Origin: Candidatus Aminicenantota bacterium
GTDB lineage: Bacteria > Acidobacteriota > Aminicenantia > Aminicenantales > Saccharicenantaceae
Length of the DNA stretch: 64,000 bases
Direction: 5' to 3'
Assembly: GCA_026393975.1 (NCBI GenBank)
Contig: JAPKZD010000013.1
Coordinates: 1-64,000 of the forward strand
A program made the position numbers and the translations under genes. Shown here in pieces: positions 1-64,000 of the stretch; within the stretch, counting starts at the first letter, position 1; every line of letters begins with the position of its first letter. The notes beneath the pieces were generated by a model. It was not told the origin of the DNA and did not search any database. It saw only the letters and a list, made by a program, of their open reading frames with translations.

Positions 1-129
1 CAACTAGAAGAGTGGGATAAGATCTATAACCATATCCGGCCCCATCAGTCGCTTGATTATCTGACGCCGGCCGAATACTATCAGGGCTGGCTGAATACTC
101 ATCCGCAGCCCAGCGTGTCACTAATGTAG
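1..129 (+). mobile_element. IS transposase, C-terminal fragment (integrase core)
   Basis: The window opens inside a reading frame that ends at TAG 127-129. The visible 42 residues contain YNHIRPHQSLDYLTPAEYY, the conserved tail of rve/DDE integrase-core transposases (IS3, IS481 and related families). Only the 3' end is present, so the family, the catalytic triad and the intactness of the element cannot be judged. The IS end should lie within the next few dozen bases, but the other terminal repeat is outside the window. Confidence 0.85.
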
Positions 130-146
130 TGGACGAGACCAGGTTC

Positions 147-176
147 TTGACAGGGGCGGCCTTCCGGCGCTATAGT
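147..176 (+). promoter_or_regulatory. Promoter for efpL
   Basis: TTGACA (147-152), 18-bp spacer, TATAGT (171-176). It lies between the transposase stop codon and the EF-P-like gene at 233 and is the best promoter-like match in that gap. It may sit at or just beyond the IS end. Confidence 0.6.
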
Positions 177-232
177 CCTCATCCCGTCTCGAGAGGGGCG
201 ATTACGATGGGCGAGGAGATCGAGGCGTTCCC

Positions 233-799
233 ATGTTCAGGGCATCCGATTTAAAGAAGGGCGACGTCGTCAAGATCGAGGGCGACCCGCATATCGTCGA
301 GACGATCAAGGTCCAGTCGCCCTCGGCCCGCGGGGCGGTGACGCTGTACAAGATCCGTTTCCGCAACCTGAAGTCGAAGCGTAAAATCGACCAGGCCCTG
401 CGCGGCGACGACGTCCTGGCCGAGGCCGATTTCGAGCGGCGGCCGGTGCAGGTCCTGTACGGCGACGCTTCGAGCATCGCCTTCATGGACCTGCAGGACT
501 ACAGCCAATTCACGCTGACGAAGGACGAGATCGAGGAGGAGTGGCCGTATCTCACCGAGGGCCTCGAAGGGCTGATATCGATCTGCTCCGAAGGCCGCGT
601 CCTCGGCCTGGAGATACCGACCTTCATCAATCTCGCGATCGTCGAAACCCAGCCGTCCGTGAAGGGCGGGTCGGTCACGGCGCGGACGAAGCCGGCCACC
701 CTGTCGACCGGGCTGGTCGTGCAGGTCCCCGAGTACATGTCGACCGGGGAAGTCATCCGTGTCGACACCCGCACGGGTGAATACGTGTCCAAGGCCTGA
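233..799 (+). CDS. efpL: Elongation factor P-like protein EfpL (YeiP)
   Basis: 188 residues, the usual length for the family. EF-P relatives bind between the ribosomal P and E sites and relieve stalling at proline stretches and other difficult motifs. The N-terminal KOW-like domain (about 1-62) has the YeiP/EfpL signature QSPSARGAVTLYK, with Arg33 at the loop tip where canonical EF-P carries a modified lysine. The C-terminal OB domains include the conserved RTKPATLSTGLVVQVPEY stretch. A GAGG element 7 bases upstream supports the ATG. It has its own promoter after the IS fragment. No EF-P modification enzyme gene is nearby, consistent with the unmodified Arg type. Confidence 0.93.
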   Translation: MFRASDLKKGDVVKIEGDPHIVETIKVQSPSARGAVTLYKIRFRNLKSKRKIDQALRGDDVLAEADFERRPVQVLYGDASSIAFMDLQDYSQFTLTKDEIEEEWPYLTEGLEGLISICSEGRVLGLEIPTFINLAIVETQPSVKGGSVTARTKPATLSTGLVVQVPEYMSTGEVIRVDTRTGEYVSKA

Positions 800-849
800 G
801 CGGAGATTCGTCCCGTTGGTTGTTTTGCCGGCCATCGCCGCACGATATC

Positions 850-1767
850 ATGAAAAACAGCGGCTATAATTATCCCGATCGTATTCTCAAGTCGGACGAA
901 GGTCCCTCAGTCGTGGCCTTCTATGCACGTCATTACACCCACTCGACCGAGGAAACATGGCGGCAGCGGATCCGAGCGGGGCAGGTCTCGCTCAATGGGC
1001 GGCCGGCATCGCCGGACGAAATATTGACCCGAGGCGACCGCCTCATCTACCATCGCCTTCCCTGGGAGGAACCTGAAGCTCCGAGGGATTTCGGGACCCT
1101 ATTCGAAGATGACGATGTCTTGGTGCTGGCGAAACCCTCCGGACTGTCCGTCCTTCCCGGGGGCTTTTTTTTGGAAAACACCCTGCTTTATCTGGTGCGG
1201 CAACGCTATGGCGCCGGGTGTTCGCCGCTTCACCGACTCGGACGCGGCACGTCCGGGGCTATTCTTTTCACCCGCAACGCCCGGGCCGCGCGGTTGTTGA
1301 CGATCGCCATGAAGGAACGGCGGATCCTCAAGGTGTATCTGGCCTTGGCCTCCGGAACCACAATGCCGGACACATTCACGGTTGACGCGCCCATCGGGCC
1401 TGTTCCGTATCGGCGCCCGGCGACCGTCCACGCGTACCGCCCCGACGGCCGGCCGTCGATAAGCCATGTCCGGGTGGTCCGTCGACTCCCCGACGAGAAC
1501 GCGACGATCCTCGAAGTGACCATCCCCACGGGACGTCCCCATCAGATCCGGATCCATCTCAGCTATGCCGGATTCCCTCTCGTGGGTGACCCGCTTTATC
1601 AATCGGGGGGAATTCCCCGTGCCGACGGCGAAGATGATGAATACGCCGCGCTTCCCGGCGAAATAGGGTATCTCCTGCATTCCTGGAAGATCCGGTTTCC
1701 CCATCCGGCGAGAGACGAAGACGTGGAAGTCGTTTGTCCTCCGCCTCTCGTTCTTAGTCCCGGATAG
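850..1767 (+). CDS. RluA-family pseudouridine synthase-like protein (atypical active site)
   Basis: 305 residues from ATG 850; an in-frame TTG at 820 is an alternative start. An S4-like RNA-binding segment (about 30-65) precedes an RluA/RluD catalytic fold: VLAKPSGLSVLPGG (about 89-102), the active-site loop (128-136), and the conserved GRPHQIRIHLSYAGFPLVGDPLY block near 225-248. Family members isomerise uridine to pseudouridine in rRNA or tRNA. The active-site loop reads HRLGRGTSG, so the residue aligned with the catalytic aspartate of HRLDxxTSG is Gly131. It either belongs to a divergent subfamily or lacks the standard activity. It ends directly against the convergent oxidoreductase stop codon. 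Confidence 0.85.
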   Translation: MKNSGYNYPDRILKSDEGPSVVAFYARHYTHSTEETWRQRIRAGQVSLNGRPASPDEILTRGDRLIYHRLPWEEPEAPRDFGTLFEDDDVLVLAKPSGLSVLPGGFFLENTLLYLVRQRYGAGCSPLHRLGRGTSGAILFTRNARAARLLTIAMKERRILKVYLALASGTTMPDTFTVDAPIGPVPYRRPATVHAYRPDGRPSISHVRVVRRLPDENATILEVTIPTGRPHQIRIHLSYAGFPLVGDPLYQSGGIPRADGEDDEYAALPGEIGYLLHSWKIRFPHPARDEDVEVVCPPPLVLSPG

Positions 1768-3420
1768 TCATTCCTTAATTCTCTTCCAATCCGCCATTAC
1801 CCGGCTGAAGCAGATGAGGCCGCTGGGGATGCAGGCGCCGTACCCCCCGCCCGGGAACGTCCAGGCGCCCGAGAGGTAAAGGTTCTTGATGGGCGACGTC
1901 AGAGGGAAGCGTCTGTTCCCGGAGTTGTCGACGGTCTGGTCCCAGCCGTAGATCGCACCCCGGGGGTTACTTGTGAAGCGGAGGTTCGTCAGCGGGGTCG
2001 CGACTTCGACGACCTCGATGGCCTTGCGGAGCCCCGGCAGGAGCGTTCTTTCCACCTTGTCGATGAGGACGTCGGCCAGGCGCATCTTTTCCTTCGTGTA
2101 GGCGTCCTTGTTGCCGTAGAAATAATCGGTCTCGAACTTCTTCCAGTAATCGAAGCCCTGGGCGGCGAAGATGTTGAGCGTGTTCTTGCCCTTCGGCGAA
2201 CAGTCGGGGTAGAGGTTGTCGTAGACGGTCAGGCTGAAACCCGGATCGGCCGGCAGGCCTCCGGCCATGACGGCCTTGTATTCGGCCTCGATGTCATAGC
2301 CCGTGTTATAGAAGATCTCGGATTCCTTGAGCCCGACCTTGCGGACGAGGTCCGTCTTGAGGCCCAGCCAGACCAGGAAGGTCGAATAGCTGACGGAGAG
2401 CTTGTCCATGCGCGCGAGATAGTCCTTGAGAAAATCCTTCTCATCCATCATCCGGGAGAACGTGTCCCCGGCGTTGGCGTTGGAGATGACGGCCCGGCCG
2501 CGGTATTCCGCGCCGTCCGCGGTCTTGATACCGTAGGCCGCGTGGTCCCGGGTGAGGATCTTTTCGACACGCGTGTTGAGCTTGATCTCGCCGCCGTTTT
2601 TCTTGATCAGGCCGGCGAAGGCATCGCTGATCTTCTGCGACGTGCCGACGGGATAGTAGCCGCCGCCCTCGAGATAGCCCATGAGGGGCATGGCGTAGTA
2701 GTAGGGCGAGAGCTTGGACGGCGGCAGCCCGAAGTAGCCCCAGAGCCCCGAAATGACGGCCTTGAGCTTCGGGTTCTTGAGGCGGTCGTCGACCATGGCC
2801 CCCCAGGTCCGGCTGAAGTTCTTGAAGAGATGCGGGAACTTGGCGGGGAACGTGGACATGTCGACCTGGCCGCCCGCGCGCGAAAGATTGCCGACGTCGT
2901 CGGAAAGACCCTTCATGTCTGCAAAAATCCCGTCGATACCCTCTGCTTCGTCCGGGAAGTTTGCCTTCAGAGTCTTGACGTAGCCGGGAACGTCCCGGTG
3001 TGGGGCCCGGATGTCGTAGTCCGGGTATATCGCTCGGTAAAGGGTCTTGTGGGGGACGAAAGTGACGTCCTGGATCTCGGGGAAGCCTTCGATCAGGTTG
3101 GCGACGCCGTTACGGATGCCGACCGTCGTCGAGTGGAGGGAGACGTCGAAGGTAAAGCCGCCCGGCCTCGTGAAGGCGGAAGCGTAGCCGCCGGGGACGC
3201 TGTGCTGTTCGAGGACAAGGACTTTGTACCCCTGGCGGGCGAAGGCCGCGGCCGCGCTGAGGCCGCCCAGGCCGGCGCCGATGACGACGGCGTCGTAGGT
3301 CCCCGGCGGCGTCTTCTCCTGCCCGCCGCGGGGAAAGGCGTTCCAATCCCAGGTAAGGAGCGGCAATCCGGCGAGGAGCGATTTGAGGAAATCCCGTCTA
3401 TCCCACGCGCTATCCGGCAT
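1768..3420 (-). CDS. Tat-exported FAD-dependent oxidoreductase (phytoene desaturase/carotenoid isomerase-like)
   Basis: 550 residues. The N-terminus DRRDFLKSLLAGLPLL is a twin-arginine export signal. A Rossmann FAD-binding motif (VVIGAGLGGLSAAAAFARQG, about 46-65) is followed by LEQHSVPGGYAS, typical of the CrtI/CrtISO/retinol-saturase group. The C-terminal FAD-contact region reads NLYLSGAWTFPGGGYGACIPSG. The family desaturates or isomerises polyenes or related lipids. No carotenoid biosynthesis genes are nearby, so the substrate is unknown. A Tat signal on this family suggests periplasmic action on a lipid. Confidence 0.85.
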   Translation of the reverse strand: MPDSAWDRRDFLKSLLAGLPLLTWDWNAFPRGGQEKTPPGTYDAVVIGAGLGGLSAAAAFARQGYKVLVLEQHSVPGGYASAFTRPGGFTFDVSLHSTTVGIRNGVANLIEGFPEIQDVTFVPHKTLYRAIYPDYDIRAPHRDVPGYVKTLKANFPDEAEGIDGIFADMKGLSDDVGNLSRAGGQVDMSTFPAKFPHLFKNFSRTWGAMVDDRLKNPKLKAVISGLWGYFGLPPSKLSPYYYAMPLMGYLEGGGYYPVGTSQKISDAFAGLIKKNGGEIKLNTRVEKILTRDHAAYGIKTADGAEYRGRAVISNANAGDTFSRMMDEKDFLKDYLARMDKLSVSYSTFLVWLGLKTDLVRKVGLKESEIFYNTGYDIEAEYKAVMAGGLPADPGFSLTVYDNLYPDCSPKGKNTLNIFAAQGFDYWKKFETDYFYGNKDAYTKEKMRLADVLIDKVERTLLPGLRKAIEVVEVATPLTNLRFTSNPRGAIYGWDQTVDNSGNRRFPLTSPIKNLYLSGAWTFPGGGYGACIPSGLICFSRVMADWKRIKE

Positions 3421-3550
3421 CTTGGTACCTCCCTGATATCTCTGGATTGAGCTTGCCCAAGTTTACGCCCCGGGCAAGGGTGAGTCAATCCGGCGTCGGT
3501 TTCTGATCTCCCGGATGGGATGGGCCGGGCCATCCCATGGTAAGAGCCGG

Positions 3551-3579
3551 TTGACATCGTGGGGGAGCGGAAATAGGAT
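3551..3579 (+). promoter_or_regulatory. Promoter for the phosphoesterase/propeller gene
   Basis: TTGACA (3551-3556), 17-bp spacer, TAGGAT (3574-3579), in the 188-bp divergent gap. The expected start lies about 20 bases before ATG 3609. Confidence 0.5.
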
Positions 3580-3608
3580 TTGGACGAGCGCGGGGACGAA
3601 ACGGACAT

Positions 3609-5531
3609 ATGAGAGATGGAATGGCGAGAATGAGATCCCTGAGGGCGGCCGCCGTTTTCCTTTCCGCGGTCCTCGTCCTCCTCGCGGCGGCGACACCCTC
3701 CTGCGACCGAGGACCCCTCCGATTCGCCTGGCTGAGCGACACCCATGTCGGCTCGGACCGCGGCGCGGACGACCTTCGGGCCGCGGTCGCCGACATCAAC
3801 ACGGCCAAGGGCCTGAGCTTCGTCTTGGTGACGGGCGACGTCACCGAAATAGGGTCGTTCGAAGAACTCCGCCAGGCCAAGTCCATCCTCGACGGCCTGC
3901 GCCTTCCGTATCACATCATCCCCGGCAACCACGATACAAAGTGGTCGGAGTCGGGCGCGACGGATTTTCCGCGGCTCTGGGGAAGCGACCGCTTCGTTTT
4001 TGCGAGCGGCGGATTCCGTTTCATCGGCCTCGCCCAGGGCCCCGTCATGAGGATGGGCGACGGCCATTGGGCGCCTCAGGACGTCCGCTGGCTGGACAAG
4101 CTCCTCGCGGAGAAAGGCGCCAAGGACAGGCCGACCGTCTTCGTCACCCACTACCCGATCGACGAGAGCATCGCCAACTGGTACGTCGTCCTCGACATGC
4201 TCAAAATCGTCCCCACGGCCGCCGTCCTGGTTGGGCATGGCCACAGCAACCGGGCCATGGATTTCGAAGGCGTCCCCGGCGTCATGAGCCGTTCGATCCT
4301 GGGCACGAAAGACGTCGCATCCGGGTACACAATCGTCGAGATCGGCGCGAAAGCCATGACGTTCTCCGAAAGGACCGGGAGCAAGACGCTCCTGCCGTGG
4401 CATACGATCGAGCTGAAGAAGAGCCGTGTTCCCATGGCGGCGGAAGGGCGGGAAACCGGCGGGGGGGAAGGGAAAGCCGGGTCGCCACCGCGGCCCGACT
4501 TCAGTGTGAACGGCCTCGACCCGAATGTCCGTAGTCGCTGGCAGTATGATGCGGGCTGGACGATCGCTTCCTCCGCCGCCGTTTACGGAGAAACGGTGAT
4601 CGTCGGTGATGCCTCCGGCGCCGTCCGCGCGCTTCGGGTCGCGGACGGGAGCGTCGCCTGGGAGTTCCATTCGGGAGGGCCGGTTTACTCGACCCCGGAC
4701 GTCGGCGCAGGCCGGGTCGTGTTCGGGTCGACGGACGGCGCGGTCTATGCCCTGGACGCCGCGACCGGTGGGCTCGCCTGGAAAGTCGGGACGTCCAGGC
4801 CCGTCGTCGCCTGCCCCCGCATCGCCGATGGCGTGGTCTTCATCGGCTCGAGCGACCACGTCTTCCGCGCCATCGATCTGGCCACGGGCCATTCCGTCTG
4901 GAGTCATGCTGGGATCGAAGGCTTCGTCGAGACGCGGCCTCTCGTCGCAGACGGCAAGGTCGTCTTCGGCGCGTGGGCCGGCCGCCTCTACGCCCTCGAC
5001 GAGAAGACCGGGCAGCTCGCCTGGACGTGGCAGGGCGACCGGTCGAGCCCGCTCTATTCTCCGGCCGCCTGCTGGCCCGTCGCGGCCAACGGACGCGTCT
5101 TCACCGTCGCCCCGGACCGGCGGATAACGGCCCTCGAGCTGGCCACGGGGCGCGAGGTTTGGCGCACCGACCGCTGGGCCGTCCGCGAATCCCTCGGCCT
5201 TTCTGAAGACGGAAAACGCGTTTACGTCCGGACGACCCAGGACATCATCGCGGCCGTTTCGACGGTCGCTGGCAGCCCAGAATCCGCCTGGGAGACGAAC
5301 GTTGGGTTCGGCTACGACATCAACTCGGCCATGCTCGTCGAAAAAGACGGCGTCGTTTTCTATGGGACGAAAAACGGCCTTCTTCTGGCCCTCGACGCCG
5401 CGACGGGTGCCGTTAAATGGAAGCACAGGGTCGGCGTCGCGCTCCTTGACACGGTGACGCCCCTCAGCGGCCGGGAAGTGGTCGTCACCGATTTCGACGG
5501 CCGCGTCTCGCTCGTCGTCTCGGATCGATAA
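3609..5531 (+). CDS. Secreted metallophosphoesterase fused to a PQQ-type beta-propeller
   Basis: 640 residues. A hydrophobic export signal (about 8-28) ends near a Cys (TPSC), which is a weak lipobox. Residues about 38-265 are a calcineurin-like phosphoesterase with all metal-binding blocks: SDTHVG, TGDVTE, PGNHDT, THYP and GHGHSN. Residues about 300-640 are a series of propeller blades with the recurring YALDAATGxxxW pattern of PQQ_2/BamB-like repeats. PQQ binding cannot be inferred from the repeats alone. Alternative in-frame ATGs lie at 3624 and 3630. The phosphoester substrate is unknown. Confidence 0.85.
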   Translation: MRDGMARMRSLRAAAVFLSAVLVLLAAATPSCDRGPLRFAWLSDTHVGSDRGADDLRAAVADINTAKGLSFVLVTGDVTEIGSFEELRQAKSILDGLRLPYHIIPGNHDTKWSESGATDFPRLWGSDRFVFASGGFRFIGLAQGPVMRMGDGHWAPQDVRWLDKLLAEKGAKDRPTVFVTHYPIDESIANWYVVLDMLKIVPTAAVLVGHGHSNRAMDFEGVPGVMSRSILGTKDVASGYTIVEIGAKAMTFSERTGSKTLLPWHTIELKKSRVPMAAEGRETGGGEGKAGSPPRPDFSVNGLDPNVRSRWQYDAGWTIASSAAVYGETVIVGDASGAVRALRVADGSVAWEFHSGGPVYSTPDVGAGRVVFGSTDGAVYALDAATGGLAWKVGTSRPVVACPRIADGVVFIGSSDHVFRAIDLATGHSVWSHAGIEGFVETRPLVADGKVVFGAWAGRLYALDEKTGQLAWTWQGDRSSPLYSPAACWPVAANGRVFTVAPDRRITALELATGREVWRTDRWAVRESLGLSEDGKRVYVRTTQDIIAAVSTVAGSPESAWETNVGFGYDINSAMLVEKDGVVFYGTKNGLLLALDAATGAVKWKHRVGVALLDTVTPLSGREVVVTDFDGRVSLVVSDR

Positions 5532-5554
5532 AAGATCGGCCGACTAAACAATGT

Positions 5555-5560
5555 TATAAT
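5555..5560 (+). promoter_or_regulatory. -10 element (TATAAT) for the AsmA-family gene
   Basis: A perfect TATAAT 14 bp before ATG 5575, with no convincing -35 or Shine-Dalgarno. The leader would be only about 8 bases. Confidence 0.4.
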
Positions 5561-5574
5561 CGTCGTGCGGCATA

Positions 5575-8500
5575 ATGAAGAAAGCGCTGAAGACGACTCT
5601 CAAGATAACGGGCATCGTCCTCGGCCTCGCCGCCCTCCTTGTTGTCGCCGCGGCGCTCCTTTTTATCTTCGACAAGGCCCTCGTCAGGAACCTCCTCCGA
5701 AGCCGGCTCGCGAAAACGACGGGCATGACGGTCCGCATCGGCAAGCTCGACTATTCGCTCTTTCCCTTCCGCCTCACGGTCGACGCGCTCGACTTCGGCC
5801 AGGAGAACGCCTTCCAGAAGATGAGCGTCTCTCTGGCCCATCTCGAGGCCGCGGGGGATTTCCAGAAGCTCGTCCGCGGCAAGAAACCGGCGCTCGAAAC
5901 GATCGAAGCCGACGGCCTCGTCTTCCGCCTGGAGCAAAAGGCCGTTTCCGAAGAGCCGTTGGACATCGAGGCGATCCTCCTCCAAGCTTCGGACACCCTG
6001 GCCTGGGCCAAGCGGATCTCGGTCGTGAATGCCCGCTTGTCCATCTCCATGGATTCCCGGGAGACGAGCCTGGGGAACTTCGATATCTCCCTGACGACGG
6101 CAGACGCTATCGGCGAACTCGCCTATTCCATCGGCCGCTGCGATATCGCCGTCAAGGACAAGGGGGGGGCCTTCCGCCTGGAGAGTGGCCTGCGCTCGTC
6201 GGGCACGCTCCGCCTGGCTTCGCCCTTCGGCCTCGACGCTGCGTTCGATTTCGGCCCGACGCGGCTCGCGACTGCCGGGGTTGAGCAGTCGATCGCCGGC
6301 GTCACGATCGAGACGACGTGCAAGCTCGATATGGACGCGAAAGAGCTCGCCGTCCCCCGGCTGAGAATCGCCGTTCCCGGCCTCTTCGACCTCGACGGGA
6401 CGGCCGCGGGGAGATTCGGCCACAGCGTTTTCCTCGAGGGCGAGGCTAAAGTCCGGCTCGACAAGCTCGAGAACTTGGCCGCCCTCCTCGGGCCCCATCT
6501 GCCCGCGGAGTTCCAAAGCGCCAAGCTCCGGGGCCGGGTCGAGGTTTCGGGGAAGTACGGGATCTACCGCACTAGCCAAGAGACTAACGACAGCCTCGCC
6601 GGCTCCCTCGCGCTCGAAGGCGTCGAATTCGAACACGTCGTCGGCGGACTTCCTCTTCATGTCCGGGCCTCGGGCCGGCTCGACGCGTCCGGCTCGACGC
6701 GAGATCCCCGGCTCTCGGCCGATATCCGCGCGTCATTGGGAAAAATCGCCCTGGACAAGCTCGCCGTAGGGAGTTCAGAGGTTCACTTCGTCGTGGCCGT
6801 CACAAAGGATGCCGCGGACATTTCCCGGCTCGACGCCGCGTTCAAGAGCCTCGATTTCGACGTCGCCGCGGGGAAGAAGATCTCATTCGGCAAGGTCACG
6901 CTCGCGGGAAAGGCGCGCCTGGACTTCGGCCGAAAAAGCGTGGTCCTGAATTCGCTCGAAGTCCGGTTCCCCGATATCGCGCCGCTCTTCGTGACGGGGC
7001 GATACGGGTTGGGGAAAGCGGGCGCGGCTCAGCTCAAGCTCGAAAGCCGCGGCCTGGACATTCCCGCCCTTCGCGGTCTTGCCGCGCCGTTCATCCCCGA
7101 GATCTTTGCCGGCTGGGACCTCGACGGCACGGCCGACCTCTCGATCGAGGCCCGCCGCCCGGCCGCATCGGGGCAAAGCTGGGGATTCTCGGGAACCGTT
7201 TCCCTCGCCCAGGCCCGGTTCAACGACCCTTCGTTCACGATCGCCGGCGAAGGGCTCAATCCCGTACTGAAGGTCGAAGGCGCCTATGGCGCTTCGAAGG
7301 GGATCTCTTTTACCGGCGCCCTCGACATCGAACAGGGCGAATCGTTGTGGAAGGCGGTCTATGTCTCCTGGAACAAGCACCCTCTCAAAGTGACTGTCGC
7401 CGGCCGGTTCGACCCTAGCTCGGGCGGTGTCGAAGGCCTCGCGGCGCGTTTCTTCTTTCCGACGATCGGGGAAGTCAGCGTCGCCGGCTCGGTCATGACA
7501 AGGCCCGCTCTCGTGTTCGACCTTCGTTCCGAGGCGCGCCTGAGCCTCGGGCCGCTCTATTCGCTTTACACCCAGGCCGGTGTCGCCCAGGAGAATCGGA
7601 TAAGCCTCGAGGGAACGCTCGGGGCGGACGTCCGCATCCGCGCGGAAGGCAATGCGCTCTCTGTCGAGGGCAAAATGACGCTCGCCGACACGGCCCTCGG
7701 ACTCCCCTCGTCGAAAACTCTGCTTCTCGGCGTCGCCGCCGAGATTCCCGTCCACTACGAGACACCAGGCGCCGGGCCGGGCTCCCCGGAGAGCCCGCTC
7801 CCCGACGAGGGGTTTCTCCGGATCGGCGAGCTCCAGAGCCCTTTCCTGACCTTGAAGCCCGTGGCCGTCTCCCTCCGGGTCGGAACGAACGCCTTCGCCA
7901 TCGAGCCGCTCGCCTTGGAGCTTTTCGGTGGCCGGCTCGAGCTCGGCCGGACGACCTTCCGCGTCGACGCGCCAAGCGGCGCCCTCCGGGGTATCGGCTC
8001 CCTGGCCCTCCGTGAAATCGACATCGCTCGCTTCCCCATCGATTCTCCCCAGTTCAAGCTGACCGGCAGGATCCGGGCCGAGTTCCCTCGCCTCGACATC
8101 AGCTCCCGGGAAATCGCGATCTCCGGGAGGGGCGAGGCCGATGTTTTCGGCGGCAAAGTCATCCTCCGCGACCTTGCCGTGAGTCAGCCGTTCGCCGCGA
8201 ACCGCTCCATTTCGCTCAACATCGACCTCCTCGACCTCGATCTAAAGAAGCTGACCGACGAGGTCCCGTTCGGGGAAGTGACCGGCATCGTCAGCGGCGA
8301 AGTCCGCAACCTCGTGATATCCTACGGCCAGCCGGAACGGTTCGAATTCCGTCTCGAGTCCGTGCCGCGCAAGGGGGTGGCGCAGACGTTCAGCCTCAAG
8401 GCCGTGGACAATCTGACGGTGCTCAGCTCTGGCCAGCAGGCGTCCGCCGGGACGGGCGGCTTCTGGATGAGCTTCATCAGGGGGTTCCGTTATCAAAAGC

Positions 8501-8691
8501 TGGGCCTCGTCAGCACGCTCCGGAACGACACCTTCACCCTGAACGGCACGATCCATGAAGGCGGCATCGAATACCTGGTGAAGAAGCCGTCGCTTTTTGG
8601 TATAAGTGTCATTAATAGAGAGCCCGACAAGGTGATCAGCTTCAAGGAAATGACGAACCGGCTCAAACGGGTCGGCCGATCCCAAAAATAA
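5575..8691 (+). CDS. AsmA/YdbH-like inner-membrane-anchored envelope protein
   Basis: 1038 residues. One N-terminal membrane helix (about 10-33) is followed by a long, repetitive beta-rich periplasmic region. Residues 45-70 (SRLAKTTGMTVRIGKLDYSL) match the AsmA/DUF748 entry domain. The rest has many alternating hydrophobic strands such as VTLAGKARLDF and the ISISG/LDGTADLS type, as in the bridge proteins AsmA, TamB and YdbH. These form grooves that move phospholipid between inner and outer membrane. The YdbL-like lipoprotein gene follows by 26 bp, as in the ydbH-ynbE-ydbL locus of Escherichia coli, which favours a YdbH-like role. The YdbH label rests on context and general sequence character. 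Confidence 0.75.
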   Translation: MKKALKTTLKITGIVLGLAALLVVAAALLFIFDKALVRNLLRSRLAKTTGMTVRIGKLDYSLFPFRLTVDALDFGQENAFQKMSVSLAHLEAAGDFQKLVRGKKPALETIEADGLVFRLEQKAVSEEPLDIEAILLQASDTLAWAKRISVVNARLSISMDSRETSLGNFDISLTTADAIGELAYSIGRCDIAVKDKGGAFRLESGLRSSGTLRLASPFGLDAAFDFGPTRLATAGVEQSIAGVTIETTCKLDMDAKELAVPRLRIAVPGLFDLDGTAAGRFGHSVFLEGEAKVRLDKLENLAALLGPHLPAEFQSAKLRGRVEVSGKYGIYRTSQETNDSLAGSLALEGVEFEHVVGGLPLHVRASGRLDASGSTRDPRLSADIRASLGKIALDKLAVGSSEVHFVVAVTKDAADISRLDAAFKSLDFDVAAGKKISFGKVTLAGKARLDFGRKSVVLNSLEVRFPDIAPLFVTGRYGLGKAGAAQLKLESRGLDIPALRGLAAPFIPEIFAGWDLDGTADLSIEARRPAASGQSWGFSGTVSLAQARFNDPSFTIAGEGLNPVLKVEGAYGASKGISFTGALDIEQGESLWKAVYVSWNKHPLKVTVAGRFDPSSGGVEGLAARFFFPTIGEVSVAGSVMTRPALVFDLRSEARLSLGPLYSLYTQAGVAQENRISLEGTLGADVRIRAEGNALSVEGKMTLADTALGLPSSKTLLLGVAAEIPVHYETPGAGPGSPESPLPDEGFLRIGELQSPFLTLKPVAVSLRVGTNAFAIEPLALELFGGRLELGRTTFRVDAPSGALRGIGSLALREIDIARFPIDSPQFKLTGRIRAEFPRLDISSREIAISGRGEADVFGGKVILRDLAVSQPFAANRSISLNIDLLDLDLKKLTDEVPFGEVTGIVSGEVRNLVISYGQPERFEFRLESVPRKGVAQTFSLKAVDNLTVLSSGQQASAGTGGFWMSFIRGFRYQKLGLVSTLRNDTFTLNGTIHEGGIEYLVKKPSLFGISVINREPDKVISFKEMTNRLKRVGRSQK

Positions 8692-8717
8692 TTCCGCAAG
8701 GTAAGGAGGACTGCGAC

Positions 8718-9308
8718 ATGAAAAAAAGATACGCCGTAGGCAGCGTCGCGGCCGTGGGCCTCGTCTTCATCCTGGCCTGCATCACGGTCAACATCTACTT
8801 CCCCGAAGCGACGGTCAAGCAGGCCGCCGAGCAGATCGTCGACGAGATCCAGAAAAAGGCCGCGGAGAAGGCGGGCCAGGAGCCCGTGAAGAAGATCTCC
8901 GCCCTGCCGAGGGCGGCTTTCTTCTCCTTCATCCCCGCCGCCTACGCGCAGGAAGAGACGAACGTCTCGAATCCGGCCATCCGCGCCCTCAAGGACTCCA
9001 TCGCCAACCATCTCGCCGCCATGATGCCGTCCTTCGCCGAGGGCCGTGTCGGTCTGACGAACAAAGGCCTAGTCGAGATCCGCGACGAGGCCGGCCTCAA
9101 CCTCCAGGACAAGGCGGCCCTGAGGAACCTGGTCAAGGATGATAACGGCGACCGGCTGAAGCTCTACGCGGAAGTGGCCAAGGCCCTCAACATCGAGGCC
9201 AGCCAGATCGAGCGCATCCAGAAGATCTTCGCCGAGAGCTGGATCAAGAGCGCCTCAACCGGCTGGTGGATCCAGCAGGAAGACGGCGCCTGGGTCAAGA
9301 AAAGCTGA
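8718..9308 (+). CDS. YdbL (DUF1318)-like lipoprotein with a YnbE-like N-terminus
   Basis: 196 residues. The signal ends in a lipobox-like FILAC (Cys21). The following ITVNIYFPEATVKQAAEQIV resembles the short strand-forming YnbE lipoprotein, which caps the YdbH bridge. The C-terminal part (FAEGRVGLTNKGLVEIRD ... GWWIQQEDGAWVKK) is the DUF1318/YdbL domain. A strong Shine-Dalgarno (AAGGAGGA) supports ATG 8718. With the preceding AsmA-type gene this suggests an outer-membrane lipid homeostasis module in which YnbE and YdbL functions sit in one polypeptide. The fusion reading is an inference. Confidence 0.75.
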   Translation: MKKRYAVGSVAAVGLVFILACITVNIYFPEATVKQAAEQIVDEIQKKAAEKAGQEPVKKISALPRAAFFSFIPAAYAQEETNVSNPAIRALKDSIANHLAAMMPSFAEGRVGLTNKGLVEIRDEAGLNLQDKAALRNLVKDDNGDRLKLYAEVAKALNIEASQIERIQKIFAESWIKSASTGWWIQQEDGAWVKKS

Positions 9309-9373
9309 GCCGCCGGGTCCGATTTCCCCGCCCGGGAGTGTACTATGAACGGGAACGATCAGGAGAGTGCCCC

Positions 9374-12300
9374 ATGTCGCATCGGCGTTTGTCTTCCCTC
9401 GCCCTGCTCGGTCTTGTTTCTTTGATCCTCTGGGCCTGCGGCCCAGGGCCGTCCGGCTCAAAGCCCCGGGATCTCCTTGCGGCCGGCTTCGCCGACCCGC
9501 CCGATTCGGCCCGGCCCTGGGTCTACTGGATGTGGATGGACGGCAACCTGACCCGGGAGGGGATCACGGCCGACCTCGAGGCGATGCGCGCCGCGGGCCT
9601 CGGCGGCGTCGTCATCTGCGAGGTCAATGTCGGCGTACCGCGGGGCCCGGTCGAGTTCATGAGCCCCGCCTGGCGCGGCCTGTTTAAGCACGTCGTCCGG
9701 GAGGCCGAACGTCTGGGCCTCGAGGTCACGCTCAACGCCGGGCCGGGCTGGACGGGCTCCGGCGGCCCCTGGGTCACGGCGGAAATGTCCATGCAGCACA
9801 TCGTCGCCGCCGCGGTCGAAACCGCCGGCCCGGCCCGCTTTGACGCCCTTCTTCCCCGTCCCGCGCGCCGTCCGGCCTTTTTCGGCGAGGGCGGCCTGCC
9901 GCCGGAGATTAAGAAGACGATGGACGGTTTTTACCGCGACGTGGCCGTACTCGCATTCCCTGCTCCGGCCGCCGGACCTTCCATTGCCGATATCGACGAG
10001 AAGGCCCTCTATGTCCGGGCGCCCTATTCCTCCCAACCGGGCGTCAAGCCGTTCCTGCCCGCCCCGGCCGATTTTCCCGTCCTCCCGATGGGCGCCGCTA
10101 TCGACCCCGCGCTGATCGTCGATCTGACCGACAAGCTCACGGCCGAAGGGCGCCTTGTTTGGGGCGTTCCCGCCGGCCGCTGGACGATCCTCCGTTTCGG
10201 CCGAACGACGACGGGTGCGAACACCCGTCCCGCCCCGGTCCCGGGCCTCGGGCTCGAGTGCGACAAGCTCGACGCGGCCGCCCTCGACGCCCATTACGAC
10301 GCCTTCGTCGGTGCGCTCCTGCACGAGATCGGCGCGCGCCGGACGGACGGGCGGTCGGGTTGGACGACGCTCCACATCGACAGCTGGGAGATGGGGGCGC
10401 AAAACTGGACGGGCGCTTTCCGTGAGGAATTCCGGAAGCGCCGGGGCTACGACCTGCTGCCCTTTCTCCCCGCCATCACGGGACGTCCGGTGACGAGCAT
10501 GGAGGTCTCCGAGAGGTTCCTCTGGGACTTGCGGCAGACGGCCCAGGAACTCGTCCTCGAGAACCACGCTCTGCGGCTCAAGGAGCTCGGCCGCCGCGAC
10601 GGCTTTCGGCTGTCCATCGAGCCCTACGACATGACGCCCTGTGCGGACATGACTCTCGGAACGGCCGCCGATGTCCCGATGGGGGAGTTCTGGCTCCACG
10701 GCTTCAACACGGCGCATAGCGTCTTCGAGGCCGCCGGCATCGCCCACGCCGGCGGAAAGCGCGTCGTCGCGGCCGAAGCCTTCACTTCGGACGATACCGA
10801 GGCCTGGCGGGCCCACCCGGCCTCGATGAAGGCGCTCGGCGACTGGGCCTTCACGGCCGGCGTCAACCGGATCGTCTTCCACCGCTACCAGAACCAGGCC
10901 GGGCTTGACGTGCGGCCGGGGATGACCATGGGTCCCTACGGCGTCCATTGGGAGCGGACCCAAACCTGGTGGGACATGGTCCCCGCCTACCACGCCTATC
11001 TCGCCCGCTGTCAGTTCCTGCTCCGCCAGGGCCTGCCCGTGGCCGACGTCTGCTTTCTCGTCGCCGAGGGCGCGCCGCACGTTTTCCGGCCGCCGGCATC
11101 GGCGCTTTACGGTGACCCGCCCGGCCCGGCCGGCGCCGCTTTCGACGGCTGTCCGCCGGAGACTTTGCTCGCGGCCGCAGCGGTCAAGGACGGTCGGCTC
11201 GTCTTTCCCGACGGCATGAGCTACCGCGTGCTCGTCCTCCCGGAGCGGGAGACGATAACCCCGGCTTTGTTGCGGAAAGTCCGCGACCTTGTCGCGGCCG
11301 GCGTCACCGTCATTGGGCCACGGCCGCGGAAATCCCCGTCCCTTGCCGGGTATCCGGAGTGCGACGCCGAGGTCGGGCGGCTGGCCGGCGAGGCCTGGGG
11401 TGACTGCGACGGCGACAAGGTCACCGAGCACACCTTGGGCCTCGGCCGCGTCATCTGGGTTCGTGAACAGAAAAATCACGGTCAAGCCGCGACGGCGAGT
11501 GGAAACTCACCCGGCCCCGCGGCTACGAACCGGACGACTTGGGAGGTCGGGGCGCCGCCCCTCAACGAGCCCGAGCAATACGGCGATTACGCCGTCGTCA
11601 GCGCCGTGCTTGAAAAGATGTCGGTCCAGCCCGATTTTTCTTCCGACGTGCCCCTGCGCTGGACGCATCGCCGGGACGGCGAGACCGAAATATACTTCGT
11701 GTCTAATCCCGATGCCGAAGCCGTCGAGGCGACCGTCGTTTTCCGGGTGAGCGGCAAGCGTCCCGAGCTGTGGGACCCTATCGACGGGAAGAGCCGCGGG
11801 CTGGCCAAGTACACGATCGCGGACGGGCGCGCGTCCGTGTCCCTGCGTTTCGCGCCGTACCAGTCGTTCTTCATCGTATTCCATGAAGCGGCCGCCCCGG
11901 CGTCCTCTTCCGGCGTGAATTTCCCGGTCCCCGTCGAATCGGCGGCTCTCGGAGGTCCCTGGGAAGTTTCCTTTGACCCGAAATGGGGCGGGCCGGAGCG
12001 GGTCGTCTTCGAGACGCTCGCCGACTGGAGCCAGAGGCCCGAGGACGGGATCAAGTATTATTCGGGAACGGCCGTCTATCGGAAAACCTTCGACCTGCCT
12101 CAGTCCGCGCCGGTCAAAGGCGAACACTTCTGGCTCGACCTGGGGATCGTCAAGAATATCGCCGGCGTCCGGCTCAATGGGCGCGACCTCGGCGTCGTCT
12201 GGTGCGATCCCTGGCGCGTGGATATCACCGATGCGGTCAAAGCCGAGGCGAATCTCCTGGAGATCCGTGTCGCCAACCTCTGGCCGAACCGATTGATCGG

Positions 12301-12499
12301 TGACGAGCGCGAGCCCGCCGACGCCGAGTACGCCCGGGGAGGCCGTCTCGTTCGCTGGCCGGATTGGCTGCTGAAAGGAGAGCCGCGGCCCTCGTCCGGC
12401 CGTTTAACGTTCGCGACCTGGAAGCACTTCACCAAGGACTCGCCCTTGCTCCCCTCCGGCCTTCTCGGCCCGGTGAAAATCCTGATCACCCGGGATTGA
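9374..12499 (+). CDS. GH106-like alpha-L-rhamnosidase, lipoprotein
   Basis: 1041 residues from ATG 9374, chosen for the AGGAGAG element just upstream. The signal peptide ends in a lipobox (LILWAC), so it is probably lipid-anchored. The opening RPWVYWMWMDGNLTREGITA followed by AMRAAGLGGV is the GH106 N-terminal signature, and a TIM-barrel-sized region follows. The C-terminal 170 residues (GPWEVSFDP, YYSGTAVYRKTF, LDLGIVKNIAGVRLNGRDLG) form a galactose-binding-like beta-sandwich. GH106 enzymes remove terminal alpha-L-rhamnose from plant pectin or bacterial polysaccharides. No transporter or SusCD-like pair is adjacent. Confidence 0.88.
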   Translation: MSHRRLSSLALLGLVSLILWACGPGPSGSKPRDLLAAGFADPPDSARPWVYWMWMDGNLTREGITADLEAMRAAGLGGVVICEVNVGVPRGPVEFMSPAWRGLFKHVVREAERLGLEVTLNAGPGWTGSGGPWVTAEMSMQHIVAAAVETAGPARFDALLPRPARRPAFFGEGGLPPEIKKTMDGFYRDVAVLAFPAPAAGPSIADIDEKALYVRAPYSSQPGVKPFLPAPADFPVLPMGAAIDPALIVDLTDKLTAEGRLVWGVPAGRWTILRFGRTTTGANTRPAPVPGLGLECDKLDAAALDAHYDAFVGALLHEIGARRTDGRSGWTTLHIDSWEMGAQNWTGAFREEFRKRRGYDLLPFLPAITGRPVTSMEVSERFLWDLRQTAQELVLENHALRLKELGRRDGFRLSIEPYDMTPCADMTLGTAADVPMGEFWLHGFNTAHSVFEAAGIAHAGGKRVVAAEAFTSDDTEAWRAHPASMKALGDWAFTAGVNRIVFHRYQNQAGLDVRPGMTMGPYGVHWERTQTWWDMVPAYHAYLARCQFLLRQGLPVADVCFLVAEGAPHVFRPPASALYGDPPGPAGAAFDGCPPETLLAAAAVKDGRLVFPDGMSYRVLVLPERETITPALLRKVRDLVAAGVTVIGPRPRKSPSLAGYPECDAEVGRLAGEAWGDCDGDKVTEHTLGLGRVIWVREQKNHGQAATASGNSPGPAATNRTTWEVGAPPLNEPEQYGDYAVVSAVLEKMSVQPDFSSDVPLRWTHRRDGETEIYFVSNPDAEAVEATVVFRVSGKRPELWDPIDGKSRGLAKYTIADGRASVSLRFAPYQSFFIVFHEAAAPASSSGVNFPVPVESAALGGPWEVSFDPKWGGPERVVFETLADWSQRPEDGIKYYSGTAVYRKTFDLPQSAPVKGEHFWLDLGIVKNIAGVRLNGRDLGVVWCDPWRVDITDAVKAEANLLEIRVANLWPNRLIGDEREPADAEYARGGRLVRWPDWLLKGEPRPSSGRLTFATWKHFTKDSPLLPSGLLGPVKILITRD

Positions 12500-12523
12500 G
12501 CCTGTCAAGGAAGGCTCGACCGC

Positions 12524-13816
12524 TCAGGCGACGACGGTCCTTTTCTTGCCGATGCGCAGCTTCATGGTCAGGATCTTGTCCGACGAGAAGATCCGGGCGG
12601 CGAAGACGACCAGCACGGTGAAGACGACGAGCATGTAAGCGAGCCCGCCGAAGATCATGCCGTAGTTGCCGAGGTAGAGATTCTGCGACACCAGGAAGGG
12701 ATGGGAAAAGGGGATGGCCAGGATGAAGATCTTGATCGGCAGAGAGACGGTGTTGATGTCGGCGAACAGGGAGATGAAATAGGGGATCATGACCATGAAC
12801 ATCAGCGGCATGAGCATGCTCTGGGCGCTGCGGAAGTCCTCGGCCAGGACACCGAGGATCATGGCCAGGGCCAGGGCGACCAGGATGGCCAGGAAGAGGG
12901 ACGCGCCGAGGATGAGATAGCCGGACGTGTCGAAATACAGCCCCAGCTGGCGCATGACGGCGCCGCCCTGGGACGCGGCCGCCTTGAGCTCGTCGCCGCC
13001 GATGCCGCCCATGAAGCTTTTGAAACCGAACATGTAGATGCCGGCCGAGAGGAGGCCAACGAGCCCGGCCGCGAGCATCTTGGCGGTGATGATCGAGGTC
13101 CTGCGGATGGGCACGGTCAGCAGGGTCTCCAGGGTCTTGTTCTGCTTCTCCATGGCCACGGCCGAAATGACCATCTGCGAGGAGTAGATGACGATCATCA
13201 TCAGGACGACGGGGATGAGCAGGGACTGGGACGAGACCATGCCGGCGACCTCTGAGGCCGAAGCCTCGGCCATCCGTTTTTGGACGATGACGAAGTCCTT
13301 GCTCTTGATCGGGTTCTTGAGGCTGGCCGGATCGAGGCCGGGGAGCTTTTCCTTGAGAAAACTGTCGGAGAGGACGTTGTTGAGGGCGGAGATGACGCCC
13401 CGGACGATGGCCGAACCCCGGGCGCCGATGAGGGAGAAGCTCCTCATGTAGGAATAGGTTTCGATTTGGCTCGGCTTGAAATCCTTGAGGGAATCCCCGA
13501 ATCCGGAGGGGATGACGAGGAGAAGCTTCGACTCGCCGCCGCGGGCGATATCGATCGCCTGCTCCTTTGTCTTTTCCTCGATCCGTTCGATCTTGAAGCG
13601 GGCCGACTCGAGCCCCGCGAGGATGGCCTGGGAAGAGGCGGAGCCGTCCAGGTCGAGTGCGGAGATCGTCTGGACGCCGATGGCCTTCTGGACCTCTTTG
13701 CGGCTCATCTGGCCGACGAAGTTGAAGAGCAGGAGCGTGAATGCGAGGGAGACGATCAGCTGGACGTTCACCAGCTCCTTGATCTCTTTCTTGAGAAGGT
13801 TGAGGAATTTTTTCAT
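12524..13816 (-). CDS. ABC-2 type exporter permease (NatB-like)
   Basis: 430 residues. One N-terminal membrane helix (about 18-37), a large extracytoplasmic loop (about 40-190), then five to six helices at the C-terminus. This is the ABC2_membrane_3/NatB architecture. The segment AMEKQNKTLETLLTVPIRRTSII is the typical cytoplasmic coupling region. It overlaps the upstream ATPase gene by 4 bp (ATGA), so translation is coupled. The cargo is unknown; NatAB-type pumps have been linked to Na+ or drug export. Confidence 0.85.
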   Translation of the reverse strand: MKKFLNLLKKEIKELVNVQLIVSLAFTLLLFNFVGQMSRKEVQKAIGVQTISALDLDGSASSQAILAGLESARFKIERIEEKTKEQAIDIARGGESKLLLVIPSGFGDSLKDFKPSQIETYSYMRSFSLIGARGSAIVRGVISALNNVLSDSFLKEKLPGLDPASLKNPIKSKDFVIVQKRMAEASASEVAGMVSSQSLLIPVVLMMIVIYSSQMVISAVAMEKQNKTLETLLTVPIRRTSIITAKMLAAGLVGLLSAGIYMFGFKSFMGGIGGDELKAAASQGGAVMRQLGLYFDTSGYLILGASLFLAILVALALAMILGVLAEDFRSAQSMLMPLMFMVMIPYFISLFADINTVSLPIKIFILAIPFSHPFLVSQNLYLGNYGMIFGGLAYMLVVFTVLVVFAARIFSSDKILTMKLRIGKKRTVVA

Positions 13817-14535
13817 CGGAGGGAACTCCTGAAGACTTCTTCCATGTTCTTAGCCTGATGTCTTTCCTTCAACTCGGCGGGCGTCCCGGAATCGAGGATG
13901 CGGCCCTTGTCGATCAAGGCCACGCGGTCGGAGAGGAACTCGATCTCGAGCATGTTGTGGGAGGAGAGGAGCACGGACGTCCCCTCTTTGACGTAGCGCC
14001 GGACGATCTCCCGGACCTCCAGGGCGTTGAGGACGTCGAGGCCGGAGGTCGGCTCGTCGAGGATGGCCAGGACGGGCTTGGTCATCAGGGCCCGGGCCAG
14101 CAGGATCTTCCGGGTCATGCCCTTGCTGTAGGTCCCGACCTTGGTCTTCAGCCGGTCGCCGAGCTCCGTGATCTCGACGGCGCGGTCGACGAACGCCTTC
14201 TCCTCCTCCGGCGTCCGGGCGTAGAAGTTGGCCATGAAGTGGAGGTAGTCCAGGCCCTTCATGTTCTTGTAGGCGCCGGCTTCCTCCGGAAGATAGCTGA
14301 TCTTCTCCCGGACGAGGTCCGGTTCCTTGCGGAAGTCGTGGTTGAGGAAAGAGATCGTTCCGTCGCCGGGCGTGAGAAGCGTTGCGATGATCCTCAACGT
14401 GGTCGTCTTGCCGGCGCCGTTCGGGCCGATCAGGGCGAACACCTCTCCCGGCCGGACCTCGAAATCGATGCCCGCCAGAGCCATCTGTTTTCCGTAGGTT
14501 TTTTTCAATCCCTTGACGGTCAGGACATTATCCAT
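13813..14535 (-). CDS. ABC transporter ATP-binding protein (NatA-like)
   Basis: 240 residues with Walker A GPNGAGKTT (about 38-46), a signature segment TYSKGMTRKILLARAL in place of LSGGQ (the YSKGM form is usual in ABC-2 exporters), Walker B AILDEPTSGLD, and an H-loop SSHNM. It energises the permease encoded directly downstream. Its own promoter lies in the 78-bp gap after the radical SAM gene, so it can be expressed apart from it. Confidence 0.93.
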   Translation of the reverse strand: MDNVLTVKGLKKTYGKQMALAGIDFEVRPGEVFALIGPNGAGKTTTLRIIATLLTPGDGTISFLNHDFRKEPDLVREKISYLPEEAGAYKNMKGLDYLHFMANFYARTPEEEKAFVDRAVEITELGDRLKTKVGTYSKGMTRKILLARALMTKPVLAILDEPTSGLDVLNALEVREIVRRYVKEGTSVLLSSHNMLEIEFLSDRVALIDKGRILDSGTPAELKERHQAKNMEEVFRSSLR

Positions 14536-14573
14536 GGGCGACTCCCTAGAGTGACGTAAAAAATGACGAACCT

Positions 14574-14602
14574 ATTCTATTGAATACGATAGGAGATGTA
14601 AA
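14574..14602 (-). promoter_or_regulatory. Promoter for the ABC exporter operon
   Basis: On the minus strand TTTACA (14602-14597), 17-bp spacer, TAGAAT (14579-14574), about 40 bases before the ATPase start codon. Confidence 0.55.
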
Positions 14603-14613
14603 CGGGTTACCGA

Positions 14614-16053
14614 CTATTCGAGGTCGATGTCCTCGTGATAGTCCACGGTAACCCTGGCCCGGGAGCCGGGCCGGATCTTGAGGAGCTTGACGGCCCGGAG
14701 GAACGTCTTGTTGCGGCGCCTCCAGGTCCGGTTGAGGTTCCGGGCGTAGTGGGCGATCGCGACGCCGAGCCACTGGCCGGCGGCGATTTTCCGGACCGTC
14801 TCCTTCAGCGAATAGAACTTCCGGTGGGCGAAGATCTGCGCTTTCTGGAGGTCGGGGAGCGAGAAACGCGCCGGCTGGAAGACGGCGTGATGGGCGTCGT
14901 AGAGGGCCCAGTCGTGGAAACGGATCCGGTTCTCCGAAGTGATCCGGTCGTAAAAGGCGGAGCCGGGAAGGGGGGTCAGGATGAGGAACTGGGTCGATGT
15001 CAGGCGGGCCCTCTTGGCGAACCGGACCGTCTTGCGGACCGTTTTCCAGTCGTCCTGGTCGAAGCCGAGCACGAACATCCCGTGGATGTGGATCCGGCAA
15101 CGGCGGAAGACCTTGACGGCGCGGACGATCTCGGCCACGGTCTGCTTTTTCTTCATGCCCTCGAGCGCCTCCGGGTTGACGGATTCGAAGCCGATGTAGA
15201 CGGTGTGGCAACCGGCCTTCTTCATGAGGCGGACGAGATCCGGGTCCCGGGCGATGTCGGCCCGGACCTGGGTCGTCCACTTGAACCTGAACCTCTCGCG
15301 GATCATGGCCTCGCATAGGTCGTGGGTCCGCTTCGGGTCGGCCGCGAAATTGTCGTCGTAGAAGAAAATGAGGGTCTTCTGGGCGTTGTAGAGGCGGAGC
15401 TCCTCAATGATGTTCTCGGTCGAGCGGAAACGGTATTTCCGGCCGAACATGCCGGTCACGGAGCAGAAGGAGCAGTCGAAGGGACACCCCCGCGACGTCA
15501 GGACGGGGATGGACGACATGTGCTTCGTGCCCTTCGCGTCGGGCCGGAGAAGGGTAAAGTCGGGGAAGGGGATGCGGTCGAGGTCCGAAACCCGGGGCGC
15601 CATCGGGTTGTGGACGACGTTCCCCGCGGCGTCCTTGTAAGAAAGGTTCGGGACATCGGCCCAGCCGCTGTTGTGCTCCCGGGCGTCGATGAAAGCCGCG
15701 AGGGCCGCCTCGCCTTCGCCCCGGACGACGAAATCGGCGTGCTCCAGGGCCTCCTCGGTGAGGTAAGTCACATGGGGCCCGCCCATGAGCACCGGGACGC
15801 CCATCGCCCGGGCCCGGTCGGCGATGGCGTAGGCCCGGGGCGCGGTCGAGGTGATGGTCGAGATGCCGACGAGGTCGGCCGAGGCGACCACGTCGAAATC
15901 GATCTTCCGGAAATCCTCGACGTAGACCTCGACGTCCCAGCCGCGCTTCTTCATCATCGTCCCCAGAATGAGCGTTCCCAAACGGGGCAGGGGGAACTGG
16001 CTGAAGATGTGGAGGTTCGGCGCCTGCGGTTCGATGAAGACGATTTTAGGCAT
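14614..16053 (-). CDS. B12-binding-domain radical SAM protein
   Basis: 479 residues. Residues about 1-145 form a cobalamin-binding Rossmann-like domain (VGISTITSTAPRAYAIADRA, VLMGGPHVTYLTEEAL). The radical SAM cluster motif is RGCPFDCSFCSV (CxxxCxxC, about 195-205), followed by a TIM-barrel half (FYDDNFAADPKR, IGFESVNPEALEGMKK) and a basic C-terminus. The family includes BchE-like cyclases and C- or P-methyltransferases, and the substrate cannot be read from the sequence. It overlaps the MerR gene by 8 bp, so the two are co-transcribed. Confidence 0.88.
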   Translation of the reverse strand: MPKIVFIEPQAPNLHIFSQFPLPRLGTLILGTMMKKRGWDVEVYVEDFRKIDFDVVASADLVGISTITSTAPRAYAIADRARAMGVPVLMGGPHVTYLTEEALEHADFVVRGEGEAALAAFIDAREHNSGWADVPNLSYKDAAGNVVHNPMAPRVSDLDRIPFPDFTLLRPDAKGTKHMSSIPVLTSRGCPFDCSFCSVTGMFGRKYRFRSTENIIEELRLYNAQKTLIFFYDDNFAADPKRTHDLCEAMIRERFRFKWTTQVRADIARDPDLVRLMKKAGCHTVYIGFESVNPEALEGMKKKQTVAEIVRAVKVFRRCRIHIHGMFVLGFDQDDWKTVRKTVRFAKRARLTSTQFLILTPLPGSAFYDRITSENRIRFHDWALYDAHHAVFQPARFSLPDLQKAQIFAHRKFYSLKETVRKIAAGQWLGVAIAHYARNLNRTWRRRNKTFLRAVKLLKIRPGSRARVTVDYHEDIDLE

Positions 16054-16768
16054 CGCTTCCCTCCTTGGTTTTTTTCCCCCGTTTACAATTTTTAGCCTGG
16101 ATGGCCAGGACGTCCTTTCTCTTCTTCTTGAGGAGATCCTCCCAGCGTTCGATGCCCTCCTCGAGGAGCTTCATCTTGTCGAAAAGCCCCTGAATGGCCC
16201 CGAGCATGGCCTCGAGCTTTTTCTCCACTTCGGCCCGGGGGAAGGAATTGGGGGCGGCCTCGATGGCCAGGAGAGTCCGGACGTCGTCCGAGACCGCCTT
16301 GACCTCATCGAGAGTATAGCCGAAGAGCTGCAGGTCGCGGATGAGCTTGCAGAGGAAAACGTAGGATTCCGAATAGAGCCGGAAGCCGCCCTCCGTTCGC
16401 ATGTCGGGCTCGATGATGCCCTTGTCCTCCCAGTGCTTGATCGTCCTCGGGCTGACGTTGGAGCGCTCGGCCAGGTTCCCGACCGTGAGGAAGCGGTCCT
16501 TGTCCCGGGCCCGCTTACGGCCGCGCCCGTCATGGGGCAGGCCGACCTTCTTGATGATCTTCAGGATCTCCTCGGTCCCGTAGCCGAGGTCGGCGAGCCT
16601 CCGGATGTGAGCGACGCGCTCGAGGCTCCCGGCGGCGAAGAGGGGGGCCTTGCCGCTGCCGAAGCCGTCCGGCTTGAGGAGCTTAGCCTTGGTCCATGCG
16701 GCGAGGCGGTCGGGGGGGACGCCAACCTTGCGGGCCAGGTCGTCGAGAGTGAGCACATCATTGTTCAT
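16046..16768 (-). CDS. MerR-family regulator with two HTH domains in tandem
   Basis: 240 residues. A first MerR-like winged helix (about 5-70: LTLDDLARKVGVPPDRLAAW, then HIRRLADLGYGTEEI) is followed by a second, more canonical one (about 93-160: FLTVGNLAERSNVSPRTIKH, GGFRLYSESYV, LIRDLQLFGYTLDEV). A coiled coil (about 180-220) and a basic tail follow. No clear metal or drug-binding domain is visible. It probably controls its own operon with the radical SAM gene; the promoter and an inverted repeat lie just upstream. Confidence 0.85.
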   Translation of the reverse strand: MNNDVLTLDDLARKVGVPPDRLAAWTKAKLLKPDGFGSGKAPLFAAGSLERVAHIRRLADLGYGTEEILKIIKKVGLPHDGRGRKRARDKDRFLTVGNLAERSNVSPRTIKHWEDKGIIEPDMRTEGGFRLYSESYVFLCKLIRDLQLFGYTLDEVKAVSDDVRTLLAIEAAPNSFPRAEVEKKLEAMLGAIQGLFDKMKLLEEGIERWEDLLKKKRKDVLAIQAKNCKRGKKTKEGSDA

Positions 16769-16778
16769 ACTATACCTT

Positions 16779-16819
16779 TGCGTTCAATTAAGTTTAATAA
16801 ATCATTCAACATGAACGCA
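16779..16819. promoter_or_regulatory. Candidate operator: perfect inverted repeat upstream of the MerR gene
   Basis: TGCGTTCA (16779-16786) and TGAACGCA (16812-16819), separated by 25 bp. The repeat lies between the -10 element and the MerR start codon, and one half-site covers the expected transcription start. It suggests autorepression. Confidence 0.5.
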
Positions 16820-16823
16820 TAGG

Positions 16824-16852
16824 AATATATTATTCATGGAGGAGCTTGTCAA
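16824..16852 (-). promoter_or_regulatory. Promoter for the MerR-radical SAM operon
   Basis: On the minus strand TTGACA (16852-16847), 17-bp spacer, TATATT (16829-16824). Near-consensus; leader about 50 bases. Confidence 0.65.
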
Positions 16853-16860
16853 GGGAAAAA

Positions 16861-18171
16861 TTACGGCCAGGACCATCCGGAGGGGAGCGATCCCCGAACC
16901 TTGGCGATCTCCTCCCCGGCTCTCTTCATGAGCGCCTCGACCTCGTCTCCGGGCGGGGTCGGCCACGGCGTGTCCCCGACCCTCTTCAAGACGGCGTTCG
17001 AGTCCGTTACGGGAGGCGGAAAGGGGCGGCGCCCCGCCGCCCAGGCCCCCCATGACTCCAGGGTTTCCTCGAGAGCGCGGAGCGTGAGCTCGGTCCGCTG
17101 GATGGTCTCTCCGACATCTTTGACGAAGCCCGCCGTGTCACCGGCGAGTTCCGTGATGAGGCCGTCGATGTCGGCGGGCGGGTCGGGTTTGACGTGATCC
17201 TTCCGGACGCTCGTGGTGAGGCCCTGCATGCGCTGGGTCGACTGCCAGATCTCGCGCATCCGCAGCCGGACGAGAGCCAGATGAGCCCCGATTTTGGCCT
17301 TGGCCCTTTCGAACCTCGCCTTGTCCGCCTCGTGAAAAAGCTTCGGCTTCTTCCGCAACGCTTCGAGCTCTTTGAGCAGGCCTTCGATCTGACGCCATCC
17401 GGCCGCGATGTCGCCGGCGGCCCACCGGCAGTAAGGCCGGTGGTAGCCGACCTCGGCCATGTAGGCCCGCAGTTCGTCCCATTGGACGGGCAGCCGGCCG
17501 ACTCTGAACTCGGCCTGGATCCGGGCCACGAGGACGTCGTCGTCCATCCCGGCGTGCATCCCCTCGTGCATCAACCCGCCGGCGAACATGTGGTAGTCTT
17601 CCTCGCGGAGCTCCCGGAGAAGCCGGAGGTAGAGACCATCGCCAAGCGCCCTCCGGAGGCTTGCCTTCGCCGCCTCGTCGCGGAAATACCTCTCGAGCTT
17701 CCCCATTTTTTCTTGGAAGGCGGCGGCCTCGCGTCCGTCGGCCGCGCCGGCCATCCGGCCGACCTCGCCGACGATCGAGCCATCCGTGAAGGTCTTCCGG
17801 TTTTCGACGCAGAGCGAAAGATAGGCCGACTCGTGAACCTCCATGAACAGCCGGCCGTCGGAACTAAAGCCGTGGGTCATGAAGAACGTGCCGGGCCGGA
17901 CGAAATAGGTCTGGTTGGGGAAATACTGCCGGGCCCGTTCCCAGGCGCCGCCGTAGCCCGCTCCGGTCCACTCCCGGGCCGGAAATCCGCCGCGCATGGA
18001 GTAGAGCGGCGAGTCGAGGACGGTCTGGATGATCTCCCGGCAGGGGTCGTCGGGCGGAAAATCTTTGAAGAGCGTCCGTTCGGGAGCCTGCCCCCAGAGA
18101 ACCGGGATCACCGCAAGAATCAATGCCGCGCCTCGGAGGCGGGCTCTCGCCGGGTGGGCGGAGGACGTCAT
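16861..18171 (-). CDS. Secreted protein with an HExxH motif, unknown family
   Basis: 436 residues from ATG 18171; a GTG at 18198 adds nine residues. An N-terminal signal peptide (about 10-30) is present. The body is charged and helical. GLMHEGMHAGMDDD, around residues 218-231, contains a perfect HEGMH (HExxH), the zinc-binding helix of metallopeptidases, followed by acidic residues that could supply a third ligand. I recognise no family. The motif may be chance, but it sits in the middle of a conserved-looking helix. The gene abuts the MerR promoter region, is separately transcribed, and has no informative partner. Confidence 0.7.
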   Translation of the reverse strand: MTSSAHPARARLRGAALILAVIPVLWGQAPERTLFKDFPPDDPCREIIQTVLDSPLYSMRGGFPAREWTGAGYGGAWERARQYFPNQTYFVRPGTFFMTHGFSSDGRLFMEVHESAYLSLCVENRKTFTDGSIVGEVGRMAGAADGREAAAFQEKMGKLERYFRDEAAKASLRRALGDGLYLRLLRELREEDYHMFAGGLMHEGMHAGMDDDVLVARIQAEFRVGRLPVQWDELRAYMAEVGYHRPYCRWAAGDIAAGWRQIEGLLKELEALRKKPKLFHEADKARFERAKAKIGAHLALVRLRMREIWQSTQRMQGLTTSVRKDHVKPDPPADIDGLITELAGDTAGFVKDVGETIQRTELTLRALEETLESWGAWAAGRRPFPPPVTDSNAVLKRVGDTPWPTPPGDEVEALMKRAGEEIAKVRGSLPSGWSWP

Positions 18172-18263
18172 CGGGCTCGTATCGGAGATTTCATGCACCG
18201 GAGAACACCCCTGGGCGGGGTTTCCGGGAGAAATGAGATGTTCTCGTCCGTTCGAGAACGGTC

Positions 18264-18491
18264 TCAGGACGTTTCCCGGGCGGGATCGTCCGGACTGGGC
18301 GGCGCCGCCGGGGCCTCGTCCGGCGTCAGTTCCTGGGATTCCGCATCGGGCGCGTTCAATTTTCCCAGGCGTCTCAACCGCTTTTCTTCCTGTTTTTTGA
18401 GGCGCCTCAACTCTTTGCCTCTTTTTTCGCTCTTAAATGCTCTGTTTCCTCTGGCCACCAGGCCTCCTTGTTCTTGGATTTCCCTTATCAT
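18264..18491 (-). CDS. Small basic/acidic hypothetical protein
   Basis: 75 residues from ATG 18491; a TTG at 18515 is possible. The first half is very basic and helical (GNRAFKSEKRGKELRRLKKQ), the second half is acidic and proline-rich (APAAPPSPDDPARE). The basic segment resembles short proteins seen in many Proteobacteria and Acidobacteria, of unknown function. No Shine-Dalgarno is obvious. Confidence 0.5.
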   Translation of the reverse strand: MIREIQEQGGLVARGNRAFKSEKRGKELRRLKKQEEKRLRRLGKLNAPDAESQELTPDEAPAAPPSPDDPARETS

Positions 18492-18570
18492 ACAGAGAAA
18501 GTCCCGCCCGTTCAAGTGTCCCGGACAGTTGCCCGCGGATTCCCGCTTCCGCCGGACGACTCCGCTCTGT

Positions 18571-18576
18571 TATAAT
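18571..18576 (+). promoter_or_regulatory. -10 element (TATAAT) abutting the lipase gene
   Basis: A perfect TATAAT with only 6 bp to ATG 18583, which predicts transcription starting at or near the A of the start codon. No Shine-Dalgarno and no clear -35. Confidence 0.45.
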
Positions 18577-18582
18577 CCGGCC

Positions 18583-19407
18583 ATGCCTGAACTTCAAGGA
18601 ACGAACATTCTCTTTCGCCGGTGGCCCGCCTCTCCCGAGCCCGCCTCCCCCAAGGCCGTTTTTCTCCTCGTCCATGGCCTCGGCGCCTATTCGGCCCGTT
18701 GGGGCTTTCTGGCCGGTCACCTCGCCGAACACGGCTTCGCCTCTTACGCCGTCGAGCTCCGCGGCTTCGGCCGGACGCCCGAACGGCCCCGGGGCCACAT
18801 CGGCTCCTTCCGGGTCTGGGACCGGGACATCCTGGAATTGGGCGATATCGCCCGTCGGGAAAACCCCGGAAAGAAAATCTTCCTGCTCGGCGAGAGCCTG
18901 GGCGGCCTTCTCGCCTTCAATTTGGCCTGCCGGAACGCCGACAAGTTCGCCGGACAGGTCCTGATCGCTCCGGCCTTTAAGAACAGGATGAAATTCCCGC
19001 TGAGCGCCTACTTGAAACTCGTCTCGTTACTATTGTTCAACCCGACCCTGATGGTCGACGTGCCCTTCACCTCGGAGATGGTCACCCGCGACCCGGAGTA
19101 TCTCCAAGTCATGAACGCGAGTCCGGACGAGCTGCGTGTGGCCAGCCTGAAGTGCCTGTTCAATTTCTTGCCGGAGCAGGCCGGGTCGCGGAGGCTCGCC
19201 AAAAAACTCGCCGTCCCCACGCTCTTCCTCATCCCGGGCGCCGACCTTCTCGTCGACGAACGGGCCGGGCGGAAGATGTTCCAGAAGCTCCCGCTCGCCG
19301 ACAAGACCCTCCTTGAGTACCCGGACATGCTCCACGCGCTGTCGATCGACCTCGGCCGGGAGAAGGTTTTCAAGGACATTCTCGACTGGGTCGCCCCGAG
19401 GGCTTGA
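18583..19407 (+). CDS. Alpha/beta hydrolase, monoacylglycerol lipase-like
   Basis: 274 residues. The fold markers are HGLGAYSARW (oxyanion region), the nucleophile elbow GESLGG (Ser near 107), an acid residue in PGADLLVDE (about 225-233) and a catalytic His in DMLHALS (about 247-253). The pattern HGLGAYSxRW...AELRGxGRT is that of monoglyceride lipase/lysophospholipase. Its stop is one base before the glycerol kinase start, so the pair would release glycerol from lipids and phosphorylate it. There is no signal peptide; it acts in the cytoplasm or at the membrane. Confidence 0.85.
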   Translation: MPELQGTNILFRRWPASPEPASPKAVFLLVHGLGAYSARWGFLAGHLAEHGFASYAVELRGFGRTPERPRGHIGSFRVWDRDILELGDIARRENPGKKIFLLGESLGGLLAFNLACRNADKFAGQVLIAPAFKNRMKFPLSAYLKLVSLLLFNPTLMVDVPFTSEMVTRDPEYLQVMNASPDELRVASLKCLFNFLPEQAGSRRLAKKLAVPTLFLIPGADLLVDERAGRKMFQKLPLADKTLLEYPDMLHALSIDLGREKVFKDILDWVAPRA

Positions 19408-19408
19408 C

Positions 19409-20887
19409 GTGGACCACGTTCTCGCCATCGACCAGGGCACGACCGGGAACCGGGCCATCGTCTTCGACCGGCGTGGCCGGGCCGTCGCCGCGGCTTACGA
19501 GGAGTTCCCGCAATATTTCCCCCGCCCCGGATGGGTCGAGCACGATCCCGAGGAGATCTGGCGGAGCGTTTACCGGACCATCCAGAAGACCCTCGCCGCT
19601 GTCCCCGTCCGGACGATCGCCGCCGTCGGCATCACCAACCAGCGCGAGACGACGATCGTCTGGGACCGGAAAACGGGCCGGCCCGTCGGGAACGCGATCG
19701 TCTGGCAGTGCCGCCGCACGGCCGGCCGCTGCCGCGAACTCAACGCGCGGAAGGGTCTTGTCCGCCTCGTCCGGAATAAAACGGGCCTGCCGATCGACGC
19801 CTACTTTTCGGCCACCAAGGCGGAGTGGATCCTCGGCCGGGGCGGCCTGCGTGAGCGGGCTGAGCGCGGCGGCCTCGCCTTCGGCACGACGGACGCCTGG
19901 ATCCTCTGGAAGCTCACCGGAGGCGCGAGCCACGCCACCGATTTCACCAACGCCTCCCGGACCATGCTCTTCAATATCCGCTGGCTCGAATGGGACGACG
20001 ACCTCTTGCGCCTTTTCGGCGTCCCCGCCGGTATCCTGCCTCGCGTCCTGCCGTCCTCGGGCGAATTCGGCCGGACGGTTCGCCTGGGCCGGCTCCCCGC
20101 CGGGATCCCGATCATGGGCGTCGCTGGGGACCAGCAGGCCGCTCTTTTCGGCCAGGCCGGATTCAGGCCCGGATCGATCAAAAACACCTACGGCACGGGC
20201 GCCTTCATCCTTCTCAATACCGGCCGAAAGCCCGTCGAATCGAAACATGGCCTGATCACGACGGTCGCCTGCGGCTCGGACGGAAAAACCGCCTACGCCC
20301 TCGAAGGGTCCGTGTTCGTCGCCGGAGCGGCCCTCCAGTGGCTGCGCGACGAGCTCGGTCTCATCGGCTCCGCCGCCGAATCGGAAGCCGCTGCCGGGGC
20401 GGTCGAGGACAACGCCGGGGTCTATTTCGTCCCGGCCTTCGTCGGGCTCGGAGCCCCCTACTGGGACGCCGAGGCGCGGGGCACGATCGTCGGACTGACC
20501 CGCGGCGCCAACCGGAACCACCTCGTCCGGGCCGCCGTCGAAGCGATGGCTTACTCGACCCGCGACGTCATCGAGACGATGAGGCAGGATTCGGGGCTGA
20601 AGATCCGCGAGCTCCGGGTCGACGGCGGCGCTTCGGTCAACGATTTTCTCTGCCGTTTCCAGGCCGATATCCTCGGCATCCCGGTTGTCCGCCCGAAGAC
20701 CGTGGAGACGACATCGCTCGGGGCCGCCTATCTCGCGGGCCTGGGCGCCGGCCTGTGGGCGACGACGGCCGATATCGAGCGCCTTTCGGTCGACGAGCGG
20801 AAGTTCACGCCGGCGATGAGAAAGCCGGTCGCCGACAGGCTTTACGCCGGCTGGCGGGCCGCTGTCCGCAAAGCCCGGGCCGTCTGA
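19409..20887 (+). CDS. glpK: Glycerol kinase
   Basis: 492 residues from GTG 19409. FGGY kinase: AIDQGTTGNRAIVF (phosphate 1), ITNQRETTIVWD, the GTTDAWILWKLTGG and FTNASRTMLFNI substrate region, VAGDQQAALFGQ, GTGAF, and a C-terminal ATP-binding region RVDGGASVNDFLCRFQAD. Converts glycerol and ATP to sn-glycerol 3-phosphate. It follows the lipase gene by one base, implying translational coupling. No GlpF or GlpD gene is adjacent. Confidence 0.96.
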   Translation: MDHVLAIDQGTTGNRAIVFDRRGRAVAAAYEEFPQYFPRPGWVEHDPEEIWRSVYRTIQKTLAAVPVRTIAAVGITNQRETTIVWDRKTGRPVGNAIVWQCRRTAGRCRELNARKGLVRLVRNKTGLPIDAYFSATKAEWILGRGGLRERAERGGLAFGTTDAWILWKLTGGASHATDFTNASRTMLFNIRWLEWDDDLLRLFGVPAGILPRVLPSSGEFGRTVRLGRLPAGIPIMGVAGDQQAALFGQAGFRPGSIKNTYGTGAFILLNTGRKPVESKHGLITTVACGSDGKTAYALEGSVFVAGAALQWLRDELGLIGSAAESEAAAGAVEDNAGVYFVPAFVGLGAPYWDAEARGTIVGLTRGANRNHLVRAAVEAMAYSTRDVIETMRQDSGLKIRELRVDGGASVNDFLCRFQADILGIPVVRPKTVETTSLGAAYLAGLGAGLWATTADIERLSVDERKFTPAMRKPVADRLYAGWRAAVRKARAV

Positions 20888-20988
20888 AACGCTGTCGGCC
20901 GGAGGGAATTTATTTCGAAACGGGGTGAAACATCCGGGTTGCCGCGACGTATTACAGGTCGTAGAGATCATGCGCAAAGGAGTCACGG

Positions 20989-21909
20989 ATGTTCAAGAAA
21001 ACCCTTCTGTTGATTGCGGCCCTGGCCCTGGCGGCCCTCATCCTCATCGTCCCTGCCTGGCCCGGGACCGTGCCCACGTCCATCGTCCCCGAGGGCGCCC
21101 GCTGGGTGGCCCATCTGGACATGGAAAAATTCGTCGCCACCAAGCTTTACGAATACCTGGAAAAGGACGGTCGGCTTCAGATCAAGAACCGGGACATCGG
21201 CCGATGGCTGAAGATCGACCTGTTCAAGGACATCACCGGCCTGACGGTTTTCGGGCTTGAGTCCGGCGACAAGCAGGCCGTCTTCGCCGTCACGGGAAAG
21301 TTCGACAAAGCGGGCCTCCTGGCCCTGCTCGCCCTCGACAAGGACTATCAGGCAATTCCCTACGGTTCCTATACGCTATACTTGACGGGCAGCGACGAGT
21401 TCGGCGCCTTCGTCAACGACGGCTTGATCGTCTTCTCCGAGAACCGGGAAGCCGTCGAGAAGGTCCTGGACACGGCGGCGGGGAAAACGAAAAGCTTCGC
21501 CTCTTCCAAGCTGAACGCCGCCTTCAAGGACGTCTCCTCGGGCACCTTCCTCAGCGGGGTCGTCGAGGACCTGGCCGGGCTGGGCAAGGAGATCAACCAG
21601 TCCAAGTTCGTCGAGAAGGCCAGCATGATGTTCTTCCTCGCCCAGGAAAAACAGGACAACCTCCAGGTCCGGGTCCAGGTCACGGCGGATTCCCCGGAGA
21701 GCGCCAAGAACATGGCCGATGTCGCCCAGGGACTCATCGCCATGGTCCGGCTCGGACAGGGGGAAGGCCCAGGGGGCATCCCGGCTTCCCTTGTCGAGGG
21801 TCTCCAGGTTAAACTGGAGGGGAAGACCGTCCGCCTGGAACTCGACATGCCATCGCGGGAGGTCGCGAACCTGGCTCCGCGCGGACGAGGACTGGACTTG
21901 TTCGACTGA
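20989..21909 (+). CDS. Secreted hypothetical protein
   Basis: 306 residues with a signal peptide (MFKKTLLLIAALALAALILI, then about 8 more residues). The mature part alternates strands and helices (VPEGARWVAHLDMEKFVATK, FGAFVNDGLIVFSENREAV) in the manner of DUF3352-type or other periplasmic proteins of unknown function. AAAGGAG lies 7 bases before the ATG. It precedes the ECF sigma gene by 84 bp and may be part of that regulon. No catalytic motif is seen. Confidence 0.75.
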   Translation: MFKKTLLLIAALALAALILIVPAWPGTVPTSIVPEGARWVAHLDMEKFVATKLYEYLEKDGRLQIKNRDIGRWLKIDLFKDITGLTVFGLESGDKQAVFAVTGKFDKAGLLALLALDKDYQAIPYGSYTLYLTGSDEFGAFVNDGLIVFSENREAVEKVLDTAAGKTKSFASSKLNAAFKDVSSGTFLSGVVEDLAGLGKEINQSKFVEKASMMFFLAQEKQDNLQVRVQVTADSPESAKNMADVAQGLIAMVRLGQGEGPGGIPASLVEGLQVKLEGKTVRLELDMPSREVANLAPRGRGLDLFD

Positions 21910-21925
21910 GTTCCAGACCGGGCAC

Positions 21926-21962
21926 CCCTGCTCTCAGGTCACCGGGACACCTGAGAGCAGGG
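21926..21962 (+). repeat. 14-bp perfect inverted repeat (hairpin)
   Basis: CCCTGCTCTCAGGT (21926-21939), a 9-base loop, and its exact complement (21949-21962). It starts 17 bases after the preceding stop codon and ends 31 bases before the sigma factor ATG. No T-run follows, so it is not a standard intrinsic terminator. Confidence 0.8.
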
Positions 21963-21992
21963 ACTCCGGAGGAACGGGTTTTTGGGGAGAAC

Positions 21993-22604
21993 ATGATCGA
22001 CCCCGGCCCGATCGAAAAGATGACCGACGAGGAGCTGGCCCGCGAGGCGCGGGCCGGCTCGCGCCGGTCTTTCGAGGAGCTGGCGCTCCGCTACAAGCGC
22101 CGGCTCTTCGTCTATTTTCGGCCGCGCCTGGGGAGCGACCAGGATGCCGAAGACCTGGTCCAAGAGACGTTCCTCAAGCTCTACAGGAACATCCACAATT
22201 ATGACCCGGCTTTCCGGTTTTCCACCTGGCTTTATACGTCGGCCAACCGGCTGGCCATCAGCTCCTACCGCAGAAAAAAAATCGCGGTGGGGAGGCTCGG
22301 CCCCGAAGTCGCGGATGCTTCAGCGGATCCCGCTGTCCGGGCGGCCGCCGGGGAGACGCGGTCAACGGGCCTCTGGGACGCGGCCCGGACGCTAGGCCGG
22401 AACCAGTATCGCGTCCTCTGGCTGCGTTATGGCGAGGACCTGACCATCGAAGAGATCGCCGCGTCCATCGGCAAGAGCCGGCTGGCCGTGCGCCTTCTCC
22501 TTCACCGCGCCCGGACGAACCTGATGAAGCGGGCAGGGCCTGCGCCGGGACGGGCGGCGGCAACGACGAAGGCCGCGGCTGTCAGGGAAACGCTGCTCGG
22601 ATGA
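21993..22604 (+). CDS. ECF-type RNA polymerase sigma factor
   Basis: 203 residues. Region 2 (about 25-95: EELALRYKRRLFVYFRPRLG, DAEDLVQETFLKLYRN, FRFSTWLYTSANRLAIS) and region 4 (about 135-180: QYRVLWLRYGEDLTIEEIAA, SRLAVRLLLHRARTNLMKR) are both intact. No additional signalling domain is present. It overlaps the putative anti-sigma gene by 4 bp (ATGA), the usual layout of a sigma/anti-sigma pair. Confidence 0.93.
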   Translation: MIDPGPIEKMTDEELAREARAGSRRSFEELALRYKRRLFVYFRPRLGSDQDAEDLVQETFLKLYRNIHNYDPAFRFSTWLYTSANRLAISSYRRKKIAVGRLGPEVADASADPAVRAAAGETRSTGLWDAARTLGRNQYRVLWLRYGEDLTIEEIAASIGKSRLAVRLLLHRARTNLMKRAGPAPGRAAATTKAAAVRETLLG

Positions 22605-23188
22605 GGCGAAGGAGAAAGACGATGTTCTGCAATCTAACCCGCTGGCTGATATCGAGGGCGGAAGACCGGGGGAAGAAAATGCCGCGCTTCGCCGAACGCC
22701 ACGCGGCGCAGTGTGGAGCGTGCCGGGAATACGCCCGGTTCACCACGTCTCTTTCCGCCCGCCTCTCCACGGAGACTCCCGAGTTCCTCGCCAAGGCCCC
22801 GGACTCTCCTTGGGACCCGGCCGCTTGGGCGGCCGAAGGGGCCGGACGCGGGACACGCGCTCCTTTACGTCGCCGGTTCGTCCTCCATCCTTATCCCGCG
22901 GCCGCTGCGGTCCTGGTGGTCGCGGCCTCCGCGCTGGTTTTCTTCCTGGTCGTCCGGCCCGGGCCCGGGCCCGGGCTGACTTCCGCTGAGAAACAGGAAG
23001 TTATCGCCAGCCTAAAGTCCGTCACCGCCGTTCCGGCCGAGTTCCGGGGGGCCATCGCGGAGGCGGAATCGTCACTGGCCAAAGAACGGCTCATCCTGGA
23101 AAACTCCGTCCTCTCGGCGGTCGAGTATTTCCAGACCCGCCTCAACATCAGGATCGAGAGAACAAAAGAAGCGCCGAAATCGCTCTAG
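22601..23188 (+). CDS. Putative membrane anti-sigma factor
   Basis: 195 residues. The cytoplasmic N-terminus has HAAQCGACREYARF, the HxxxCxxC motif of zinc-binding anti-sigma domains (zf-HC2). One membrane helix (about 100-121) is followed by a periplasmic segment. Translation starts inside the sigma gene stop codon; an ATG at 22622 is the alternative. The signal sensed is unknown. A GGGCCC-rich stretch at about 22958-22976 encodes a Pro-Gly linker after the helix. Confidence 0.8.
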   Translation: MRRRRKTMFCNLTRWLISRAEDRGKKMPRFAERHAAQCGACREYARFTTSLSARLSTETPEFLAKAPDSPWDPAAWAAEGAGRGTRAPLRRRFVLHPYPAAAAVLVVAASALVFFLVVRPGPGPGLTSAEKQEVIASLKSVTAVPAEFRGAIAEAESSLAKERLILENSVLSAVEYFQTRLNIRIERTKEAPKSL

Positions 23189-23257
23189 GCGGTATAAAGC
23201 CGGCCGCGGAGGCGGTGTCAAGCGGGAGGGGGCGGACTCGCAGGCGCCGGTCGGCCC

Positions 23258-23425
23258 TTATTTAATTAGGTGGAACGACGTCTGCCGGCCGGCCAGAAAG
23301 AACGCCCGCTCGCGTATCGACAGGACCGACGGTGTGCCGCGGTGCTGCGCCCAGGCCGGGATCTCGAGCCCCGCCAGAACGATGATCCCGAGAATGATGA
23401 CTGCCATCGCCGCTTTCTTGAACAT
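23258..23425 (-). CDS. Small secreted peptide, 55 residues
   Basis: ATG 23425 to TAA 23258, with a clear Shine-Dalgarno (GGAGGGTG) about 4 bases upstream. The first 26 residues form a good signal peptide ending PAWAQ. The mature part would be about 28 residues (HRGTPSVLSIRERAFFLAGR and a short tail). It lies between the anti-sigma gene and the M14 genes on the opposite strand. No family is recognised. The Shine-Dalgarno and signal sequence support a real gene. Confidence 0.6.
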   Translation of the reverse strand: MFKKAAMAVIILGIIVLAGLEIPAWAQHRGTPSVLSIRERAFFLAGRQTSFHLIK

Positions 23426-23602
23426 GCTCACCCTCCGTATTCTGGAACTACCGTTTTTCTATCACCCGGACAGCTCTTTGTTCAAGGTCGTGCTGGATGT
23501 TGACCGTGCCGGGCGAATTTGCGAGAATGACGGACTCCGGGCTTCTATCGGACCCGAGCCGAAGACAGCCCGGCAAAGTCCTCTCACCGGAGGTACCGTT
23601 AC

Positions 23603-25630
23603 GTGACCCTTCGCAGACCCGCAAGCTTCCTGATCCCCTTCATTTTATGTCTCGCGCTCGGCCCGCTGGCCGCGGCCGACCTGACCTTCGACCGCTACCA
23701 TAAGCCCGAGGAACTGGCCGCGGCGGTCCAAGACCTGGCCCGGGCCAACCCCGGCTTCGTCAAGGTCCACATCCTGGCCAAGAGCCCCGGCGGCCGCGAG
23801 CTCGTCCTCCTCGAAGTCGGCCCCGAGACCGCGAAAACCGCCAAAAGTCTTCCCGCCGTATTCATCGCGGCCAACATGGAAGGAACCGTGCCCATCTCCG
23901 GCGAGGCGGCTCTCTACCTGGCCAAACTCATCTGCGAGAAAGCCGACCTGCGTTCCGACCGGACCTGGTATATCCTGCCCTGCGGCAACCCGGACGCCGC
24001 CTCAGGCTATTTCGACAAGCCCCAGCGCCGCGACGCCCGCAACGCCGCCCCCCGCAACGACGACCAGGACGACCAGATCGACGAGGACGGGCCGGACGAT
24101 CTCGACGGCGACGGCCTCATCACCCAGATGAGGGTCAAGGATCCCGAGGGTGCCTGGATCGCCGTCCCCGGCGAGCCGCGCCTGATGAAGAAGGCCGACG
24201 GGTCCAAGGGTGAGAAGGGCGTCTGGAAGCTCTATCCCGAGGGCCTCGACAACGACGGCGACGGCCAGATCAACGAGGACGGGCCCGGCGGTGTCAACAT
24301 CGGCACCTCCTTCCCCCACCTCTTCAATTACCACGCCCCGAATTCCGGCCCCTGGCCGGGCAGCGAGGCGGAGACCTTCGCCCTGCTCAAGTTCTTCGAC
24401 GTCCACCGGGAGGTCGGCCTGACTTTCGTTTTCGGCGAAGCGAATTTTTGCCTGAACCCGCCCCGCAGCAGCCGGAAAGGGGACGCCGACCTCAACCAGA
24501 TCAAGGTTCCCGAGAACATGGCCGGGTTCATCAACGCCGACCCGAATAGGACCTACACCATCGCCGAGATCATGGATATGGTCCGGCCGCTCGTCCCGCC
24601 AGGCATGGAGGTGACCGAGGGATTGGTCGCCGGGTTCCTGGGTCTCGGGGCGGCGGTGAATCCCCTCGACGACGACCTTAAGTTCTACAAGGAGCTCTCC
24701 GATAAATACAAGGAGTTCCTGAAGGCGGGGAAACTCGACGGCAAGCGCCTCGACCCGGCGCCCGACAAGGACGGGTCGCTCGAGCTCTATGCCTACTACC
24801 ACCTCGGCCTGCCCTCCTTCGCCCTGGACTTCTGGACCCTGCCCGAGGTCAAGGAGGAGAAGGCGGCCGACGAGATCACGCCCGAGAAGCTCGAGAAGAT
24901 GACCAACGACGAGTTCATCGCCCTGGGCGAGGAGAAGATCGACGCCTTCCTCAAGGCCTCGGGCGCGCCCGAGCAGTTCAAAGCCAAGCAGGTCATCGAA
25001 GGGCTCAAGGGCGGCATGATGGACACCAAGAAAATGGCCGAGATGATGAAACAGATGCCCAAGAAGCCGAGCGAAGAAGGGGCCGACCCGAAGGAAAAGG
25101 CCCTCCTTGCTTGGAGCGATAAGGAGCTCGGTGGTAAGGGGTTCGTCGCCTGGAAGCCGTTCAAGCACTCGACCCTCGGCGACGTCGAGATTGGCGGCGC
25201 GGTGCCCTTCACCGACAACACGCCGCCGGCGAAAATGGTCGACGCGTTGCTCAAAGGGCAGGTACCCTGGGCGCTCGAGATCGCCAAAAAGATGGCCCGC
25301 ATCAAGATCGCCGATGTTGTGGTCCAGCGGCTGGGCGCCGGCGTCTACGAAGTCAAGGTCTGGATCGAAAACACGGGCGACCTGCCCTACCCGACGGCGA
25401 TGGGCCGTCGCGACGAGCGCATCCTGCCTGTCATTGTCACCCTCAGCGGTCAGGGCTTTGAGATCGTCCAGGGGAAAAAGAGGAGCCTCGTCCCGGCCGT
25501 TCCGGCCCGCGGCTCCCAGCTGGTGACCTGGATCGTCCGGGCCGCGAAACCCGTCAAGCTCGAGGTCAAGGCGGAGACGCAGGTCGCCTGGGGCGATTCC
25601 CGCACTGTCGACCTGGGAGGTGCAAAATGA
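23603..25630 (+). CDS. M14-family peptidase homologue lacking the zinc ligands
   Basis: 675 residues from GTG 23603 (GGAGGT 8 bases upstream), with a signal peptide (about 1-24). The fold is M14 zinc carboxypeptidase-like and aligns with the next gene. Two acidic Ca-binding-type inserts are present (DDQIDEDGPDDLDGDG near 152-168; DNDGDGQINEDG near 216-227). Where the next gene has NMHGNE, this one has NMEGTV (residues 91-96). The third zinc ligand SFHNNG is replaced by VFGEAN, and the catalytic Glu region by LDF. It is likely a non-catalytic binding or chaperone-like paralogue. The next gene overlaps its stop codon by 4 bp. Confidence 0.85.
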   Translation: MTLRRPASFLIPFILCLALGPLAAADLTFDRYHKPEELAAAVQDLARANPGFVKVHILAKSPGGRELVLLEVGPETAKTAKSLPAVFIAANMEGTVPISGEAALYLAKLICEKADLRSDRTWYILPCGNPDAASGYFDKPQRRDARNAAPRNDDQDDQIDEDGPDDLDGDGLITQMRVKDPEGAWIAVPGEPRLMKKADGSKGEKGVWKLYPEGLDNDGDGQINEDGPGGVNIGTSFPHLFNYHAPNSGPWPGSEAETFALLKFFDVHREVGLTFVFGEANFCLNPPRSSRKGDADLNQIKVPENMAGFINADPNRTYTIAEIMDMVRPLVPPGMEVTEGLVAGFLGLGAAVNPLDDDLKFYKELSDKYKEFLKAGKLDGKRLDPAPDKDGSLELYAYYHLGLPSFALDFWTLPEVKEEKAADEITPEKLEKMTNDEFIALGEEKIDAFLKASGAPEQFKAKQVIEGLKGGMMDTKKMAEMMKQMPKKPSEEGADPKEKALLAWSDKELGGKGFVAWKPFKHSTLGDVEIGGAVPFTDNTPPAKMVDALLKGQVPWALEIAKKMARIKIADVVVQRLGAGVYEVKVWIENTGDLPYPTAMGRRDERILPVIVTLSGQGFEIVQGKKRSLVPAVPARGSQLVTWIVRAAKPVKLEVKAETQVAWGDSRTVDLGGAK

Positions 25631-27387
25631 AGAAGCTCGCCTGTTTCGCTCTTTTGATCATGCTCGCCGCGGGGACTCTCCCGGCGCAGAAATCCGAGAT
25701 CACCGTTCCCCTAAGGTTCGACCAGTATTACTCGCTGGACCAGATCTTCGAGGCCCTCCGGGCGCTCAACAAGGCTTATCCTCAGCTGACGACGCTCGAG
25801 ACGGTCGGCAAGAGCGAGGAGGGACGGCCCATCATGGCCCTGACCGTCAACAACCCCAAGACGGGCTCCGCCCTGGACAAGCCCGGGATGTACGTCGACG
25901 GCAACATGCACGGTAACGAGATCCAAGGCGGGGACATTTCGCTCTACCTCGTCGACTACATGCTCGGCAATTACGGCAAGAACCCGGAGATGACGAGTCT
26001 CGTTGACAAGACCTGCTTCTACGTTGTACCCGTCGTCAACGTCGACGGCCGATTCCACTTCATGACCGACGCCAACTCCCCGGACAGCAACCGCAGCCTG
26101 CGCATTCCCGTGGACGACGACAAGGACGGTCTCATCGACGAAGACCCCCCCGACGACCTCGACGGCGACGGCAACATCTGCACGATGCGCAAGAAGGACC
26201 CCTTCGGTCAGTTCAAAACCGACCCCGAAGACCCGCGGCTGATGGTCCGCGTCAAGCCGGGGGAGAAAGGCGAATGGACGATGCTCGGCGAAGAGGGCAT
26301 CGACAACGACGGCGACGGCCAGATCAATGAGGACGGGCCGGGCTACGTCGACCCCAACCGCAACTGGGGCTTCGACTGGGCGCCGTCCTACGTCCAGGGC
26401 GGCTCCGGGGAATACCCGTTCTCCGGGGTCGGGCTCAAGGCCCTGGCCGAGTGGACGATGACCAAAACCAACATCGCCTTCGCCTGGTCCTTCCACAACA
26501 ACGGCGGCATGATCCTCCGCGGCCCCAGCCGCAAGGGGCTCGGCGAGTACCCGCCGCAGGACGTCGCGGTCTACGACTACCTCGGCAAGCAGGGCGAGCG
26601 GATCATCCCCGGCTACCGCTACCTGATCTCTTGGAAGGACCTCTACACGACCTACGGCGACTCCGGCGAATGGATCACCCAGACGATGGGGGCCTATTTC
26701 TACTGCGCCGAGGTCTTCCAGGGCGAGTCGGAAGCTTTCAAGGGCGTCTCGGAACGGCCCGAGCCCGGAACGTCCCGGGAAGAGGCCGTGCGGGGCATCT
26801 TCTCGGAGGGCGTCTCCGATCGCGAGCGGATCAAGTTCAGCGACAACGTCGTCCAGGGCGAGCTCTACAAGCCCTGGAAGCCCTTCAAGCACCCCGATTA
26901 CGGCGACATCGAGATCGGGGGCTGGGTCAAGTTGAGCTCCCGCCTCGGTGCGCCCTTCATGATCAAGGATCTCGTCCACCGTAATGCCATGGCCGTCCTC
27001 TTCTCGGCCAAGAACCTGCCCGATGTCGCCCTCGAGGTGACCGACGTCAAGGCGCTGGGGGGGAACCTCTTTCGGATCCGGACGCGTCTGGCCAATCCCA
27101 AGGCCATGCCGTCGATGAGCTATCTCGCCCAGAAGGTCAACCTCTATCCCAAGGACATGCTCAAGGTCGGCGGGGCCGGCGCCAAGGTCGTCGCCGGCGG
27201 CCTCCTCCTCGACCCCTATCGCGACCAGGTCGTCTACAAGAAATACCGGCCCGAGCTCCAGTTCCTGGTCGTCCCCGGCTTCGGCAAGGTCGAACACCAG
27301 TTCCTGGTCGAAGGGAAGGGCGATGTCACGCTCCGCTACGAATCGCGGCACGGCGGGAAGCTCACCAAGACGGTCAAGCTTGAATAG
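25627..27387 (+). CDS. M14-family zinc carboxypeptidase, secreted
   Basis: 586 residues with a signal peptide (about 1-20). Zinc ligands are intact: HGNE (His95, Glu98) and His290 in SFHNNG. The catalytic Glu is probably Glu362 in YCAEVF, and substrate-binding NRN lies in DPNRNW. The family removes C-terminal residues from peptides, or cleaves gamma-D-Glu peptides in some branches. Two acidic DxDxDG inserts (DDDKDGLIDEDPPDDLDGDG near 162-181; DNDGDGQINEDG) look like Ca-binding loops. A beta-sandwich-like C-terminus follows. ATGA overlap with the inactive-looking paralogue suggests equimolar synthesis and possibly a complex. Confidence 0.9.
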   Translation: MKKLACFALLIMLAAGTLPAQKSEITVPLRFDQYYSLDQIFEALRALNKAYPQLTTLETVGKSEEGRPIMALTVNNPKTGSALDKPGMYVDGNMHGNEIQGGDISLYLVDYMLGNYGKNPEMTSLVDKTCFYVVPVVNVDGRFHFMTDANSPDSNRSLRIPVDDDKDGLIDEDPPDDLDGDGNICTMRKKDPFGQFKTDPEDPRLMVRVKPGEKGEWTMLGEEGIDNDGDGQINEDGPGYVDPNRNWGFDWAPSYVQGGSGEYPFSGVGLKALAEWTMTKTNIAFAWSFHNNGGMILRGPSRKGLGEYPPQDVAVYDYLGKQGERIIPGYRYLISWKDLYTTYGDSGEWITQTMGAYFYCAEVFQGESEAFKGVSERPEPGTSREEAVRGIFSEGVSDRERIKFSDNVVQGELYKPWKPFKHPDYGDIEIGGWVKLSSRLGAPFMIKDLVHRNAMAVLFSAKNLPDVALEVTDVKALGGNLFRIRTRLANPKAMPSMSYLAQKVNLYPKDMLKVGGAGAKVVAGGLLLDPYRDQVVYKKYRPELQFLVVPGFGKVEHQFLVEGKGDVTLRYESRHGGKLTKTVKLE

Positions 27388-27418
27388 GCAAGAAATAGAA
27401 TGGGAGAAAGGAACACCG

Positions 27419-29110
27419 GTGTCCGGTAGGAATAGGATGGTCGCAGCGGCCTTGCTGGCGGGGCTCTGGCTTGTCTCTCCGGGCGTGTCTTTGGCTGCCG
27501 CGGGCTCCGGCTCATCAACCGCGGAGCGATTTTTTCCGTTCAGCCTTTCGCCACGAACTTCATCCCCTGGAGCCGGGGCCGCCTCCGATTCCGTCGCGTT
27601 CTCCCTAGTCGCCCCGGCCGCCCGGGAAGCGCCCGGGACGAGCGGCGGAAAAGTCTCCGCTCTTGTGTCCAAAAAAAGACCCGGCCGCGCCTGGATCGAA
27701 TTGGGCGTCTTCTTGACGTATTCCACCATCAGCTACTGGACCAGGGCCGCCTTCCCGGAAGATTGGCAATTTCCGCTCACCGTGCATAGCCAGTTCAACC
27801 GGGTCTTCTTGCTTAAGGGCTGGCGCTTCGATTCGAACAACTTCAGGCTCAACTGGACCCACTCCCTGGCCGGAGGGGTTTACTATCAATTCGCTCGGGC
27901 CAACCACCTGTCCTGGATCAGTTCCTGGCTGACGGCGTTGGCGGCTTCGACGTATTGGGAATCCGTGGTCGAATGGAGGGAAGTCATCTCCCTCAACGAT
28001 CAGATCACGACGGCACTCGGCGCCTTTTCGACCGGGGAGCCGTGGTACCAGATCGGTCATTACCTGGCCCACCAGTCCGGCATTTTCTCCCAGGCCCTGA
28101 GCTTCATCAATCCCGTCGTCAAGTTCAATCATTGGCTGGACCGCAAGAAGCCGGGCGCCAGGGACTATGCGCAGCCGGGATGGCACGACTTCGCCCTGTT
28201 TCTGGGGGCCAGGCGCCTCGCGGGGGCCGGCGAGCCGGCCGAGACGGGTCTCTATTTCGGCTTTCATACCCGACTTCTCGGGCTGCCGGAATACGGAAAA
28301 CCCGGCGATTTCCGGCGAACCCTCAAGGACACGTACTTCAGCCGCATCAGCCTGGATTATACGACGCGCAATGGGCACGCCGATGAGACGAACTTTTCCA
28401 CGGGCGCGGTGACCTTGGGATATTTCCGGCAGAAGATCGACAACGGCTTCGGCGGATACAGCCTGACGGTCGGGCTTGGGTCCTCGTTCGAATATTTCAA
28501 GAAAAGGCCCTTCGACATCTATGACAGCGACCCCGTGCCGGTCAAACAGGGTTATGACCTTCACTTCGAAAGGCCGAGGAATTTTACCGACAAGCTGGCC
28601 CTCGTGCACCTGGCCGGCCCGGTCCTGGATTGGACGGTGTTCCGGCCCGGCCTGAAGCTCCGGACCGTGGCCGAAGCCTACTTCGATTTCGGCCTGGTCA
28701 ATTCCTACGCCCTCAACGCCTATTCCGAACTTCACCACACTCCCCCCGACGACACTATCGAGGGCATGAAGACGACCGTCTCGTATTATGGTTACTACTA
28801 TGCCTTCGGCGGGACTCTCTCCGGACAGACGAACCTGGAATGGGGAAACTTCCGGGCCCAGGCCCTGGCCAGCTTCGGCGCCTGGAGTTCCGTCGAGACC
28901 CTCGATAGGTTCCAGAACGAGATCACGAACAACGCTCATCTCGACGATAACAGGTCCCGCACTCTCCTCGGCGCCGGCTGGAAGTTGCCCCGGATTCCGA
29001 TCGAGCTATTTGTCAAATACGAAGGTATCCATCGATGGGGGCGGGTTCTCGAGGCTCGCGTCCAGGGCCTGGAAAAGCGGCTCTTCGCCGGCGTCGAATT
29101 CTTGTTCTGA
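27419..29110 (+). CDS. DUF3943-like putative outer-membrane beta-barrel protein
   Basis: 563 residues from GTG 27419 (AAAGGAA 5 bases upstream); ATG 27437 is an alternative. A signal peptide is followed by a low-complexity linker, then a helical region with NWTHSLAGGVYYQFAR, STYWESVVEWRE and STGEPWYQIGHYL, which resembles DUF3943. The C-terminal half is a series of amphipathic strands ending in KRLFAGVEFLF, with the terminal Phe typical of BAM substrates. Function unknown. It follows the M14 pair by 31 bp and may be co-transcribed. Confidence 0.75.
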   Translation: MSGRNRMVAAALLAGLWLVSPGVSLAAAGSGSSTAERFFPFSLSPRTSSPGAGAASDSVAFSLVAPAAREAPGTSGGKVSALVSKKRPGRAWIELGVFLTYSTISYWTRAAFPEDWQFPLTVHSQFNRVFLLKGWRFDSNNFRLNWTHSLAGGVYYQFARANHLSWISSWLTALAASTYWESVVEWREVISLNDQITTALGAFSTGEPWYQIGHYLAHQSGIFSQALSFINPVVKFNHWLDRKKPGARDYAQPGWHDFALFLGARRLAGAGEPAETGLYFGFHTRLLGLPEYGKPGDFRRTLKDTYFSRISLDYTTRNGHADETNFSTGAVTLGYFRQKIDNGFGGYSLTVGLGSSFEYFKKRPFDIYDSDPVPVKQGYDLHFERPRNFTDKLALVHLAGPVLDWTVFRPGLKLRTVAEAYFDFGLVNSYALNAYSELHHTPPDDTIEGMKTTVSYYGYYYAFGGTLSGQTNLEWGNFRAQALASFGAWSSVETLDRFQNEITNNAHLDDNRSRTLLGAGWKLPRIPIELFVKYEGIHRWGRVLEARVQGLEKRLFAGVEFLF

Positions 29111-29118
29111 CCTTCCCC

Positions 29119-30381
29119 CTATTCCTCGACCGCGAGGATATCTTTGTGGCGGACAGCCCCGATGAGCTTCCCTTTGCGATCGACAAGCGGCAGGGATCGG
29201 AAATCGTACTTGGCGAACTCGCGCGCGGCGTCGGAGGTCGTGTCCTCAGGCGAAAGACTGATGACTTGTTCCGTCATCAGGCTACCCAGCGTTGCCTCGG
29301 GCCCGGCCTTGATCAGCTCCCGGATGTCGATGACGCCTTTGAGCGTCCTGTCCGGGGCGACGACATAGACGTACATGAAGATATCGTAGCGCTTCGATTT
29401 GTCCCGGAACTTCGTCAGGGCGTCGTCGACCGTGGCTGTCTCCGGCAGGGCCACGTAGTTGTTCGTGGCGAGGGACATCAAGTTGATCTCGTGCTTGTTC
29501 AGGAGTTCGTTGACCTTGGCGCTGCACTCGTGGGGCAGGGAACCCTTGAAGGCCTCGGCCTCGTGGCGGGGCAGGATCTCCAGGATGTCGGCGATCTGGG
29601 CCGGAGTCATGGTGTTCAGAAGCTCGATGATCCTTTCCCGCCGGACAGAGGCCACCAGCTGCCGCTGGACCCGGGGCTCGGTTTCTTCCAACGCATCCGC
29701 GGCCGTCTCGGTATCCAGGGCGTTGAAGACGGAGATCCGCTCCTCGCCGCTCAGTTCCTCGAGGATGTCGGCCAGGTCCGCCGGATGGATGTCCGCGATC
29801 CTGTCCCAGGAGATGTTCAGCTTGACGTCGCCCTTGAACCGGCCGATGTCCGAGGGAAGGGACTGGACATACTGCCAGGGCAGGAGCCGGGGCTCCTTGA
29901 AGGCGCCGCCGAGAAGCCTGGCCAGCCAGCGCATCCTGAGCCGGCGTAGCATCCCCAGCTTGCCAACGTCCACGTGGACGACGATCAGCCGGCCTTCCGC
30001 GTGGAGGAGGTGGATGTCGTAGACGACTTCGACCTCATATTCGTCCGTGTCGATGATGCGCTTGTCGAGGATCATGTCCTTGATCAGGATCCTCTCGGGT
30101 TCGCTCTTGAATTCCTTGAGCGCGAGGCCTTCCGGGACGTTGATGACGATCTTACGATTGTCCATGGCCTTGACGCAGCTGAAAGGGACCGCGAGCGGGG
30201 GGCGGCCGAACGTGCGGTTCACGATCAAATTGACGACTTCGGGATACGGGCCGTCGTGCTTGATCTCGAGGTCCCGCAACCGGCCCAAAACGGTCTTGGG
30301 CTCCTGGACGATTTTGTCGCCGACGAGCTGGCTGATGAAAAAGAATTCCGCCGGTCCCCGGTTTTTCTCTTTGTCGTTCAT
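29119..30381 (-). CDS. MgtE_N/CBS-domain protein with a PRC-barrel-like N-terminus
   Basis: 420 residues, no membrane segments. Residues about 15-90 look like a PRC-barrel (GRLRDLEIKHDGPYPEVVNL). Residues about 195-300 are the MgtE intracellular N domain of helical repeats (LADILEELSGEERISVFNAL, AQIADILEILPRHEAEAF). Residues about 305-420 are a pair of CBS domains (YVALPETATVDDALTKF; VISLSPEDTTSDAAREFAKY ... LPLVDRKGKLIGAV). In MgtE the N and CBS domains sense Mg2+ and gate the channel. Here they are a separate protein next to an NRAMP-type transporter, which suggests a regulatory subunit. Confidence 0.85.
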   Translation of the reverse strand: MNDKEKNRGPAEFFFISQLVGDKIVQEPKTVLGRLRDLEIKHDGPYPEVVNLIVNRTFGRPPLAVPFSCVKAMDNRKIVINVPEGLALKEFKSEPERILIKDMILDKRIIDTDEYEVEVVYDIHLLHAEGRLIVVHVDVGKLGMLRRLRMRWLARLLGGAFKEPRLLPWQYVQSLPSDIGRFKGDVKLNISWDRIADIHPADLADILEELSGEERISVFNALDTETAADALEETEPRVQRQLVASVRRERIIELLNTMTPAQIADILEILPRHEAEAFKGSLPHECSAKVNELLNKHEINLMSLATNNYVALPETATVDDALTKFRDKSKRYDIFMYVYVVAPDRTLKGVIDIRELIKAGPEATLGSLMTEQVISLSPEDTTSDAAREFAKYDFRSLPLVDRKGKLIGAVRHKDILAVEE

Positions 30382-30388
30382 GACGCCT

Positions 30389-30565
30389 TCACTTCTTCAC
30401 CATGCTGATGAATTTCAGGACGAGGATCCCGACCAGGAGGATCAGGTAGAGCCTCAGCAGGAACAATGCGACTTTGACGCCTTTGGTCATCTTGACGCGG
30501 GGCTTGCCGTATTTCCGGTTGATCTCGCGGATCTTGCTGAAGCGGCCCTTGAACCAATTTCTCAC
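30389..30565 (-). CDS. Small membrane protein, 58 residues
   Basis: GTG 30565 to TGA 30389, with GGGAGAG 5 bases upstream. A basic N-terminus (RNWFKGRFSKIREINRKYGK) is followed by one strongly hydrophobic helix (about 33-53). It lies between the NRAMP-type transporter gene (24 bp before) and the CBS gene (7 bp after) in one minus-strand operon, so it may be an accessory subunit. No family is recognised. Confidence 0.7.
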   Translation of the reverse strand: MRNWFKGRFSKIREINRKYGKPRVKMTKGVKVALFLLRLYLILLVGILVLKFISMVKK

Positions 30566-30589
30566 GTGGGACTCTCCCGTCTCTTTCCG

Positions 30590-31900
30590 TTATTGAAAAA
30601 TCCTGGGGAATAGCGCGCTGACCGCGTAGAGCGTGGACAGGAGCACGATGATGACGACGATCGACACGCTGACGATGTTCTGGGCGCGCGTGTTCTTGTA
30701 TTTCCCCATGAGCTCGCTGTCGTTGAGAAGGAGGATCAAAAAGACCAGGGCGGCCGGCAGCAGGGTCACGGCGATGACCTGGACGAAGAGCGTGATCAGC
30801 ACCAGGGGGGCGCCCGGGATCAGGACCACGGTGCCCGCCGAGAGGAGCAGGATGAAATAGCTGCCGTAGAACCAGGGCGCTTCCTTGATTTTGTTGTTCA
30901 AGGAATGGGCCCAGCCGAAGATCTCGCCGAAGGCCCAGGAACTGGCCAGCGAAATGCAGATGGCGCCCAGGAACCCGGCGTCGAACAGGCCGATCGCCAG
31001 AAAAGTCCCCAGGTATTTGTTGATCCCCATCAGCGCCTGGGACGCTTGGGCGGCGCTGTCGATCTGGACGCCCTTGAGGACCGTGGCCGTGACGATAATG
31101 ACGAAGCCGGCCACGAGCACGGTGCACATGGCCCCGACGAAGGTGTCGACCTTGCCGAACGGGATGTCCTTTTCGTCCATGCCCTTATCGACCACGGCGC
31201 TCTGCTGGAAGAAGATCATCCAGGGCGCGATGGTCGTGCCGATGTTCGCCATCAGGAAGAAGAAGATGTTGTTGTTGAATCCGCCGGGGAAGCCGGGGAC
31301 GAGAGCCCCGCGCAGGACTTCGGAAACGGACGGGTGGACCATGAACGCGGCCGGAATATAGATCAGGTTGAGCCCGCAGAAGAACAGGGCGACCTTTTCC
31401 CATGTCCAGTAGCGGCCCTGCAGGACCATGATGCCCATGACGATGGAGACAACGATCACGGTCACGAAGGGTGGGACGTGAAAAATGCTCAGGGCCGCCG
31501 TCATGCCGATGAATTCGGTGATCAGGGTCAGCCAGTCCGCGAGGACGAGGTCGGTCAGCGAAAACCAACCCCAGAACTTGCCGAACGTCTCGAAAATGGC
31601 CTCGGCGTGTCCCCGTTTGGTGACGGCGCCGAGACGGACGGTCATTTCCTGGACATAATACGCGGCGGGGCCCAGGATGACGAGGAACCAGAGAAGGCCG
31701 TACCCGAAACGGGCGCCGGTGGCGGCGTAGGTCGTGATCCCTCCGGCATCATTGTCGGCCACCATCACGATGATCCCCGGCCCGGCAACGGCCAGGAAAA
31801 TGGACAGCCACTTAGCGATGCGGCGGTAGCGATAGAAGAGCCGCGGAACGATCCCGATGCCTCGCTTGTGTACAGCCGAAGCTTCGACTGGGGCCCTCAT
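30590..31900 (-). CDS. NRAMP-superfamily divalent metal transporter with an altered metal site
   Basis: 436 residues from ATG 31900 (GAGG 6 bases upstream); an earlier in-frame start would add 27 residues inside the promoter. About 11 membrane helices. TM1 reads AGPGIIVMVADNDAGG, so the DPGN metal-binding motif becomes DAGG (residues 51-54). TM6 reads GTTIAPWMIFFQQ, so MPHN becomes APWM (225-228). The Met that makes Mn/Fe NRAMPs selective for transition metals is absent. Loss of that Met is a feature of the NRAMP-related Mg2+ transporters, and the operon also encodes an MgtE_N/CBS protein. Mg2+ is the likeliest substrate; this is inferred. Confidence 0.85.
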   Translation of the reverse strand: MRAPVEASAVHKRGIGIVPRLFYRYRRIAKWLSIFLAVAGPGIIVMVADNDAGGITTYAATGARFGYGLLWFLVILGPAAYYVQEMTVRLGAVTKRGHAEAIFETFGKFWGWFSLTDLVLADWLTLITEFIGMTAALSIFHVPPFVTVIVVSIVMGIMVLQGRYWTWEKVALFFCGLNLIYIPAAFMVHPSVSEVLRGALVPGFPGGFNNNIFFFLMANIGTTIAPWMIFFQQSAVVDKGMDEKDIPFGKVDTFVGAMCTVLVAGFVIIVTATVLKGVQIDSAAQASQALMGINKYLGTFLAIGLFDAGFLGAICISLASSWAFGEIFGWAHSLNNKIKEAPWFYGSYFILLLSAGTVVLIPGAPLVLITLFVQVIAVTLLPAALVFLILLLNDSELMGKYKNTRAQNIVSVSIVVIIVLLSTLYAVSALFPRIFQ

Positions 31901-31953
31901 CAGATCCTCGCATAGTCGTCTCTCGCTATTGATCCTGATTTGTTCTCGCAATA

Positions 31954-31981
31954 TATATACCGCTGTTCGCGGCCTTGTCAA
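31954..31981 (-). promoter_or_regulatory. Promoter for the NRAMP-type transporter operon
   Basis: On the minus strand TTGACA (31981-31976), 16-bp spacer, TATATA (31959-31954). The leader to ATG 31900 is about 45 bases. Confidence 0.6.
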
Positions 31982-32075
31982 TATGCCGAATCGCGCCGTT
32001 TAAAATCTTACCGAAGACCAATATGTGATCAGAGAGTCCTAGACGTAAACCGTGTTTGTTAGTTCTAAAAAAGTC

Positions 32076-32105
32076 TTGACACTAATCCGCGGTCGGGACT
32101 ATCAT
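32076..32105 (+). promoter_or_regulatory. Promoter for the PAS/kinase operon
   Basis: TTGACA (32076-32081), 18-bp spacer, TATCAT (32100-32105). Expected start near 32112, about 145 bases before the first gene. Confidence 0.6.
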
Positions 32106-32111
32106 CATTTC

Positions 32112-32238
32112 GTGATGGGAGGCATTGGTGCCGAGCTTTGTACGCTGGCGGATGCGCACACTTCGAAAAAGGGATTTCCAGTCAGCTCAACCCAAGTGTC
32201 TTGTGCCGAGCAGCACAAGGCCTTGGGTTTTTATTTTT
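32112..32238 (+). ncRNA. Structured leader RNA or small RNA ending in a terminator hairpin
   Basis: About 127 bases between the promoter and the Shine-Dalgarno of the PAS gene. It ends in a two-tier hairpin plus T-run. ACACTT (about 32158-32163) can pair with AAGTGT (about 32194-32199) in the left arm of the terminator, which would be an antiterminator. This fits either a cis-acting attenuator or riboswitch, or a free small RNA. I could not match it to a known riboswitch class: no c-di-GMP, cobalamin or fluoride core is visible. A 62-codon open frame here has no family match and is not called. Confidence 0.5.
32189..32238 (+). terminator. Intrinsic terminator/attenuator before the PAS gene
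   Basis: Outer stem AACCCAAG (32189-32196) with CTTGGGTT (32222-32229), inner stem CTTGTGC (32200-32206) with GCACAAG (32213-32219), 6-base loop, then TTTTTATTTTT. The Shine-Dalgarno of the next gene begins at the last T, so the terminator sits directly in front of the coding region. Confidence 0.8.
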
Positions 32239-32255
32239 AAGGAGGGCTTGAAAAA

Positions 32256-33206
32256 ATGAAAGGTAAAAAGCAAAGGGGAGAGGCAGGGATTGAAGTGCTC
32301 TTGGAGTATGCCAATAGCATCATTTCTACATTAAGGGAGCCATTTATTGTTTTAGATAAGAGGTTAATTATCATTTTTGCCAACAACGCTTTTTATACGA
32401 CATTTAAGGTTACAGACAAAGGGACAATAGGTCAGCCCCTTCCAAGTTTAGGTAATGGGCAATGGAATATTCCTAAGCTGCTTCAGCTATTACAAGAAAT
32501 TGTACCAAAAAATAGAGTTGTGACAGATTTTGAAGTTGAGCATACATTTAGCCACATTGGACCGCGAGTTATGCTCCTGAGTGCCAGCCAGTTGCGCGTT
32601 CCTAAGCATATAGCAGCAATAATAACGGCAAAGGCAATTGGCGAAAGCGAAGGAGAAGGAGATGAAGAGCTGATCCTTCTGGCTATTGAAGATATCACCG
32701 AGCGTAAGCGTTTACAAAAAGAATTAAAGGATTCCGAGGAGCGTTTTCGCAGGGCCTTTGAAACATCGCGGGATGGATTATTGCTTGTTCATAAAACCGA
32801 AGCTGACATTCTTAATTCCAATGCATCTGTCCAGGGATTGCTGGGTTATTCCCAGCCGGAGTTTTTAAACTTGAAACTCTGGGAAATCGGCGTGACCAAA
32901 GACGACAAGGATTTTCAAGAGACGTTGGTTAAATTGGAAAAAGATGGTGCTGTTTTTTACGAAGATGTGGAAGTCGTAACCAAAAAGGGCCAGAATATAC
33001 ACGCAGATGTTTTTTTGGTTGACAGGGCAAAAGTTATGCAATGCAATATCCGCGACATCACGGAAAGGAAAAAAATACAAGGTGATTTAGAAGAGAAGAT
33101 GAAGAACTTGGAGCGGTTCAGCGACTTTGCCGTGGAAAGAGAATTAAAGATGGAAGAGCTGGAGAAGAAGGAAAAAGAGATGGAGGAAAAGTTAAAAGGC
33201 AAATGA
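32256..33206 (+). CDS. PAS-domain signalling protein without a kinase domain
   Basis: 316 residues. Two PAS domains (about 10-145: FIVLDKRLIIIFANNAFYTT ... LLAIEDITERKR; about 155-275: DGLLLVHKTEADILNSNASV ... CNIRDITERKK) and a C-terminal coiled coil (about 280-316, Glu/Lys-rich). No histidine kinase, GGDEF or output domain. Its stop overlaps the histidine kinase start by 4 bp, so it probably works as a detached sensor subunit. AT-rich relative to the flanks. Confidence 0.85.
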   Translation: MKGKKQRGEAGIEVLLEYANSIISTLREPFIVLDKRLIIIFANNAFYTTFKVTDKGTIGQPLPSLGNGQWNIPKLLQLLQEIVPKNRVVTDFEVEHTFSHIGPRVMLLSASQLRVPKHIAAIITAKAIGESEGEGDEELILLAIEDITERKRLQKELKDSEERFRRAFETSRDGLLLVHKTEADILNSNASVQGLLGYSQPEFLNLKLWEIGVTKDDKDFQETLVKLEKDGAVFYEDVEVVTKKGQNIHADVFLVDRAKVMQCNIRDITERKKIQGDLEEKMKNLERFSDFAVERELKMEELEKKEKEMEEKLKGK

Positions 33207-34852
33207 GTTTTAATGGCCTAGCCAGAAACTTGAATCTTGATCAAGAAGGATATTTCGAGGGCATCATGTCCTCGATGACGGATGCTCTGATCGTGGTTAA
33301 TCCCGATGCTACGCTAAGGTCGGTCAATAGAGCCGCCTTAGATATGTTGGATTACAAGGAAGAGGAACTTATCGGCCAACCGGTGGAAACAATTATTCTC
33401 CAAGAAGAAGGTCAACGGCTTACATGCTTCCAAAATATATTCGTCACTGGCGTGACGTTTAATATGGGTTTAACTTTTCTGACCAAACAGAGGAAGAGAA
33501 TTCCCGTAAATATTAGTGGTGCGGCGATTCAGCAAGAGGGCAAGATTATCGGCATTGTAGGCGTAGCCAGAGATATGCGCCAGATCAGGACAAGCATAAG
33601 CGAGTGGGAGGAGAAGAAAACAGAAATTGAAGAGCGCGGCAAAAAATCAGTCCGGATGCAGAGGGCCATGTTGCATATCATGGGCGATTTGGATATTTCT
33701 AATAAGGAGATAGGAAAGGCAAACAAAGAATTACAGAAACTCGACCAGCTTAAATCTGATTTTGTCTCCACGGTCTCGCATGAATTGCGTTCACCTTTAA
33801 CTGTGACCAGAGAGGCAATTTCGCAGGTATTAGACGGCGTCTGCGGCGAAATCAATGAAGAGCAAAAACAGTTCTTATTCATGTCTATCGAGGGGATTGA
33901 CCGACTAGCGCGCCTCATCGAGAATCTTCTGGATATATCTAAAATTGAGTCGCACAAAATTGATCTCAAAAGAGAATTGGTAGACATCGTGTCTTTAGCT
34001 AAAGAAGTGAGTTCGAGCTTTGCCTTTGCTTTTCAAAGCAAAGGGTTAGTGGCAAAATACAATTTCCCCAAGGATAAGATAGAGCTTTACGTAGATAAAG
34101 ACAGGATTATCCAGATATTCGTGAATTTAATGAGTAATGCCGTTAAATTCACTCCGGCTGGTTATATAGAAATTTCCATCGTTGATAAAGAAAATGTCGT
34201 AGAATGCTTCGTTTCCGATACTGGCATAGGTATTTCAGATGAGGATCTGCTTAAAGTATTTGACAAATTTGAACAATTTGGCCGGGAATTTGAGTGCGCA
34301 GAAAAAGGCACTGGCCTTGGATTGGCTATCTCTAAAGGTAATATTGAATTACATCGGGGACTAATCTGGGCAGAAAGTAAGTTAGGCCAGGGAACTAAGA
34401 TCAGTTTTACCCTGCCCAAATACAGCCCAAGGGAGTTATTTAAGGAATATGTCACTAACGGTTTGGCAAAGGCGATTAAAGCGGGCGCACCTTTATCCAT
34501 TATCGTTTTTGAAGTCAAATATTATGATACCTTACGGGAAAAGTCTGGCCAGGATAAAATCGCATCTATTGTGCACAGTTTAGGGCAGCTCATCAAAACT
34601 GACCTCAGGCGTAAATCGGATATTAGTATTAAAGATAGCCGGGCAATTTTAGTGGTGTTGCCGGAGACCGATAAAAAATGTGCATGGGCAACAGCAGATA
34701 GACTGAAATCAAGTTTTGACGATTACTTATCCAAGGAAGGATTAGTTAAAGACGTAGAGGTTGACTCAAGAATCGCCAGTTTTCCCGAAGATGCTCAGAC
34801 AGAAGAAGAGTTGTTAAATGGAGTGCAATTGCAAGAGAATATAGAAAAATGA
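33203..34852 (+). CDS. PAS histidine kinase with a degenerate GGDEF-like C-terminus
   Basis: 549 residues, no membrane helices. PAS (about 20-125), coiled coil, HisKA (phospho-acceptor His193 in VSHELRSPLT), and HATPase_c (N box NLMSNAVKFTP, G1 DTGIGI, G2 GTGLGLAIS). Residues about 410-545 (PLSIIVFEVKYYDTLREKSG, VHSLGQLIKTDLRRKSD, CAWATADRLKSSFDDYL) resemble a diguanylate cyclase fold, but the GGDEF signature is absent; IKDSRA occupies that position. It is therefore probably a binding or dimerisation domain rather than a cyclase. Two response regulators follow. Confidence 0.88.
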   Translation: MSFNGLARNLNLDQEGYFEGIMSSMTDALIVVNPDATLRSVNRAALDMLDYKEEELIGQPVETIILQEEGQRLTCFQNIFVTGVTFNMGLTFLTKQRKRIPVNISGAAIQQEGKIIGIVGVARDMRQIRTSISEWEEKKTEIEERGKKSVRMQRAMLHIMGDLDISNKEIGKANKELQKLDQLKSDFVSTVSHELRSPLTVTREAISQVLDGVCGEINEEQKQFLFMSIEGIDRLARLIENLLDISKIESHKIDLKRELVDIVSLAKEVSSSFAFAFQSKGLVAKYNFPKDKIELYVDKDRIIQIFVNLMSNAVKFTPAGYIEISIVDKENVVECFVSDTGIGISDEDLLKVFDKFEQFGREFECAEKGTGLGLAISKGNIELHRGLIWAESKLGQGTKISFTLPKYSPRELFKEYVTNGLAKAIKAGAPLSIIVFEVKYYDTLREKSGQDKIASIVHSLGQLIKTDLRRKSDISIKDSRAILVVLPETDKKCAWATADRLKSSFDDYLSKEGLVKDVEVDSRIASFPEDAQTEEELLNGVQLQENIEK

Positions 34853-34874
34853 CTGAAAGGAAGGCTTGATAAAC

Positions 34875-35243
34875 ATGGCTAAGAAAATATTGATTGTTGA
34901 CGATGATAAACGGATTGTTTTACTTCTCGCCTCGCGGCTAAAGGCAAATAACTACGAGATAGCCGTGGCTTATGATGCGTTGCAGGCTGTCGCCCAGGCC
35001 TTTAGCGAGAAACCCGATTTAATTCTTTTAGATATGAAGATGCCTGCGGGTAGCGGTGTCAGCGTGATGGATGATTTAAGGAATTCCACAAATACAGCTT
35101 TGATCCCGGTCATTGTCATTACGGCTTATCCCAGCATTGAAATACAGCAGAAGGTGAAAGAAATGGGGGCTGTAGGTTTTATCTCTAAACCATTTAAGGC
35201 TGAAGATCTGTTGCCGAGGATCAGGAAGGTCTTAGGTGAATAA
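34875..35243 (+). CDS. Single-domain response regulator (REC)
   Basis: 122 residues from ATG 34875; TTG 34866 is an alternative. Receiver domain only: acidic pocket VDDDKR, phospho-acceptor Asp in LILLDMKMP (about 52), Thr in VIVITAY, Lys in ISKPFK. No output domain, so it acts as a phosphotransfer or protein-binding module. It lies 22 bp after the kinase. Confidence 0.92.
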   Translation: MAKKILIVDDDKRIVLLLASRLKANNYEIAVAYDALQAVAQAFSEKPDLILLDMKMPAGSGVSVMDDLRNSTNTALIPVIVITAYPSIEIQQKVKEMGAVGFISKPFKAEDLLPRIRKVLGE

Positions 35244-35268
35244 GCCGAGAAGGGAAGGAATAGAGTAT

Positions 35269-35637
35269 ATGGCTAAGAAAATATTAGTCGTCGACGATGA
35301 ACCTCATCTTGTCAAGTTGTTGCAGGCTAGGCTGGAAAAGAATGGATACAGTGTTATCGTTGCTTCTGACGGTCAGGAAGCCCTTGACAAAACTTATCAG
35401 GAAAATCCGGATTTAATAATATTGGATATCATGTTGCCTATTATCGATGGGTATCATGTTTGTCAAACGCTTAGATCCGATGACAAATATAAAGCAATTC
35501 CCATTATCATGTTGACGGGTCGTACGCTGGCGCAGGACATCAAAATGGGCATGGACTTAGGCGCGGTTTCTTATGTGCAAAAGCCGTTTAAGCCAAATGT
35601 GTTATTGGGGATCATCCAGGGATTAATTAAGAAATAA
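35269..35637 (+). CDS. Single-domain response regulator (REC), second copy
   Basis: 122 residues from ATG 35269 (GGAAGGA upstream); the frame extends upstream to overlap the previous gene. It has the same length and the same opening MAKKIL as its neighbour. Pocket VDDEPH, phospho-acceptor Asp in LIILDIMLP, Thr in IIMLTGR, Lys in VQKPFK. A tandem duplication that has diverged considerably. Last gene of the AT-rich signalling block. Confidence 0.92.
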   Translation: MAKKILVVDDEPHLVKLLQARLEKNGYSVIVASDGQEALDKTYQENPDLIILDIMLPIIDGYHVCQTLRSDDKYKAIPIIMLTGRTLAQDIKMGMDLGAVSYVQKPFKPNVLLGIIQGLIKK

Positions 35638-35659
35638 ACCTTGTGGCTTTTCGTGTTTA

Positions 35660-35689
35660 TTGACAGTCCCCCCCGGCCGGCGATACAGT
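35660..35689 (+). promoter_or_regulatory. Promoter of the HTH-TPR regulator (leaderless type)
   Basis: TTGACA (35660-35665), 18-bp spacer, TACAGT (35684-35689), then 6 bp to ATG 35696. Transcription should start at or next to the start codon. Confidence 0.6.
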
Positions 35690-35695
35690 ATTGGC

Positions 35696-37543
35696 ATGGT
35701 TAGGAGGGAGGATTCAGCGCCGAGAGAGGAAATTCTCGATTCTTGGAAGCAAATCGCTCAATATCTCCATCGCGAAGTCCGGACGTGCTATCGCTGGGCG
35801 AGAGAGCTCGGCCTGCCGGTACATCGTATCAACGACAAATCTCCCAAGTCGAAGGTTTTCGCCTATAAGGACGAAATCGATAAATGGCTGAAGGAAAAAA
35901 CGCGGTATCAGGTTCTGCCCAAGAACGGCGTTCATACGAAAAGACGGCTGATCTATGGGGGCATTTCCATTTTTGCCCTGTTGTCGATCGTCGCCATCGC
36001 CAAGTGGCAACCGTTTACTTCCGGCGGAAGAACCATTTCGGTCGCCGTCGCTCCGCTGAAAAGTCTCGATTCGTCGGAGAACGATGATTATCTCTCCGAA
36101 GTACTCACTCGCGCAATTGCTGAAAATCTCCCGGTTCCAGATAAGCTGAGAGTCATTCCAGCGTTTAGCCTCCGCCGGTCCCCCAAAAATTTCGTCGACG
36201 TGGAAAAGCTCGGTGATGGATTGGATGCTGATTACGTCTTAAGGGGAGAGGTCAAGAAGGGGAATCCCACGATCCAGGTCTCTGTCGAACTTGTCCGGAC
36301 AAACGGAGGTTCGATCATCTGGGCGTCGCCGTTCTTGGAACCGCTCGAAAAAGTATTGACCATCCCGCCGAGCATTTGCGCGGCGATTCACAGAGTTCTG
36401 AAGATAAGCAGCGAGACCTTGGCCAGGAATAGTATTTATCCCAAGGACTACCGAGCCCTGGACAGCTATCTCAAGGGCGATTTCATCCTCGGCCGTCTTA
36501 ACTCGGGAAGTGATGACCCCTGGCAGCTTTACCACCAAGGAGAATATCATGCCGGGCGGTTCACGCCCGAGGCCAATGAGCTGGCGATAAAGCTGTTCTC
36601 TCAAGCGAAAGAGATCGACCCCACGTTTGCCCTAGCCTATATCGGACTCGCTTCTTGTTATGCGAACTATGTCAACTTTAACTGGCAATATAATATTTCC
36701 TGGCTCAATAAGGCCGAAGAGCTTCTTGCCAAAGCCCAAGCTCTTGCTCCTGACTTGCCGGAATACTATGGCGCTCTTATTACGGTAAAAATCCTCAAAG
36801 AAGCCGGTTTCTCAGAAGACGTTTGGACCTCGGTTGAGAAGCTCGTCGCGGAGGGAGTCAAGAGATGCGGCAGTAATCCCCGGCTTAACTCGATCATCGG
36901 CTATTTTTATTATAGAAAGTTCGGGAGAGAAGGGGACATGGGGGCTTTCCAAATGGCCCTGGAATACAAAGAGAGGAGTTTTTGGCTGGATCCCTATGAC
37001 ATTGGGAACGTTGTCTATGCCAACATCTTGTTGCTCGACAAGAAGTTCGCTAAGGCTTTAGAAGTATGCGATATTCTTGGAAAAGTGGATGAAACCCGCA
37101 TGTCCAAGTTTCTGAGAGGGGAGATTTATTATTACATGGGGGATTTCGATCGAAGCAGGTCGGTTTTTGAGCAACTTACGGCTGATTCTCTTGAGTACAA
37201 GATAGGCGCCCTATATTATTTGGCGATGATCTCCGCCGGAAAAGGCGAGGCCTCTAAGGCTAAAAAGAACATGGAGGAGATCGAATTCTTATCGCCCGAT
37301 GAATTTGTCTATTTCGAGAAAGAGCTCAAGTTGGCATCGATTTGGGCCGGACTGGGCGAGAAAGTCCTCGCCTCTAAAACACTCGAGGCTTTCCTGAATG
37401 ATCCCAAAAATCAAAAAGATTATTATATTTACAAAAAATATATCGAGCTCGATAACAACTTCCTTCAGATGAGGCATGATAAAGTCTTTGAGAATAATTT
37501 TAACTTCAAGGGAGAGACTCATGGCAAAAAGCAAGACAATTAG
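35696..37543 (+). CDS. Membrane-anchored HTH regulator with TolB-like and TPR regions
   Basis: 615 residues. An N-terminal excisionase/MerR-type HTH (about 15-65: DSWKQIAQYLHREVRTCYRW ... FAYKDEIDKWL), one membrane helix (about 82-102), a FlgO/TolB-like domain (about 108-230: AVAPLKSLDSSENDDYLSEV, DADYVLRGEVKKGNPTIQV), then a long helical TPR region (about 270-600). This layout is common in Acidobacteria-type genomes and is thought to link an extracytoplasmic signal to transcription. Its 3' end overlaps the small peptide gene by 23 bp, tying it to the radical SAM locus. Confidence 0.85.
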   Translation: MVRREDSAPREEILDSWKQIAQYLHREVRTCYRWARELGLPVHRINDKSPKSKVFAYKDEIDKWLKEKTRYQVLPKNGVHTKRRLIYGGISIFALLSIVAIAKWQPFTSGGRTISVAVAPLKSLDSSENDDYLSEVLTRAIAENLPVPDKLRVIPAFSLRRSPKNFVDVEKLGDGLDADYVLRGEVKKGNPTIQVSVELVRTNGGSIIWASPFLEPLEKVLTIPPSICAAIHRVLKISSETLARNSIYPKDYRALDSYLKGDFILGRLNSGSDDPWQLYHQGEYHAGRFTPEANELAIKLFSQAKEIDPTFALAYIGLASCYANYVNFNWQYNISWLNKAEELLAKAQALAPDLPEYYGALITVKILKEAGFSEDVWTSVEKLVAEGVKRCGSNPRLNSIIGYFYYRKFGREGDMGAFQMALEYKERSFWLDPYDIGNVVYANILLLDKKFAKALEVCDILGKVDETRMSKFLRGEIYYYMGDFDRSRSVFEQLTADSLEYKIGALYYLAMISAGKGEASKAKKNMEEIEFLSPDEFVYFEKELKLASIWAGLGEKVLASKTLEAFLNDPKNQKDYYIYKKYIELDNNFLQMRHDKVFENNFNFKGETHGKKQDN

Positions 37544-37730
37544 AGCCACGCCTAATGTCCTGAAGTGCGCGAAAGTCCTTCGAGAGGCTCTGAAATCGCT
37601 TCCGGCCGGGGAGGCTAAAACCAGGGCGATGCGCGCCATTGATTATCTAGACCGGACGTTCTCGGGAGAGCCGCAGCCGAATAGGGGGATTTTCTGCCCG
37701 GTCGACAAGGGGATCGTGAGGGAGCCATAG
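37521..37730 (+). CDS. Small peptide, candidate radical SAM substrate (RiPP precursor)
   Basis: 69 residues; GGGAGAG lies 4 bases before the ATG and the gene starts within the end of the regulator gene. A basic amphipathic helix-forming first part (TPNVLKCAKVLREALKSL, residues 10-27) could be a leader. The tail (GEPQPNRGIFCPVDKGIVREP, residues 49-69) is Pro/Gly-rich with one Cys (Cys59); the other Cys is Cys16. It lies 47 bp before a radical SAM/SPASM gene, the classic place for a maturase substrate. No known precursor family is recognised. Precursor status is inferred from context. Confidence 0.6.
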   Translation: MAKSKTIRATPNVLKCAKVLREALKSLPAGEAKTRAMRAIDYLDRTFSGEPQPNRGIFCPVDKGIVREP

Positions 37731-37777
37731 CGGATCCTTTCCGGTCCAAATAGCAGTCCGATAAGCTCGTCTGTGAA

Positions 37778-38850
37778 ATGAGAATCCGAGGCCTGTCTTT
37801 TATTCTCACGAATCGATGCAATTTCCGCTGCCGATACTGTTACGAAGCTAAAAACGATGAAACGATGGGCTTTTCCACCTTCCGGCAAGCTATTGTTTTT
37901 TTTTGCCTCGATTGGGCAACGAATATTCCCTCAATTTCTACGGAGGGGAGCCGCTCCTGTGCCTTGACCTCATAAGGAAGGCTGTCTATTTCGCCGAGAA
38001 GCTCGGCCGAGAATCCGGCTCTAGGCCGCGATACTCGCTCACGACCAACGGAAGCCTGATCACGGCCGAAGCAATTCGGCTTTTTAATGAATACCGTTTT
38101 GCCTTAGAGATCAGTTTCGACGGAACCGCCCAGGAAACCTGCCGGCAGAAGGGGAGTTCCGTAAAAATCATCCGAAACATCAAGAAACTGCTGGCCTGCC
38201 CGGATATCCAACTCGAGGTCAACAGCGTCTCCACGCCCGGCACGGTCCAACATCTCAGCGAGTCAGCCCGGAGCATCCTCGACCTGGGAGTTCCGAGTGT
38301 TCAAGTCTCGATCTCGGCGATTGAGCGCTGGTCCAAGGTTTCCCTGAGAAGACTGAGGGCGGAAATGAAAGCCCTGCGGGAGGTCGCCATAGAACATTTC
38401 CGGAAAACGGGGAACGTCGGCATCGCCAATTTCAAGGGTCCCCGGGGAAAAGGCTTTTTTTTCTGCGCGGGGGGGCAAGACAGGTTCGCCATCGCCCCTG
38501 ATGGCGGGATTTGGGGCTGTTTCTTATTCCCCGGGTTCTTCCGCGGCAAGGAGAAGACCGCCGAATACCGGTCGTATTATTTCGGCCGGGTAGATGACCT
38601 GGCGGTCAGCCTGAAAAAAGCCATCCCAAGGGTAGCGGCGAAATATGCCCGGCTCTCGCTGGACAATTTTTCCACCCGTCTTGGTCCTTGTCTTTTTTGC
38701 CCTGAATTCGAGACCTGCGCCGTATGCCCCATCGCCGCGGCCCTCTCAGGCTCTCCCCTGGGGAAAATCCCGGACGATATCTGCGAGATCCAGCGTATCC
38801 AGCTCCGCGAACGCCGGGAACTCGATAAAGAGCTGACCGGCGCGAGCTGA
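37778..38850 (+). CDS. Radical SAM/SPASM peptide maturase, frame interrupted at a T9 run
   Basis: The first frame opens at ATG 37778 with the cluster motif TNRCNFRCRYCYE and stops at 37973-37975. The second frame carries the rest of the domain without a gap: LNFYGGEPLL, TTNGSL, EISFDGT, and a C-terminal SPASM-like set (CAGGQDRFAIAPDGGIWGC, then CLFCPEFETCAVCP). The join is at T9 (37896-37904): one extra T, or a -1 shift, restores about 357 continuous residues (QAIVFF-LPRLGNEYS). SPASM maturases install thioether, C-C or other crosslinks in peptides using a [4Fe-4S] cluster and S-adenosylmethionine. The 69-residue peptide upstream is the likely substrate. Confidence 0.8.
37896..37904 (+). other. 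T9 homopolymer at the maturase frame change
   Basis: Nine consecutive T between GTA-like flanks (TATTG and GCCTCG). Upstream codons read in one frame and the conserved downstream sequence in the -1 frame. It could be an assembly error, a true inactivating deletion, transcriptional slippage, or programmed -1 frameshifting. Confidence 0.85.
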
Positions 38851-38958
38851 TCCGCATAGAGCCGGGTGCGGACCAAGACGTAGCCGGAGGCCGAGCGGGT
38901 GGGAAAATACATGATCCGGCCGCGAGGGAATTGAGAATTCAGGGAAGAAAGCGGGGTT

Positions 38959-38987
38959 TTGGGCGTCAAAACATAGTGTGGTATAGT
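38959..38987 (+). promoter_or_regulatory. Candidate promoter for the efflux operon
   Basis: TTGGGC (38959-38964), 17-bp spacer, TATAGT (38982-38987), about 58 bases before ATG 39052. Confidence 0.4.
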
Positions 38988-39051
38988 TTTGCGTTTAAAC
39001 CGGGCTTCCGGGTCCGCCCGGAGAGATCCCTTCACTTCAGGAGATGATACG

Positions 39052-40395
39052 ATGGCAGAATACCCACGACAGGGCCGGGCAAGGCGCCTCGCGGCGGGTT
39101 CCCTCGGCCTGATTCTATCCTTGGCGCCTCTTTTAGCCGCCCAGGATCGGCCGCTGACCCTCGACGAGGCCGTTAAGCTGGCCCTGGAGAGGAACGAGAG
39201 AGCCCTGGCCACGCAGGAGGACGTCAACGCCGCCAACGCGCGCGTCGCCCAGGCGCGGTCCTTCTTCCTCCCCTCGATCACTTCGACGAGCGGCTACACC
39301 CGAAGGGCCTACGAGGTCCGGCGGGTCGTCGGCGACACCGAAGTCGTCATTTCGCGGTTCAACGCCCTCGCGGAAAACCTGGCCCTCAACCTGACCCTGT
39401 TCGATGCGACCAGCATGGTCAGCTTTTCGGCCGTGAGGTCCCAGAGGAACGCCGCCGTGGCGGCCGCCGCCGAAAGCCGGCGGCAGCTGGCCTTCGAAGT
39501 CAGCCAGGCCTTTCTGTCGACCCTCGGCACCTCCCAGGTCCAGGAGGCTTCGGCCCGGCGCTTCGCTTTCGCCAAGCAGAGCCTCGATGCGGCCAAGGCC
39601 CGCTTCGCGGCCGGCCTCACCTCGATCAACGACGTCACCCGGGCCGAGCTCGAGTATGCGACAGCCGAGGTCGGCCTCACCCAGGTCCAGGGACAGGTCG
39701 AAACCAGCACCCTCCAGCTTGGATATCTCCTCGACGCGCCGGACGCCGTTCGCGGCCGGCTCGTCGTGCCTGAATTCCTGATCGAGGCGGCTTCCGCCGA
39801 GGCCGCGAACACTGAAGCCCTTGTGGACGAAGCGCTGGCCCGCCGGCTCGACGTCGGGTCCCTCCGCTGGCTGGCCTCGGCCCAGCACGCCCTGGCCAAG
39901 GTGCCCATGCTCGGCTGGCTCCCCTCGCTCAGCGCCAGCGGCCGTTACAGCATCACGAACGAGCCCAGCTTCAACAACAGGAATTGGAACTGGACCGCCG
40001 GCGCGACGCTGAGCTGGACCCTCTTCGACGGCTTGGCCCGGTTCGGCCAGCGGAAGGAGCAGAAGGCCCTGGCCAAATTGGCCGATCTCGATCTCCAGGC
40101 GGCGACCCGCCGCGTCGATGTCGAGGTCCGGCAGGCCCTCGTCTCCCTGGCCAACCAACGCGCCTCCCTCAAACAGGCCTCCGTTGCCCAGGAGGTGGCC
40201 AGAAAGAACGCCTCCGAAACGACCGAACTCTACCGTCAGGGTCTGGCCTCCGCGCTCCAAGTCGCCGACGCCATCGTCAGCCTCTTCGAGGCCGAGGTCG
40301 CCCTCGTCCAGGAACGCTATGGCCTGGGAGTCGCTTTCCTCAACCTCGAAGCGGCCATAGGCCTTGATCCCTTCGGGAAGGAGCCACGCACGTGA
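39052..40395 (+). CDS. TolC-like outer-membrane efflux protein
   Basis: 447 residues from ATG 39052 (AGGAG 8 bases upstream). Signal peptide (about 10-30), then two OEP repeats of long coiled-coil helices and barrel strands. LTLDEAVKLALERN opens the family. FAAGLTSINDVTRAELEYATAE and LYRQGLASALQVADAIVSL are the two equivalent hairpin regions. It would form the trimeric channel for the RND pump encoded after it. The 4-bp overlap with the adaptor gene shows one operon. Confidence 0.92.
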   Translation: MAEYPRQGRARRLAAGSLGLILSLAPLLAAQDRPLTLDEAVKLALERNERALATQEDVNAANARVAQARSFFLPSITSTSGYTRRAYEVRRVVGDTEVVISRFNALAENLALNLTLFDATSMVSFSAVRSQRNAAVAAAAESRRQLAFEVSQAFLSTLGTSQVQEASARRFAFAKQSLDAAKARFAAGLTSINDVTRAELEYATAEVGLTQVQGQVETSTLQLGYLLDAPDAVRGRLVVPEFLIEAASAEAANTEALVDEALARRLDVGSLRWLASAQHALAKVPMLGWLPSLSASGRYSITNEPSFNNRNWNWTAGATLSWTLFDGLARFGQRKEQKALAKLADLDLQAATRRVDVEVRQALVSLANQRASLKQASVAQEVARKNASETTELYRQGLASALQVADAIVSLFEAEVALVQERYGLGVAFLNLEAAIGLDPFGKEPRT

Positions 40396-41573
40396 TCAAT
40401 TTGAAGACCAATAAACTCATCGTCATCGCCGCCGCCGCGGCGTTCATCGTCTTCGCCGGCGCCTGCAAGAAGAGCGGCGCCGGATCGCCCGCCGCCAAAA
40501 GAGCGCAGGGACGGATGCAATTCCCCGTCGACGTGGAGCAGGTCCGGGCCCAGAACCTGGTTTACTCGGTCGCGGCCGTCGGCTCCGTCGAGGCCTTCGA
40601 GAAGGTCCAGGTCACGGCTCGGGTCGCCGGAGCCGTGGACCGCGTTCTCTTCAGCGAGGGCGAGTACGCCACGGCCGGGCAGGTCCTCGTCGAGATCGAG
40701 ACCGAACGCTACCGCCTGGCCGTCGAATCGGCCCAGGCCACGTTCGAGAAGGCCGAGGCCGGGAAGGCCGACGCCGAGGCCGGGCTGAAGCGGCGCGAGA
40801 GCGTCATCACCCAGAACCCCGGGCTCATCCCCGGCGAAGAGGTCGAAACCTGGCGGACCAAGGTCCTGACCGCGGCCTCCGAGGTCGCCCAGACGCGTTC
40901 GGCCCTGAACCAGGCCAAGCTCAACCTTCACGACGCGTTCGTCCGGGCTCCCATTCCGGGCATCATCCAGACCCGGACCGTGCAAACCGGCCAGTATGTT
41001 GAGACCGGGACCGTCCTGGCGACGCTCGTCCGGCGCGATCCGCTCCTCCTCCGGTTCCGGGTCCCCGAGCGCGATGCCGTCCGGATCAAGCCCGGCCAGG
41101 AGGCCAACTTCCGCGTCCGGGAGGACAGCCGCGAGTTCACGGCCAAGATCGTCCACGTGGCCGAGTCGGCCGATGCCGCCTCGCGCCTGGTCGACATCAC
41201 GGCCAACATCAACGATACGGGCGACAAGGCCCTTCGGCCCGGATCCTTCGCCGAGATCAACGTTCCTGTGGCCTCGTCCACCGCGGCCCCGGTCATCCCG
41301 ATCTCCGCCGTACGGCCGACCGAGCGCGGCTTCGTCGCTTTTGTCGTCGAGGGCGACAAGGCCGTCGAGCGCATCTTGACGCTCGGCATGCGCTCGCCCG
41401 ACGGGCGGGTCGAGATCCTTTCCGGGCTCCAGGGCGGAGAGTCCTTGGTGGTGCGCGGGGGCGAAGCCCTGCAGAACGGCGTGACGGTCCGGATCGGCGC
41501 GCCCAGCGCGGCCCCCGTCCCCGCGCCGTCGGAGAAGCCGGTCGAAGCCAAAGCCCCTCCGGCCAAGAAGTAA
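40392..41573 (+). CDS. RND efflux periplasmic adaptor (membrane fusion) lipoprotein
   Basis: 393 residues from GTG 40392. Lipobox FAGAC (Cys25). Beta-barrel/lipoyl/hairpin order as in AcrA/MexA/MdtA: VAAVGSVEAFEKVQVTARVA and LFSEGEYATAGQVLVEIE (lipoyl half), alpha-hairpin (about 105-170), AFVRAPIPGIIQTRTVQTGQ (second lipoyl half), and a beta-barrel with RPGSFAEINVPV. The C-terminus is a low-complexity Pro/Ala/Lys tail. Connects the inner-membrane pump with the TolC-like channel. Confidence 0.93.
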   Translation: MINLKTNKLIVIAAAAAFIVFAGACKKSGAGSPAAKRAQGRMQFPVDVEQVRAQNLVYSVAAVGSVEAFEKVQVTARVAGAVDRVLFSEGEYATAGQVLVEIETERYRLAVESAQATFEKAEAGKADAEAGLKRRESVITQNPGLIPGEEVETWRTKVLTAASEVAQTRSALNQAKLNLHDAFVRAPIPGIIQTRTVQTGQYVETGTVLATLVRRDPLLLRFRVPERDAVRIKPGQEANFRVREDSREFTAKIVHVAESADAASRLVDITANINDTGDKALRPGSFAEINVPVASSTAAPVIPISAVRPTERGFVAFVVEGDKAVERILTLGMRSPDGRVEILSGLQGGESLVVRGGEALQNGVTVRIGAPSAAPVPAPSEKPVEAKAPPAKK

Positions 41574-41585
41574 AGGACCGCTTCC

Positions 41586-44500
41586 ATGAACATCACTGAA
41601 GTCTGCGTCAAGAAGCCGGTCCTGGCCTGGATGCTCATGGCCGCGACGATCGTCTTCGGCGTCGTGGCCGGCGGCCGGATCGGCATCAGCCAGTTCCCGG
41701 ACGTCGACTTCCCCACGATCAACGTTTCGGCCGTGTGGGAAGGCGCGGCGCCCGAGGTCATGGAGAACGAAGTCGTCGAACCCCTCGAAGAGGCCCTCAT
41801 CCAGATCGAGGGCATCCGGACGATCACCTCGAGCTCCCGCATGGGTTCCTGCAACATCACCGTCGAGATCGAGCTCTCCCGGGACGTCGACCTGGCCCTC
41901 CAGGACGTCCAGGCCAAGGTTTCGCAAGCAGCCCGCAGCCTGCCCCGGGACATGGATCCGCCCACCATCTCCAAGTCCAATCCCGAGGACCAGCCGATCA
42001 TGATGGCCCGGCTGGGCGGCCCCTATCCCCAGCGGGTCCTCAGCGATTACGTCCGTTACGGACTCAAGGAAAAGCTCCAGACGATCCCCGGCATCGGCGA
42101 GATCTCGCTCATGGGAACGCTCGAGCGCAACGTCCGCATCTGGCTCGACGCCGCCCGCCTGGACGAGAAGGGCCTGACGGTCCGCGACGTCATCTCGGCC
42201 CTCCAGCGTGAGCACATCGAGCTGCCCGCCGGCCGGCTGGAGACGCCGGGCCGCGAGGTCAACGTCCGAGTCCTGGGTGAGGCCGTGGACCTCGAGACCC
42301 TGCGTAAGATCGTCATCCGCGAGGTCAGCGGAAGTCCCATCTACCTCAGCGACGTCGGCCTGGTCGAAGACGGCTTCGAGGACGTCCGGCGCATCGCCCG
42401 GGTCGACGGCGGCCCGGCCCAGGGTATCGGCATCAAGAAGCAGCGCGGCGCCAACGCTGTGGCCGTGGCCAAGCAGGTCCGGCTGGCGATCGACGAGTAC
42501 CGCAAGACCCTGCCCGCGGACATGACCGTGGCCGTCACCAACGACAGCACAGAGTTCATTCGCGAATCGGTCAACGAGATCCAGTTCGAGCTCCTCCTCT
42601 CGGTCGTGCTCACGGCCTTCGTCTGCTGGCTCTTCCTCGGGTCGCTGTCGAGCACGCTCAACGTCATCCTGGCCATCCCCATGTCCCTTCTTGGGACGGT
42701 GGCCATCATCTACTTCCTCGGATTCACCTTTAACACGTTCACCCTGCTCGGCCTGGCCCTGGCCGTCGGCATTGTGGTCGACGACGCCATCATGGTCATG
42801 GAGAATATCTTCCGCCACCGCGAGGGTGGCAAAGGCCTCGTGGCGGCGGCGCTCGACGGGACCAAGGAGATCGCTTTCGCCGCCCTGGCCGCCACCCTGG
42901 CCGTCGTGGCCATCTTCATCCCGGTCGTCTTCATGAAGGGCATCATCGGGCGCTATTTCCTCCAGTTCGGCATCACCCTCTGCCTGTGCGTCCTCCTGTC
43001 CTACATCGAGGCCGTGACCTTGGCCCCGGCCCGCTGCTCGCAGTTCCTCAAAACCTCGCGCGAGGGGCGGAACAAGATCGGCCTGGCCGTCGACCGGGCC
43101 TTCAGCCGCCTGGAAGGGTTGTACGGGCGGACCCTCCACCGGGGCCTCCGCCGGCCGGGTCTCGTGCTCGCGCTGGCCGCGATCCTCTTTGCCGTCGCTA
43201 TCGTCGTCTTCATGATCTTGCCGAGCGAGTTCGTCCCTTCCCAGGACCAGAGCCGGGCCATGATCCGCATCCAGACCGCTGTCGGCTCGGACATCACCGA
43301 GACCGATTCGCTACTCATCAGGGCCGAGGACCTCGTCCGCTCCCACCCCGAAGTCCTCCAGACGTTCAGCTTCGTGGGCGGCGGGAGTGCCGTCAATGCG
43401 GGCATGATCTACGTCACTCTGGTGCCGCCGAAAGAGCGGAAGATGGACCAGGCCGCGTTCTCGGCCATCCTCCGGCGCGAGCTCAATGCCATCCCCGGCC
43501 TGCGGGCCGTCATCCAGGACACCTCTCAGCAGGGATTTACCGCCCAGCGGGGTTTTCCGATCGAGTTCTCGGTGCGCGGCGCCGACTGGGCTCAGCTCGT
43601 GCCGCTCAGCCAGAAGATCATGGACGACCTGGGCGCGAGCGGGGCCGTCGTCGACCTCGATTCGGACTACCGGGTCGGCATGCCCGAGCTGCAGGTCTCG
43701 CCGGACCGGGCCGTGTCCGCCGACGTCGGCGTCTCCGTCGACGACGTGGCCACGACCATCAACGCCCTCGTCGGCGGCATCCGGGTCGGCAAGTACAGCT
43801 CGGGCGGCCGCCGGCTCGACGTCCGGCTCAAGCTCATGGCCGGGCAGCGGTCGCGGCCGGAGGATATCTCCCGCCTGCGCGTCCGGGCCCGGAACGGCGA
43901 GCTCGTCCCCTTGTCCTCGCTCGTCATTTTTGAGGAGAAGGCCGCCCTCCAGGCCATCACCCGGCGCGACCGGGAGCGAGCGATCTCCATCTACGCCAAC
44001 GTCGCCCCGGGCCATTCCCAGTCGGAAGCCCTGCGGATCATCGAGGGCCTCGGCCGGACCATGCCGGTCGGCAACCGGGTCGTCCTGGGGGGATCGAGCA
44101 TGGCCTTTCGCGAGTCCATGGGCAGCCTGCTGTTCGCGATGTTCCTGGGCATCCTCATCGCCTATATGATCCTGGCCTCGCAGTTCAACTCGTTCAAGGA
44201 CCCGGTGACGATCATCACCATCCTGCCGCTCTCGGTCGCCGGGGCGGCCTTCGCCCTGCTCGTCACGCGCCAGTCCCTGAACATCTTCAGCATGATCGGC
44301 CTGCTCCTGCTCATGGGCATTGTCAAAAAGAACTCCATCATCCTGGTCGATTACGCCAACGCGTTCAAGGCGAAGGGTTTTGGGGCGAAGGAGGCGATGG
44401 AAAAAGCCGGGCCTATCCGGCTGAGGCCCATCTTGATGACGGCCACGGCGACCTTGATGGCGGCCATCCCGCCGGCCCTCGGCATCGGCTCGGGATCCGA

Positions 44501-44657
44501 GATCCGGATGCCCATGGCCATCGCCGTCATCGGCGGCCTGATCCTGTCGACCATTCTGAGCCTGGTCGTCGTACCGGCGTTTTATGTGGTCTCCGACAAG
44601 CTGGCGAAAAAGAAGAAAACGGCTGAAGTCCCCGAGGCCCAGAAGGCCGAAGCCTAA
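41586..44657 (+). CDS. RND-family efflux pump, inner-membrane subunit
   Basis: 1023 residues, standard length for AcrB/MexB/MdtB-type (HAE-1) pumps. N-terminal TM1 (VLAWMLMAATIVFGVVAGGR), porter domains, then a block of membrane helices with the proton-relay pair in GIVVDDAIMVMENIF, repeated in the second half with NSIILVDYAN. The periplasmic porter segment includes SSRMGSCNITVEIELSRDVD. Exports amphipathic compounds with proton import. The substrate cannot be told from the sequence, and there is no regulator gene in the operon. Confidence 0.95.
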   Translation: MNITEVCVKKPVLAWMLMAATIVFGVVAGGRIGISQFPDVDFPTINVSAVWEGAAPEVMENEVVEPLEEALIQIEGIRTITSSSRMGSCNITVEIELSRDVDLALQDVQAKVSQAARSLPRDMDPPTISKSNPEDQPIMMARLGGPYPQRVLSDYVRYGLKEKLQTIPGIGEISLMGTLERNVRIWLDAARLDEKGLTVRDVISALQREHIELPAGRLETPGREVNVRVLGEAVDLETLRKIVIREVSGSPIYLSDVGLVEDGFEDVRRIARVDGGPAQGIGIKKQRGANAVAVAKQVRLAIDEYRKTLPADMTVAVTNDSTEFIRESVNEIQFELLLSVVLTAFVCWLFLGSLSSTLNVILAIPMSLLGTVAIIYFLGFTFNTFTLLGLALAVGIVVDDAIMVMENIFRHREGGKGLVAAALDGTKEIAFAALAATLAVVAIFIPVVFMKGIIGRYFLQFGITLCLCVLLSYIEAVTLAPARCSQFLKTSREGRNKIGLAVDRAFSRLEGLYGRTLHRGLRRPGLVLALAAILFAVAIVVFMILPSEFVPSQDQSRAMIRIQTAVGSDITETDSLLIRAEDLVRSHPEVLQTFSFVGGGSAVNAGMIYVTLVPPKERKMDQAAFSAILRRELNAIPGLRAVIQDTSQQGFTAQRGFPIEFSVRGADWAQLVPLSQKIMDDLGASGAVVDLDSDYRVGMPELQVSPDRAVSADVGVSVDDVATTINALVGGIRVGKYSSGGRRLDVRLKLMAGQRSRPEDISRLRVRARNGELVPLSSLVIFEEKAALQAITRRDRERAISIYANVAPGHSQSEALRIIEGLGRTMPVGNRVVLGGSSMAFRESMGSLLFAMFLGILIAYMILASQFNSFKDPVTIITILPLSVAGAAFALLVTRQSLNIFSMIGLLLLMGIVKKNSIILVDYANAFKAKGFGAKEAMEKAGPIRLRPILMTATATLMAAIPPALGIGSGSEIRMPMAIAVIGGLILSTILSLVVVPAFYVVSDKLAKKKKTAEVPEAQKAEA

Positions 44658-44698
44658 TGGGGTCAGACCATAGAAACAAAGAATATTATCAATGACTT

Positions 44699-44717
44699 AG
44701 GGCCATTTTTCGGCCCT
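44699..44717 (+). terminator. Possible terminator after the efflux operon
   Basis: AGGGCC (44699-44704), loop ATTTTTC, GGCCCT (44712-44717). No T-run follows directly, so this is weak. The surrounding 44658-44798 has nothing else I can name. Confidence 0.35.
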
Positions 44718-44798
44718 TAAACGGCCTAAAAGCGGTGTTTTTGGGCCCGAAAATGAAGCCTCGGGTCCAGAGGCGATGGCTCCTTTGACCGCGAGACG

Positions 44799-45398
44799 TC
44801 AGGCCTTCTTATCGGACGCACCGGGCTTGGTGATGGGCAGACCCTTTTTGCAGAACGGGCAGGCGTCGGGTTCGAAGGCCTCGACCTTGAGGGCGAGGAG
44901 GCTGCCGACGGGCTTCCCTTCGACCGGGACGGCGCCGGCGCTCCTATCGACGAGGACGTAGATCCCGGCGACCGCGACCTGCCGCTCGCGCAGGCAGGCG
45001 ACGACCTCCTGGATCGAGCCGCCCGTCGTCAGGATGTCCTCGACGATGACGGCGCGCGAGACGTCGAGCCCCGAGAAGCCCGAGCGGATGGACATTTTCT
45101 CGTCGGCGCGCTGGGTGAAGGCGAACTTCTTGCCGAGCTTGAGGGCGGCCAGGAAGCCGATAGCGATGGCGCCGAAGGCGGGCGAGACAACGTAATCGAA
45201 ATCGGGCACCTCGCGCCGGATCTTGGCGGCGAGGAGGTCGACGATCTTGTCGAGGGCGGCCGGCTTCTCGATGAGTCGGATCTTTTCGAAATACCACTCG
45301 GAGTGTTTGCCCGAGGTCAGCTTGAAATGGCCCTGGAGCAGGGCGTCGCATTCCTTGAAGAGGTTGAGGACGATCGCGTTTTCCGCAGTCTGGGTCAT
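44799..45398 (-). CDS. pyrE: Orotate phosphoribosyltransferase
   Basis: 199 residues. Type I phosphoribosyltransferase with the PRPP-binding motif VIVEDILTTGGSI (about 116-128), GHFKLTSGKHSEWYFEK near the N-terminus and VVSPAFGAIAIGF. Transfers ribose-5-phosphate from PRPP to orotate, forming OMP in pyrimidine synthesis. The tail CPFCKKGLPITKPG adds a CxxC as in a subset of PyrE proteins. AAGGAGGG lies before the ATG. No other pyr gene is adjacent. Confidence 0.95.
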   Translation of the reverse strand: MTQTAENAIVLNLFKECDALLQGHFKLTSGKHSEWYFEKIRLIEKPAALDKIVDLLAAKIRREVPDFDYVVSPAFGAIAIGFLAALKLGKKFAFTQRADEKMSIRSGFSGLDVSRAVIVEDILTTGGSIQEVVACLRERQVAVAGIYVLVDRSAGAVPVEGKPVGSLLALKVEAFEPDACPFCKKGLPITKPGASDKKA

Positions 45399-45439
45399 GG
45401 CGGCCCTCCTTCTTCGTCTAGGGTACCGGTGGAAAAGCG

Positions 45440-45468
45440 ATTATATCGGGATTAGCGGGATGGGACAA
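45440..45468 (-). promoter_or_regulatory. pyrE promoter
   Basis: On the minus strand TTGTCC (45468-45463), 17-bp spacer, TATAAT (45445-45440). Leader of about 35 bases. Confidence 0.6.
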
Positions 45469-45546
45469 GTTCTCTCTTCCTTGCGGCCGGCTGGAAAATG
45501 TGCTAAACGGGGAGCGGGAAAATGACCTATCCAGGAGCGGTCGCCT

Positions 45547-45954
45547 ATGGCCAACGAATTCCGTGATGACCGTTTATGCTTCGTCTGCGGCGAGAAGAAC
45601 GCGGCCGGGCTGAAGCTCCGCATCCGGACGGATTCGGAGCGCGGGGAGTCGACGGCTGATGTGATATTTCCGGAGCATCTCCAGGGATGGGCGAAGATCG
45701 TCCACGGCGGGCTCTTGGCGACCGTCCTCGACGAGGCCATGATCTACGCCGCCGGGGCGAGGGGCCTCAAATGTGTTACCGGCGAGATGACGGTCCGCTT
45801 CGTGAAGCCGGCCTCGACCTGTGTGGCCTATACGCTCAGGGGCCGGTTCGTCGAGGACCAGGGGCGCATCGTTCTCGCCGAAAGCGCGCTCCTCGATGGC
45901 GAGGGCCATGAGGTCGCCCGGGCGGTGGGCAAGCTTTTTAAAACAAGAACATAG
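45547..45954 (+). CDS. Hotdog-fold thioesterase (PaaI/YbgC-like)
   Basis: 135 residues. The N-terminal CFVCGEKNAAGLKLRI is the CxxC form found in PaaI-like hotdog proteins. The hotdog helix and catalytic-type loop read GWAKIVHGGLLATVLDEAMI. Hydrolyses acyl-CoA or related thioesters. AGGAG precedes the ATG. It converges on the TauE-type permease gene with one base between stops. Confidence 0.85.
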   Translation: MANEFRDDRLCFVCGEKNAAGLKLRIRTDSERGESTADVIFPEHLQGWAKIVHGGLLATVLDEAMIYAAGARGLKCVTGEMTVRFVKPASTCVAYTLRGRFVEDQGRIVLAESALLDGEGHEVARAVGKLFKTRT

Positions 45955-45955
45955 C

Positions 45956-46735
45956 TCAAAAGAAAAAGAAGCGGGCGGCGACGAAAATGAGAAAGATCCC
46001 GTAAAGGAGCTTGACCGTCCTCGAGGACAGGCTGATGGTGATGCAGGCGCCGAAGACGGTGCCCATAAACAGGCCCAGAGCGATCCAGGCCGCGGCGGTG
46101 AGGTCGAGAGTTCCGGCGTTGTAATAATAAAGAACCCCGGGCAGGCCGAAGGGGAAGAGGATGGCCCCGAGAGATGTGGCGATGGCCCGCTTGGCGGGAT
46201 AGTGAAGGACCAGGGTCAGCATCGGGACGATGATGTTGCCGCCGCCGATGCCGAACATACCGGCCATGACTCCAGCCAGCGCGCCGATGCCGACGAGCGC
46301 GTAGGCGGAAGGCCGTGGGTTCGCCTCGGGCTCGGGTTTGGCCGCGGCCGCACGCCCGCGAAAGCGCTGGACACGCCGGACCGGGTCGATGAAGTTCCAG
46401 CCGACATAGAGACAGAACACGGCGAAGAATTTCCGCATGAGGTCGACCGGGAGTGTGTTGGCCAGCCAAGCCCCGACGATGACCGACGTCAGAAGTCCGG
46501 CGGCTATGAACGCCGACGCCCGCAGGTCGATGATGCGCGCCTTGTAGTAGGCGACGACGCCGAGGATGCCGACGGGAAGGAGGATCGCCGCGAGCGACGT
46601 CCCCGTCGCCTTGACGAGAGGGAATCCGGACAACAGGATGAGCGCCGGGACGATGATGATGCCGCCGCCTATTCCGAACAGTCCGGCGAATACACCCGCC
46701 GCGGCGCCGACGAGGATGAGCCACGGTCCGCTCAT
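45956..46735 (-). CDS. TauE/SafE-family membrane permease
   Basis: 259 residues, about eight membrane helices in two repeats. Both repeats carry the family glycine-rich motif (GVFAGLFGIGGGIIIVPALI near 14-33 and GVMAGMFGIGGGNIIVPMLT near 150-170). The family exports sulfite or organosulfur anions. The substrate here is unknown. The start codon is 7 bp after a perfect TATAAT, suggesting leaderless expression. Confidence 0.88.
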   Translation of the reverse strand: MSGPWLILVGAAAGVFAGLFGIGGGIIIVPALILLSGFPLVKATGTSLAAILLPVGILGVVAYYKARIIDLRASAFIAAGLLTSVIVGAWLANTLPVDLMRKFFAVFCLYVGWNFIDPVRRVQRFRGRAAAAKPEPEANPRPSAYALVGIGALAGVMAGMFGIGGGNIIVPMLTLVLHYPAKRAIATSLGAILFPFGLPGVLYYYNAGTLDLTAAAWIALGLFMGTVFGACITISLSSRTVKLLYGIFLIFVAARFFFF

Positions 46736-46742
46736 GCCCGCG

Positions 46743-46771
46743 ATTATAATTGATTCGTTGCTTGGCTACAA
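46743..46771 (-). promoter_or_regulatory. Promoter of the TauE-type gene (leaderless type)
   Basis: On the minus strand TTGTAG (46771-46766), 17-bp spacer, TATAAT (46748-46743), then 7 bp to the ATG. Confidence 0.55.
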
Positions 46772-46954
46772 TAATGTATTGATAAATAACAAATTAGGCA
46801 AAAAAGAGGCCTGGTTTTGGGCTTAGGAGGCCCATTTTTGCCCCAAAAACGCTGTGGTGAGATTGCTATTGACCAGCCTGACCTCTAGATTGCGATCGTC
46901 TTGTCGTGATATTGTCTGTTCGCGTTTTTTGTCTCCCGCGATACAGGAGGTCCC

Positions 46955-48988
46955 ATGAGAACGAGAACTCATCCATCCCTTTCGGCCGCCCTCATCGTCC
47001 TCTTCGCCCTCGCCCTCTCCGGCTGCCGCGCCCGCCCCGCCGCGCCGGCCGCCCTCGACTACCCCATCCGTCCCATCCCGTTCACCCAGGTCAAGCTCAC
47101 CGACTCCTTCTGGGCGCCGCGCCTCGAAACGAACCGCACGGTCTCCGTCCCCTACGCCCTCCGGATGAACGAGGAGACGGGCCGCGTCGACAATTTCCGC
47201 AAGGCCGCCCGCCTCATGACCGGCCCCCACAAGGGCCGGCGCTTCAACGATTCCGACGTCTACAAAGCCATGGAAGCGGCCGCCTACACCCTTCGCCTTT
47301 ACCCCGACGCCGGCCTCGAGAAGACCCTCGACGACCTCATCGCCCTCATCGGCCAGGCCCAGGAACCCGACGGCTACCTGTTCACGGCACGGACGAACGA
47401 CCCCGCCCATCCCGCTCCCGGCTCCGGCCCCGAGCGCTGGTCGAACCTCCGTGTCAGCCACGAACTCTTCAACGTCGGCCATATGTACGAGGCGGCCGTG
47501 GCCCATTTCCAGGCCACCGGCAAGCATTCGTTCCTGGCCATCGCCGAGAAGAACGCCGGCCTCCTCCTCCGCACTTTTGGCCCGGGCCCCGGCCAGCGTC
47601 GCGCCTTCCCCGGCCACCAGGAGATCGAGATCGGCCTCTCTAAGCTCTTCCGGGCCACCGGGAACCGCGCCTATCTCGACTTGGCCAAGTTCTTCCTCGA
47701 CGAGCGCGGTCATTATTTCGGCGGCGAAAAGCACGCCCCGGGCGACCCTTTTTCCGTCTATGATTCCGACGAGTACATTCAAAACCACAAGCCCGTGCTC
47801 GAGCAGGACGAGGCTGTGGGTCATGCCGTCCGGGCCATGTACATGTACTCGGGCATGGCCGACGTCGCCGCCCTCGGCGGGTATCCGGAATACGTCGCGG
47901 CCATCGACCGGCTCTGGCAGAACGTCGCCGGCAAGAAACAGTACCTGACCGGCGGAGTCGGGGCTCGCGGCGGGTCCGAGGCCTTCGGTGATGCTTACGA
48001 ACTACCGAACGCCGAAGCGTATACCGAGACGTGCGCGGCCATCGGCAACGCCCTCTGGAACTACCGCCTCTTCCTTCTCCACGGCGAGTCAAAATACATG
48101 GACGTCTTCGAGCGCGTCCTCTACAACGGGCTCCTCTCCGGTGTCTCCCTCAGCGGCGACCGTTTCTTCTACCAGAACCCGCTCGAGTCGGCCGGCAGCT
48201 ATGAGCGTAGTCCTTGGTTCGAGGTCGCCTGCTGTCCGCCGAACATGACCCGCTTCCTGCCCTCGCTTCCGGGCTACGTTTACGCGACGAAAGAGGACAC
48301 CGTCTTCGTCAACCTGTTCATCGCCGGGGAAGGGACGATCGACCTCGGCGGCCGGGCCGTCACGCTCACCCAGGAAACGCGCTATCCCTGGGACGGCGCG
48401 GTCAAGCTGATCGTTTCTCCCGCGCTGCCCGGCGAGTTCGAGCTGGTCCTCCGCATCCCCGGCTGGGCCGGGAACGAGGCCATGCCGACCGACCTCTATA
48501 GATTTCTCGATGTGAGCGCCGAACGTCCGGCCCTGAAAGTCAACGGCAAAGCCGCGGCCCTGGATATTCGTGACGGCTATGCCCGCATCCGCCGGACTTG
48601 GAAAAATGGGGACACCCTCGAGCTCTCACTTCCCATGCCCGTGCGCCGCGTCGTCGCCCACGATTCCGTGGCCGATGACAGCGGCCGTGTCGCCCTCCAG
48701 CGCGGCCCGGTCGTCTTCGCCGCCGAGGGAGTGGACAACGGCGGCGGTGTTTTTGACTTTTTCCTCCCGGACGGCGCGGCCCTCGGCGCGGAATTCCGGC
48801 CGGACCTCCTCAACGGCGTCGTCGTCATCACGGGGAATGCGGCCTCGGCGTCAAAGAGCGGCCGGCCCTTCGTCGCCGTCCCTTATTACGCCTGGGCCAA
48901 TCGGGGCCCCGGGCAGATGCTGGTCTGGCTGCCGCGCACGGCCGCCGCCGTGAGGCCCGCCAAGTCCGTCAATATGAAGGTCGATTAA
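46955..48988 (+). CDS. GH127-family (DUF1680) glycoside hydrolase, lipoprotein
   Basis: 677 residues with a lipobox LALSGC. ACAGGAGG lies just before the ATG. The (alpha/alpha)6 catalytic region has the zinc/cysteine site of beta-L-arabinofuranosidases: Glu and Cys in YTETCAA and the Cys pair in VACCPPN. The family cleaves beta-L-arabinofuranosides by a cysteine nucleophile. C-terminal beta-domains follow. Convergent with a second, divergent family member, 9 bp from stop to stop. Confidence 0.9.
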   Translation: MRTRTHPSLSAALIVLFALALSGCRARPAAPAALDYPIRPIPFTQVKLTDSFWAPRLETNRTVSVPYALRMNEETGRVDNFRKAARLMTGPHKGRRFNDSDVYKAMEAAAYTLRLYPDAGLEKTLDDLIALIGQAQEPDGYLFTARTNDPAHPAPGSGPERWSNLRVSHELFNVGHMYEAAVAHFQATGKHSFLAIAEKNAGLLLRTFGPGPGQRRAFPGHQEIEIGLSKLFRATGNRAYLDLAKFFLDERGHYFGGEKHAPGDPFSVYDSDEYIQNHKPVLEQDEAVGHAVRAMYMYSGMADVAALGGYPEYVAAIDRLWQNVAGKKQYLTGGVGARGGSEAFGDAYELPNAEAYTETCAAIGNALWNYRLFLLHGESKYMDVFERVLYNGLLSGVSLSGDRFFYQNPLESAGSYERSPWFEVACCPPNMTRFLPSLPGYVYATKEDTVFVNLFIAGEGTIDLGGRAVTLTQETRYPWDGAVKLIVSPALPGEFELVLRIPGWAGNEAMPTDLYRFLDVSAERPALKVNGKAAALDIRDGYARIRRTWKNGDTLELSLPMPVRRVVAHDSVADDSGRVALQRGPVVFAAEGVDNGGGVFDFFLPDGAALGAEFRPDLLNGVVVITGNAASASKSGRPFVAVPYYAWANRGPGQMLVWLPRTAAAVRPAKSVNMKVD

Positions 48989-48997
48989 CGGGCCGGA

Positions 48998-50950
48998 TTA
49001 CCTCGCCCGGCGGGGCGGCTCGGCCAACTGCCAATAGATCGCGTAGCGCTCTCCGAAGAGCTTGTAGAAGGGGACGAGCGTGACGTCGTTGGGCTTACCG
49101 GCGCCCTCCGTCCGGAAGGTCAGGGGTTTGCCGGCGACGGGCTTGATCCAGGCTTCGAGAGGCACATTGTCCTTGACGTCGAACTTGGGGACGGCTACGG
49201 GATCTCCTTCCGGGCCGTATTTCCCGTAGACCTTGTCCTCGCTCAGTCCTTCGGCTCCACCGAGAGCGCCGGCGAGGACGATCGGCCCGTAGAGGATGGC
49301 GGCGACGTCCGGCCGGTCGGGCAGGCGCTCGAGCCGGAGCTTCATGGGCAGGTCGACCTCGATACGGTCGCCGTTTTTCCACGTCCGCGCGATCGTCAGG
49401 TAGCTTGACGGGCTAGCCGAAGCCTCGTGCCTTTTTCCGTTGATCTTGACGGAGCAAACGCCGGCGATCCAACCCGGTACCCGGATGCGGAGGGCGAGCG
49501 CGACCGGTTTCGCCGCGCCGATTATGAGCGTCGTCTTCGGCTCTTCGGGGAAGCGCGTCTCCTGACGGACCTTGACGCCTTTTTCCTTCCAGTCGAGCTC
49601 AGAGGCGATGAACAGGTTGACGAAAAGGCCACCGCCGTCCTGGAAGTAGATGCTGTCGCCGTACTTGGCGTGGTTTTCCATCCCCGTCCCCGTACAGCAC
49701 CAGAACGAGTCGTAGGGCTTCATGAACGTCTTGAACATGCCCGGCAGCATCGGGACGTAGTACATCATCATGGCGTCGCTGGGGTTCTGGGTCGGGAGGA
49801 TGCCGTTCCAGAGGGCCCGCTCGTAATAATCGGCGTATTTCGCCGCCGCTTCCCAGCTGAAGAGGTGGCGCGTGAGCTTCAGCATGTTGTATGTGCAGCA
49901 GGACTCGTGGCTGTTGCGGCCGAGCTCCTCGTAGAGCTGGTAGGGGTCGGACTCCCAAGCCTCGTTGTCGCTTGTCCCGCCCGTGACGAAACTCCGGGCG
50001 CCGGTGACCTCGTTCCAGAAGAAGGTCGCGATGGCGCGGAGGACGGGCTCGCCGGTCATCTCGTACTCGCGGGCCGCGCCGATGATGTTCGGGATGAAGG
50101 AGTTGACGTGCTCGCCTTTCATCTTATCGACGGAATGGGACAGGGGCTCGGTGTATTTGCGCTCGTCGAAGCGCCGGGCCGTGGCCAAGTAGTCGGCCTT
50201 GCCCGTGATCGCGTAGAGGTTGGCCAGGACCTCGTTCATCCCGCCCTGTTCGGTGAAGTTGAGGACGCGCTCCATGTGGGCCCGGTCGGACTTGTCGGTC
50301 CGCGACTTGACCCAGCGGGCCATCCCCTCGACGACCTCGAGCGCCTGGCGGCTGTCGCAATACTCGAACATGTCGACGAGTCCGGCCATGATCTTGTGGA
50401 GCGTGTAATAGGGTGCCCAGACGCTGCGGACGGACTCGACGCGGTCGAAGAATGTTTCTGGGAAGGCGCTGAGGTAGCCCGAAGGACCGAAGGCCTTCTG
50501 ACACTCAGCCAGGGCCGCGACGACGGCGTCGGCCTTGGCTTTGACCCGCGCATCGCCCGTCGAGGCGAACATCAGGGCCGAGGCGGAAAGAAAGTGGCCG
50601 ATCGTGTGGCCGCGGAGCTCGACGTCGGCCTTCTCCCAGCCGCCGTAGGCCTCCGCCGTGGACGGGAGCCCCGCCGTGACCCGGAACATGTGGAGCAGGC
50701 GGTCGTTGTCGAGGCTCAACATGTAACCGAGGTCGCGCTCCATGGCCGTCTTGAAGGGGCCGTCGAGAAGCTGGACATTCTTCAGGCTGAAGGGATAGGC
50801 TTCGACCGGGACGGCCGGTTTGACCGAGGCCGCCGCGAACATGGTATCGGTGAGCGCCGCTTTGTCTTGGGGCCCGCCGGCCGCGGCCAACGACAGCACG
50901 ACGCAAACGACGAGGATGACGCTAGAAACGGACCTGCGAGGGACTCTCAT
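48998..50950 (-). CDS. GH127/GH146-like (DUF1680) glycoside hydrolase, secreted
   Basis: 650 residues with a signal peptide (about 1-25). It belongs to the same broad family as its neighbour but to another branch: GHTIGHFLSASALMFAST, HESCCTYNMLKLTRHLF and FWCCTGTGMENHAKYGDSI. The Glu/Cys and Cys-Cys zinc site is intact. Likely beta-L-arabinofuranosidase or a related activity. Start chosen for the AGGAGGTTCC element directly before the ATG. Confidence 0.9.
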   Translation of the reverse strand: MRVPRRSVSSVILVVCVVLSLAAAGGPQDKAALTDTMFAAASVKPAVPVEAYPFSLKNVQLLDGPFKTAMERDLGYMLSLDNDRLLHMFRVTAGLPSTAEAYGGWEKADVELRGHTIGHFLSASALMFASTGDARVKAKADAVVAALAECQKAFGPSGYLSAFPETFFDRVESVRSVWAPYYTLHKIMAGLVDMFEYCDSRQALEVVEGMARWVKSRTDKSDRAHMERVLNFTEQGGMNEVLANLYAITGKADYLATARRFDERKYTEPLSHSVDKMKGEHVNSFIPNIIGAAREYEMTGEPVLRAIATFFWNEVTGARSFVTGGTSDNEAWESDPYQLYEELGRNSHESCCTYNMLKLTRHLFSWEAAAKYADYYERALWNGILPTQNPSDAMMMYYVPMLPGMFKTFMKPYDSFWCCTGTGMENHAKYGDSIYFQDGGGLFVNLFIASELDWKEKGVKVRQETRFPEEPKTTLIIGAAKPVALALRIRVPGWIAGVCSVKINGKRHEASASPSSYLTIARTWKNGDRIEVDLPMKLRLERLPDRPDVAAILYGPIVLAGALGGAEGLSEDKVYGKYGPEGDPVAVPKFDVKDNVPLEAWIKPVAGKPLTFRTEGAGKPNDVTLVPFYKLFGERYAIYWQLAEPPRRAR

Positions 50951-51033
50951 GGAACCTCCTGAAAAGCTTCGGCAGGGCTGCGAACGCCCCGAATTCCCGA
51001 AGGCGCCTCATTAGTAACATCGGGCCCGCCCCC

Positions 51034-51063
51034 TGTCAATCCGGGGGGAGATTCGTTTATAAT
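51034..51063 (+). promoter_or_regulatory. Candidate promoter of the large secreted protein
   Basis: TGTCAA (51034-51039), 18-bp spacer, TATAAT (51058-51063). The -35 is poor. Predicted start about 20 bases before ATG 51091. Confidence 0.4.
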
Positions 51064-51090
51064 CCCGTTATGCCCCTCAAGGAGGCTCCC

Positions 51091-54000
51091 ATGACCGCGA
51101 AGAGCGCCCTGCCCGCCCTCGTTTTCCTAAGCCTGGCCGCCTTATTCCTACCCGCGGCGGTCCCGGCCGCCGCCGAGGACATGGTCCTCGACAACGGCCG
51201 GCTCAGGGCCGAATTCAACGACCGCGGGCTCGTCGCCCTCGCCGCGCCGAAGCCGGGCCGGACGCTCACGTTCTCCGCCGACCCATCCTCGGTGACGATC
51301 GACGGCGCGGCCGTCGACATCGGCAGCCTCGGCTCGGCCGAGATCGAGATGACCCCGGCCAAGATCGCCTATCGCTATACCCGGGACCCGTACACCTTCG
51401 ACGTCATCTACGAGCTCAAGCCGGCCTGGGATTTCCTGACGAAGCAGATCGTCGTCACCTCGGCCCGAAGCCGCGTCTTCCGCGTCCAGGAGGTCAAACC
51501 GCTGGCCGCTTCGCTCGACCTCCCCGTCGCCGACGAGCTTAAGCTCGCGGGCGGCTCCTTCGGGACTCTTTGCCGGTTCGCCGCCGCCGGCGGGCCTCCC
51601 GCCGCGCCCGCCTGGGGGGTCTTCTTCCTGCTCCAGAACCCATTCATGGCCTGGACGCGCGAGGGCCGCGACGTCGCCGTCTCCTACGCCCCGGACATGG
51701 ATTGGAGCCGCGATTACGGCGCCTTCGCCTCCGACCGCCTCTGCCTGGGGCTCTACGAGCTCGCCGGCACGCGCTTTCCAGCGAAAGCCGTCCCCGAGTG
51801 GAAGTTCGTCGCCGACTACGACAAGCTTCTCAAGGAGTCGCCGACGATCGACGCCAACGAGGTCGAGGCCCTGACCGGCTGCGTCCGCGCGTTCCTCCTT
51901 TATTACCCCGGCCGCAGCGTCCGCGTCCACATCCCCTGGTGCGAGAACGACTACCAGATCGACGTTGGGACACCCGAGGGCGTCGAGGAATACAAGCGTA
52001 TTATGGACCGGGCGGCCGAGCTCGGCATCACCCATCTGCTCTATACCCCGGCCAACAGCGCGCTCTCCCGGCTCGAGGACAACGCCGACTCCTGGGGTTG
52101 GGAGAACGTCCTCTGGTTCGGACTGGGTCAGAAGCTCAGGAAAGGGGAGTGGGACCCGCAGCGCGATGACGTCCCTGCCGGGCTCAAGTCCATGCTCGAC
52201 TATGCCGCCTCGAAGAACCTCAAGCTCATGGCCTACGTCTACCCCTCCCTGCCGTTCCTCCAAAATCCGGAGTGGACCGCTTGGGCCGGGGCGGCCGCCG
52301 CCGGCGCCCGCCCCGGGGCGGACACGGGCCTGCGCAGTTTCCAGGGCTGGTGGCTGGACAAGCTCACGGGCTTCATGAGTAAGACGGGGGCCGCCGGCTT
52401 CTCCTTCGATCACTGGTGGATTGCCCAGGACAAGGCCTCGAGCAAGTACGCCCAGTGGTACGGCTGCCGCCGCATCCTGGAGAGCCTGCGCCGGGAGGCC
52501 TTCGACGTAGTCGTCGACGGCCGCCAGCAATACCAGAACTTCGGGCCGTGGACCTGGCTCGCCGGGTCCTATCCCCATCCGACCCTTACGGACGAACAGC
52601 CGGAAAGCTTCAAGGCCTTCCCCGACCTCCATACCGACCGGGTCTCGGCCAATCGCCAGCGCTTCGCCGCCTGGACCTACCGGGTCGAACGCTTCGCCCC
52701 GCCCGAGATCATGCCCGGCTTCATCACCCACCAATCGGAGCGCACCGACGAGAAGGGCGTCATGCGCCGGGACCGCTTCCGGCCGAAGGATTGGGATTAT
52801 CTCGGCTGGAAATACTCGCTCCTGTCCTCGATCGCCACGGCGCCCTTCCACCACGTCGTCAACTTCATCCCCGCCCGGAACGCCGAGGAATTCGCGGCCC
52901 TCTCCGAAAACGATAAGGCCTGGTTCCGGAAATGGCTCGATTGGACCGACGAGAACGCCCGCTTCCTCCACGCCCTGAGGCCGATCATCGGACCGCCGAT
53001 GGCCGGCCGCGTCGACGGGACGGCCGCGATCATCGAGGACCGCGGCATCGTTTTTCTTTTCAACCCCAATCCCGGCCGCAAGGAAGCCCGCTTCAAGCTT
53101 GACGCCTCGATCGGTCTCGTCAATGGTGAGCGGTTCATGATCAAGGAGCTCTATCCGGAGGAGGGCCGGCTCATCGCTTCGTCCGAGGGGCTTTGGGCCT
53201 ACGGGAGCGAGGTCGTTCTGCCCCTCTCCGGGCGCGACGCCGCCGTTTTCGAGGTCTTCCCGGCTCCGGCCCAGATCGAGGAGTCTGTCCTGTTCAACGT
53301 CCGGGGCGAGGTTTCATTGAGTGCGGGGCGGCTCGTCCTGACCGACGTCACGGCGGAGGTGGGGACGACCCGTCGGCTTCTCGTCCTTCTGCCCAGGGAT
53401 GCCCGGGTGCGCGCCCTGTCCGTCAACGGCGTCCCATATCCGTTCAAGGCCGACAAGGGCCGGGTCACGGCGAACGTTCGTTTCGCCGGCCGGGCCTTCG
53501 GCCGCTCCCAGAGCATCGGCGAGGTCCCGGCCGGCTTCACCGGCGGGACGTTCAAGGCCAGGTTCACCGTCCCGGCCCGGATCTTCGCCCAGCTCGCCGA
53601 GAGGAAAAAAGCCTGGCCGGTCACGTACACCGAGGACGACCTCCGCGCCCCCTGGCTTGGTCCCTGGCGCCTCCTCCTTCACCTGCCCATCGCCGAGGGC
53701 ACGGAGGCCATGGACGTGACCTTGAAGATCAACGGCGTGCCCGTCGAGGTCCGCAAAGCCTACAATAGCATCTATCCCCAGTCGCCGGAAAGGACTTTCA
53801 TTGGCCATTACGCGGACGTTTCCCGGCTCAGGCCCGATTCGCCCTGTGATATCGAGGTCGGTCTCCCGACCCTCGAGCCGGGCCGCTTTCAGGGTGTCTT
53901 TTTCGAGAACGTGGAAACCGAATACACCCGCCGGATCCAGGCCCCGCCGGCGCCAGCCCCGAAAAAGAAGGTTCTTCTCCCGAGATCGGGGACTCGCTGA
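51091..54000 (+). CDS. Large secreted putative glycoside hydrolase, unclassified
   Basis: 969 residues. I chose ATG 51091, not 51070, because AAGGAGG (51079-51085) lies 5 bases before it and the signal peptide (MTAKSALPALVFLSLAALFL) then starts properly. An N-terminal beta-sandwich (about 30-260) is followed by a TIM-barrel-like region with RVHIPWCENDYQIDVGTPEG, LKLMAYVYPSLPFL, GAAGFSFDHWWIAQD and DVVVDGRQQYQNFGPWTW. Two beta domains follow at the C-terminus. The general order resembles clan GH-D alpha-galactosidase-like enzymes, and Asp in FSFDHWW is the likeliest nucleophile. No GH family is confidently recognised. It follows the two GH127-like genes and may act on the same glycan. Confidence 0.65.
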   Translation: MTAKSALPALVFLSLAALFLPAAVPAAAEDMVLDNGRLRAEFNDRGLVALAAPKPGRTLTFSADPSSVTIDGAAVDIGSLGSAEIEMTPAKIAYRYTRDPYTFDVIYELKPAWDFLTKQIVVTSARSRVFRVQEVKPLAASLDLPVADELKLAGGSFGTLCRFAAAGGPPAAPAWGVFFLLQNPFMAWTREGRDVAVSYAPDMDWSRDYGAFASDRLCLGLYELAGTRFPAKAVPEWKFVADYDKLLKESPTIDANEVEALTGCVRAFLLYYPGRSVRVHIPWCENDYQIDVGTPEGVEEYKRIMDRAAELGITHLLYTPANSALSRLEDNADSWGWENVLWFGLGQKLRKGEWDPQRDDVPAGLKSMLDYAASKNLKLMAYVYPSLPFLQNPEWTAWAGAAAAGARPGADTGLRSFQGWWLDKLTGFMSKTGAAGFSFDHWWIAQDKASSKYAQWYGCRRILESLRREAFDVVVDGRQQYQNFGPWTWLAGSYPHPTLTDEQPESFKAFPDLHTDRVSANRQRFAAWTYRVERFAPPEIMPGFITHQSERTDEKGVMRRDRFRPKDWDYLGWKYSLLSSIATAPFHHVVNFIPARNAEEFAALSENDKAWFRKWLDWTDENARFLHALRPIIGPPMAGRVDGTAAIIEDRGIVFLFNPNPGRKEARFKLDASIGLVNGERFMIKELYPEEGRLIASSEGLWAYGSEVVLPLSGRDAAVFEVFPAPAQIEESVLFNVRGEVSLSAGRLVLTDVTAEVGTTRRLLVLLPRDARVRALSVNGVPYPFKADKGRVTANVRFAGRAFGRSQSIGEVPAGFTGGTFKARFTVPARIFAQLAERKKAWPVTYTEDDLRAPWLGPWRLLLHLPIAEGTEAMDVTLKINGVPVEVRKAYNSIYPQSPERTFIGHYADVSRLRPDSPCDIEVGLPTLEPGRFQGVFFENVETEYTRRIQAPPAPAPKKKVLLPRSGTR

Positions 54001-54062
54001 GAGTAAGCTTGGCGATATCTACCGCCATCTCTCGCTTTGCTTCCCGATTTCGGGAGAAGAAC
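53971..54062. repeat. 20-bp near-perfect inverted repeat around a 52-base spacer
   Basis: Left arm 53971-53990 (GTTCTTCTCCCGAGATCGGG), right arm 54043-54062, complementary at 19 of 20 positions. It spans the stop codon of the large secreted protein. The spacer has smaller inverted repeats (GAGAG/CTCTC and TGGCG/CGCCA), so the whole could fold into one long hairpin. It lies between convergent genes, so a bidirectional terminator is possible, although there is no T-run. Confidence 0.75.
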
Positions 54063-54082
54063 TAAAAAGAAGACGAGGTGAG

Positions 54083-55633
54083 TTAGCGTGGACGGCCAAG
54101 GGCGAGGGCCGAGGGAGTGACCGCCAGCCCGCCCAGGGCCGTGCATCGGAGCTCGGCGGGAAGCATCTTCCCCGAAGCGAAGACCGCGTCGATCGTCTCG
54201 TCGAGAGGGATGGGATTCGCGTAGCCGCCGAGTATGAGGTCGGCGCAGACGAAGGCGCTCGACGCGGCCACGGCGTTGCGCGTGTGGCAGGGGATCTCGC
54301 ACATCCCCTGGACCAGGTCGCAGACGGAGCCCATGCTGTTCTGGAGCGAGATGGCCGCGGCGTCCGCCGCCTGGCCCGCGCTCCCGCCTGCCGCTTCGAC
54401 CACGGCCGCGGCGGCCATGGCTCCTGCCGCGCCGATCTCGACCTGACAGCCGGCGACCTCGGCCGCGAAGGTCGCCCGGCCGGCGACGATGAGTCCGATC
54501 GCGGAGGCGGCCAGAAGGGCCAGGGCCGTTCTCTCGTCATCAAGCCTTTTCTCCTCGGCCAGAGTGACGATGACGCCGGGGAGGACGCCCGCGGACCCGC
54601 CGGTCGGCGCGGCGCAGACGATGCCCATGCTGTTGGATACGTGCATGGCGGCCAGGGCCCGGGCCGCGGCCCGCGCATGGAGGCCGCCGACCGCGAGGAT
54701 CCCCCGGGCCTCGGACCGGAAAATCCTCCCGGCCGAAGGCTTCAGGAGCCGCATCCCGAGCTCGCGGCCGGCCAGGCCCTGGCGGACGGAATCCCGCATG
54801 ATCCCGTAGCGCCTCAGGACCTCGCCGACGACCTCCTTTTCGGATAGGCCCAGGAGCCCGGCTTCGTAGGCCAGGGCGATCCTCCCCAGTGAGAGGCGCT
54901 TGCGCCGGGCCGCTTCGACCATTTCCGTGCCGCTCAGGAAAAGCGGCTCCCCCTTTTTGATATAGAAGAGGGGAGGGGCCGAGGAGATCCGGTGGACGCC
55001 CGGGAGCCGGCTGAGCATGGCCCCGGCCTCCGCGCTCATCGGCGCTTTCCTCTTGAACGAGAGGAAGACCTTCCCGCCCTTCGTCAAGCGGACCGGCCGG
55101 CCGGCGAGCTGGCCGTCCGCGGCGAGGATCCTCTCGGCCGGCCGGGCCTGGCGCGCGCCGGCCAGGACCATGACCTCGTGATTCTTGCCGTCGAGAAGGA
55201 CTGGCCAGCCGTCGAGCTCGGTGAGCGCGATCATGCCGCCGCCGACCGACTTGGCCGTGGCCTCAAGCCTTCTTCCGCTCTTCGAGACGAGCTCCATCCG
55301 CACGGTGTTCGGATGGTCCGCCTTATCGAGCCGGGCGATCCGGAAACGGAGCCTAAGGCCGTGCTCGGGGGCGACGGCCAGGGCCCGGGCGAAACGGCCG
55401 TCGGTGATGGGCCAGCCGAGGAGGCCGGAGGCGAGGGCCAGGTCGACGCCCTGCTGACGGTACGTCTTGGCGTAGGAGCCATCTGGGTCGAACGTGAACG
55501 CGGCCGTCGCGGCGTCTTCCCCGAGCAGGGAGCGGACGAGGCGGCCGATGTGATAGGACCCGGCCGTGTGGGAGCTGGACGGCCCGCGCATGACCGGACC
55601 GAGGACGTCGTTGAAAATGCTTATGAATTCCAT
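54083..55633 (-). CDS. sdaA: L-serine dehydratase, single-chain iron-sulfur type
   Basis: 516 residues. An N-terminal beta domain (RGPSSSHTAGSYHIGRLVR near 16-34) is fused to the alpha domain, which has the [4Fe-4S]-type cysteines in CAAPTGGSAG, CQVEIGAAGAMA and GMCEIPCHTRNA. Deaminates L-serine to pyruvate and ammonia. The single chain joins the alpha and beta subunits that are separate in some Firmicutes. It starts 9 bases after the ornithine cyclodeaminase-family stop codon, so the two form an operon. Confidence 0.93.
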   Translation of the reverse strand: MEFISIFNDVLGPVMRGPSSSHTAGSYHIGRLVRSLLGEDAATAAFTFDPDGSYAKTYRQQGVDLALASGLLGWPITDGRFARALAVAPEHGLRLRFRIARLDKADHPNTVRMELVSKSGRRLEATAKSVGGGMIALTELDGWPVLLDGKNHEVMVLAGARQARPAERILAADGQLAGRPVRLTKGGKVFLSFKRKAPMSAEAGAMLSRLPGVHRISSAPPLFYIKKGEPLFLSGTEMVEAARRKRLSLGRIALAYEAGLLGLSEKEVVGEVLRRYGIMRDSVRQGLAGRELGMRLLKPSAGRIFRSEARGILAVGGLHARAAARALAAMHVSNSMGIVCAAPTGGSAGVLPGVIVTLAEEKRLDDERTALALLAASAIGLIVAGRATFAAEVAGCQVEIGAAGAMAAAAVVEAAGGSAGQAADAAAISLQNSMGSVCDLVQGMCEIPCHTRNAVAASSAFVCADLILGGYANPIPLDETIDAVFASGKMLPAELRCTALGGLAVTPSALALGRPR

Positions 55634-55642
55634 CGTTTTCCC

Positions 55643-56596
55643 TCAGCCGACAACCAGGCTGGCCATGGCCAGGTCCAGGGCGGCGTTGCCCACGGATTTG
55701 AACACGGTGACCTCGTCGTCGGAGCTTCGGCCCGGCTTGAGCCCGGCCAGGACCTCGCCGATTTCCGCCCGGATGTGGCTCTCGTCGATGAGCTTCTCGC
55801 GGAGGGGGATGATCAGGTCGCCGGCCTCCTCGAGGCAAGCCTGCCTCTGGTCGACGTAGACGCTGGCCCGCCGGATGGTCTCGCCCGGGATCTCACGGAC
55901 GTGCGGCTTGTAGGAGCCGACGGCGTTGATGTGGACGCCCGGCTTGAGGTTCCCGTCCGAGAAGACCGGCACTGTGGAGGTCGTCGCCGTGCAGATGACG
56001 TCCGCCTCCCGCAGGGCTTTGGGCGAGGAGGCGGGCTCCACGTCCAGGGACAGCTTGCGCCCCATTTCTTTGGCGTAGGCCGCGGCGGCCCGGGGGTCGA
56101 GGTCAAAAACAAAGGCCTTCCGAATCGGACGGACGGCGGCGACGGCCTCCAGCTGCGTTCTTCCCTGAACGCCTGCGCCGAAGATCGCGACCACCCTGGC
56201 GTCCCGGCGGGCCAGGGCCTCCGTGGCGGCGCCGGAGGCCGCACCGGTGCGGACGGCGGTGAGATAGGACGCGTCCATCACCGCCAGCGGAGTCCCGAGC
56301 TCGGCGTCCATGAGGATGGCCACGGCCTGGGCCAAGGGCAGTCCCTTGGCCGGGTTGTCCTCGCAGAGCGAGATCAGCTTGAGGCCGAGCCTTTTCGTCC
56401 GGGGCAGGTACGCGGGCATGACCAGGGCCGTCGTCCGGAACTCGGGGATCTCGAGGCTGGTCCGAGCCGGGATCCTGGCTTGGCCCGTGGAGAGCTGGAT
56501 GAAGGCTTCCTTGACCGCCCGTATCGCCTCGGGCATGGTCAGGATTTGTTTGATCTCTTCCGTTGTGATGTATCTCATCCGAGTTCTGGGGTCCAT
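55643..56596 (-). CDS. Ornithine cyclodeaminase/mu-crystallin family protein
   Basis: 317 residues from ATG 56596, preferred because GAGGTGA lies 6 bases upstream; a start at 56617 lacks one. NAD-binding Rossmann GAGVQGRTQLEAVAAVRP (about 135-152), substrate region TLSxG-like QLSTGQARIPARTS and GLKLISLCEDN. Family members are ornithine cyclodeaminases, alanine dehydrogenases, or imine reductases such as L-lysine and Pyr2C reductases. The partner sdaA and the divergent GntR gene suggest amino acid catabolism. The exact substrate is unknown. Confidence 0.88.
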   Translation of the reverse strand: MDPRTRMRYITTEEIKQILTMPEAIRAVKEAFIQLSTGQARIPARTSLEIPEFRTTALVMPAYLPRTKRLGLKLISLCEDNPAKGLPLAQAVAILMDAELGTPLAVMDASYLTAVRTGAASGAATEALARRDARVVAIFGAGVQGRTQLEAVAAVRPIRKAFVFDLDPRAAAAYAKEMGRKLSLDVEPASSPKALREADVICTATTSTVPVFSDGNLKPGVHINAVGSYKPHVREIPGETIRRASVYVDQRQACLEEAGDLIIPLREKLIDESHIRAEIGEVLAGLKPGRSSDDEVTVFKSVGNAALDLAMASLVVG

Positions 56597-56728
56597 GGCC
56601 GTCACCTCGGTGCTCATTCTACCAGAGCCGGCTGATCCTGGTCCATTGGTCCGTTCGCCGCCGCTAAGCCCCGCCCTTCAAGGGGGATGAGAAGCGCGGC
56701 TCAGGGTTAATCCCGAGAAGTCTGGGGG

Positions 56729-56757
56729 TTGACTTGGGGCGCGCATGTCAATATCCT
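56729..56757 (+). promoter_or_regulatory. Promoter and possible operator of the GntR gene
   Basis: TTGACT (56729-56734), 17-bp spacer, TATCCT (56752-56757). An inverted repeat TTGAC (56729-56733) and GTCAA (56747-56751) lies on it, which could be the binding site of the regulator itself. Confidence 0.5.
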
Positions 56758-56795
56758 AAATCCGCTAAAACGCGCCGCGTGAAAGGACTCCGATC

Positions 56796-57482
56796 ATGGA
56801 CGGAAAGCCGATCCTCAACATCAAGTCCCTCAAAGAACAGGTCTACGAGTACCTGCGCGAGCAGATGCGGCGAGGGGAGATCATGCCGGGGTCGGCCATC
56901 GACATGGAGGAGACCTCGAAGAAGCTCGGCGTTAGCAAGACGCCCCTTCGCGACGCCCTCCTCCAGCTGGAGATGGAGGAGTTCGTGACCATCCTGCCGC
57001 GGCGGATGGTCGTCGTCAATTCTCTCACGAAACGCGATATCCGGAACTACTATGAGATCATCGGCTCGCTCGAAAGCATGGCCATGCTCAAGGCCTTCGA
57101 CCACCTCAAGGCCTCCGACATCGAGGCCATGCAGAAGCTGAACGACGGCATGAAGGCCGCGATCGCGGCCAACGATTTCGACCTCTACTACGAACGGAAC
57201 CTGGCCTTCCATAATACGTTCCTCGACCTCTGCGGCAACGACAGCCTGGTCAAGCTGGTCAACAACCTCAAGAAGCGTCTCTATGACTTCCCCCGGCCGA
57301 AAGGGTTCGTCAAGGAGTGGGAGGAGTCCTCCATCCTCGAGCACCAGGCCTTCATCGACCTCCTGCGCAAGGGGCGGGGCCAGGACGCGGCCAACCATGT
57401 CCGCGACGTCCACTGGTCCTTCAAGGTCCAGGAGCGGTTCGTCCGCAAGTACTACCCGGGGATCACCGAGCCGGCCGAGTGA
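56796..57482 (+). CDS. GntR-family regulator (FCD/VanR-FadR type)
   Basis: 228 residues. Winged HTH (about 12-70: KEQVYEYLREQMRRGEIMPG, EETSKKLGVSKTPLRDALLQ) and a C-terminal FCD helical domain (about 80-215). Asp and three His typical of the metal-binding FCD pocket are represented by NLAFHNTFLDLC, LEHQAFI and ANHVRDVHW. The effector is probably a carboxylate or amino acid. Divergent from the ornithine cyclodeaminase-family/sdaA operon, with about 200 bp between start codons, so it is the likely controller. Confidence 0.9.
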   Translation: MDGKPILNIKSLKEQVYEYLREQMRRGEIMPGSAIDMEETSKKLGVSKTPLRDALLQLEMEEFVTILPRRMVVVNSLTKRDIRNYYEIIGSLESMAMLKAFDHLKASDIEAMQKLNDGMKAAIAANDFDLYYERNLAFHNTFLDLCGNDSLVKLVNNLKKRLYDFPRPKGFVKEWEESSILEHQAFIDLLRKGRGQDAANHVRDVHWSFKVQERFVRKYYPGITEPAE

Positions 57483-57519
57483 AGACGGCGGCGAGCTCCC
57501 GCCGCGCCGGGGGCGGGCT

Positions 57520-58635
57520 TCAGACCCTCAGGAAAACGTTCTTCTTATAGAGGAAATATAGCACGAGCCATTCGACGAGGATGACGCCCGCCCCGAGGAC
57601 GAGGACCCCGGCCCCGCCGGCGAGCCGGGCGACTCCCCCGAACAGGAACTTGCTCGTGAAGCCGAAATCGACGATCCGCGTCCCCAGGTAGATCGTGATC
57701 GAGTTCACGCCGATGACTCGGAAGAAGAACGACCACTTCCGGACCTTCCAGACGTCCACGACCAGGTAGAAGAGGGCCAGGAGGAGGAAGGAGAGCCCGG
57801 CGGCGTAGATGTCGAAGGTCGATGTCCAGGCCTTCTTGATGATGGGATACCAATGGCCGAGGACGAACCCGGCCGTCGCGAGGCCCGCGCCGCTTCCGGC
57901 GAGAATGAGGGCTTTACGGTACGCGCCCGATTTTTCCGAGCGGAGGACGAGCCCGGCCAGGCCGCCCATCAGGGTGACGGACGTAGCCGAGAGGATGCAC
58001 AGGATCCCTTCCGGATCGAAGACGCGGTCGTAGAGACGCCCGGGCAGGAGCAGGCGGTCGATAAAGCCGTTGATCGTGCCGGTGGGCGTCAGAACCCCGG
58101 CGCCGATCCCCGGCACGGGTATCAGCAGCTGAACGGCCGCGTACCCGAACAGGATCCCGGCCAGGGCGGCCAGGCGGCCCTTGAGGCTCCGGACGTTGAG
58201 CATGATCAGCGCGGCGAAGAGATAGGCCAGGCCGATCTGCCCGAGGACGCTGGCGTAGCGCTGGGTCGCGAACTGGAGGTCGGTCAGGTGGTTGTAGAAA
58301 AAGCCCAGGACGACGAGCAGGAGCGCCCGCTTGACGAGCTTGAGATAGATGGGACGCTTGTCCGCGGCCGTCTCCGCCTTGGCCAGGAGCGATAGCGGGA
58401 TGGCGACACCCGAGATGAACATGAAAAGCGGAAAAATGAGGTCGTAGAAGTGGAACCCGGCCCACTCGGCGTGCTCGAGCTGGGCCGCCCACCATCGGGC
58501 CCAGCCCCAGCCCGTGACCTCGCCCAGGGCCCGGAACAGGACGTCGCCGCCGATGATCCAGAACATGTCGAAGCCCCGAAGGGCGTCCAGGGACAGGAGG
58601 CGCGGCGGCCTCGGTTTCAATGCTGAGGATTCCAT
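57520..58635 (-). CDS. Multi-pass membrane acyltransferase-like protein (HGSNAT/NagX-like, DUF5009)
   Basis: 371 residues from ATG 58635 (AAGGAGGT 5 bases upstream). About ten membrane helices. The opening LLSLDALRGFDMFWIIGGD and FPLFMFISGVAIPL are characteristic of the bacterial relatives of lysosomal heparan-alpha-glucosaminide N-acetyltransferase. The bacterial members are thought to acetylate amino sugars across the membrane. No sugar kinase is adjacent. A stable GC hairpin lies upstream. Confidence 0.85.
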   Translation of the reverse strand: MESSALKPRPPRLLSLDALRGFDMFWIIGGDVLFRALGEVTGWGWARWWAAQLEHAEWAGFHFYDLIFPLFMFISGVAIPLSLLAKAETAADKRPIYLKLVKRALLLVVLGFFYNHLTDLQFATQRYASVLGQIGLAYLFAALIMLNVRSLKGRLAALAGILFGYAAVQLLIPVPGIGAGVLTPTGTINGFIDRLLLPGRLYDRVFDPEGILCILSATSVTLMGGLAGLVLRSEKSGAYRKALILAGSGAGLATAGFVLGHWYPIIKKAWTSTFDIYAAGLSFLLLALFYLVVDVWKVRKWSFFFRVIGVNSITIYLGTRIVDFGFTSKFLFGGVARLAGGAGVLVLGAGVILVEWLVLYFLYKKNVFLRV

Positions 58636-58657
58636 CCCGACCTCCTTGGCATATTTC

Positions 58658-58688
58658 CCGCGCCGGCCGCCCCGGGCGGCCGGCGCGG
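58658..58688 (-). repeat. 14-bp GC-only hairpin with a 3-base loop
   Basis: CCGCGCCGGCCGCC (58658-58671), loop CCG, then the exact complement (58675-58688). It lies between the adenosine-kinase-family stop codon and the Shine-Dalgarno of the next minus-strand gene. No T-run follows on the minus strand. It may cause pausing or protect the upstream mRNA. Confidence 0.75.
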
Positions 58689-58702
58689 CTGGGGCTTGAG
58701 GC

Positions 58703-59185
58703 TCAGAACTTGTAACCGATCTTGCGCAGGAAGTCCTTGCGCCACTGGATTCCATCCGGCCCCTCGACGCCCTTGGTCCTGACGCCGTCGACGACGCCCA
58801 GGATGCCCCGGCCCTGTTCGGTCTCGGCCACGATGACCTCGGTCGGGTTGGCCGTAGCGCAGAAGACCCGGCAGACCTCGGGCACGGCCTTGACGGCATT
58901 GAGGATATTGACCGGGAAGCCGCCGGTCATGAAGATCAGGAAGGAGTGGCCGGCGCCGATGGCCAGGGTGTTCTTCTTGGCGATCTCGACCAAGGCCTCG
59001 TCGTTCCCGGAGTGGCGGACGAGGGCGAGGCCCGACGACTCGCAGAAAGCGATACCGAACCTCATGTGCGGGGCGGTCGTGACGATGGCCTCGTGGAGGT
59101 CCTCGACCGTCTTGATGAAGTGGGCCTGGCCGAGGATGAAGTTCATGTCCTCCGGCTTATCGATGGGGACGACCTTGATGTCCAT
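58703..59185 (-). CDS. Adenosine-specific kinase family protein (DUF355)
   Basis: 160 residues from ATG 59185 (TGAGGAGGG upstream). Conserved blocks include NFILGQAHFIKTVEDLHEAI, FGIAFCESSGLALVRHSGND, IGAGHSFLIFM and ANPTEVIVAETEQGRGILGV. The family is best known from archaea and thermophiles; a Pyrobaculum member was described as adenosine-specific. Reading the label as a confirmed kinase would go beyond the sequence. The tRNA gene lies 28 bp upstream. Confidence 0.9.
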   Translation of the reverse strand: MDIKVVPIDKPEDMNFILGQAHFIKTVEDLHEAIVTTAPHMRFGIAFCESSGLALVRHSGNDEALVEIAKKNTLAIGAGHSFLIFMTGGFPVNILNAVKAVPEVCRVFCATANPTEVIVAETEQGRGILGVVDGVRTKGVEGPDGIQWRKDFLRKIGYKF

Positions 59186-59213
59186 GGGACCCTCCTCAAA
59201 AAGGTCGGGCGAG

Positions 59214-59288
59214 TGGTGGGCGATAGAGGACTTGAACCTCTGACTTCTACCGTGTGAAGGTAGCACTCTACCGCTGAGTTAATCGCCC
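59214..59288 (-). tRNA. tRNA-Val (anticodon CAC)
   Basis: The minus strand folds as a 72-base tRNA plus an encoded CCA. Acceptor arms GGGCGAT and ATCGCCC, D arm with AACTCAGCGGTAGAG, anticodon arm CTACC-TTCACAC-GGTAG giving CAC, and T arm with GGTTCAAGTCC. CAC reads the GUG valine codon. Confidence 0.95.
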
Positions 59289-59384
59289 ACGCCCCCTCAT
59301 TTTATCCGATTCGGCAGGGTTGTCAATTTCCGGCGCCCGCTTGGGCCCACGCGCGAGACAGGGGAGGTTTTGATGTCACGACAC

Positions 59385-59861
59385 TCAGCTTGGGAGTTTG
59401 CGGTTGAGGTAATCTGAATAGTCCTTGGTCACCGGACGATATGACTCGTTCATCAGGGGTGAAGAGATCATGAAATCGGCTGTCGACCGATTGCAGGCTA
59501 TGGGAATGTTGTAGAGAACAGCCATCCGCAGCAGGGCTTTAACATCGACGTCGTGGGGAAAAGGCTCCATAGGATCCCAGAAGAAGATGACAAAATCGAT
59601 CTTGCCTTCGGCAATCATCCCTCCGAGCTGGAGGTCACCACCTAACGGACCCGACTTGAGGTTCTTGATTTTCAGCGCCTCCCTGGCGATGCCGTCCTGT
59701 TCGAACTTGCGCTCGATCGTCTCCTCGACCAAACGGCCGGTCGTTCCTGTGCAAATCAGATTGTGGCGTAAAAGCGTCCGGTAGTTGTACTCGACCCATT
59801 CCTTAAGGTCGCGCTTCCGGTTGTCGTGGGCGACCAGGGCGATTTTCTTCGTTTTTTCCAT
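59385..59861 (-). CDS. mgsA: Methylglyoxal synthase
   Basis: 158 residues. ALVAHDNRK at the N-terminus, ICTGTTGRLVEE, the catalytic SGPLGGDLQLGGMI (Asp), FFWDPMEPFPHDVDVKALLR (His) and IPIACNRSTADFMISSPL. Converts dihydroxyacetone phosphate to methylglyoxal and phosphate, relieving sugar-phosphate build-up. Slightly longer than the 152-residue Escherichia coli enzyme. GAGGAG precedes the ATG. Confidence 0.95.
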   Translation of the reverse strand: MEKTKKIALVAHDNRKRDLKEWVEYNYRTLLRHNLICTGTTGRLVEETIERKFEQDGIAREALKIKNLKSGPLGGDLQLGGMIAEGKIDFVIFFWDPMEPFPHDVDVKALLRMAVLYNIPIACNRSTADFMISSPLMNESYRPVTKDYSDYLNRKLPS

Positions 59862-59953
59862 AGGAAAGGCTCCTCGAGCAGATTAAGTATTGGTTTTCCT
59901 CATGAGTATATTCGATTAGCCCGCGTCAATTTCACTATTGGTCCCAGTCGCCT

Positions 59954-60421
59954 CTAGACGTTCTCGCCGAACGATTCGATCAGCGCGTTGAGCACCAGGA
60001 CATGGGACTGGTCGCCCTTCATGAGGGTGGCAAATAACTTCTGCAGGGAAGGCTCCGTGATCTTCACCGATACCCCCATGTGAATCCTTTCGAACTTCTC
60101 TTCGAACTCGAGCATCTTCTTGAGCCGGTCTACGAGCGGGATCTTGCTGTGACTGAGCGACGCGTGGAATCTCTTGGCCTCCTCGAGTCCAGCCCCGACC
60201 TCGTTGTCGTCCATCGTGAATCCGGTGAAGAGGTCGGGGAGTTCTTCGCAGTACTTCTTACCCCTTCGGAGAACGTTGGCGTGATTGAGCTCCTCGGTCG
60301 CCAACGTTTTGAGCCGTGTGGCGATGGGCGGGTCTCCGGAGCGTTCGGCAATCGTATCGTAAAGCAGCGAGATCTGAGTCTCGAGGTCTACGGCGATGTC
60401 TAGAAATTTCGCGATGTCCAT
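59954..60421 (-). CDS. Ferritin-like/rubrerythrin-type diiron protein
   Basis: 155 residues, four-helix bundle. Possible metal ligands: Glu in VDLETQISLLYDTIAE, ExxH in ATEELNHANVL, Glu in LEFEEKFERIHM, and DQSHVLVL. No C-terminal rubredoxin CxxC domain, so it is not a full rubrerythrin. Likely peroxide or iron handling, by family. A strong Shine-Dalgarno (AGGAGGGAGG) precedes the ATG. Confidence 0.75.
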   Translation of the reverse strand: MDIAKFLDIAVDLETQISLLYDTIAERSGDPPIATRLKTLATEELNHANVLRRGKKYCEELPDLFTGFTMDDNEVGAGLEEAKRFHASLSHSKIPLVDRLKKMLEFEEKFERIHMGVSVKITEPSLQKLFATLMKGDQSHVLVLNALIESFGENV

Positions 60422-60567
60422 ACTAGCCTCCCTCCTACGAGTACATCACTCACATGATGTCCAAATAACCCGAGGACCCGCGGCCGTCGGCCCAGGACGA
60501 GTCCCTGTGTAGATGACCGAAGAAATTCGCGCTCTCAAAAGGGGTCCCTTTGTTGGCTTGGCTAAAT

Positions 60568-60595
60568 GTTATAGCCCTAATTAGATACGTGTCAA
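60568..60595 (-). promoter_or_regulatory. Promoter of the ferritin-like gene
   Basis: On the minus strand TTGACA (60595-60590), 16-bp spacer, TATAAC (60573-60568). The leader is long, about 140 bases, and otherwise featureless to me. Confidence 0.55.
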
Positions 60596-60654
60596 TGGTT
60601 ATTCTGTAAAAAATGCGGGGAGAAGAACTTGGCGAAGGGAGGACAGGGGCTCTC

Positions 60655-61449
60655 TCAGCGGTTGGCACGCTTGCGGACGGCGGGGAGGCGGCTGAAGGCG
60701 CGAATCCCGGCCGCGGTGAGCGGGCAGCGCATCAGGAAAGCGATGACCTTGTTCTTCCAGCCGGGGACGCAGACGACACCGCGCCCGAGACGGCGGAGGG
60801 AGATGCGGACGACCTCTTCGGCCGTCATCCAGAAGGGCTTGGGGACGATAGCCTTGTCAATATTCGCGACTTCGTGGAATTCCGTATGAGTCATTCCCGG
60901 GCAGAGGGCCTGGACGCAGACGCCGGTCCCCAGGAGCTCGGACTGGAGGTTCTCCGAGAACATCACCAGGAAAGCTTTGGTGCCGCTGTACATCGGCCCG
61001 GAGAAAGCGGACCAAGCGGCGATCGAAGCGACGTTGATGATCGCGCCTCGGCCGCGGGAGACCATCCCGGGGAGGACCGCCCGGCTGAGCCGGACGGTCG
61101 TGGCGACATGAACCTGGACCATGTCCATGTGGACGGCGGCATCCCTCTCGACAAAGGACTTCCCGCCCGTGAACCCGGCGTTGTTGACGAGGAGGTCGAG
61201 GGTCTCGTCCCCGGCGAGACGGTGCTCGACGCGGTCGATGCCGTCGGAAGTCGCCAGGTCGGCCTGGAGGGTTTCGACCGTCACGGCGTGCTTTTCCCGG
61301 AGCTCTCGAGCGAGGTCGTCGAGCCGGGCCAAGCGCCGGGCGACGAGGACGAGGTTCGTTCCCGCCGCGGCCAGCCGGCGGGCGTACTCCGCTCCCAGGC
61401 CGGCCGAGGCGCCGGTGATCAAGGCGGTCCGAAAAGTCGTCTTGGACAT
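60655..61449 (-). CDS. Short-chain dehydrogenase/reductase
   Basis: 264 residues, classical SDR. Cofactor motif TGASAGLG (about 13-20), LVARR (NADP preference), NNAG (about 89-92), catalytic Ser in VASIAAWSAFSG and YSGTK (Tyr/Lys). The substrate is unknown; the order most resembles DltE-like or YqjQ-like oxidoreductases. The basic C-terminus may touch the membrane. Divergent from the zinc-ribbon gene. Confidence 0.9.
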   Translation of the reverse strand: MSKTTFRTALITGASAGLGAEYARRLAAAGTNLVLVARRLARLDDLARELREKHAVTVETLQADLATSDGIDRVEHRLAGDETLDLLVNNAGFTGGKSFVERDAAVHMDMVQVHVATTVRLSRAVLPGMVSRGRGAIINVASIAAWSAFSGPMYSGTKAFLVMFSENLQSELLGTGVCVQALCPGMTHTEFHEVANIDKAIVPKPFWMTAEEVVRISLRRLGRGVVCVPGWKNKVIAFLMRCPLTAAGIRAFSRLPAVRKRANR

Positions 61450-61496
61450 GGGCTTACTCCAGCCGATAGTCTATGGGAAGCGGCCCCGCATTTCAA

Positions 61497-61526
61497 TTGA
61501 CATCGGCCCCTTTTCCCCGTGATAAT
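61497..61526 (+). promoter_or_regulatory. Promoter of the zinc-ribbon gene (leaderless type)
   Basis: TTGACA (61497-61502), 18-bp spacer, GATAAT (61521-61526), then 7 bp to ATG 61534. Confidence 0.6.
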
Positions 61527-61533
61527 AAGGTTA

Positions 61534-62886
61534 ATGGCCATCACCCGCTGTCCCTATTGCCACGCCATCATCGACGAAAACGTCAAGTACTGCAACAATT
61601 GCGGGACGCAGTTGCTCTTCACCGAGGACGTAGACGTCGAAGAGGAGATCCCGGGCGAGAAGATCATCGACGCGGACACCGAAGAGAAGGATTACACGGT
61701 CGAGGAGCCCGAGGGCGAATCCAAGCCCAAAGAGGACCGGGACCTCGACGAAGAACTCGAAGAGGAGGCTGGGGAACTGGCCCTCGACAAGCTCGTCGCG
61801 GAAGGGGCCGAGGAGGACGACGTCACCGAGGAAGTCATCCTGGTCGACGAGATCGAGGCGGTCGAGGCGGCCGCTAAAGACGAACCCAAAGAACCCGGGG
61901 GAAAAGAAAAAACGTCCGAAATCATGGCGCCGGATGAGGACGAGGACGAAGAAGACGAAGACGAAGAAGACGAGGACGAAGAAGAGGAAGAAGAGAAAGC
62001 TGACGAAGAAGGCGAAAAGAAAGAAGCAGAGAAAGAACCCGGAGAAAAAGAAGAAACGGCCGAGCTCAAGAGCGTTGAAGAGAAAAAGAGCGAAGAGACC
62101 GTGCCGCAACCCGTCACTTTTGACACTCAGGAGCTCGAGGAGATCGGAAAGACCGTCGAACTGGGCAAAGAGCAGATCGACAAGTTCCTCGAGGTCCTGG
62201 CCAAAAAAGAGGCGGAAGTCGAGCCTCCCCCGAAAACGGCCCGGGAGCCGAGCGGAACGCTCCCCCCCTGGGCCAGCACGATGAAAGGCGCGCCCGTGTT
62301 CCCGGACGAGACGGGGCCGGTCGGAGTTTTGGACAAGGGCGTCGCGGACACTGCCGCGCCGGCCTTTGAAGAAGAGGTCGAGATATTCCCGCGACGGAAG
62401 GATTCGGACTCGACCATCGGGCTGCCCGAGCGCGTGAGCCAGTCCCCGCTTCCCTTCGAGCAGGGTGCCGCAGAAGAAGAGGAAGAAGAGGAGGAAGAAC
62501 CGGCCGAGGGCGAGGCGCGGGAGAAAATGCTCCCGACGGCCGGACCCGACCGTCCCGAGAGGGAAGCCGTCCGTCCCGTCCGCGAATCGGAGCGCCGCGA
62601 GGCCGAGGCCGAAGAGGAAGGCGAGGAGCCGGAGCCGCCGCCGCCCTTCAGCTTCTCGGTTTTCTTAAAGTCCAAGGCTTTCGATGTCCTTTTCGTCGGG
62701 CTTTTCTGGCTCGTCGCCCTCTGGCTGGCCGCCAATTCCATGAGCGCGACCCTCTTCGACATCCTGGGGTCGATGTCGGGCTCCATGCTCCTGCTTTACG
62801 CCGTTTTCGCCGTTATCTACTTTTTCCTGTTCAAGTTCTTCCTCGGCGAGACGCTCGGCGACAGGCTCTTCCGCGAACGGGAATGA
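61534..62886 (+). CDS. Zinc-ribbon, acidic-linker membrane protein
   Basis: 450 residues from ATG 61534. The first 27 residues are a zinc ribbon (CPYCHAII ... CNNCGTQLL). Residues about 30-375 are disordered and extremely Glu/Asp/Lys-rich; about 61934-62040 is a near-continuous run of acidic codons. The C-terminal 75 residues have two membrane helices ending FFLGETLGDRLFRERE, which resembles the end of an RDD domain. Function unknown. The acidic linker may bind cations or basic proteins. Confidence 0.8.
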   Translation: MAITRCPYCHAIIDENVKYCNNCGTQLLFTEDVDVEEEIPGEKIIDADTEEKDYTVEEPEGESKPKEDRDLDEELEEEAGELALDKLVAEGAEEDDVTEEVILVDEIEAVEAAAKDEPKEPGGKEKTSEIMAPDEDEDEEDEDEEDEDEEEEEEKADEEGEKKEAEKEPGEKEETAELKSVEEKKSEETVPQPVTFDTQELEEIGKTVELGKEQIDKFLEVLAKKEAEVEPPPKTAREPSGTLPPWASTMKGAPVFPDETGPVGVLDKGVADTAAPAFEEEVEIFPRRKDSDSTIGLPERVSQSPLPFEQGAAEEEEEEEEEPAEGEAREKMLPTAGPDRPEREAVRPVRESERREAEAEEEGEEPEPPPPFSFSVFLKSKAFDVLFVGLFWLVALWLAANSMSATLFDILGSMSGSMLLLYAVFAVIYFFLFKFFLGETLGDRLFRERE

Positions 62887-62890
62887 CATC

Positions 62891-63754
62891 CTGAAAACCG
62901 TCATCAGCGCCTCCCGGCGCACGGACCTCGTCGCGTCTTTCCCGGATTGGCTGGCCGCTTCCCTCCGCGACCGGCGGGCCCGCGTCCTCGGCCCTCGGGG
63001 CCGCGCCCGCGAGGTTGACCTGTCCCCCGATACGGTGCACTCGATCGTCCTCTGGTCGAAGGACTTTTCGAACCTCCTCAGGAACGAGCACGGGCTGAAG
63101 GACCTGTTCGCGGCCTACGACCAGGTCTATCTCCATTTCACGGTCACGGGGCTCGGCGGGACGGCCGTCGAACCCGGCGCGCCGGTGCTACGGGAGGCCC
63201 TCTCCCAGCTCCCTGAATTAACCGCATTCGCAGGTAATCCCCTGCGGGTATCGGTCAGGTTCGACCCCGTTCTCTTCTGGGAGGACGGGGGAGCCGTCCG
63301 CTCCAATCTGCCCTTCTTTCCCGAGATCGCGGCAGCGGCCGCGGGGCTGGGCATCAGGGATATTCGGACGAGCTTCGCCCAATGGTACGGGAAGGCGATA
63401 CGACGGGCGGCGGCCCGGCGCTTTCCGTTCGTCGACCCATCCGACGGCGAAAAAAGGGCCCATGCCGTGGCCCTCGCGGAGATCGCCACGGCGCACGGCC
63501 TGTCCCTCTTTGCCTGCTGTCAGCCTGCCCTCGCCGGGGTTCCGGGCCTTAAGCCGTCCGCCTGCATCGACGCGGCGCTTCTCGAATCCCTCCATCCCGG
63601 ACGCGAACCGGCCTCCCGGCGCAAAGACCGCGGTCAGCGGGCGGATTGCCTCTGCACGGAGTCGAAGGATATCGGAAGCTACGCGCAGACCTGTCCCCAC
63701 GGGTGTGTCTACTGTTACGCGAACGCGAGGCTAGGAAGTTCGTCCCCCGCGTAG
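62891..63754 (+). CDS. DUF1848 family protein, possible CTG start
   Basis: 287 residues if translation starts at CTG 62891, giving MKTVISASRRTDLV; ISASRRTD is the conserved N-terminus of DUF1848 and is coded in frame with no ATG, GTG or TTG before it. A GTG at 63035 would lose it. C-terminal Cys motif CLCTESKDIGSYAQTCPHGCVYCYA, which may hold a metal cluster. Function unknown. It starts 4 bases after the zinc-ribbon gene stop, so it is likely coupled to it. Confidence 0.8.
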   Translation: MKTVISASRRTDLVASFPDWLAASLRDRRARVLGPRGRAREVDLSPDTVHSIVLWSKDFSNLLRNEHGLKDLFAAYDQVYLHFTVTGLGGTAVEPGAPVLREALSQLPELTAFAGNPLRVSVRFDPVLFWEDGGAVRSNLPFFPEIAAAAAGLGIRDIRTSFAQWYGKAIRRAAARRFPFVDPSDGEKRAHAVALAEIATAHGLSLFACCQPALAGVPGLKPSACIDAALLESLHPGREPASRRKDRGQRADCLCTESKDIGSYAQTCPHGCVYCYANARLGSSSPA

Positions 63755-63788
63755 CGATAAACCTTAAGACTTGTTTCAGATATTTACC

Positions 63789-63823
63789 AGAATTGCGGCT
63801 ACGAGCCGCTCCGCCGCAATTCT
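63789..63823. terminator. 11-bp hairpin between convergent genes
   Basis: AGAATTGCGGC (63789-63799), 13-base loop, then its exact complement (63813-63823). Possible bidirectional terminator; no T-run. Confidence 0.5.
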
Positions 63824-63856
63824 GCCGGTCGCTGCCTAGAGTCCGCTCCCTGCCGC

Positions 63857-64000
63857 TCAGATGCCCAGGCTCAGCCGTTCGGCCAGGGCGGGCGGGAGCT
63901 TCTCGTCGATGATCTTCCTCTTCGCCTCTTCGATGTCGTAATCGACACGGCTGAATTTGACGATACGTGCCTCGGAATCGTAGATGGCAAAGGCGGCGCG
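63857..64000 (-). CDS. Metallophosphoesterase, C-terminal fragment
   Basis: The last 47 residues of a minus-strand gene that runs off the window. RIVKFSRVDYDIEEAKRKII followed by LPPALAERLSLGI is the usual end of YfcE/MJ0936-like phosphodiesterases. The catalytic part is not visible. Confidence 0.6.
   Translation of the reverse strand, partial: RAAFAIYDSEARIVKFSRVDYDIEEAKRKIIDEKLPPALAERLSLGI

Follow-up and report, generated by a model that had tools for sequence, protein, structure and literature searches.

A putatively autorepressed operon of a two-headed MerR-like regulator and a B12-binding radical SAM enzyme, possibly lipid-related, in several bacterial phyla

Introduction

A merR-like gene of a Candidatus Aminicenantota bacterium carries an inverted repeat at its start, which raises the question of whether the encoded regulator acts at its own promoter and, if so, which genes it controls. 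The window, which is the whole stretch of 64,000 nucleotides analysed here, places this gene directly before a gene for a B12-binding radical SAM enzyme. We compared the gene pair, its promoter and its protein products across related genomes. The pair seems to be an undescribed, possibly lipid-related control unit that is present in several phyla; the open-licence PMC literature searched contains no description of the regulator or its motif.

Results

The gene pair and its surroundings

The start of the radical SAM gene overlaps the end of merR by 8 nt (Table 1), and an overlap is also seen in 29 of the 34 loci where both genes occur, which agrees with the pairing given in the preliminary description. 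The ABC genes follow the radical SAM gene, as that description had stated. A promoter-like element, TTTACA-17-TAGAAT, precedes them and recurs with small changes in L011, L015, L016, L017, L019 and L020 (by eye); in the near relatives it has a conserved CGTAT-type spacer. Outside close relatives, the ABC genes do not occur near the unit. This restricted nearness, together with the apparent promoter of their own, indicates that the ABC exporter is probably not part of the unit. In L015, the gap between the radical SAM and ABC ATPase genes contains a long, perfect-looking hairpin, ccaccaaccccg...cggggttggtgg, which is absent from the window and could represent a terminator or small mobile repeat. 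Upstream of merR, a 445-aa frame has no Pfam match (E≤0.01).

Table 1. Features of the unit and of its neighbourhood in the window
Feature	Positions	Strand	Basis or remark
merR-like regulator, 240 aa	16046-16768	-	ORF list, Pfam, AlphaFold2
B12-binding radical SAM enzyme, 479 aa	14614-16053	-	ORF list, Pfam
-35 element TTGACA	16847-16852	-	promoter search; conserved among loci
-10 element TATATT, 17-bp spacer	16824-16829	-	promoter search; conserved among loci
Site A, CCTATGCGTTCATG	16810-16823	-	core GCGT 16815-16818 at predicted start of transcription
Site B, CCTTTGCGTTCAA, inverted relative to site A	16775-16787	+	covers Shine-Dalgarno
Repeat arms TGCGTTCA/TGAACGCA	16779-16786 and 16812-16819	+	exact; 25 bp between
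Shine-Dalgarno-like AAAGG	16775-16779	-	inside site B
ABC genes	12524-14535		follow radical SAM gene
Promoter-like TTTACA-17-TAGAAT of ABC genes, outside unit	14574-14602	-	by eye
445-aa frame upstream of merR	16861-18198	-	
Hydrolase_4 alpha/beta hydrolase	18583-19407	+	Pfam

Promoter and repeat in the window

The merR promoter, TTGACA-17-TATATT (11/12), extends from 16852 to 16824. The repeat TGCGTTCA/TGAACGCA begins 4 bp after the -10 element and thus lies downstream of it and outside the spacer, as had been proposed. The predicted start of transcription falls on site A, judged by the distance from the -10. After the -10 element, the leader consists of site A, an AT-rich stretch and then TTGAACGCAAAGG (site B), which includes the Shine-Dalgarno-like AAAGG 6 nt before the merR ATG. 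The exact repeat has a single match in the window, where 0 are expected, and extends to 16 nt at 88%. However, dinucleotide shuffling of the 84-bp region also yields a perfect inverted repeat of at least 8 bp in 80 of 2000 shuffled sequences; taken by itself, the 8-bp repeat is therefore weak evidence, and conservation had to decide.

Conservation of the sites

In the species collection, 46 loci contain the regulator, counting one weak partial match (L060) that was set aside; in the family it is present in 12 of the 34 genomes, source genome included. The compared upstream regions number 48 (the window, L011, L013 and L015–L059), two of which, L030 and L032, are nearly identical there. Going by their record titles, these loci mostly belong to Aminicenantes; the others come from Neomarinimicrobiota, Ignavibacteria, Spirochaetes, KSB1, Fermentibacteria, Eisenbacteria and further groups. 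An ACGT-type core is present at the merR promoter in 48/48 regions. The cores were chosen by hand to anchor the alignment, an unsupervised search having mixed sites A and B. Site A has the consensus ATTCcTATACGTACATGTT among the 20 nearest loci, and the remaining 28 give AtAc.TATACGTacACTtATA. On the other strand, site B reads ACCTATACGT in the nearest loci, is weaker elsewhere and is absent in 5/48 loci. The distance between core A and core B is 34 or 35 bp in all 20 nearest loci; over the 43 loci in which it was taken, it is 34–35 bp in 26, 28–31 bp in 13 and another value in 4. In this alignment, the common element is site A, which is often a dyad, and site B is constant only in the relatives of the window. 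The "perfect inverted repeat" of the preliminary description, exact and single as it is, is therefore better read as two similar sites in opposite orientation than as one dyad: the second half of site A is degenerate in the window and the inverted site B stands out, so that one wide inverted repeat is perceived.

As a control for the hand-chosen cores, a matrix with the consensus ACCTATACGTATACGT was built from the first set of loci and applied to genomes that were not used in building it. Of 34 further merR places in the class, 7 were excluded because their contigs had been used before. In the remaining 27 genomes, which are class relatives and include some near-identical upstream regions, the matrix finds a site at p≤0.01 in one or the other orientation in 27/27, where two orientations per locus give about half a hit by chance over the whole set. 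The check that had been suggested, a look for the same repeat upstream of homologous operons, is positive for the core in all 48 regions and for the matrix site in all 27 further genomes. Both orientations reach p≤0.05 in 27/27 as well; given the near-palindromic form of the site, this is not evidence of two sites. The best A and B matches fall at different places in 9/27 and more than 20 bp apart in 2/27. In many test genomes, ACGT cores follow each other at 6 bp in a compact array, of which TATACGTATACGTATA is an example. The upstream regions of L157–L163 likewise contain ACGT-core arrays with a 6-bp period, for example ACATATACGTATACGTATACTT, whose sequence suggests two or more adjacent half-sites.

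Position of the sites relative to the promoter

The spacer of the merR promoter is 17 bp in 41/48 loci, 16 bp in 5, 18 bp in 1 and 20 bp in 1 (L030; the near-identical L032 gives 17 bp). Core A lies after the -10 element in 42/48 loci, with 5 bases between the two in 28. The dyad lies within the spacer in L051–L053, where the spacer is 17 bp, and perhaps in L048, and the site overlaps the -10 element in L058/L059. A protein bound at core A would cover the start of transcription, and all the site places seen fit occlusion of RNA polymerase. In contrast to classic MerR activators, which untwist a 19–20 bp spacer that contains their site, the window has a 17-bp spacer and a site after the -10. 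The preference for repression over classic MerR activation that had been voiced earlier is in line with these positions, which make repression more likely.

The regulator protein

Two stretches of the regulator match Pfam MerR_1, with 76.8 bits for the window protein against a gathering score of 21.6, which places it in the MerR family; the MerR_1 and MerR models match 43/43 aligned regulators (E≤0.001). The AlphaFold2 run modelled the regulator monomer (mean pLDDT 82.9, pTM 0.65), and 43 of the 48 regulators were included (L011, L013, L032, L049 and L056 were left out). The model consists of a winged helix (residues 5–75), a disordered linker (78–91), a second winged helix (93–171) and a long helix (178–238) that follows the DNA-binding domain. 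The MerR protein with two HTH domains of the preliminary description thus reappears as two MerR_1 stretches and two modelled winged-helix units. Among the folds listed by Foldseek and VIA-align, on which the comparison rests, residues 5–74 superpose on TipAL (rmsd 1.4, 70 residues) and residues 94–234 on CadR (rmsd 2.3, 125 residues). PADLOC defence profiles gave only generic-looking matches, mad1 (residues 91–135) and PDC-M51A.

In the aligned regulators, hardly any variation is seen in the C-terminal recognition region (3.76 bits per column), whereas the N-terminal recognition region has 2.33 bits per column and the N-terminal wing 2.11 bits. Residues 55–79 (GY, KK, GLP), which follow the N-terminal recognition region, are well conserved (3.07 bits). 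This difference between the two recognition regions suggests that the DNA site is most likely read by the C-terminal head; the N-terminal head most likely serves contacts or sensing.

Enzyme and partner genes

The enzyme matches the Pfam B12-binding (62.7 bits) and Radical_SAM (88.6 bits) domains, and the cysteines of its CxxxCxxC motif (C190, C194 and C197) are invariant in 23 sequences, which places it among the B12-binding radical SAM proteins. It falls under the curated cut-off in all of the best 25 of the 26 NCBIfam models matched. Of 22 aligned relatives, 18 are 58–96% identical to the window enzyme, and the other 4 (L058 and three without merR) are 44–50% identical. Judged by sequence, the enzyme is a family of its own, and the alignments show this family to be more conserved than its regulator. 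Diverged radical SAM homologues also occur without merR. In L127–L132, which belong to a sister genus, such homologues are 46–50% identical and lack merR, and a gene for a 771–790-aa protein lies nearby in 5/6 regions.

The gene directly downstream of merR on the same strand encodes a radical SAM enzyme in 32 of 46 loci, DUF6051 in 11, HlyIII in 2 and a GDSL lipase in 1; two of the 48 loci (L049 and L056) are cut by contig ends and stand outside this count. Pfam confirms DUF6051 in 8/11 loci and HlyIII in 4/6 loci of its cluster, the rest being assigned by sequence cluster. DUF6051 sits between the regulator and the radical SAM gene in L050 and L057, and HlyIII follows the radical SAM gene in 4 loci. 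The class contains the regulator in 55 of 142 genomes, with the radical SAM gene downstream in 47/55 and DUF6051 in 4/55; the remaining 4 are cut or partial at a contig end (G010, which has part of the radical SAM gene, G049, G130 and G092). In L058 and L059, a divergent AMP-binding (acyl-CoA-synthetase-like) gene stands at a distance of about 0.3 kb; in L051 the distance is about 2.5 kb.

DUF6051 is an alpha/beta-hydrolase. According to PMC11878206, the one paper on DUF6051 in the literature searched, these proteins keep a catalytic triad, and fatty-acid-CoA ligase genes occur together with the genes that encode them. The partners, the AMP-binding neighbours and the DUF6051 data together point, by association, to acyl or lipid chemistry, and we offer a lipid role of the enzyme or the unit as a tentative suggestion that falls somewhat short of an even chance. 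A Hydrolase_4 gene of the monoacylglycerol-lipase-like type also lies 1.8 kb upstream of merR on the other strand; its presence is perhaps chance or part of the lipid theme.

Sites elsewhere in the genomes

The strict double-site pattern was matched in 13 of the 41 locus genomes, at the merR promoter (by comparison of positions) in 12 and inside a 907-codon frame in one. The exact palindrome CCTATACGTATAGG occurs in 1 of 142 class genomes, at the merR promoter by position. The two window sites are the sole perfect copies of CCTWTGCGTTCAW in the source genome among the matches listed. A regulator of this kind looks as if it acts locally, essentially on one operon. A wider regulon in the source genome was considered and rejected: CCTATACGTATAGG with 3 mismatches gave 34 sites there versus 86 in the reversed control, hence no signal, and none of the nine one-mismatch CCTWTGCGTTCAW sites, whose context was inspected by eye, has a like promoter before it. 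With 2 mismatches, CCTWTGCGTTCAW gives 84 forward and 82 reverse matches in the source genome (G000) versus 42 and 47 in the reversed control, and this roughly twofold excess would allow for weaker target sites.

Discussion

The unit is real and well conserved. We consider it probable that merR and the radical SAM gene form a two-gene operon which is autorepressed by the MerR-like protein bound at its own promoter sites. We infer the protein-site binding, the dimer, the repression, the signal and the lipid role from the sites and the layout, and it is the position of the sites that suggests autorepression. The MerR-like protein would probably dimerise via its long C-terminal helix, and the conserved C-terminal winged helix would bind the ACGT-type sites, namely site A at the predicted transcription start and, in the lineage of the window, also site B over the Shine-Dalgarno region. 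The bound regulator would block RNA polymerase and keep the expression of merR and the radical SAM gene low until a signal releases it from the DNA. For the N-terminal winged helix, a role in contacts or sensing is more likely than a second reading of sequence. A lipid or acyl compound may be what the enzyme modifies or turns over, and DUF6051, HlyIII or GDSL lipase, which stand next to this regulator in other lineages, may have the same lipid or acyl role. Counted against autorepression are the non-uniform position of the site (L051–L053 and L058/L059), the site B that is weak or missing in many loci, the excess of two-mismatch matches in the source genome, the radical SAM homologues without a regulator and the kinship of the 27 test genomes within the class.

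In a different arrangement, which we regard as unlikely, both heads of each chain read DNA, and sites A and B, which lie about three helical turns from each other, are joined by the dimer, so that a short loop would enclose the transcription start and the ribosome-binding site. Monomer binding, named beside bridging in the preliminary description, may also apply. In favour of bridging, both halves are modelled as MerR winged helices (the TipAL and CadR superpositions), and the inverted sites keep their distance of 34–35 bp in the 20 nearest loci; however, the N-terminal recognition region and wing are weakly conserved, the A–B spacing varies between loci and site B is not general. Still more doubtful is the extended version of bridging, a new MerR class in which the four winged helices of the dimer would span the two inverted ACGT sites and switch a B12-dependent radical modification of membrane lipids, with lipid hydrolases taking the place of the enzyme in other phyla.

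That the sites are read by another regulator, with merR merely a target, appears very unlikely. The assignment of the protein to the sites comes from sequence, which leaves room for this reading, but the strict double site stands beside merR in 12 of the 13 genomes hit and only once elsewhere, and the association of the site with merR persists across several phyla in spite of a changing downstream gene.

The repeat could also be a leader RNA hairpin that hides the Shine-Dalgarno sequence, since arm B covers AAAGG, and in 21 loci all five pair measures are slightly above the shuffle means and above slid versions: 80.6% of positions are paired versus 79.2% in shuffles, covariation is 0.175 versus 0.151 (44/500 shuffles as high) and pair types number 16 versus 14.0 (33/500 shuffles). 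However, arms from the same locus agree at 9.10 of 12 positions and arms from different loci at 8.89 (permutation p=0.19); some loci have no site B; and in L051–L053 site A is upstream of the start of transcription and thus outside any transcript. Arms that barely covary and each follow one consensus fit binding sites of one protein, and we hold the hairpin to be highly improbable. Classic MerR activation through the untwisting of a long spacer is hardly credible: the MerR type of the protein and the site within the spacer in L051–L053 speak for it, but the spacer is 16–18 bp in 47/48 loci and the site is at or after the -10 in 42.

Under the favoured reading, autorepression by the C-terminal head, the parts are ordinary (a MerR fold and likely autorepression) and the combination is not. 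The unit offers a sharply defined regulator-site pair in several phyla of mostly uncultured bacteria. Its site, position and alternative partners make the mechanism directly testable, and an inducer could reveal the pathway of the enzyme.

Comparison with known systems

The best NCBIfam matches of the enzyme are HpnJ and BchE, both B12-type radical SAM proteins, and its scores stay well under their cut-offs (165.7 versus 577.6 bits and 161.5 versus 481.35 bits, respectively). The LiuR motif is presumably TTTACGTnnACGTAAA, which would resemble TATACGTnnACGTATA of the window unit. As described in PMC5343134 and PMC7238569, LiuR is a MerR regulator of branched-chain amino acid degradation that regulates many catabolic genes, with a mean of 13.7 per genome, in contrast to the window unit with essentially one operon. 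The MerR winged helix of CarH, a B12-binding MerR photoreceptor (5c8d), aligns with residues 92–164 of the window regulator, but the regulator scores 21.3 bits versus the CarH cut-off of 400 and has no match to a B12-binding domain (Pfam, E≤0.01). The fused HspR type (NF047377), which NCBIfam describes as a fused HspR homodimer, matches weakly and over residues 70–153 only, with 39.5 bits versus a cut-off of 300.

CvkR, which we take to be single-headed, was compared by its structure (7xn2). PMC9938897 presents it as a MerR-type repressor of type V-K CRISPR-associated transposons, which at the tnsB promoter, as is predicted for the unit studied here, covers the start of transcription, together with part of the -10, next to a 17-nt spacer; unlike the unit, it has the motif AnnACATnATGTnnT and targets transposon genes. 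FtsR/Rv1828 of Actinobacteria, described in PMC6683498, is a MerR chain of about 250 residues whose DNA-binding domain is N-terminal, and its targets (ftsZ) and site differ from those of the window regulator. The window protein scores 32.7 bits versus the FtsR (NF050798) cut-off of 150. The C-terminal domain of Rv1828 (5ydd) superposes on the C-terminal winged helix of the window regulator with an rmsd of 3.2 over 80; since this domain is also a MerR-like fold, the plan with two folds is unusual rather than unique. The regulator would be a further case, besides FtsR/Rv1828, of two MerR-like folds per chain; in it, the C-terminal fold carries the DNA-reading signature.

Follow-up and report, generated by a model that had tools for sequence, protein, structure and literature searches.

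A 64,000-nucleotide stretch of DNA from an Aminicenantes-type acidobacterium (hereafter the window) encodes, at 35696-38850, a regulator of HTH-TM-TPR layout, a peptide of 69 aa and a radical SAM/SPASM enzyme. Comparison of this cassette with its relatives makes it probable that these genes represent a new RiPP precursor/maturase family of Aminicenantes-type Acidobacteriota, in which the dose of the maturase would be set by programmed recoding, more likely through slippage of RNA polymerase. In eight species the maturase proved unreadable in a single frame, and the comparison shows that one extra U, or a shift of the ribosome to the -1 frame, would give the full enzyme.

A conserved cassette of regulator, peptide and maturase

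The features of the cassette, all on the forward (+) strand, are as follows.

35696-37543, +: membrane-anchored regulator with an N-terminal HTH, one TM segment and a C-terminal part that is TolB-like and carries TPR repeats (Pfam and reading of the sequence); it adjoins the peptide gene in all order-level loci
35660 and 35696, +: the two start options of the regulator ORF, a TTG (35660, the opening of the ORF) and an ATG (35696)
37521-37730, +: 69-aa putative RiPP precursor, with a conserved leader-like part (TPNVLKC...LPAGE...YLDRTFSGEPQP) and a variable tail with the invariant Cys59 (CPVDKGIV)
37695-37697, +: codon for Cys59, the only invariant tail residue in an alignment of 12 sequences
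37778-37975, +: N part of the maturase in the zero frame, 65 aa, with CxxxCxxC at 37817-37840, ending at the zero-frame stop
37896-37904, +: T9 run, the putative slip site (zero frame GTT TTT TTT TGC; shifted frame ..F F L P), which contains U_UUU_UUU
37903-38850, +: C part of the maturase in the -1 frame, comprising the rest of the barrel (NFYGGEP) and a SPASM-like domain; 357 aa together with the N part
38464-38784, +: seven SPASM-type cysteines (codons at 38464, 38518, 38689, 38698, 38716, 38725 and 38782)

The TPR repeats of the regulator are matched by Pfam, its HTH_17-like N terminus is a weak Pfam match, and its membrane segment was read off the sequence. The peptide ORF opens at 37521, where the regulator ORF has yet to reach its stop (37543), with a Shine-Dalgarno-like stretch, AAGGGAGAG, immediately 5' of the peptide ORF, and its stop is separated by 47 nt from the maturase ATG at 37778. 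An earlier sequence-only reading of this DNA had described just such an arrangement, and the overlap, the Shine-Dalgarno sequence, the 47-nt gap, the CxxxCxxC motif and the C-terminal SPASM-type cysteines were all borne out. The same trio of genes was found again in 12 other species, one contig ending inside the maturase gene, a recurrence that on these sequences is far beyond chance.

While most of the window has a GC content of 58-69%, it contains a low-GC stretch at 32-38.9 kb. Beside the cassette, positions 32256-35637 form a block of 42% GC in a genome of 60-68% GC, with two PAS/histidine-kinase-type genes and two response regulators. Since DNA comparison also found no counterpart of this block at the matching place in genomes G162 and G434, it appears to be a separate horizontal insertion.

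The peptide defines a family with a single invariant tail cysteine

The alignment of the peptide tail proposed in the sequence-only reading was made with 12 members, and it separates a conserved leader-like half from a tail that varies around one invariant Cys. Met1, Pro28 and Cys59 are invariant, conservation is high over positions 1-53, and the tails are variations on C-P-x4-[IV]-[IV], with CPTSKPVI, CLPNKPIV, CPIGKVFI and CIKPLRVW as other tails of the same spacing. The family has no conserved acidic residue, which disfavours a Cys-Asp/Glu crosslink of the PapB type, as described for PapA (PMC9413430), as its shared chemistry.

The suggestion that the peptide belongs to no established family also held: NCBIfam has no model for it, the matches in Pfam are marginal, and neither collection assigns the peptides consistently, a single member of the 12 having a marginal DUF6694 match (E 6e-4). 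Searches of PHROGs and of a plasmid collection returned no match to the peptide. Matches with E values of 0.004-0.008 in distant families were weak and were treated as noise.

Peptide and maturase genes are kept together

We identified 25 maturase loci in 23 genomes in a search across the 94 genomes of the order, and at 12 of these loci the same peptide and the same regulator are present. Genome G404 represents a thirteenth species, in which the regulator, the peptide and the first 15 codons of the maturase precede the end of the contig. In the maturase tree, the order's other loci fall into a sister group, most of whose members are accompanied upstream by small ORFs that look unrelated by eye and end in a one-Cys tail (e.g. 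CTGLIPSI, CPAQIPRISP). In G460 (locus L031), the sister-subfamily peptide encoded 5' of the maturase has two tandem copies of the tail (CGAVSRISPMP and CTGGVPRISPMP), and resembles a precursor with multiple cores.

Across the class, a peptide profile detected 19 loci, spread over 18 genomes, with the maturase gene adjacent at 15, about 1.6 kb away at one (G469:C1152) and elsewhere in the same genome at the other three (G417, G426 and G469:C415). A small putative precursor therefore adjoins the maturase and is kept together with it, which supports the proposal of a RiPP-type locus with an unclassified precursor. That proposal had been staked on peptide homologues not being found away from radical SAM genes; a few such cases do exist, but none lies in a genome that lacks the maturase.

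These cases bear on a different reading of the peptide, as a small partner or regulatory protein of the TPR regulator that is no RiPP substrate. In G417 and G426 the regulator and peptide stand without an adjacent maturase, as would be expected of such a partner. Both genomes, however, carry a maturase elsewhere; G467 and G470 have peptides beside the maturase where no HTH regulator was detected; and the maturases of the sister subfamily are preceded by other peptides that likewise combine a leader-like part with a one-Cys tail. We therefore regard a partner protein as improbable, and treat the peptide as a putative precursor in what follows.

Across larger neighbourhoods in 13 other genomes and the window, the regulator, peptide and maturase were the only widely common genes, and no recurrent transporter or protease was found there. 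The downstream RND operon shares synteny with G162 only. As it is not a conserved neighbour, there is no evidence for the earlier idea that this RND/TolC operon exports the product.

Several loci depart from the common arrangement. In G470 (L121, 2739-5810), a peptide/maturase pair lies beside a gene for a 1023-aa protein-kinase-like protein that falls in one cluster with the HTH-TPR regulators and may join the same sensor part to a different output domain. G469 and G470 (L099-L109) have several maturase paralogues each (about four to six), an expansion in which the peptides are partly orphans. Finally, most of the maturase (window 37830-38860 against L012) is 96-98% identical at the DNA level between the genome of the window (G000) and G162, whereas identity drops to 60-74% across the peptide, the intergenic region and the first part of the maturase. 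It looks as though recombination had replaced the body of the maturase and the precursor had meanwhile diverged.

The maturase resembles thioether-forming enzymes but falls outside their families

The enzyme has a radical SAM core with CxxxCxxC, and its seven C-terminal cysteines are conserved. Their spacing includes C-x2-C-x5-C-x2-C, whereas the textbook SPASM spacing has x3. The top match among solved structures was PDB 5wgg (E 3e-23), which we take to be CteB, the SCIFF maturase. The best NCBIfam model was NF047865 (PapB), which the C part matched with 89.5 bits against a cut-off of 340 bits, and the maturase scored far below the cut-off of every family. By sequence, its nearest relatives are thus thioether-forming peptide maturases.

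With PapB-type ranthipeptide maturases (NF047865) and CteB (5wgg) the enzyme shares the radical SAM core, SPASM-type cysteines and an adjacent small peptide, but it differs from both in having no N-terminal extension ahead of the radical SAM core. The precursors differ as well. PapA carries six CX3D/E motifs (PMC9413430), whereas the peptide described here has one tail Cys and no repeat of this motif; the single tail cysteine without a conserved acidic partner also sets it apart from known ranthipeptides in general. Since neither the curated score nor the CX3D/E precursor motif was matched, assignment to the PapB family of ranthipeptide maturases (NF047865) was rejected. Profiles of Nif11, CcpM, HxsB and other SPASM peptide maturases match the radical SAM core below threshold, while the precursors of Nif11/CcpM/HxsB-type systems are unrelated to our peptide according to NCBIfam and Pfam. 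A predicted structure of the C part, built from three near-identical sequences, had a mean pLDDT of 42 and was too poor for use.

The maturase gene is broken at the same T run in eight species

The maturase gene is not a single ORF: the N part (37778-37975) occupies one frame and the C part (from 37903) another, the two meeting around the T9 run. The sequence-only reading had treated this as a fault to be corrected, but the same break is conserved in eight species. These species belong to three families (G000, G162 and G434; G344, G422, G423 and G398; G430), and all are split at the same codon, in a run at codons 40-43 that is T9 in six of them and T8 in two and is followed by GCC or ACC ([AG]CC). 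Addition of one T yields products of 355-377 aa (236 aa for one at a contig end), which align through the junction without a gap to in-frame homologues, e.g. AIVFFLPRL against AVDYFLPRS. Against a profile built from in-frame homologues only, the shifted products scored 312-478 bits, as against 44-56 bits for the native zero-frame products, a gain of about 255-425 bits from the shifted reading. In profile scores, one added T was better than the removal of two T in all eight split genes.

The run itself is under evident constraint. It is the longest invariant nucleotide block in the alignment of the eight split genes, with 8 T in the DNA (nine alignment columns, one of which is the base added for alignment), the next longest being 5 nt; across these genes 3% of codons have an invariant third position, yet all three codons of the run do. 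A T9 is rare: 2.95 Mb, counted on both strands with coding and noncoding sequence together, contain 17 separate runs, and none of the 17 in-frame relatives in the same order has more than six T at this site. In other orders and classes, all maturase relatives found are in frame.

Four species with the same cassette have a maturase in one frame, so the system can exist without recoding. The split genes do not form one clade on the maturase tree, and at least two changes of state are forced; G430, which is split, and G429, which is in frame, are sisters within one genus. The frame downstream of the break is under purifying selection, with a dN/dS of 0.23-0.27 for the C part in the close trio, and no split gene has a second frame break, at 41-48% identity. 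The break is thus shared by divergent homologues and sits at a constrained, slippery sequence.

Could the break be an artefact of sequencing or assembly, the real genes being one T longer and in frame? A homopolymer is the classic place for such errors, and most of the genomes compared are probably metagenome assemblies. For this, however, the assemblies of eight different species would each have to lack exactly one T at this site, although another run of that gene, a T8 (GGC TTT TTT TTC TGC, near 38455), was assembled in frame, and an error would leave unexplained why the T run is the sole long invariant nucleotide block. We give this explanation scarcely any credence. Only a little more can be granted to a frameshifted pseudogene, or to phase-variable on/off switching by mutation of the run length. 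T9 tracts can indeed mutate through replication slippage, but the phase is identical in all eight genes, no sampled member with a T run is in the on phase, and the constraint on the C parts, which show no other breaks at about 41-48% identity, contradicts a pseudogene.

The two reading frames overlap around the run, and the gene might in principle encode two polypeptides, a CxxxCxxC fragment and a C-terminal domain, that reassemble. In G344, G422 and G423, however, the C frame has no ATG, GTG or TTG before GGEP, the first possible start falling at residue 94-111, after GGEP, which excludes separate translation of a complete C part in these species. In the other split species, the only candidates in the C frame are TTG codons in front of which we could see no Shine-Dalgarno sequence by eye. 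We consider reassembly the least credible of these explanations. The break at the same site in eight species, the invariant T run, the purifying selection on the C parts, the C frames without a start in three species and the absence of the run from in-frame homologues together make sequencing error and pseudogene very unlikely, and point to recoding at the T run.

Polymerase slippage is the more likely route to the full enzyme

Recoding at this site could take place in the transcript, where slippage of RNA polymerase would add a U, or on the ribosome, by programmed -1 frameshifting at U_UUU_UUU; the product and the biology would otherwise be the same. Several features would suit the ribosome: U_UUU_UUU lies in the needed frame (zero-frame TTT TTT) at all eight sites, and the invariant third positions coincide exactly with this heptamer. 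Moreover, two of the eight sites have only T8, a run on the short side for the polymerase of many bacteria to slip on efficiently. The stimulators of frameshifting, on the other hand, are not in evidence, as no hairpin or Shine-Dalgarno-like element at proper spacing was shared among the split sites in a search of downstream hairpin folds and upstream sequence. A single species has an AGGAAG 12 nt upstream, and downstream of the run, folding clearly surpassed that of shuffled sequence in G344 and G422 alone, through a hairpin that lies more than 30 nt away. Slippage of the polymerase would demand nothing besides the run itself. Given a run of 8-9 T and no shared stimulator, we favour transcriptional slippage as the more likely mechanism, and think a ribosomal shift somewhat unlikely.

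Slippage at a site of this kind has precedents in other genes. According to Baranov et al., nine is the run length at which selection is seen in many genomes, the conservation of a run such as T9 among homologues is a sign of purposeful slippage, and 8-A runs are reported to be productive in some bacteria (PMC1088944). In Shigella flexneri, mxiE (through one added U) and spa13 (through slippage) each yield a longer functional product from two overlapping ORFs (PMC1088944, PMC5009743). Those are type III secretion genes, whereas the gene described here encodes a RiPP maturase, in an unrelated phylum, and its site is conserved across families. Conserved A/T runs also serve recoding in Thermus dnaX and in IS-element transposases (PMC1088944); slippage in dnaX gives a shorter extra product, whereas here it would be needed for the enzyme itself. 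In open-access full text that pairs radical SAM or RiPP with slippage or programmed frameshifting, we found no precedent for a recoded radical SAM maturase, an absence that is no proof, and radical SAM genes go unmentioned in the main text of the GeneTack survey of conserved frame transitions (PMC3711429). A search of the open-access literature for RiPPs of Aminicenantes likewise yielded no paper.

A model for dosage of the maturase

Taken with the operon layout, these observations suggest a model in which most transcripts or ribosomes would yield a dead-end N fragment of 45-65 aa and a fraction would yield active maturase, so that the ratio of maturase to precursor would be low. Recoding would fix this low ratio within a compact operon, and control of the maturase dose relative to the precursor is its likely purpose. 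With moderate confidence we place the recoding step in transcription; a -1 shift of the ribosome at U_UUU_UUU would lead to an identical protein. As for the peptide, its chemistry and function we can only infer: the enzyme might link the tail Cys in a thioether, with the conserved pair of aliphatic residues located six to seven positions further on as a possible partner, and the TPR part of the regulator might read the product or an envelope signal. The fullest version of this scheme, a new RiPP class in which the enzyme arises only via slippage, the efficiency of slippage controls precursor maturation and a tail crosslinked from Cys to an aliphatic residue signals to the membrane TPR regulator, strikes us as rather doubtful.

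For RiPP mining, the conserved break has a practical consequence: genomes with a maturase that looks broken are easily thrown out or silently repaired, and here the break is a conserved feature. For this almost uncultured group, the cassette provides a new precursor family with a directly testable recoding site. Its conservation suggests that the dose of the maturase relative to the precursor is under selection, and would bring natural-product biosynthesis among the bacterial functions that use programmed slippage.
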